Shown: positions 1 through 20,201, counted from the stretch's first letter. The stretch: 20,201 bases of DNA from a virus (IMGVR_UViG_3300034375_009683:1-20201), one strand, 5' to 3'. Notes: generated by a model not told the origin, from the sequence alone. A program made the numbers and translations.

Positions 1-287
1 TAGCAGGAGATGAATTCAGAGAATACCAACCTGGAGAATTCAAATGGAGATTGTTAGATATAACAATTAGAGCATACATTAATGATGAAAATGATGCTCA
101 AGAAACTTTAGCATTATTATTAGAAGATATTGAAAGAATCATTGATAATAATGATAATTTAGTGTATGACGATACTGTATCGCCAGTACAAAGTACAACT
201 TCTTTAACCATAGGAAGTATAAGTACAGATGAAGGAGTTATTGCTCCTTTAGGTATTGGAGAAATGACAGTACGTGTACGATATTAG
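1..287 (+). CDS. Tail terminator / tail completion protein, 3' part (partial)
   Basis: The gene runs in from the left edge: the frame is open from base 3, with no stop, to the TAG at 285-287, so about 95 C-terminal residues are visible. A TTG at base 51 could be read as a start, but the upstream codons (AGDEFREYQPGEFKWRL...) look coding, so I treat it as internal. The visible part has a beta strand, a helix rich in acidic residues (ALLLEDIERII) and a closing strand ending MTVRVRY. This is the pattern of the small alpha/beta terminator proteins that cap the finished tail tube and join it to the head. Its place just before the tube gene fits that role. Family assignment rests on fold pattern and gene order, not on a signature motif; another head-tail joining protein is possible. 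Confidence 0.65.
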   Translation, partial: AGDEFREYQPGEFKWRLLDITIRAYINDENDAQETLALLLEDIERIIDNNDNLVYDDTVSPVQSTTSLTIGSISTDEGVIAPLGIGEMTVRVRY

Positions 288-349
288 GAAACAGGTAAGG
301 CACATAAAAATGTAGCCAAACCCTTTCCAAAGTAAACGGAGAAAGCAAA

Positions 350-1906
350 ATGGCTTTAAATTTATCGAGAAATACGAAAGTATTTGTCAGCTCTGTAAAC
401 GGAGTACACATCAGCGGAGGATCTATCGTAACTTTAGATGGATTCACTGGAGGTAGTGGACACGCGGTCGGAGATATTATTACTTTGGGTACAACTGACG
501 GTTCAGGAAGTGGAGCAAAATGTATTGTTGCCGCTGTATCTGGCGGAGCTGTAACTGAAGTATATATTCCAAATAACTTTCGAGGAACTGGATATGCAGA
601 TGACGACACTGTTGATCAATCAGCAACCACCGGCTCTGGAACAGGTTTTGCTGCAGTTGTAAATGGTGTAACAGGCACAACAACTACAGATAACTCAAGA
701 GCAGGTCTAGGACTATTTAAAGGAAACGGCACAAATGCTAATACTTTTAGATTAGGTGTGTTAGATGGATATAGCTTTTCACAAGGAAGTGAAGCAACTG
801 ATGTTACTATTAACGAAGCAGGTGAGGCACCCAATCGTGGTTCAAAAAGATTTAATGACTCTTTACCACCAGCAGAATGGTCTTTCGGGACTTATGTAAG
901 ACCGTATAAACACGGTTCTCAGAGCTGGAGAACTCCAGGAACTCATGATATGGTTGAAAATATATTATGGGCTTCTATTGCAGGTAAGGACATTACAGGA
1001 GGAGCGCTTTCTAGTACTTCTGAATCAGCAATTACTGTTGATGCTTCAAATGCAGACGTAACATTTGCAAGATCAGAGCATCATGAATTATTGAAACTTT
1101 CAATATATTTTGCTCTTGAAAATACAACATATCGCTTAAATGAGGCTCAAGTAAATCAGTGTGAGATTGACTTCTCTATTGATGGAATTGCCCAATTAAC
1201 ATGGTCTGGAAACGCAACAACAATTGACCAAGTTACTACTGCGATTGAAGATCCTTCAAAATCTTTACATGCAAAACCTTCTGGAACAGATACTTCTGTA
1301 ACTACGGTAACTTATGTAGAGGGGTATAACTATGCAGATTGTTCAGGTCCTGACGATGCTGACTACTTGAGAAACAAACTCTCAACATTGTCACTCAGTG
1401 CCACTAAGAACTCAAATGGAATATTAGATCCAACTGCAAGTGATTCAACAACTATATATGATATTAATATTACTGGTGGTTCAATTACCATTGCTAATAA
1501 TATTACTTATGTAACTCCAGAAACTCTTGGACTTGTGGATAAACCAATTGGTTCTTTTACAGGGGCTAGACAAATTTCTGGGTCATTAACCATGTACCTA
1601 GACACTAAGACTAACGGCTCAAATCAACTATTAAGTGATTTAACAGCTGCTACAAGTCTAGTAACAAACGAATTTAATATGAGTCTTTTAATGGGTGGTG
1701 CTAGTGCAAGTACTCCTTTAGTAACTTTTGCCTTGCCAAAAGCTCATTTACAAATTCCAACAATCGAAGTCGCTGATCTAATTTCAACTTCTGTAGAGTT
1801 CTCGGCTCATGGATCCGATCTCTTAACAGGAGACGAAATGACTGTTACCTATGTAGGTTCAACAAGTCACTCAGACAGTCGATATTCAGCAGACTATACT
1901 GTATAA
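350..1906 (+). CDS. Major tail tube protein, two tube domains plus an N-terminal insertion
   Basis: This 518-residue protein is the likely main building block of the tail tube. A GGAG at 338-341 sits 8 bases before the ATG. After a short N-terminal strand (SRNTKVFVSS), residues about 20-108 are a glycine-rich stretch with GxGxxxGD-type turns that looks inserted. Residues about 115-300 look like a tube-like beta domain (LGVLDGYSFSQ, then EWSFGTYVRPYK, ending YRLNEAQVNQCEIDFSIDG). Residues about 370-510 repeat the pattern (SFTGARQISGSLTMYLDT, then ADLISTSVEFSAHG). A two-domain tube subunit recalls phage T5 pb6, in which trimers mimic hexameric rings; that comparison is inference. The position directly after the terminator and before the chaperones supports the call. 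A sheath protein is less likely, because sheath sequence features are not apparent. Confidence 0.75.
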   Translation: MALNLSRNTKVFVSSVNGVHISGGSIVTLDGFTGGSGHAVGDIITLGTTDGSGSGAKCIVAAVSGGAVTEVYIPNNFRGTGYADDDTVDQSATTGSGTGFAAVVNGVTGTTTTDNSRAGLGLFKGNGTNANTFRLGVLDGYSFSQGSEATDVTINEAGEAPNRGSKRFNDSLPPAEWSFGTYVRPYKHGSQSWRTPGTHDMVENILWASIAGKDITGGALSSTSESAITVDASNADVTFARSEHHELLKLSIYFALENTTYRLNEAQVNQCEIDFSIDGIAQLTWSGNATTIDQVTTAIEDPSKSLHAKPSGTDTSVTTVTYVEGYNYADCSGPDDADYLRNKLSTLSLSATKNSNGILDPTASDSTTIYDINITGGSITIANNITYVTPETLGLVDKPIGSFTGARQISGSLTMYLDTKTNGSNQLLSDLTAATSLVTNEFNMSLLMGGASASTPLVTFALPKAHLQIPTIEVADLISTSVEFSAHGSDLLTGDEMTVTYVGSTSHSDSRYSADYTV

Positions 1907-1908
1907 CA

Positions 1909-2835
1909 ATGACAGCGTACAACTTTCTACGAGAAAGTAATGTACACCTCGTATACGGAGGGAGTCGTTATTTATTAAAAACGACTCCTAACGTATCGTT
2001 CTCACAGACATTTGCGGAAGATGCATACGAAGTAAAGACTTTGCACGATCAAACAAAAATGTTTCAGGGAACAAGTATAACAAAAGCAAATCCTGCAAAC
2101 TTTTCGTTTACAGTTTCATTAACTACAGAAAAAGATGAAACAATTGTAAAGAGTCTTTTGACAGATTATGATAGCACAGGATCAAATATAAAAACTTTTG
2201 ATCTTTTTATTGTAACTGGAGAAAGCACGTTTAAATTGAATGAATGTGTAATAACAAACGGAGATTTCAATTTAGCGAAAGGTTCAAATTTAACTTTAGC
2301 TGTTTCAGGACAAGCACAAAAGTTAGAAAGAGTAGGACATGGATATGACCCCTCAGAAGGTTTAACTCCATATTCACTCCCAGGTTCACTGGTGAGTGCT
2401 AGTTCGACAAGAACTCCCACCTTATCGCTTATTGATGTGGAAGTTAGTGGATCAGATGTTTCAAACATTATATCTGCTACATTAAGTGTTCAAAATGATA
2501 TTTCTTGGACACCTTTTGAAACATTACAAAGCAGTCTTTCAGTTACAAATGCTTCAACTGCAATGTATCCTTCAGGGTTTACTCTCGAAAGAAGAGTTGT
2601 TTCAGGTAATATAACTCAATATATTACAGAGAACAATTCAAGTACAGTGCAAAGTTTTAATACAGACACTACTGTTCGTATTAAAACAATCGTTAATGGC
2701 AACACATTCTTAGATGCAAATTTAGCAAATTGTATGTTTACAAAGAGAATGAGCCAAGGCGAAGTATTTACGCAGACGTTTGACTATCGTTTGATAGGCA
2801 ATCCTGCAAATTTATCAACCGTTATAACATATTAG
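1909..2835 (+). CDS. Second tail tube-like / minor tail structural protein
   Basis: This is a 308-residue beta-rich protein that appears to be a divergent paralogue of the preceding tube protein. The N-terminus (NFLRESNVHLVYGG) resembles the start of that protein. The segment ESTFKLNECVITNGDFNL lines up with NTTYRLNEAQVNQCEIDFSI in the same relative place, followed in both by a short strand ending in SG. A second domain follows (SATLSVQNDISW ... CMFTKRMSQGEVFTQTFDYRLIG). The start is 2 bases after the previous stop with no recognisable Shine-Dalgarno, so its translation probably depends on ribosomes finishing the upstream gene, which would hold it below the major tube protein. It may form a special ring at one end of the tube or a minor tube subunit. 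The role is inferred from position and similarity pattern. Confidence 0.6.
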   Translation: MTAYNFLRESNVHLVYGGSRYLLKTTPNVSFSQTFAEDAYEVKTLHDQTKMFQGTSITKANPANFSFTVSLTTEKDETIVKSLLTDYDSTGSNIKTFDLFIVTGESTFKLNECVITNGDFNLAKGSNLTLAVSGQAQKLERVGHGYDPSEGLTPYSLPGSLVSASSTRTPTLSLIDVEVSGSDVSNIISATLSVQNDISWTPFETLQSSLSVTNASTAMYPSGFTLERRVVSGNITQYITENNSSTVQSFNTDTTVRIKTIVNGNTFLDANLANCMFTKRMSQGEVFTQTFDYRLIGNPANLSTVITY

Positions 2836-2849
2836 GAGAATATAACATC

Positions 2850-3299
2850 ATGGATTTAAAATCATTACTAGTAGATAGTAAAACTACTTGGGTGGAATTC
2901 CCAGGATTACTTGGATTTGAAGTAGAACTTGCAAATCTATCAAGAAAAGAATTAGTAAACTTAAGAAAAAAGTGTACTATAAATAAATTTAACAGAAAAA
3001 CTCGTCAATTTGAAGATGAGCTCAATGACGAAAAATTTGTAGTTGAATTTACAAAATCAACAGTAAAAGGCTGGAAAGGATTAAAATTAGGATATCTTGA
3101 AGATTTACTACTTGTTGATCTTAAAGGACAAGACCCTAAATCAGAAATGGAATTTACTGAAGAAAATGCCCAACAATTAGTAGAAAATTCTTCAGAATTT
3201 GATAACTGGCTCAATGAGGTAGTCTTTGACCTAGAAAATTTTCGTAGCAGAGAACAAAACAAAGATACTGGAAAAACTGAAATTAAACCTGGACAATAG
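2850..3299 (+). CDS. Tail assembly chaperone (G-type, upstream frame)
   Basis: This 149-residue, charged, mostly helical protein lies between the tube and tape measure genes, where long-tailed phages encode the chaperone that coats the tape measure before tube polymerisation. It opens with a strand-like part (WVEFPGLLGFEVELANLSRKEL), typical of chaperones beginning with a short beta region followed by helices, and ends in a polar tail. A strong AGGAG at 2834-2838 overlaps the TAG of the previous gene and lies 11 bases before the ATG. It probably acts transiently in the cytoplasm and is absent from the virion. The following gene is in the +1 frame, and the junction may be joined by programmed frameshifting (see the separate feature). 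Confidence 0.7.
   Translation: MDLKSLLVDSKTTWVEFPGLLGFEVELANLSRKELVNLRKKCTINKFNRKTRQFEDELNDEKFVVEFTKSTVKGWKGLKLGYLEDLLLVDLKGQDPKSEMEFTEENAQQLVENSSEFDNWLNEVVFDLENFRSREQNKDTGKTEIKPGQ
3240..3245 (+). promoter_or_regulatory. Candidate +1 programmed frameshift site (TTT_CGT)
   Basis: In the upstream chaperone frame the codons here are TTT then CGT. A one-base forward slip puts the Phe tRNA on TTC, a synonymous cognate codon. TTT_CGT is the core of the well-characterised influenza PA-X +1 shift site. The +1 frame opens just before it (stop TAG at 3232-3234) and stays open to 3633, running without interruption into the downstream chaperone. The linker (VAENKTKILEKLKLNLDN...) looks like ordinary helical protein. 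The product would be 260 residues. A second possible site with perfect re-pairing is the AAA within A3272-A3276. No stimulatory structure was identified. Confidence 0.4.
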
Positions 3300-3309
3300 T
3301 GACATTGGA

Positions 3310-3633
3310 ATGACCAAGGATCAATACTTGGAAATGATGGAACAAATGGGTGAAGAACCCGACTGGGAAAAATGTCCTTCAGATTGGGAAGATTTTCCAG
3401 AGTCAGTAGTAACAGCATTAAACATATACAACTCTTTAGGAGATAGAGTTTTTGCTGACGTAGGCTATACAGGAAAAGATTATACAAACTATGATTTTTT
3501 ACTTAAATTATATGAAGTAGAAGATCACCAAAAACAATGGATTCACGAAGTAATATTATTTTTAGAATCAAGAGGTATCGAACAATCTCAGAAAAGATTA
3601 AAAGCTGAGCACGATAGATTAAAAAGAAAATAA
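3310..3633 (+). CDS. Tail assembly chaperone (T-type, downstream frame)
   Basis: A 107-residue acidic protein in the +1 frame relative to the gene before it. The N-terminus (MTKDQYLEMMEQMGEEPDWE) followed by CPSDWEDFPESVV and a helical segment (FLLKLYEVEDHQ) matches the pattern I recall for small chaperone-like proteins encoded just before the tape measure in marine phages. The ATG comes 10 bases after the upstream stop with no convincing Shine-Dalgarno, and the frame is open upstream to 3235. It may therefore be made mainly as the C-terminal part of a frameshifted fusion, as lambda G-T is, rather than from its own start. It ends with a basic tail (RLKAEHDRLKRK) directly abutting the tape measure ATG. 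In lambda the T portion recruits tube subunits; the same role is inferred here. Confidence 0.65.
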   Translation: MTKDQYLEMMEQMGEEPDWEKCPSDWEDFPESVVTALNIYNSLGDRVFADVGYTGKDYTNYDFLLKLYEVEDHQKQWIHEVILFLESRGIEQSQKRLKAEHDRLKRK

Positions 3634-6600
3634 ATGGCAGATAATAAAGTAATATTTGAAGTAGTCGCAACTGCAAAAGGTTTTAATATTGTTAATAAGC
3701 AGCAAAAAAATCTTCGAAATGAAATTGATAAAACGACTAAATCAGAAAAAAATCTTGAGAAGCAGAGAGATAAAGGTTATGGCCGTCAACAACAAGCTAT
3801 AATTCAAACTGCTAATAGTACAAAAAACTTTTCAAAATTAAACCAGACCATTGGAGGCTCTTCTGGATCTGGTGCTTTAGTATCTACATACGCTCTATTA
3901 GCTGCTAACGTCTTTGCCGCAACGGCAGCGTTCAGTGCATTAAGAAATGCAGCCGCAGTAGAAAAACTCGGAGAGGGTTTAACTGCTTTTGGAAATGAAT
4001 CAGGTCAGTCTCTTGATCTTGTATCCGCAAAATTAAAAGAAGTAACTGGAAATGCAGTGTCTCTAGAACAGGCAATGCGTACAGCTGCGCTTTCAACAAG
4101 TGCTGGTTTTGGTGTTGCAGAAATGGAAGGATTAACTCGAGTTGCAAAAGGGGCTTCTCTTGCTCTCGGTAGAGACATGGGAGATGCACTTGACAGGTTA
4201 ACACGAGGTGCGATTAAGTTAGAACCTGAAATTTTGGATGAATTGGGTATTATGGTTCGTCTCGATGATGCAGTAGAAACTTATGCTGCTCAACTTGGTA
4301 AAGCCGCAAGTGGTTTAACAAGATTTGAAAGACAACAAGCCTTTATGAACGCAATTATTACAGAGGGTGAAGCTAAGTTTGGTGGAATTTCAGACTCTAT
4401 TCAACCAAATGCATATGATAATTTATCAGCAGCTCTTGCAGATTTATCTAAAAATATGCTTACTCTTTTAAATAGAGCACTTATTCCTATAATTAATTTC
4501 TTCATGTCCTCTCCAGCATTATTCTTAGGAGGCATACTTGCTATGTCTGGAGGTATAACAAGCAGACTTATTCCTGCGATTGGAGATCTAACAGAGAAAT
4601 CAAGACTAGGAGCAGAACAAGCTAAATTAACTGCACAATCCTTTGCAGAAGGTGCAGATGAACAAGTAAAAAGTGCTCGTGAAGTTATGACACCTACAAA
4701 AGAAAGTGCAAAAGCCTATAATGAATTAACAGATAAACTGTCTAAAGGAACACAAACCTCAAGAGAGCTAGGATCAGCAAAAAGTAGTTTAACAAAAGCT
4801 ATAAATGCAGAAACTACAGCTCAAGAAGCTCAAGTAGCTTCAGGATTGAAAGTTTCAAAGCAAGCAAAACGAGAGCTTGCAGATATGGTCAAAAAACGAG
4901 AAGCTTTAAATGATTTAACAGGTGCTGAGATTTCTCAATCAGCCGCAAGAAAAGTTAATCTAGCTCTTGCAGATGAAAACTTCTATGATAAAGAATCACA
5001 AGTGTTAGCAGAGGCAAGTAGAGCTACTCTTGGGTATAAAGATTCTTTGACTAAATTAAAAACTACGTTTACTTTAACACGACTTGCAGTTGCAGATTAC
5101 TGGAGAGAAGTAGTAGTAGCTGAAGGGTATACAAAGAGTGCTAGTATAACTACAAAGATTCTTGCAGTAAGTATGGCTACATTACGAGCTTCTGTAAAAG
5201 CAGCTACTTTAAGTTTCAAAGCATTTGGTACAGCTATATTAGGAGCTTTACCCTTTTTAGGACTTATACTGATTGCTTTTGATATATTAAAAGGAGCATT
5301 AAAAGGTATAGCTAAATTATTTGGATTCTTTGCAGAAGAAACAGAAATCGCAAACAAAGCACAAAAAGATTTAGCAACTGTACTTAATGGTATAGCAGAC
5401 AAAATGGATGCTTATGATAAGATAGTTGAAAGATCAACTTCTTCTACAAAATTATTGACAGCAGAATTCAAAGTTTTAGGAGGAATTGCAAAATCAGCAT
5501 TTGATGAAGCTTTAAAAACACAAAAAGCTTTAGATAAAGAAGGTGCACGTAATAAAGGTACTGATTCATTTGCCGCTAGAGATGCTGAATTTTTTGCAAC
5601 TCGAAATGTAGCGGCAGGCCAGCCTGATGAAGATTTTATACAAGATAGACTAAAAAATGTGGATGCTTTTGCACTTAGTATCGACACACTTTCAAGAGAA
5701 TCTGACAAAGTAGCAGCTATTGTTCAAAAGAAACTTGGAAAAAGTTTTAATGACTTTGCACAAGAATTTTTAGCAGCTGGAAACAGTGCAGAAGATCTTG
5801 CAAAAATTTCTAGACAGACAATGGTAGAAGTAGAAAAACAAGTAAATGGAGTTTCACAAGCTGCAGAGGGATTAGCTACTGCTCTAAAAGAAGCAGAAAA
5901 AGAGGGTGGAAAGTTTTTAAGAACATTTGCAGTTAAAAGTAAATATGATGGACTACTCAGCGCATTATCTGGAGTAAACACAGAATTAAACGGGTTAATA
6001 GAACAAGCAAAAGAAGGAGATGTTGATGCCACCAAATTACTATCTGAGTCTCTTTTAAGTCTAGGACCACAAGTATCTTTACTTGCAGGATCTAATTTAG
6101 GACCCGAGTTAGACCAAGTAAAACTTAAATCTCAAGAATTAAGCAAAGCTAGAATGGATAGTCTTCGAGCTATTGGAAAAGCAGAAAAAGCGAATACACA
6201 AAGAATAGTAAAATTAAGAGAAGAGGAATTAAAAGTAGTAAGACTTAACGCAGCAGAAACATTTAAAAAAGAATTACCTACACTTGTTAAAAAACTTGTA
6301 GTTTTGCAAGAAATAGAACTCAATCAAAAAAGAGAAGTAGGACTACTAAAACAAATACAAAAAGGAGCGATTGCAGCTTCAAAAGATGCAAGAGTCAAAC
6401 TCGCAGCAAGTCAATTACAGATAGATATTCTTGCAGTAGAAGAAGGAGCAATACGACGACAACTAGATTTAAACTCTGAAACATTAAGACAAGCTCAACT
6501 GAAAATTCAGGCAGGAGCTAAAGAACACGAATTAGAAGAAACTCTAAGAGATGCTTTAATACAAAAAAGAGGCGCAGATGAAAGAATATTACAAATTAAA

Positions 6601-8505
6601 GAAGAACAAATTAGAGCCGCAACTTTATCACAGGAAATCACATTAGAAGAAATAAAAAGCACACAACAATTATTTAACTTAACAAAAGAGCTCACTAATC
6701 TCACTTTAGATGGAGCAGAAAAAAGAAATAAAATTAATAAGTTTAGACTTGGGGAAAATTTAAAAACAAACGCAAAAGAAGCTGCTCAAGCATTTGAAAT
6801 AGCACAAGAAAGAATAAGAATGTCAAAACTAGAGGCAGAGATCAAATTTGCTGTTATAGAAGCTGAATATGCTTTATTAAAAGCAAGAGTAGCTACTGAA
6901 CAAGACTTAATCAATGCTAGGCTAAAATCAATAAAAGAAAGTAATAAACTCAACTCAACATTAGGACAAGCATCAGTACAGGGAACATTAAGAGGAAGAC
7001 AAGTATCAATAGAAGGCCCTGAAGCAGGAGGAGATGTTGCTCTTGAGAAAAAACTAAGAGGCATGGCAGAAATACCAAGCTTAAATCCTGCAGTTGCAGC
7101 AGAATATATTGCTCTTGCAGACCAAGTAAAAGCAAGGATAGAAGCCTCCATAATCACACCTGAAGTATTTAGACTTGAAACTCTATCAAAGGCATTAGGC
7201 AATAGTGTTGATATTGGCGGACAAAGCTTAGAAATATCTAAACAAATATTAGACAAAACAATCGGAAACTTAGATTTTGATTTAACAATTGCCGCACAAA
7301 CATTCTCTAAAAATTTAGGAGATAATTTACTTTCACAAGCAGGAGGAGGCTCGGCGTTAGCTACAGCGCTCTCAACAACAACAACAAGTCTTATGGAAGA
7401 TTCAATAGCAAAATTAAAACTTGCGGCAGGAGAAGAAGGAATATCAGAAGAAAAGAAAGCAGAGTTAGATGCAAAAATAGCAGCAGCTACAGCTCGACTT
7501 AACGAGTTCAAAGGAGGATTAGGACAAGTTGCAGAAACTATGCAGGTGCTTGCAAATATATCACGATCAATCTTTGGAGAAGATGGAATACTTATAAGTG
7601 GAATCGCTCAGTTTAGTGCAAATATTGTAGGAAGTTTTGATACTTTCTTTACAACTTTTGAAAATGCAAGTACTAAAACAGAAAAATTGGCAGCAAAATT
7701 AGAACTTGCAGGAAATATAACTGCCGCATTTGGAGCTTTATCACAAGCAGCAGGGCAAGCAAAAGTTGCTGAAGTAGATCAAGCTATTGAAGCAGAAAAG
7801 AGACGAGACGGTAAGTCAAAAGAATCCCTTGCAAAAATAGCTGCACTTGAAAAGAAAAAAGATTCAATGGCTAGAAAAGCATTTGAAAGAAATAAGAAAA
7901 TTCAAATGGCTCAAACAATAATTAATACAGCCTCTGCAATAGTAGCAGTGTTAGATGATGTACCAGCACCTTATAACTTTGCTTTAGCAGCTTTAGTAGG
8001 AGCAATGGGTGCAGCTCAATTAGGAATGATTGCAAAAACTCAGTATCAATCAACAAGTGGTGGTGGTGATACTGCAACACCAAGTACAGCACTGAATATT
8101 GGAAGTAGAAGCAATTCAATAGATGTTTCTCAAAGAGCGTCAGGAGGAGAACTTGCATACTTACGAGGTGGGCAAGGAGTCGGAACAAACGCAAATAACT
8201 TTACTCCTGCAGCTATGGGAAGAAAAGGATATGCTGATGGCGCAGATGGAATAACAGTTGGAGAAAGAGGACCAGAAGTTATAACTGCCGCAGCACCAAT
8301 CGATATAATTCCAAACTATGCACTTGGAAGTGGAACTACAAATGTAAACTTCAATATTAGTGCAGTAGACGGACAAAGTGTACAAAATATGCTCAACGAA
8401 CAACAAGGAAATATCATAGCAATGATCAGACAAGCAGCAAACGACAATGGAGAAGGTTTCTTAGAAACAGTTGATCCTACAGTTTATGGAGGTACAGGCG
8501 GATAA
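3634..8505 (+). CDS. Tail tape measure protein
   Basis: At 1623 residues, this protein sets tail length and is threaded through the tube; about 0.15 nm per residue predicts roughly 240 nm. The N-terminus is charged and coiled. Hydrophobic stretches lie at about residues 81-107, 283-308 and 531-560, and again near 1429-1470 (IINTASAIVAVL ... ALAALVGAMGAAQLG). Residues about 800-1120 are a long Lys/Glu/Ala-rich coiled-coil region. The C-terminus carries ADGADGITVGERGPEVI, the VGERGPE signature common at the end of tape measure proteins. I saw no clear lysozyme, transglycosylase or peptidase motif. The ATG follows the previous TAA with no gap, and the only ribosome-binding help is an A-rich tract, so coupling is likely. 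The hydrophobic segments may insert into the host membrane during DNA entry. Confidence 0.93.
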   Translation: MADNKVIFEVVATAKGFNIVNKQQKNLRNEIDKTTKSEKNLEKQRDKGYGRQQQAIIQTANSTKNFSKLNQTIGGSSGSGALVSTYALLAANVFAATAAFSALRNAAAVEKLGEGLTAFGNESGQSLDLVSAKLKEVTGNAVSLEQAMRTAALSTSAGFGVAEMEGLTRVAKGASLALGRDMGDALDRLTRGAIKLEPEILDELGIMVRLDDAVETYAAQLGKAASGLTRFERQQAFMNAIITEGEAKFGGISDSIQPNAYDNLSAALADLSKNMLTLLNRALIPIINFFMSSPALFLGGILAMSGGITSRLIPAIGDLTEKSRLGAEQAKLTAQSFAEGADEQVKSAREVMTPTKESAKAYNELTDKLSKGTQTSRELGSAKSSLTKAINAETTAQEAQVASGLKVSKQAKRELADMVKKREALNDLTGAEISQSAARKVNLALADENFYDKESQVLAEASRATLGYKDSLTKLKTTFTLTRLAVADYWREVVVAEGYTKSASITTKILAVSMATLRASVKAATLSFKAFGTAILGALPFLGLILIAFDILKGALKGIAKLFGFFAEETEIANKAQKDLATVLNGIADKMDAYDKIVERSTSSTKLLTAEFKVLGGIAKSAFDEALKTQKALDKEGARNKGTDSFAARDAEFFATRNVAAGQPDEDFIQDRLKNVDAFALSIDTLSRESDKVAAIVQKKLGKSFNDFAQEFLAAGNSAEDLAKISRQTMVEVEKQVNGVSQAAEGLATALKEAEKEGGKFLRTFAVKSKYDGLLSALSGVNTELNGLIEQAKEGDVDATKLLSESLLSLGPQVSLLAGSNLGPELDQVKLKSQELSKARMDSLRAIGKAEKANTQRIVKLREEELKVVRLNAAETFKKELPTLVKKLVVLQEIELNQKREVGLLKQIQKGAIAASKDARVKLAASQLQIDILAVEEGAIRRQLDLNSETLRQAQLKIQAGAKEHELEETLRDALIQKRGADERILQIKEEQIRAATLSQEITLEEIKSTQQLFNLTKELTNLTLDGAEKRNKINKFRLGENLKTNAKEAAQAFEIAQERIRMSKLEAEIKFAVIEAEYALLKARVATEQDLINARLKSIKESNKLNSTLGQASVQGTLRGRQVSIEGPEAGGDVALEKKLRGMAEIPSLNPAVAAEYIALADQVKARIEASIITPEVFRLETLSKALGNSVDIGGQSLEISKQILDKTIGNLDFDLTIAAQTFSKNLGDNLLSQAGGGSALATALSTTTTSLMEDSIAKLKLAAGEEGISEEKKAELDAKIAAATARLNEFKGGLGQVAETMQVLANISRSIFGEDGILISGIAQFSANIVGSFDTFFTTFENASTKTEKLAAKLELAGNITAAFGALSQAAGQAKVAEVDQAIEAEKRRDGKSKESLAKIAALEKKKDSMARKAFERNKKIQMAQTIINTASAIVAVLDDVPAPYNFALAALVGAMGAAQLGMIAKTQYQSTSGGGDTATPSTALNIGSRSNSIDVSQRASGGELAYLRGGQGVGTNANNFTPAAMGRKGYADGADGITVGERGPEVITAAAPIDIIPNYALGSGTTNVNFNISAVDGQSVQNMLNEQQGNIIAMIRQAANDNGEGFLETVDPTVYGGTGG

Positions 8506-9221
8506 TGGCTTTTAGTGCATTTACAAATCGATTACCAGATCCAAATTGGACAATTAGTGAAGCAGGAGAAGGACACGCATCAAGTTATACTGCGGGTCCA
8601 GGGTTTGCTTCTGTAAAATTTACAGCAAACCAACCTGTGTCTTTTTCAAGAACAAACAGTGGTCGTGTAACTACAAGATCAATAGTTGGTCATCACTGGA
8701 GTATAGGTATTACATATAATCCTATGACTCGCGAACAGTTTGAACCAATTTACAATTTTTTGCTTGAAAAAAGAGGACGACTTAAACCATTTTTTGTTGT
8801 ACTACCTCAAAATGCTGATCCAAGAACTACAACAAGTGGAACAATTTCAGTTCAAGGAAGTATAACTAGTGGGGATTCAAATTTTTTAATAGATGGAATG
8901 GACAGTGTCACTGGTGGATTACGTCCTGGTGACATGTTTAATTTCTCAGATTCGTCAAATTCAAATCATCTCAAAATATATAAAGTTGTAAGAGTTGCAG
9001 ACTCAACGAATAAGTTATCTACTGATACTGCTTTAAATACTACTGATGAACGTAGACTTTATGTTGTACCACCAGTTGAAAAAGATGTAACAGATGGATC
9101 AACACTTACTTATTCAAATCCAATGTTTCGTGTAGTACAACGAGGTGATGTACAAGAGTACTCACTTGGTACAAATAATTTATATACTTTTTCACTCAAT
9201 TTAGAGGAGGCTCAACCCTAA
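8505..9221 (+). CDS. Distal tail-like / minor tail protein
   Basis: A 238-residue beta-rich protein between the tape measure and the large tip protein, where long-tailed phages encode the distal tail or lambda M/L-type proteins that form the ring initiating tube assembly. The N-terminal half contains LPDPNWTISEAGEG and then MTREQFEPIYNFLLEKRGRLKPFFVVLPQ, a helix plus strand arrangement seen in distal-tail-type proteins that describe an allowed substitution region. A central part (TSGTISVQGSITSGDSNF ... LRPGDMFNF) looks like an inserted beta domain, and the end (FRVVQRGDVQEYSLGTNNLYTFSLNLEE) returns to the core. A GGAGGT at 8488-8493, 11 bases upstream, and a one-base TAATG overlap fix the start. 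The exact family is uncertain. Confidence 0.65.
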   Translation: MAFSAFTNRLPDPNWTISEAGEGHASSYTAGPGFASVKFTANQPVSFSRTNSGRVTTRSIVGHHWSIGITYNPMTREQFEPIYNFLLEKRGRLKPFFVVLPQNADPRTTTSGTISVQGSITSGDSNFLIDGMDSVTGGLRPGDMFNFSDSSNSNHLKIYKVVRVADSTNKLSTDTALNTTDERRLYVVPPVEKDVTDGSTLTYSNPMFRVVQRGDVQEYSLGTNNLYTFSLNLEEAQP

Positions 9222-12200
9222 TGACTAAACGTAGTATAAATTCTTCAATAGAAGAAATTTTAGTAAGTAACTCTGAGTTTGAGTATGCTCATCTTATAAA
9301 ATTCGAACGCCCTTTTGCAAAAGACCCTGAAAGTCCAGACTTTCGTACAAATGCAAATCGTTATGCGTATTTTACAGACGCAAGTCGTGATATAAGTTTT
9401 AATGATGGTAGTACAGATCAAGATGGAGCTTCTAATGGCTCTCAAGTATATAGAGCAAACAGAGTAAAATCTATTGGTTCCTATTCAGAAACAACTGCAC
9501 CAAGAGCAACAAACATGGGTCTTACACTTTCAGGAGATCATCTTGGAACTTCAGTATCTATAACAGGAGACTTTGGCAGCGCAGCTTTTACAGTCGACTC
9601 TACTTTTCATGATGATGCTGATTCTACAGATTTAATAGACTTTGGTTTTCGTGAAGGAGACAAAGTAAAAATAACAAAAAACAGTGGAACATTTTCTACT
9701 GGAGTAACTTCTGTAATTTATATTATTACTGGATTTAGTAATAATAATCGTACAATGGCATTTACTACTACAGGAGATGATTCAGACGACATAACAACTT
9801 ATCCTACAGACACAAGTGTATCAGTAACAATATCATTAGAATCAGAAGAACTTAAAGGAGTTCTTGCTGATAAAGCAACTTTAACACTTGCAAATCCCGC
9901 TTTTCTCAATCGAGAAGTATTTATTCATAAAGTTTTCATAGACCCAGAAACTGGAAACATACAAGGAAATTCTAGTATTCTTATATTTAAAGGCATTATT
10001 GCAGGTTGCTCTATTGATGAAGGACCAAATGGAAGTAATGTAAAATGGAATCTTACAAGCCATTGGGGAGACTGGTCTCAAGTCGGAGGAAGACTAACAA
10101 CTGACGATACTCACAGAGCATTAGATGGAAATGGAAAACCACAACCTAATTTAACAATAAAACCAGAATATGCAGATGACTTAGGTTTTATACATTCAGA
10201 AACAACACTTAGTGCAATTGCAAATTATAAAACTTACGAAACAGTACAAAAATACAGTACAAAGAAAAGAGGTGGAATCGCTGGGTTATTTGGTGGTAAA
10301 AAAACTGTAATAAAAGAGGAACAAAAAGAAATTGATAATGAAGTTGATCTTACTGTTGGTTTACAAGGAAAGTTTCTACCTGTAGTTTATGGTGTACAAA
10401 GACTTGCAGGTATACCGATATTTGCAGATACAGATGCAAATGATTCAAAAATTGTTTATGTAGCAGACGCAATTTCCGAAGGTGAAATACATGGACTTTA
10501 TAATTTATATATTGATGGAATTCCTTTAATCTGTACTGATGCAGCAGACGCCGCAGTACGAAACTCTATTAGTGGCGCAGATAAAGATAATAGTCAATTA
10601 CAGTGCTACGGCAGAGCAGATAGAGGAGATACTATAGGAGGAACTGCAGAAACATCAGCAGCAACTGATTTAACAAATTTTTATAACCCTAGTTCTCCTT
10701 TATCACAACTATTATTAGAAGCCGTAGAAGAATCTACAGATCCAAATGAACTAAAAGTAATATACAATAATCTATTAAAAAATGCAGCTTATTTTTATGC
10801 AAATGTAACTCAGGACAATGTTCCTAGTATAACTGCAAGTTCTGCAGATGCACTTGGTTTATCTCACGGAGAGCATGGAAGTATTTCACATCCACATAAT
10901 ATGTCCTTTACATTCTTCAAAGGATCAAATTCACAATTAGCATCTAATATGCTTGTAACTCAAGCAGAAGGAACAGGATTTAAACGACAAAATGATTACT
11001 ATGAGTCTAGTATTCCTTATTGGAGCCCAAATCATAGATTGTTAGATACTGCATATATGGTAAATAGTTTTGTTATTTCTGCAGATTCAACTGAAATTCC
11101 TGAATTAGAATATGTTGTAAGAGGACGTGTTTTAGAATGTTATAACTTTGATAATTCTTATGTTCCAGATGATGTACTAGGCGGAAGTGATGATGAAGCA
11201 AATTTTAAAGAAGGAGATACTGTTACAGTTGAAAGAAGTACAGATGGAAGTTCGTGGTCTACTACAAATGTAGAAGGAAATGCTTCAGATACTAGTTTCA
11301 GAATATTACATAAATATTTATTGACAACAAATGATGGAAGCACACACTATAGATTTTTATTAGATCAAACTCCAGATTTAGATGCTGTTAATGGACTACC
11401 TGCAAAAACATATCTAAGATTAAAACAAGCTGGTGCATCAAACTATTGGCACATGAGAACTTTTAATCACAGGAATATTACAAATCAAAATTTTGCTGTT
11501 TATGCCAAATCTCCTACAGCAGTTGGAGTAAACGGTAGTAATGAAATACAATTTACTTTTTCAACTAGTGATGCAAATTTACTAAAGGCCGGATACACAG
11601 ATGAACTAGCAAATCAACCAGGAAAAGCACTTTATAGTTTTTTTACAAATAATTGTACTGCACTTACTAATTTAAAAGATGGTCAAGCTGTTGGAACTTG
11701 GGATGGAGATACTCTTACCTTAAAAAATGTAATCTATGATTCTACTAAAAATAATAATGTAGCAATTGGAAGCGTTACAAATGTTCTTAATATAGATGTA
11801 TACAAAAGTAGAAATTTCTTCATGGGTGGACCAGGTGCACCTTTTGATGGGTTTGATAATAATGCTGACTTTACAGGAGCCACAATTACATTAAATCATA
11901 GTGGAGAAAGCAGAAGAATTACAAGTTATGTTGCTGGCGAAAAAAGAATAGAAATAGAAAGTCCTTTTAAAACTTTAACAGAAACAGACTATGATGCAGG
12001 AATTATAAAATTTGATATTTCTGGTACACAAGGGGATAAAAGAGCCGTTACAAATACAGCTTTACAATTACTAGATTATATGAAAGATCCTAGATATGGT
12101 AAAAATCTAGATGTAAATAATGATATTGATTTAGCCTCTTTTATATCATCAGCAAAACTTTGTGAAGTACGAGGAACTCTTACTTTAGGTACAAGAGAAA

Positions 12201-15200
12201 CAAATCTAACAATAGGGGATTACTATAAAATAACAGATGGTAGTGGAAATCATTTAGGCTCTGGTAGAGTAAAAACTTTTACCTCAAACAGTGTGACTTT
12301 TGATAATTTATCAGGTAAATTTATAAGACTATACGGTAATCATATAGCTTATGCAGATGATGAATATATTGTAACTGATGAAGGAAATTTATATCAAAAA
12401 TCAGGTGCAGGATATCTATCAACTAAACCAACTCATACAAGTGGAACAATAGGGGGAGCAACTTATATTAGTCCTTCTTCTGTAACTATAAATTCTGTAG
12501 TTAATAAAATATCTAGCTTTGATCTTACGAGAGAATCTGGATCAGGTGCAGCTACTCTTACAATTGATGTTTCTGGAGGACCAGCAGCTATTGCTCCTAC
12601 TTATTCTTTATATGATTCAGATTTTGTAAAGTATTGGAGATATATGGGATGGGAACATCACAAACAATGTTTTGTAACTCGACATCAGACAAACTTTATT
12701 ATAGATACATCAAAATCAATTTTTGAAAATATGAGCGTATTTTTATCTCATATGAATGGAATGTTGTCATATGAAAGCGGAAAATACGTACTTGATATAG
12801 AAACTCAGGTAACAGCACCAACAGCAAGTAATACATTTAATTCAGTAACTTATGATTGGAATGTAAATCCAGAGTATATTGATAATACAGATATAATTGG
12901 AAGCATCTCACTAACAGATAATTCAGCTCGTAATGCAAAAAATACAATTAAAGCAAGTATTACAGACCCACAAAATAATTGGTCTTCACGAAGTGTATCC
13001 TTTTTTAATAGCAGTTTCTTGGAAGCTGACAGAAAAGTTGTAAAAACAGGAAATTTTAATTATACAGGTATAACAAACTATTATAATGCAAGAATAGGCA
13101 CAGAAAAAGAATTAATTCAGACTCGTTTTAGTAGAGAAATAAGTTTTAAACTTGGTCCAAAAGGATTATTATTAAAAGCTGGACAAGTTATTTCTTTAAA
13201 TTATGAGCCTTTTGGATTTTCTAGTAAACTTTTTAGAATTAATAATTTAAACTTTAATCCTGATTGTTCAGTAAGCGTAAAAGCAACTGAATATGATGAT
13301 AGTATGTATGTCATTTCTGCTGTTAGAGCAAATGAATTAAGACAAGAAGCAGCAACTCAAGCTCAGCCTTTATCTGCACCGAGTGCGCCTACAGGACTCT
13401 CCGCAACTACAACTAGACCAGGAAGTGTAATACTAACATGGACTAACCCAGCAGACTTCGTAGATCAAAGTGATGATGTTGAAATCTGGGTATCAGATGA
13501 TAATAATAGAGAAAATGCTACTTTATTACATGTTGAACTTGGAAATGTAACTAATTTTACATATACAACTGCTGGTGCAGGAACTAAGTTTTATTGGGTA
13601 AGAGTACGACGAGTAACAAATCAATTAAAGAGTAAAAAACTATTAACATCTGCTTATCATCCAACAAGCGCTACAGGAGGAGTAACAGGTACTTCAAAAA
13701 TACTTTCTCCAGATGTACAGCTTAGTCATGGAGCAATAAACTTTTTCTTTGATTCTGATGGGGTTCTAGATCCTTCAGGAGCAGCACAAGACGTTACTGT
13801 TACAGCAACTTTATTAAATTTAACAGCAACTCCTACTTTTTCATTAGTAGAAGCAGACGGTAGTTCTCAATCAGATATAACTTTTACGACGGGTGCAACA
13901 AGTTTATCTGGGTCAAGTGCTACTGTTGATGCTAGTTCAGCAAGTGTAAGTACTACACCAAAACTATTAAAAGTAACTGTTACTGAAAGTGGAGAAACAT
14001 TTACAAGACAAATACCAATTGGAATACTTAAATCGGGTAGTATTGGAGTAGATGGGGATGATGGATTAAGAACAATTCAAGGATATCTATACTATGAAAG
14101 TACAGGATCTACTGCACCGAGTGCCCCTTCAGGAAATACTTATACTTTTACAACGGGTGTAGTTACAGGAACAGGCATAAATGATAGTGGTACAACAAAT
14201 GTTTGGAAAAATTCACCAAATACTACAGATGCAACTTCAACAAATACTTACTGGACTGTTCGTTATTTTGGAACAGAGGCTTCAGCAAATTCAAGTACAA
14301 TATCTGTAACTTATAGTAATGTTGTTCAATTTACAAATTTTGATGGAGTAGTTACATTTAGTAATGGAACTTTCTCAGAAGTTGGGGGAACTGCTATTAC
14401 TACTATTGATGGTGGAAATATTGATACAGGAACAATTACTGCAGATAAAATTAAATTAAGTGGAACAGGTTCTTTAAGTATTACAAGTTTAGATAATGAT
14501 GCAAACTTTATAACTTCAGCAGGAGCTCCAGTACAGTCTGTTGCAAACTTAACTGGGGCAATCACGACTGCAAACTTAAGTGCACAAGGGCTAAGATTAA
14601 CAAGTGACTTTTCTGGGTTTGCTACAGTAGCAACAACAGGTAGTGTTGGAGATACTACTGGTACTTTACCAACAAATAGAGGTGGAACAGGAAGGACAAG
14701 CACAGCAAGTTATGTAGCAGATTTAAGTGCAGCAGGTTTACGATTAACAAGTGACTTTTCTGGTTTTTCTACAGTAGCAACAACAGGTAGTGTTGGAGAT
14801 ACTACTGGTACTTTACCAGTAAATAGAGGTGGAACAGGTAAAACAAGCACAGCAAGTTATGTAGCTGATTTAAGTGCCGCAGGTTTACGATTAACAAGTG
14901 ACTTTTCTGGGTTTGCTACAGTAGCAACAACAGGTAGTGTTGGAGATACTACTGGTACTTTACCAACAAATAGAGGTGGAACAGGTAGAACAAGCACAGC
15001 CGCTTACGTAGCTGATTTAAGTGCCGCAGGTTTAACTTTAACTTCAAATTTAGGAGATGCAGCAACAGCAAGTATTGCAGATATACGAGCAGGGACAACC
15101 AAAGCGGATGTAGGATTATCAAACGTAGATAATGATTCTACTGCAACGATAAGAGCAGGGACAACTAAATCAGATGTAGGACTCGGAAGCGTTACAAATG

Positions 15201-15352
15201 CAAATCCTGCCGGACAATTAACAGGGGCTTTTAGTGCAGTTACTTCGGTAACAGCAGGAAATATCTTTATTGGAGCAGCATCAAGTGCAACTACAAACTA
15301 CATTGAACTAAGTGCTGCAAATGCAAACATAATAATAGCGGATAATACATAA
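9221..15352 (+). CDS. Tail tip / central fibre protein, lambda J-like (host specificity)
   Basis: At 2043 residues this is the longest protein here. Residues about 1-290 form an L-like minor tail region (RYAYFTDASRDISF, later NVKWNLTSHWGDW). Residues about 355-480 contain GKFLPVVYGVQRLAGIPIFAD, a typical J-family core strand pattern. Residues about 1100-1280 form a hub-like region (YWRYMGWEHHKQCF, GKYVLDIET, GQVISLNYEPFGF). An FN3-like domain spans about 1387-1470 (PSAPTGLSATT ... FYWVRVRRV). Then come beta domains, a short IGVDGDDG segment, and DGGNIDTGTITADKI near 1730, a motif common before J-type C-termini. Three 49-residue repeats occupy 1790-1936, and two 22-residue repeats follow. It probably closes the tail tip and carries host contacts. 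AGGAGG at 9205-9210 and a TAATG overlap support the start. Confidence 0.85.
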   Translation: MTKRSINSSIEEILVSNSEFEYAHLIKFERPFAKDPESPDFRTNANRYAYFTDASRDISFNDGSTDQDGASNGSQVYRANRVKSIGSYSETTAPRATNMGLTLSGDHLGTSVSITGDFGSAAFTVDSTFHDDADSTDLIDFGFREGDKVKITKNSGTFSTGVTSVIYIITGFSNNNRTMAFTTTGDDSDDITTYPTDTSVSVTISLESEELKGVLADKATLTLANPAFLNREVFIHKVFIDPETGNIQGNSSILIFKGIIAGCSIDEGPNGSNVKWNLTSHWGDWSQVGGRLTTDDTHRALDGNGKPQPNLTIKPEYADDLGFIHSETTLSAIANYKTYETVQKYSTKKRGGIAGLFGGKKTVIKEEQKEIDNEVDLTVGLQGKFLPVVYGVQRLAGIPIFADTDANDSKIVYVADAISEGEIHGLYNLYIDGIPLICTDAADAAVRNSISGADKDNSQLQCYGRADRGDTIGGTAETSAATDLTNFYNPSSPLSQLLLEAVEESTDPNELKVIYNNLLKNAAYFYANVTQDNVPSITASSADALGLSHGEHGSISHPHNMSFTFFKGSNSQLASNMLVTQAEGTGFKRQNDYYESSIPYWSPNHRLLDTAYMVNSFVISADSTEIPELEYVVRGRVLECYNFDNSYVPDDVLGGSDDEANFKEGDTVTVERSTDGSSWSTTNVEGNASDTSFRILHKYLLTTNDGSTHYRFLLDQTPDLDAVNGLPAKTYLRLKQAGASNYWHMRTFNHRNITNQNFAVYAKSPTAVGVNGSNEIQFTFSTSDANLLKAGYTDELANQPGKALYSFFTNNCTALTNLKDGQAVGTWDGDTLTLKNVIYDSTKNNNVAIGSVTNVLNIDVYKSRNFFMGGPGAPFDGFDNNADFTGATITLNHSGESRRITSYVAGEKRIEIESPFKTLTETDYDAGIIKFDISGTQGDKRAVTNTALQLLDYMKDPRYGKNLDVNNDIDLASFISSAKLCEVRGTLTLGTRETNLTIGDYYKITDGSGNHLGSGRVKTFTSNSVTFDNLSGKFIRLYGNHIAYADDEYIVTDEGNLYQKSGAGYLSTKPTHTSGTIGGATYISPSSVTINSVVNKISSFDLTRESGSGAATLTIDVSGGPAAIAPTYSLYDSDFVKYWRYMGWEHHKQCFVTRHQTNFIIDTSKSIFENMSVFLSHMNGMLSYESGKYVLDIETQVTAPTASNTFNSVTYDWNVNPEYIDNTDIIGSISLTDNSARNAKNTIKASITDPQNNWSSRSVSFFNSSFLEADRKVVKTGNFNYTGITNYYNARIGTEKELIQTRFSREISFKLGPKGLLLKAGQVISLNYEPFGFSSKLFRINNLNFNPDCSVSVKATEYDDSMYVISAVRANELRQEAATQAQPLSAPSAPTGLSATTTRPGSVILTWTNPADFVDQSDDVEIWVSDDNNRENATLLHVELGNVTNFTYTTAGAGTKFYWVRVRRVTNQLKSKKLLTSAYHPTSATGGVTGTSKILSPDVQLSHGAINFFFDSDGVLDPSGAAQDVTVTATLLNLTATPTFSLVEADGSSQSDITFTTGATSLSGSSATVDASSASVSTTPKLLKVTVTESGETFTRQIPIGILKSGSIGVDGDDGLRTIQGYLYYESTGSTAPSAPSGNTYTFTTGVVTGTGINDSGTTNVWKNSPNTTDATSTNTYWTVRYFGTEASANSSTISVTYSNVVQFTNFDGVVTFSNGTFSEVGGTAITTIDGGNIDTGTITADKIKLSGTGSLSITSLDNDANFITSAGAPVQSVANLTGAITTANLSAQGLRLTSDFSGFATVATTGSVGDTTGTLPTNRGGTGRTSTASYVADLSAAGLRLTSDFSGFSTVATTGSVGDTTGTLPVNRGGTGKTSTASYVADLSAAGLRLTSDFSGFATVATTGSVGDTTGTLPTNRGGTGRTSTAAYVADLSAAGLTLTSNLGDAATASIADIRAGTTKADVGLSNVDNDSTATIRAGTTKSDVGLGSVTNANPAGQLTGAFSAVTSVTAGNIFIGAASSATTNYIELSAANANIIIADNT
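14588..15028 (+). repeat. Three tandem 147-bp (49-aa) repeats in the tip protein gene
   Basis: Units are 14588-14734, 14735-14881 and 14882-15028, each beginning GLRLTSDFSGF and containing GSVGDTTGTLP, NRGGTG and YVADLSAA. Identity between units is about 92-94% by eye, and a 48-base tract starting ACAGTAGCAACAAC is identical in all three. A fourth, diverged beginning (GLTLTSNLG) follows at 15029. The GTLPxNRGGTG motif is typical of tail fibre shaft repeats. High DNA identity suggests recent duplication and possible copy-number change. Confidence 0.95.
15088..15219 (+). repeat. Two tandem 66-bp (22-aa) repeats in the tip protein gene
   Basis: The units begin with AGCAGGGACAAC at 15088 and 15154, 66 bases apart, and encode RAGTTKADVGLSNVDN and RAGTTKSDVGLGSVTN. 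The GTTKSDVGLxNV pattern is a familiar shaft or trimerisation repeat near the ends of phage tail fibres. The protein ends soon after. The second unit is only partly conserved toward its end. Confidence 0.8.
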
Positions 15353-16161
15353 TGGCAAAAAGAGTTATATTAGGAAAAATATCAACAGGAGTTTACGGAC
15401 TTCGAATATCACGAAAAGGAGTAGATGTAACAACTGCATCAGGAAAAGATCTACTTTTTGATAGCACAACAAATTCAGGACTTGGCAGATATTTTCGAAA
15501 GTTTAGTAGTGCAACTGCAGCTGCAGGGTTTAATAATTTTATACCTGCAAGCGGCGGCACAGCAGATACTGAAAATGTTTCAGGTACAGAATATCATCCT
15601 TTATTTTTATACTTACAAGATGGAATGGGAATAGAGTATGATACCAGCGTTCAATCATATTACGACCCTACCAATACTGCAAATAGAGTTCCAGATGCGC
15701 AAGGAACGCAACCTACAAGTGATGATGTTATAATTACAGGAACAAGTACTACTTCAAGAGTTCAAGAAAGATTAGATATGTTTGCTTTTAATTCAGGAGC
15801 AGATACAAATTTATTAAATCCAGCTCCTATTAATAGTACTCGACATGCAGGATTTCCTGTGACTTTTACAGGAAATGCAACTGATCATGGAACTAATATG
15901 AGATATTTTGCTCCTGCGAATACTGTAAATCAGCAATATTCTTCGAACACAGTAGGCGGATATGGAAAAAGACTTGAGTATCGACTATATAATGGACAAT
16001 CATTAAATAGCAGATTCATTTATGGAGATACAAGTGGAAGCTGGTATTATGAAGTAGATAGAACAAGAATGGGAGGCAATCCTCCAACAAATGTAAAAGT
16101 AGGAGTATTTCGTATACCTTGTGGGTATGGTTATATGACTTCTACATATATGGGATTTTAA
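15352..16161 (+). CDS. Tail tip accessory protein, MAKR N-terminal module, paralogue 1
   Basis: A 269-residue protein whose first 28 residues (MAKRVILGKISTGVYGLRIS, then RKGVDVTT) match the N-termini of the next two genes, while the rest is unrelated to them. The shared module probably anchors the proteins to the same site on the tail tip and the variable parts project outward. The body is beta-rich and aromatic, with many Asn, Thr and Tyr residues, and ends GVFRIPCGYGYMTSTYMGF. No enzyme motif is visible. The start overlaps the stop of the tip protein gene by one base (TAATG), and no good Shine-Dalgarno is present, implying coupled translation. I do not recognise the C-terminal domain; receptor binding is an inference from position. 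Confidence 0.7.
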   Translation: MAKRVILGKISTGVYGLRISRKGVDVTTASGKDLLFDSTTNSGLGRYFRKFSSATAAAGFNNFIPASGGTADTENVSGTEYHPLFLYLQDGMGIEYDTSVQSYYDPTNTANRVPDAQGTQPTSDDVIITGTSTTSRVQERLDMFAFNSGADTNLLNPAPINSTRHAGFPVTFTGNATDHGTNMRYFAPANTVNQQYSSNTVGGYGKRLEYRLYNGQSLNSRFIYGDTSGSWYYEVDRTRMGGNPPTNVKVGVFRIPCGYGYMTSTYMGF

Positions 16162-16162
16162 A

Positions 16163-16588
16163 ATGGCAAAAAGAGTTTTATTAGGAAAAAGAGGAAGTCA
16201 ATTTGGATTATTTGTATCTAAGGCAGGATATGATGTAAGCGATACAAGTTTGCACGAAGATAAATTAATGTTTTCAACAAGTTCAAGTATTGACGAATAT
16301 TTACAATTTACACCTATTGGAAATACAAGTGCAAATACAACTGCTGATACAGCAACAGTACAAAATGTAGGAGTAACGGGAACTCCTACGATTTCAGTTC
16401 CAGATAATGATTACAGTAAATTAATTATATTTCAAACAGAAGGTACAGGCTATGTGCCTCTTGCAACTTCAACAGGAGGGGCAACAAGTACTACAGTAAC
16501 AAAACCAAGTACTTTTTCAAACTCAGGAATAACAAATTCAAATGTTATTTCAGACTATAAATTTGCAGCAATTGGAGACATATTTTAA
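16163..16588 (+). CDS. Tail tip accessory protein, MAKR N-terminal module, paralogue 2
   Basis: A 141-residue protein with the same N-terminal module as its neighbours (MAKRVLLGKRGSQFGLFVSK, then AGYDV). Its C-terminal part is short, Ser/Thr-rich and beta-prone (TATVQNVGVTGTPTISVPDN). It starts one base after the previous stop without a clear Shine-Dalgarno. It is the shortest of the three, little more than the shared module plus one small domain, and could be a minimal decoration or a truncated relative of the third. No sign of a frameshift was found. A structural role at the tail tip is inferred from its place. Confidence 0.7.
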   Translation: MAKRVLLGKRGSQFGLFVSKAGYDVSDTSLHEDKLMFSTSSSIDEYLQFTPIGNTSANTTADTATVQNVGVTGTPTISVPDNDYSKLIIFQTEGTGYVPLATSTGGATSTTVTKPSTFSNSGITNSNVISDYKFAAIGDIF

Positions 16589-17175
16589 TGGCAAAAAGAT
16601 TACTTCTTGGAAAAAGAGGAAATAATTTTGGACTATTTGTTTCAAAACCTGGAGTAGATGTAACAAGTACTAGCACTACAGGAGGAATGGCTTTTGATTC
16701 AAACTCTATAGAAAGCCCGAAAGTAGTGGGATATGGACAGGGAATTTTATCTCCTCGTACAACTGGAGATTTAACATATGATAGTGCTAAAACTATATAT
16801 ACTGCATCTTCTTCTGCTTCGCATGTTGTAAGAGTATCTCATGGGTTGAGCTATGCTCCTCTTGTATTTGTAAGATGGAGTTATGGTGGTGACTTATCAA
16901 GCTCAAAAGCAAAACGTACATATAATATGGGGCATGTTTCTTCAGAATATGCAGTTTTTCAGTTTGGTATTTTTGGAGGAGGTTTTTATTATGTTCAAAG
17001 TAAACTTGGAATGGGTTTAAAAGGAGAAGTTGATACAAGTTATTTGTACCTTGCAAGTATGGAGTGTGGAGCATATGATAACGGGTTTGGTGCAAATCAA
17101 AATAAATTTAATGGCGTAAATATTTATTACGCATATGTAATAACAGATGGAGCAGACAAAGGAGTATTTTTATGA
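16588..17175 (+). CDS. Tail tip accessory protein, MAKR N-terminal module, paralogue 3
   Basis: A 195-residue protein beginning MAKRLLLGKRGNNFGLFVSK, then PGVDVTS, very like paralogue 2 over 25 residues. The C-terminal part is different: VVGYGQGILSPRTTG, then SASHVVRVSHGLSYAPLVFVRWSYGG, with several aromatic residues and Gly-rich turns (GIFGGGFYYVQSK), as in a compact beta-sandwich. A GGAG at 16574-16577 sits 10 bases before the ATG, and the gene overlaps the previous stop by one base. The HGLSYAPLVFV style resembles surface domains in tail proteins that I have seen near phage tips, but I cannot name the family. Confidence 0.7.
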   Translation: MAKRLLLGKRGNNFGLFVSKPGVDVTSTSTTGGMAFDSNSIESPKVVGYGQGILSPRTTGDLTYDSAKTIYTASSSASHVVRVSHGLSYAPLVFVRWSYGGDLSSSKAKRTYNMGHVSSEYAVFQFGIFGGGFYYVQSKLGMGLKGEVDTSYLYLASMECGAYDNGFGANQNKFNGVNIYYAYVITDGADKGVFL

Positions 17176-17594
17176 GTCAGTATACAGTTTTTTATAATTC
17201 TGACAAAGAGATTGAAATGGTATTAAATGGACAGGCGGATGCCGCAACCATTTCAGCACAAGAAGGAACAGGACTATCCACTTTAGTAGTAGACGTAGAG
17301 GACACACCTACATCTCATTACTATGTAAATGATACAGAAGATGGAGTAGTTCTAAAATCAGAGTTCGACATAACACTCGACTCTATGACAAAAGAAATAG
17401 ATGAACAATTTACTTTTTCAAATGTACCAGAAGGAACAAATATAGCTATAAACCAAGTTATCACTAGTACTATGGATTCTAGTGGAACTTTAACTCTAAC
17501 TGCAACAACAGCAGGAGAATGGAGAGTTGTATTTACAAAAGATAAGTATTTTGAATTAGTTTACAAAATTTATGTAAAAAGGAGAACACTATGA
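17172..17594 (+). CDS. Small tail structural protein with Ig-like domain
   Basis: A 140-residue protein. The middle has HYYVNDTEDGVVLKSEFDITLD, and the second half reads as an Ig-like beta-sandwich (FTFSNVPEGTNIAINQ ... SGTLTLTATTAGEWRVVF). This resembles a widespread small phage protein with a pattern like HYVD..TGEV, then a TLD strand, then a sandwich ending GTYRV, usually encoded near the tip or fibre genes. Its role is probably structural or in fibre assembly. The ATG overlaps the upstream TGA (ATGA), and AAAGGAG at 17158-17164 is well placed. The match is from memory of the pattern, so the family is provisional. Confidence 0.6.
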   Translation: MSQYTVFYNSDKEIEMVLNGQADAATISAQEGTGLSTLVVDVEDTPTSHYYVNDTEDGVVLKSEFDITLDSMTKEIDEQFTFSNVPEGTNIAINQVITSTMDSSGTLTLTATTAGEWRVVFTKDKYFELVYKIYVKRRTL

Positions 17595-17779
17595 ATATAA
17601 ATTTGGAATATGATGCGCAGACGCATGGAACAAAAAGATTAGACTACTTTCCATATATTGGTGACCAGCTTGATGCATTATGGAGAGATATTGATGCTGG
17701 TAAATTTGGTGAAACAGCAAAAACTGGAGAATGGTATTTGTCTATAAAAGCAGTAAAAGATAAATATCCTAAAACATAA
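17591..17779 (+). CDS. Small conserved phage protein, IGDQLDALW motif
   Basis: A 62-residue protein containing YFPYIGDQLDALWRDIDAG and ending with a helix plus AVKDKYPKT. The YPxIGDQLDALW ... I.AVK.KYPK pattern is widespread in small proteins encoded directly after the Ig-like tail protein in many phages; its biochemical role is not known to me. AAGGAG at 17579-17584 precedes the ATG, and the start overlaps the previous TGA by four bases, so the two are probably translated together. It closes the run of coupled genes before the intergenic promoter. Confidence 0.7.
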   Translation: MNINLEYDAQTHGTKRLDYFPYIGDQLDALWRDIDAGKFGETAKTGEWYLSIKAVKDKYPKT

Positions 17780-17798
17780 GGTTTAATCATTTCACATT

Positions 17799-17835
17799 CC
17801 AAAAATAATACTTGACATCAGGTCTTATTTTTTGG
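17799..17835. repeat. 37-bp imperfect inverted repeat over the -35 element
   Basis: The left arm at 17799-17815 starts CCAAAAATAAT and the right arm at 17818-17835 ends CTTATTTTTTGG. They pair with one bulged base, one mismatch and one G-U pair around a CA centre. The repeat contains the -35 box and the whole spacer and stops exactly at the -10 box. It could be an operator for a dimeric regulator or, read as RNA, a weak terminator with a U-rich right arm for the upstream operon. Confidence 0.6.
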
Positions 17836-17841
17836 TATAAT
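17812..17841 (+). promoter_or_regulatory. Near-consensus sigma70 promoter
   Basis: TTGACA at 17812-17817 and TATAAT at 17836-17841 are both perfect consensus hexamers, with an 18-bp spacer. Transcription would start near 17848, leaving a leader of about 17 bases containing GGAGGT (17851-17856), 8 bases before the ATG at 17865. It lies in the only sizeable intergenic gap after the tape measure and would drive the last three genes using the host RNA polymerase. Confidence 0.85.
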
Positions 17842-17864
17842 TAACAGATTGGAGGTATAAATAA

Positions 17865-18200
17865 ATGGCAGCTGGGACTTACAATTTTACATTGGAACAA
17901 GGATCGACATTCAGTCGCCGTTTAACTGTGCAAGAAAATAATTCAGCACTTGATTTAACTGGGTATTCAGGACGGATGCAAATGCGTTCAACCCACGACT
18001 CAGACACCATTATTCTTTCTTTTACAGTCACAGTCTCTGACGCCTCTTCTGGACAGTTAACCACTACTGCTAGTGCTACAACAACAGCTAGTATTACTCC
18101 AGGAATTTATGTATATGATTTAGAAATTGAATCAAGTGCAGGCACTGTAACTCGACTTATGCAGGGAAACATAACAGTTACACCTGAAGTTACAAGATAA
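17865..18200 (+). CDS. Small beta-sandwich virion protein (Ig-like, baseplate/fibre associated)
   Basis: A 111-residue protein. The order of elements, TFSRRLTVQENNSALDLTGY, then RMQMRSTHDSDTIILSF, then TTASITPGIYVYDLEIESS, then VTRLMQGNITVTPEVTR, matches a small beta-sandwich protein that I recall in many phage structural regions (a polar strand, a 'dltGy..r.qiR' strand, a 'pG.Y.yDle' strand, 'G.v.v..evT'). It probably decorates or connects fibres. It is the first gene after the promoter, and its GGAGGT and 8-base spacing are close to optimal. The start region has somewhat higher GC than the upstream genes. Confidence 0.65.
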   Translation: MAAGTYNFTLEQGSTFSRRLTVQENNSALDLTGYSGRMQMRSTHDSDTIILSFTVTVSDASSGQLTTTASATTTASITPGIYVYDLEIESSAGTVTRLMQGNITVTPEVTR

Positions 18201-18568
18201 TGGCAATAACAATAACAGTTGAAGAAATCAACAACAATGTGGTACTGGAGCAATCAGACAACCCAATAACAGTATCAACAACCCTAGACTTAGTAACAAT
18301 TGGAGGACTAGCTTCAGATATAACAGTAGAAGCACATAATACAGTTCCTTCAGGAAGTCTACAAAATGCTATAAATATATTAGCAGACCAGTTTTTTAGA
18401 GGAGCAAGCGCTCCTTCAGGAAGTAATTTAGAGGAAGGAGATCTTTGGTACGACACTGATGATGATCAGCTTAAAGTATATAGAGAAACCTCCACTAATG
18501 TTTTTGAATTCGTACCCCTTGCAGCAGCAACGGATACAATGGACAACCTAGATGGAGGACAATTCTAG
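18200..18568 (+). CDS. Small tail fibre-associated protein with GDLWYDTDDDQLKVY motif
   Basis: A 122-residue protein. The N-terminal half has beta strands (MAITITVEEINNNVVLEQ, ITVSTTLDLVTIG). Residues about 55-105 contain SLQNAINILADQFF, then GASAPSGSNLEEGDLWYDTDDDQLKVYRE, a module frequent in marine phage tail fibres. Here it is a stand-alone short protein rather than part of a long fibre. The start overlaps the previous TAA by one base, and no strong Shine-Dalgarno is seen. It may act as a fibre connector or as a partner of the fibre encoded next. Confidence 0.65.
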   Translation: MAITITVEEINNNVVLEQSDNPITVSTTLDLVTIGGLASDITVEAHNTVPSGSLQNAINILADQFFRGASAPSGSNLEEGDLWYDTDDDQLKVYRETSTNVFEFVPLAAATDTMDNLDGGQF

Positions 18569-18588
18569 GAGTCAAATAGGAAGAAATT

Positions 18589-20190
18589 ATGGCACAAACA
18601 ATAAAAATTAAAAGAAGTACCACGGCCGCCGCTCCTTCCAGCGCTCTTGGTGCAGGTGAGTTAGCCTATTCGTTTAATTCGGATAAGCTATTCATCGGTC
18701 CTGCTACAGGTTCTACTAATGCGATTATAGGTGGAGCCACTTATGTCAATCTATTAGATCACACAGCAGGTACACTAACCGCAAGTTCTGCAATTATAGT
18801 TGACTCTGATAGTAAAATAGATCAATTAAAGACTGCTAACTTAACAATAGGAGCAAACTCAATAACATCTTCATCAGGAGATGTAGACATTGTAGCAGCA
18901 GCCAATTTAGACTTAGATCTAACTGGCGGAACTATAGACTTAACTTCACAAGCTACAGAATTGAGTATTATTGATAACTCTGGAACATCTTTTGTAATCA
19001 CAGAAGGTGCCAATGCTTATTTAACTTTTGATACTACAAACTCAGCAGAGAAAATTACACTAGGTAAAAAATTAGAAGCTGGTTCAGTAGAAATAGAAGG
19101 TTCTGCTTTTGATATTAATGGTGGATCAATTGATGGTGCTGATATTGGTGCCAACGATGCTGCCTTTAACATTACTTCAACAGGAACAATTAACTTTAAC
19201 TCTGCTACAGTATCAGACTTAGGTTCTGTTACAACTGTAGATATTAATGGCGGTACAATTGATGGTGTTACTATTGGAGGTAGTTCTGCAGGAGCTATTA
19301 CTGGTACAACTATTGAAGGTACAACTTTAACAGACGGCACAGCAACAATTACAAGTGGTGGAATATCTGGCATTACTCAACTAGATGTTGATAATGTAAG
19401 AATAGATGGAAATACAATTTCTACTACAAACTCAAATGGTAATTTAACATTAAGTCCAAATGGTACAGGCACAGTTGTCGTACCGAGTGGTTATAAAGAT
19501 AGAGCAGGCTTTGGAGCAACTTCTCTTGTAACAAAAGAATATGTTGATGCAGTTAAAGTAGGATTAGACGTAAAAGATTCCGCAAGAGTTGCTACAACAG
19601 GATCAAACATTGATCTTTCTAGCGCTCCAGCAGCAATTGATGGTGTTACTCTAACTTCTGGTGACAGAGTTCTTGTAAAAGATCAATCAACAGCTTCTGC
19701 AAATGGTATTTATACATATGCAGGTAGCGGAAATTCAATGACACGAGCAACTGATTTTGATGCAGATGCTGAAGTTACAAGTGGTGCTTTTGTATTTATT
19801 GAAGAAGGTACTACAAACGGTGATAATGGATTTGTACTAACTACAGATGGCTCTATTACTGTTGGAACAACTAACTTAGCTTTTGCTCAGTTCTCAGGTG
19901 CAGGATCAATTACAGCAGGAGATGCTTTATCAAAATCTGGTAATACATTAGATGTTAATGTAGATGATCAGACAATTGAAGTATCTGGCGATAATCTTAG
20001 ATTAAAAGGAATTACCCAAACTGCAACTGGTGACTTAATATTTGGTAACACAAATGGAGCAAACACAGGATATCAAAGACTAGCAATTGGAACATATGAT
20101 TCTACAAATAGTGTTGGTCAGATATTACAAGTTGGAGCAAATAGCACAGTAACTTGGTCAAGCACAATTGACGGGGGAACATTCTCCTAA
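18589..20190 (+). CDS. Tail fibre protein
   Basis: A 533-residue protein. The N-terminus (TIKIKRSTTAAAPSSALGAG, then ELAYSFNSDKLFIG) is the adsorption-fibre opening typical of T4-like cyanophage and other marine phage structural proteins. Residues about 60-300 are a glycine-rich beta-helix-like shaft; DINGGSIDGADIG at about 175 and DINGGTIDGVTIG at about 218 show a repeat 43 residues apart. Residues about 305-450 hold a conserved fibre module (TKEYVDAVKVGLDVKDSARVA, GVTLTSGDRVLVKDQ, NGIYTYAG, TRATDFD). The end (GQILQVGANSTVTWSSTIDG) is the usual short C-terminal cap. It probably trimerises and binds the host surface. AGGAAG at 18578-18583 supports the start. The first 25 codons are visibly GC-richer than the rest, hinting at a mosaic boundary. 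Confidence 0.85.
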   Translation: MAQTIKIKRSTTAAAPSSALGAGELAYSFNSDKLFIGPATGSTNAIIGGATYVNLLDHTAGTLTASSAIIVDSDSKIDQLKTANLTIGANSITSSSGDVDIVAAANLDLDLTGGTIDLTSQATELSIIDNSGTSFVITEGANAYLTFDTTNSAEKITLGKKLEAGSVEIEGSAFDINGGSIDGADIGANDAAFNITSTGTINFNSATVSDLGSVTTVDINGGTIDGVTIGGSSAGAITGTTIEGTTLTDGTATITSGGISGITQLDVDNVRIDGNTISTTNSNGNLTLSPNGTGTVVVPSGYKDRAGFGATSLVTKEYVDAVKVGLDVKDSARVATTGSNIDLSSAPAAIDGVTLTSGDRVLVKDQSTASANGIYTYAGSGNSMTRATDFDADAEVTSGAFVFIEEGTTNGDNGFVLTTDGSITVGTTNLAFAQFSGAGSITAGDALSKSGNTLDVNVDDQTIEVSGDNLRLKGITQTATGDLIFGNTNGANTGYQRLAIGTYDSTNSVGQILQVGANSTVTWSSTIDGGTFS

Positions 20191-20201
20191 ATAAATTTTT
20201 C

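Follow-up and report, generated by a model that had tools for sequence, protein, structure and literature searches.

In several Escherichia coli siphophages (Drexlerviridae, Dhillonvirus, Nonagvirus and Seuratvirus), receptor-binding protein (RBP) loci are found directly downstream of gpJ (PMC8594841). The locus described here, part of a 20,201-bp stretch of viral DNA (hereafter, the window), resembles these loci, and by extension T5 pb5, in carrying small genes right behind a lambda-type J. Drexlerviridae-type adhesins are thought to be seated non-covalently on the J tip, and such a locus can be common to distant siphophages. These RBPs are also thought to be paired with a cognate superinfection-exclusion gene, whereas the window holds three paralogues (genes 1–3, the trio) and a fourth gene, and an exclusion lipoprotein was not apparent. 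Among genes 1–5, comparison with Pfam, PHROGs and NCBIfam recognised neither a lipoprotein nor an exclusion protein, and no signal peptide or lipobox was apparent by eye in genes 1–4. Genes 1–3, and the N-terminal module they share, had no significant family match in the same three databases. This included any sequence match to known RBP families and, for trio proteins of 141–269 aa, any fibre or Tfa match, so the locus is not of the side tail fibre/Tfa type. Searching solved structures by sequence returned chance matches only (Candida lipase B).

Comparison with other tail tips revealed both likeness and difference. The likeness to lambda J and the GTA megatron lies in the J-like protein, the middle of which matches phrog_31 (4e-34), and in the occurrence of the same trio in phages with megatron-like tails. 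However, lambda J bears its own receptor-binding end, whereas the window J terminates with a brief, conserved strand motif, its adhesive domains presumably being separate proteins. The tips of the R2 pyocin fibre, AP22 gp53 and the Pam1 tailspike are homotrimers on long fibres; the window has three different short proteins and no shaft. To our knowledge, known fibre tips are homotrimers or single RBPs, and no comparable paralogous triplet was found in the literature searched, which took in few subscription papers. The h gene of Rhizobium phage 16-3 has genetic evidence for adsorption. A check of the initial 50 kb of 16-3 showed no copy of the module, so this evidence cannot be transferred to the trio. 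Roseophage R4C and phiCbK were rejected as parallels, their papers describing other fibre types.

The J-like gene, the trio and a shared N-terminal module

ORF calling on the window identified a J-like ORF (9221–15352, + strand, 2043 aa) followed without a gap by three + strand ORFs, confirmed at their exact coordinates: gene 1 (position P1; 15352–16161, 269 aa), gene 2 (P2; 16163–16588, 141 aa) and gene 3 (P3; 16588–17175, 195 aa). These abut or overlap one another, the J-like ORF upstream and a downstream + strand ORF lacking the module (gene 4; 17172–17594, 140 aa). Several IMG/VR records carry the same trio in the same order, and in both window and relatives it is located directly downstream of a J homologue. 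Identity to relatives was 80–90% for gene 1 (seven related loci), 76–91% for gene 2, 76–81% for gene 3 and 81–85% for gene 4, which is co-conserved with the trio.

All three proteins start with MAKRxxLGK, as a previous sequence-only reading of this DNA had noted, and, again in agreement with it, the 5′ DNA of genes 1 and 2 is nearly identical (one difference in the first 28 bases). That reading placed the point of divergence right after GxDV, which proved wrong, as the module continues to a conserved L/M-x-F-(D/S)-S. Based on alignments, the module is ~41–45 residues long with the pattern M-x-x-R-..LG..G..GL.vSkpG.DV....L.FdS, and it corresponds to 15352–15483 in gene 1 (profile matches to orthologues, E 1e-20), 16163–16288 in gene 2 and 16588–16710 in gene 3 (alignments and profile; all + strand). 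In this full extent, it recurs in Rhizobium and Brevundimonas phages. In BLASTP comparisons within a small set, the N-terminal 29 residues of gene 2 matched those of gene 3 orthologues at 72–76% (E about 1e-9) and gene 1 joined the gene 2/3 group at E 1e-4 to 1e-3; these values show that the N-terminal likeness did not arise by chance.

The near-identity of the 5′ DNA was weak evidence for recombination, as it comes mostly from shared residues and AT-rich codon usage. Identical codons encoded 8/9 residues shared by genes 1 and 2 (5.2 expected) and 14/21 shared by genes 2 and 3 (11.2 expected). Residues 2–3 agreed at 46% within phages compared to 17% between phages (0/2000 permutations, in a test that leaves base-composition effects in), and no such within-phage agreement was seen for the module core (residues 15–38). 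Although residues 2–3 covary within a phage, they are often encoded by different codons, a pattern that favours a shared partner over gene conversion. Gene conversion was accordingly rejected as the source of the shared N-termini.

C-terminal domains and inheritance by position

The C-terminal domains had been described as unrelated. For gene 3, this did not hold: a family-wide C-terminal pattern (v.fP.l.Y.P.v ... y.v) was identified, and with a C-terminal profile built without its lineage, window gene 3 scored 13.9 bits compared to ≤6.9 across 300 shuffled sequences. On that profile, genes 1 and 2 did not beat their own shuffles, and for these two the description may or may not hold. Residues ~76–190 of gene 3 were predicted to form a beta-sandwich at low confidence (AlphaFold2, 19 sequences, pLDDT 61), and Foldseek returned no match for this low-confidence model. 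Within the window lineage, columns 16–60 and the C-terminal end of gene 3 were mostly invariant and the variable stretches fell within columns 121–180, as expected for exposed loops.

A compact 128-aa relative, the P2 protein of locus L030, was modelled at pLDDT 82 (AlphaFold2, 23 sequences). In this model the module begins as a hairpin (strands 5–10 and 13–19), followed by a beta-sandwich. Foldseek matched it to the Pam1 tailspike receptor-binding domain, the R2 pyocin fibre and AP22 gp53 (probability 0.9–1.0), and the top ten also contained AP22 gp54 and the lectin SLL-2; overall, probabilities of 0.8–1.0 came with E-values of 0.05–0.6, which are not significant. For R2 pyocin, gp53, Pam1 and SLL-2 together the corresponding ranges were 0.82–1.00 and 0.05–0.6, and the best alignments covered about 80 residues at an rmsd of 2–3 Å. 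Against a viral library, the best matches reached E-values down to 3e-9, to proteins without names. The C-terminal domain of L030 P2 is therefore predicted to resemble trimeric receptor-binding tips, at a level below formal significance. Further domains were found in other loci. This included a LamG/concanavalin domain (PF13385, 2e-14) inserted inside the module hairpin of L033 P2 and a ~400-residue extension of L035 P3.

In a maximum-likelihood tree of 56 proteins, the position label required 13 changes compared to 27 in shuffles (0/200 as low), whilst the phage label required 49. Many branches were weak, one P3 group of seven was supported (97/96), and the window's own genes were placed securely only beside their close orthologues. 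Grouping by position and not by phage suggests that the duplications are old and that positions are inherited. In the window-related loci no C-terminal domain swap was detected, each gene keeping its own domain at 76–91% identity.

Transfer, distribution and fusion of the trio

Our proposed docking site is the C-terminal stretch of ~134 residues in the J-like protein (14948–15352, + strand, ending NYIELSAANANIIIADNT). This stretch was 42–63% identical to the J ends of relatives, whereas the first ~1580 residues of J gave no match. The 238-aa gene preceding J also had no match. Relatives with full tails display a lambda-like order with separate genes between the tape measure and a ~1600-aa J, where the window has the single 2043-aa protein. 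Between relatives and window, tail genes upstream were 35–53% identical and downstream genes 39–57%. This island of high identity (J end plus genes 1–4) amid diverged surroundings indicates that the cassette behaves as an exchangeable block, and one relative with a different J end (L011) places the exchange boundary at or just before the J terminus. Judged from these sequence comparisons, the J end and genes 1–4 move between phages as a unit, and the boundary would mark where natural recombination swaps host-recognition units. The sequence-only reading had taken invariance of the copies between phages with different hosts as an outcome that would count against it. This was partly what we observed, the trio being better conserved than its neighbours while the cassette moves whole.

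In most of the distant trio phages, J ends read ..IDLxNxRIlIaD. Across loci with a readable J end (L029 excepted), J terminates ahead of P1, without any J–P1 fusion. The motif at the J end is not by itself a predictor of the trio, as Paracoccus phage Pkon1 and Acinetobacter phage Presley have a similar J end and no profile-detected trio.

Related loci were found using degenerate DNA patterns; gene 3 alone as a query gave no match. The distant records were fetched with a degenerate pattern demanding a single SKPGxDVLTA, so three copies were not required for retrieval. Applying the module profile over whole records, exactly three tandem copies occurred in 22 records (21 distinct), ranging from 14 kb (partial) to 335 kb. 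Carriers included phages with lambda-type or GTA-type tails, isolates from Rhizobium and Brevundimonas, and one contig of 335 kb. As in the window, three tandem module units directly after J are found in the family. Among Rhizobium phages, RHEph10, RHph_N1_10, Y2_11 and Y1_11 carry the module behind J and have lambda-type tails; X2_26 and Y52 carry it there too, with tails that are megatron-like judging from gene order. It is likewise located behind J in Brevundimonas phage MaInes, the annotation of which omits one of the three genes. Two records ending at a contig edge had one and two copies, and the third gene's N-terminus was divergent in L066, L067 and L069. Some matches, such as those in Tenacibaculum and Winogradskyella (L040, L042, L047; KPGYDVLTAI in another protein), were discarded as non-phage modules.

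Pelagibacterium lacus possesses three copies in tandem and a lone fourth elsewhere. Module matches were found in 14/398 genomes of its order. Besides P. lacus, G262, G277, G402 and G411 showed three copies at once, G032, G216 and G331 showed three with a more sensitive profile, and G192, G361 and G408 had two copies plus an adjoining third gene with a divergent start. Fused forms occurred in G095 and G205, and G260 represents an isolated remnant. In a class-wide sample of 385 genomes the module was found only in the genome on which the sample was centred. A TM7 phage and a podovirus-like contig carry one copy each; together with the lone P. lacus copy, these show that the module does not require three, a point against the threefold cap considered below.

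Natural fusions were detected within the trio. P1 and P2 form one ORF in L028, L036, L064 and L065, and P2 and P3 do so in L068. All three are joined in one CDS in Sinorhizobium phages phi2LM21 (520 aa) and StopSmel and in prophage L073/L102, in each case as one open frame by annotation or by reading, and Aussie and HMSP1-Susan hold full-length homologues of the triple fusion. The phi2LM21 modules sat in the profile training set, so the matches in StopSmel (65% identical) and L102 are the better support. In L102, 2/3 units passed the profile and the first was read by eye; in L071/L101 the third fused unit was seen by eye only, with 2/3 units detected in L101. The phi2LM21 protein belongs to phrog_21060 (function unknown), which thus corresponds to the triple-fusion form of the trio, although the window genes do not match this family and the PHROG had no link to the three-gene form. 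A triple-fusion protein could itself trimerise, a further point against the cap.

Candidate arrangements on the tail tip

On balance, we consider it somewhat probable that the trio encodes three paralogous tail-tip adhesins that dock on the J trimer and may form a 1:1:1 heterotrimer. The three proteins would be part of the virion. Each ~45-residue module would attach to the tip by non-covalent docking, the conserved C-terminal strands of the J trimer being the likeliest site, with each C-terminal beta-sandwich facing the host and binding a receptor. P1, P2 and P3 may then assemble 1:1:1 into a heterotrimer that caps the J homotrimer with pseudo-threefold symmetry. A stricter form is more tentative, and we regard it as plausible without expecting it: an obligate heterotrimer, with a fixed place for each protein, that would break the symmetry of the J fibre to give three adhesive faces, its cassette being passed between unrelated tail tips. 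An adhesin triad on the J end would explain the position of the genes, J-end conservation, the modular fold, the lectin-type insertion in L033 and block transfer. A 1:1:1 cap would in addition explain the fixed number three, why fusions join members of the trio and leave out J, and the covarying N-termini. The near-invariance of the trio, together with its natural fusions (1+2, 2+3 and 1+2+3), points to a heteromeric tip and, if true, a single phage could bear three binding surfaces at the end of its threefold fibre.

The fixed gene order, the fusion of neighbours only and the fold matches to homotrimeric fibre tips would suit serial stacking, with each paralogue a homotrimer and the three following one another down the fibre like segments, in the order of their genes (J3, P1-3, P2-3, P3-3). 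We consider this rather unlikely, because stacking predicts J–P1 fusions as readily as P1–P2 fusions and none occurred in the loci read, whereas their absence would follow from a homotrimeric J topped by a cap that is not homotrimeric. Nor would separate docking partners predict the joint variation of residues 2–3. It is also improbable that the trio consists of non-virion proteins, either tail-assembly chaperones or superinfection-exclusion proteins located beside J like some coliphage lipoproteins. Genes behind J elsewhere do include exclusion proteins (PMC8594841), and Paracoccus phage Pkon1 has an annotated tail-assembly chaperone there. However, neither signal peptide nor lipobox was seen by eye in genes 1–4, the C-terminal fold predicted for a relative is of the fibre-tip type, one member has a lectin-type insertion, and a single CDS that joins three adhesin-like units does not resemble a chaperone.

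The sequence-only reading had proposed that one anchor is reused while surface domains are shuffled through short identity tracts, permitting rapid host-range change. Its reused docking module agrees with the shared N-terminus behind J and the adhesin-like fold predicted in a relative; the domain shuffling found no such agreement, and we now judge that model very improbable as a whole. The common 5′ DNA of genes 1 and 2 and the occasional domain additions elsewhere (L033 P2, L035 P3) fit it. Against it, no C-terminal swap was seen among related loci, the tree was position-specific, synonymous codons at the covarying residues differed, and the DNA identity was near the codon-usage expectation.

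The adhesin triad also bears on annotation. The cultured members compared bear hypothetical-protein annotations and belong to no Pfam or NCBIfam family, so a name for the triad should help annotators to find candidate host-recognition genes in Rhizobium, Sinorhizobium and Brevundimonas phages and in uncultured viruses. Gene 4 has alignable homologues at the equivalent position in phages of Rhizobium and Brevundimonas and may be an assembly helper or an extra part of the tip. A Rhizobium copy matched phrog_18216 at 1.5e-4, compared to only 0.059 for the window copy.

Composition of the J-like protein

The J-like protein encoded in the window (9221-15352) is 2043 aa long and, judged by eye, its N-terminus seems to include gpL- and gpI-like parts; related records with a lambda-like order carry separate genes in place of these N-terminal parts. 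phrog_31 matched the centre of the protein only, as did the GTA megatron model, whose match was weak. In its 3' part, the J-like gene carries a 147-bp unit in three tandem copies with a 93% match (14595-15034). These are translated into protein repeats of a ...GTLPTNRGGTGRTS... segment, which lie shortly before the conserved J end.

Variation among module-bearing loci

The first trio member of Brevundimonas phage vB_BpoS-MaInes was an unannotated gene (L020 6567-6998), flanked by the tail fibre gene and MAINES_00660. Sinorhizobium phage phi2LM21 has a small gene (L093 4875-5096) that separates J from the triple fusion of P1, P2 and P3; this gene ends in GALRSKDGRLTIDFSSGAILVMA, a second J-end-like motif. 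The second paralogue of another locus (L033 1683-2804) carries a concanavalin/LamG domain, which interrupts the N-terminal module between its first two strands. Pelagibacterium lacus possesses a lone, P3-like fourth copy of the module (L110 5885-6376), found on a different contig from its trio.
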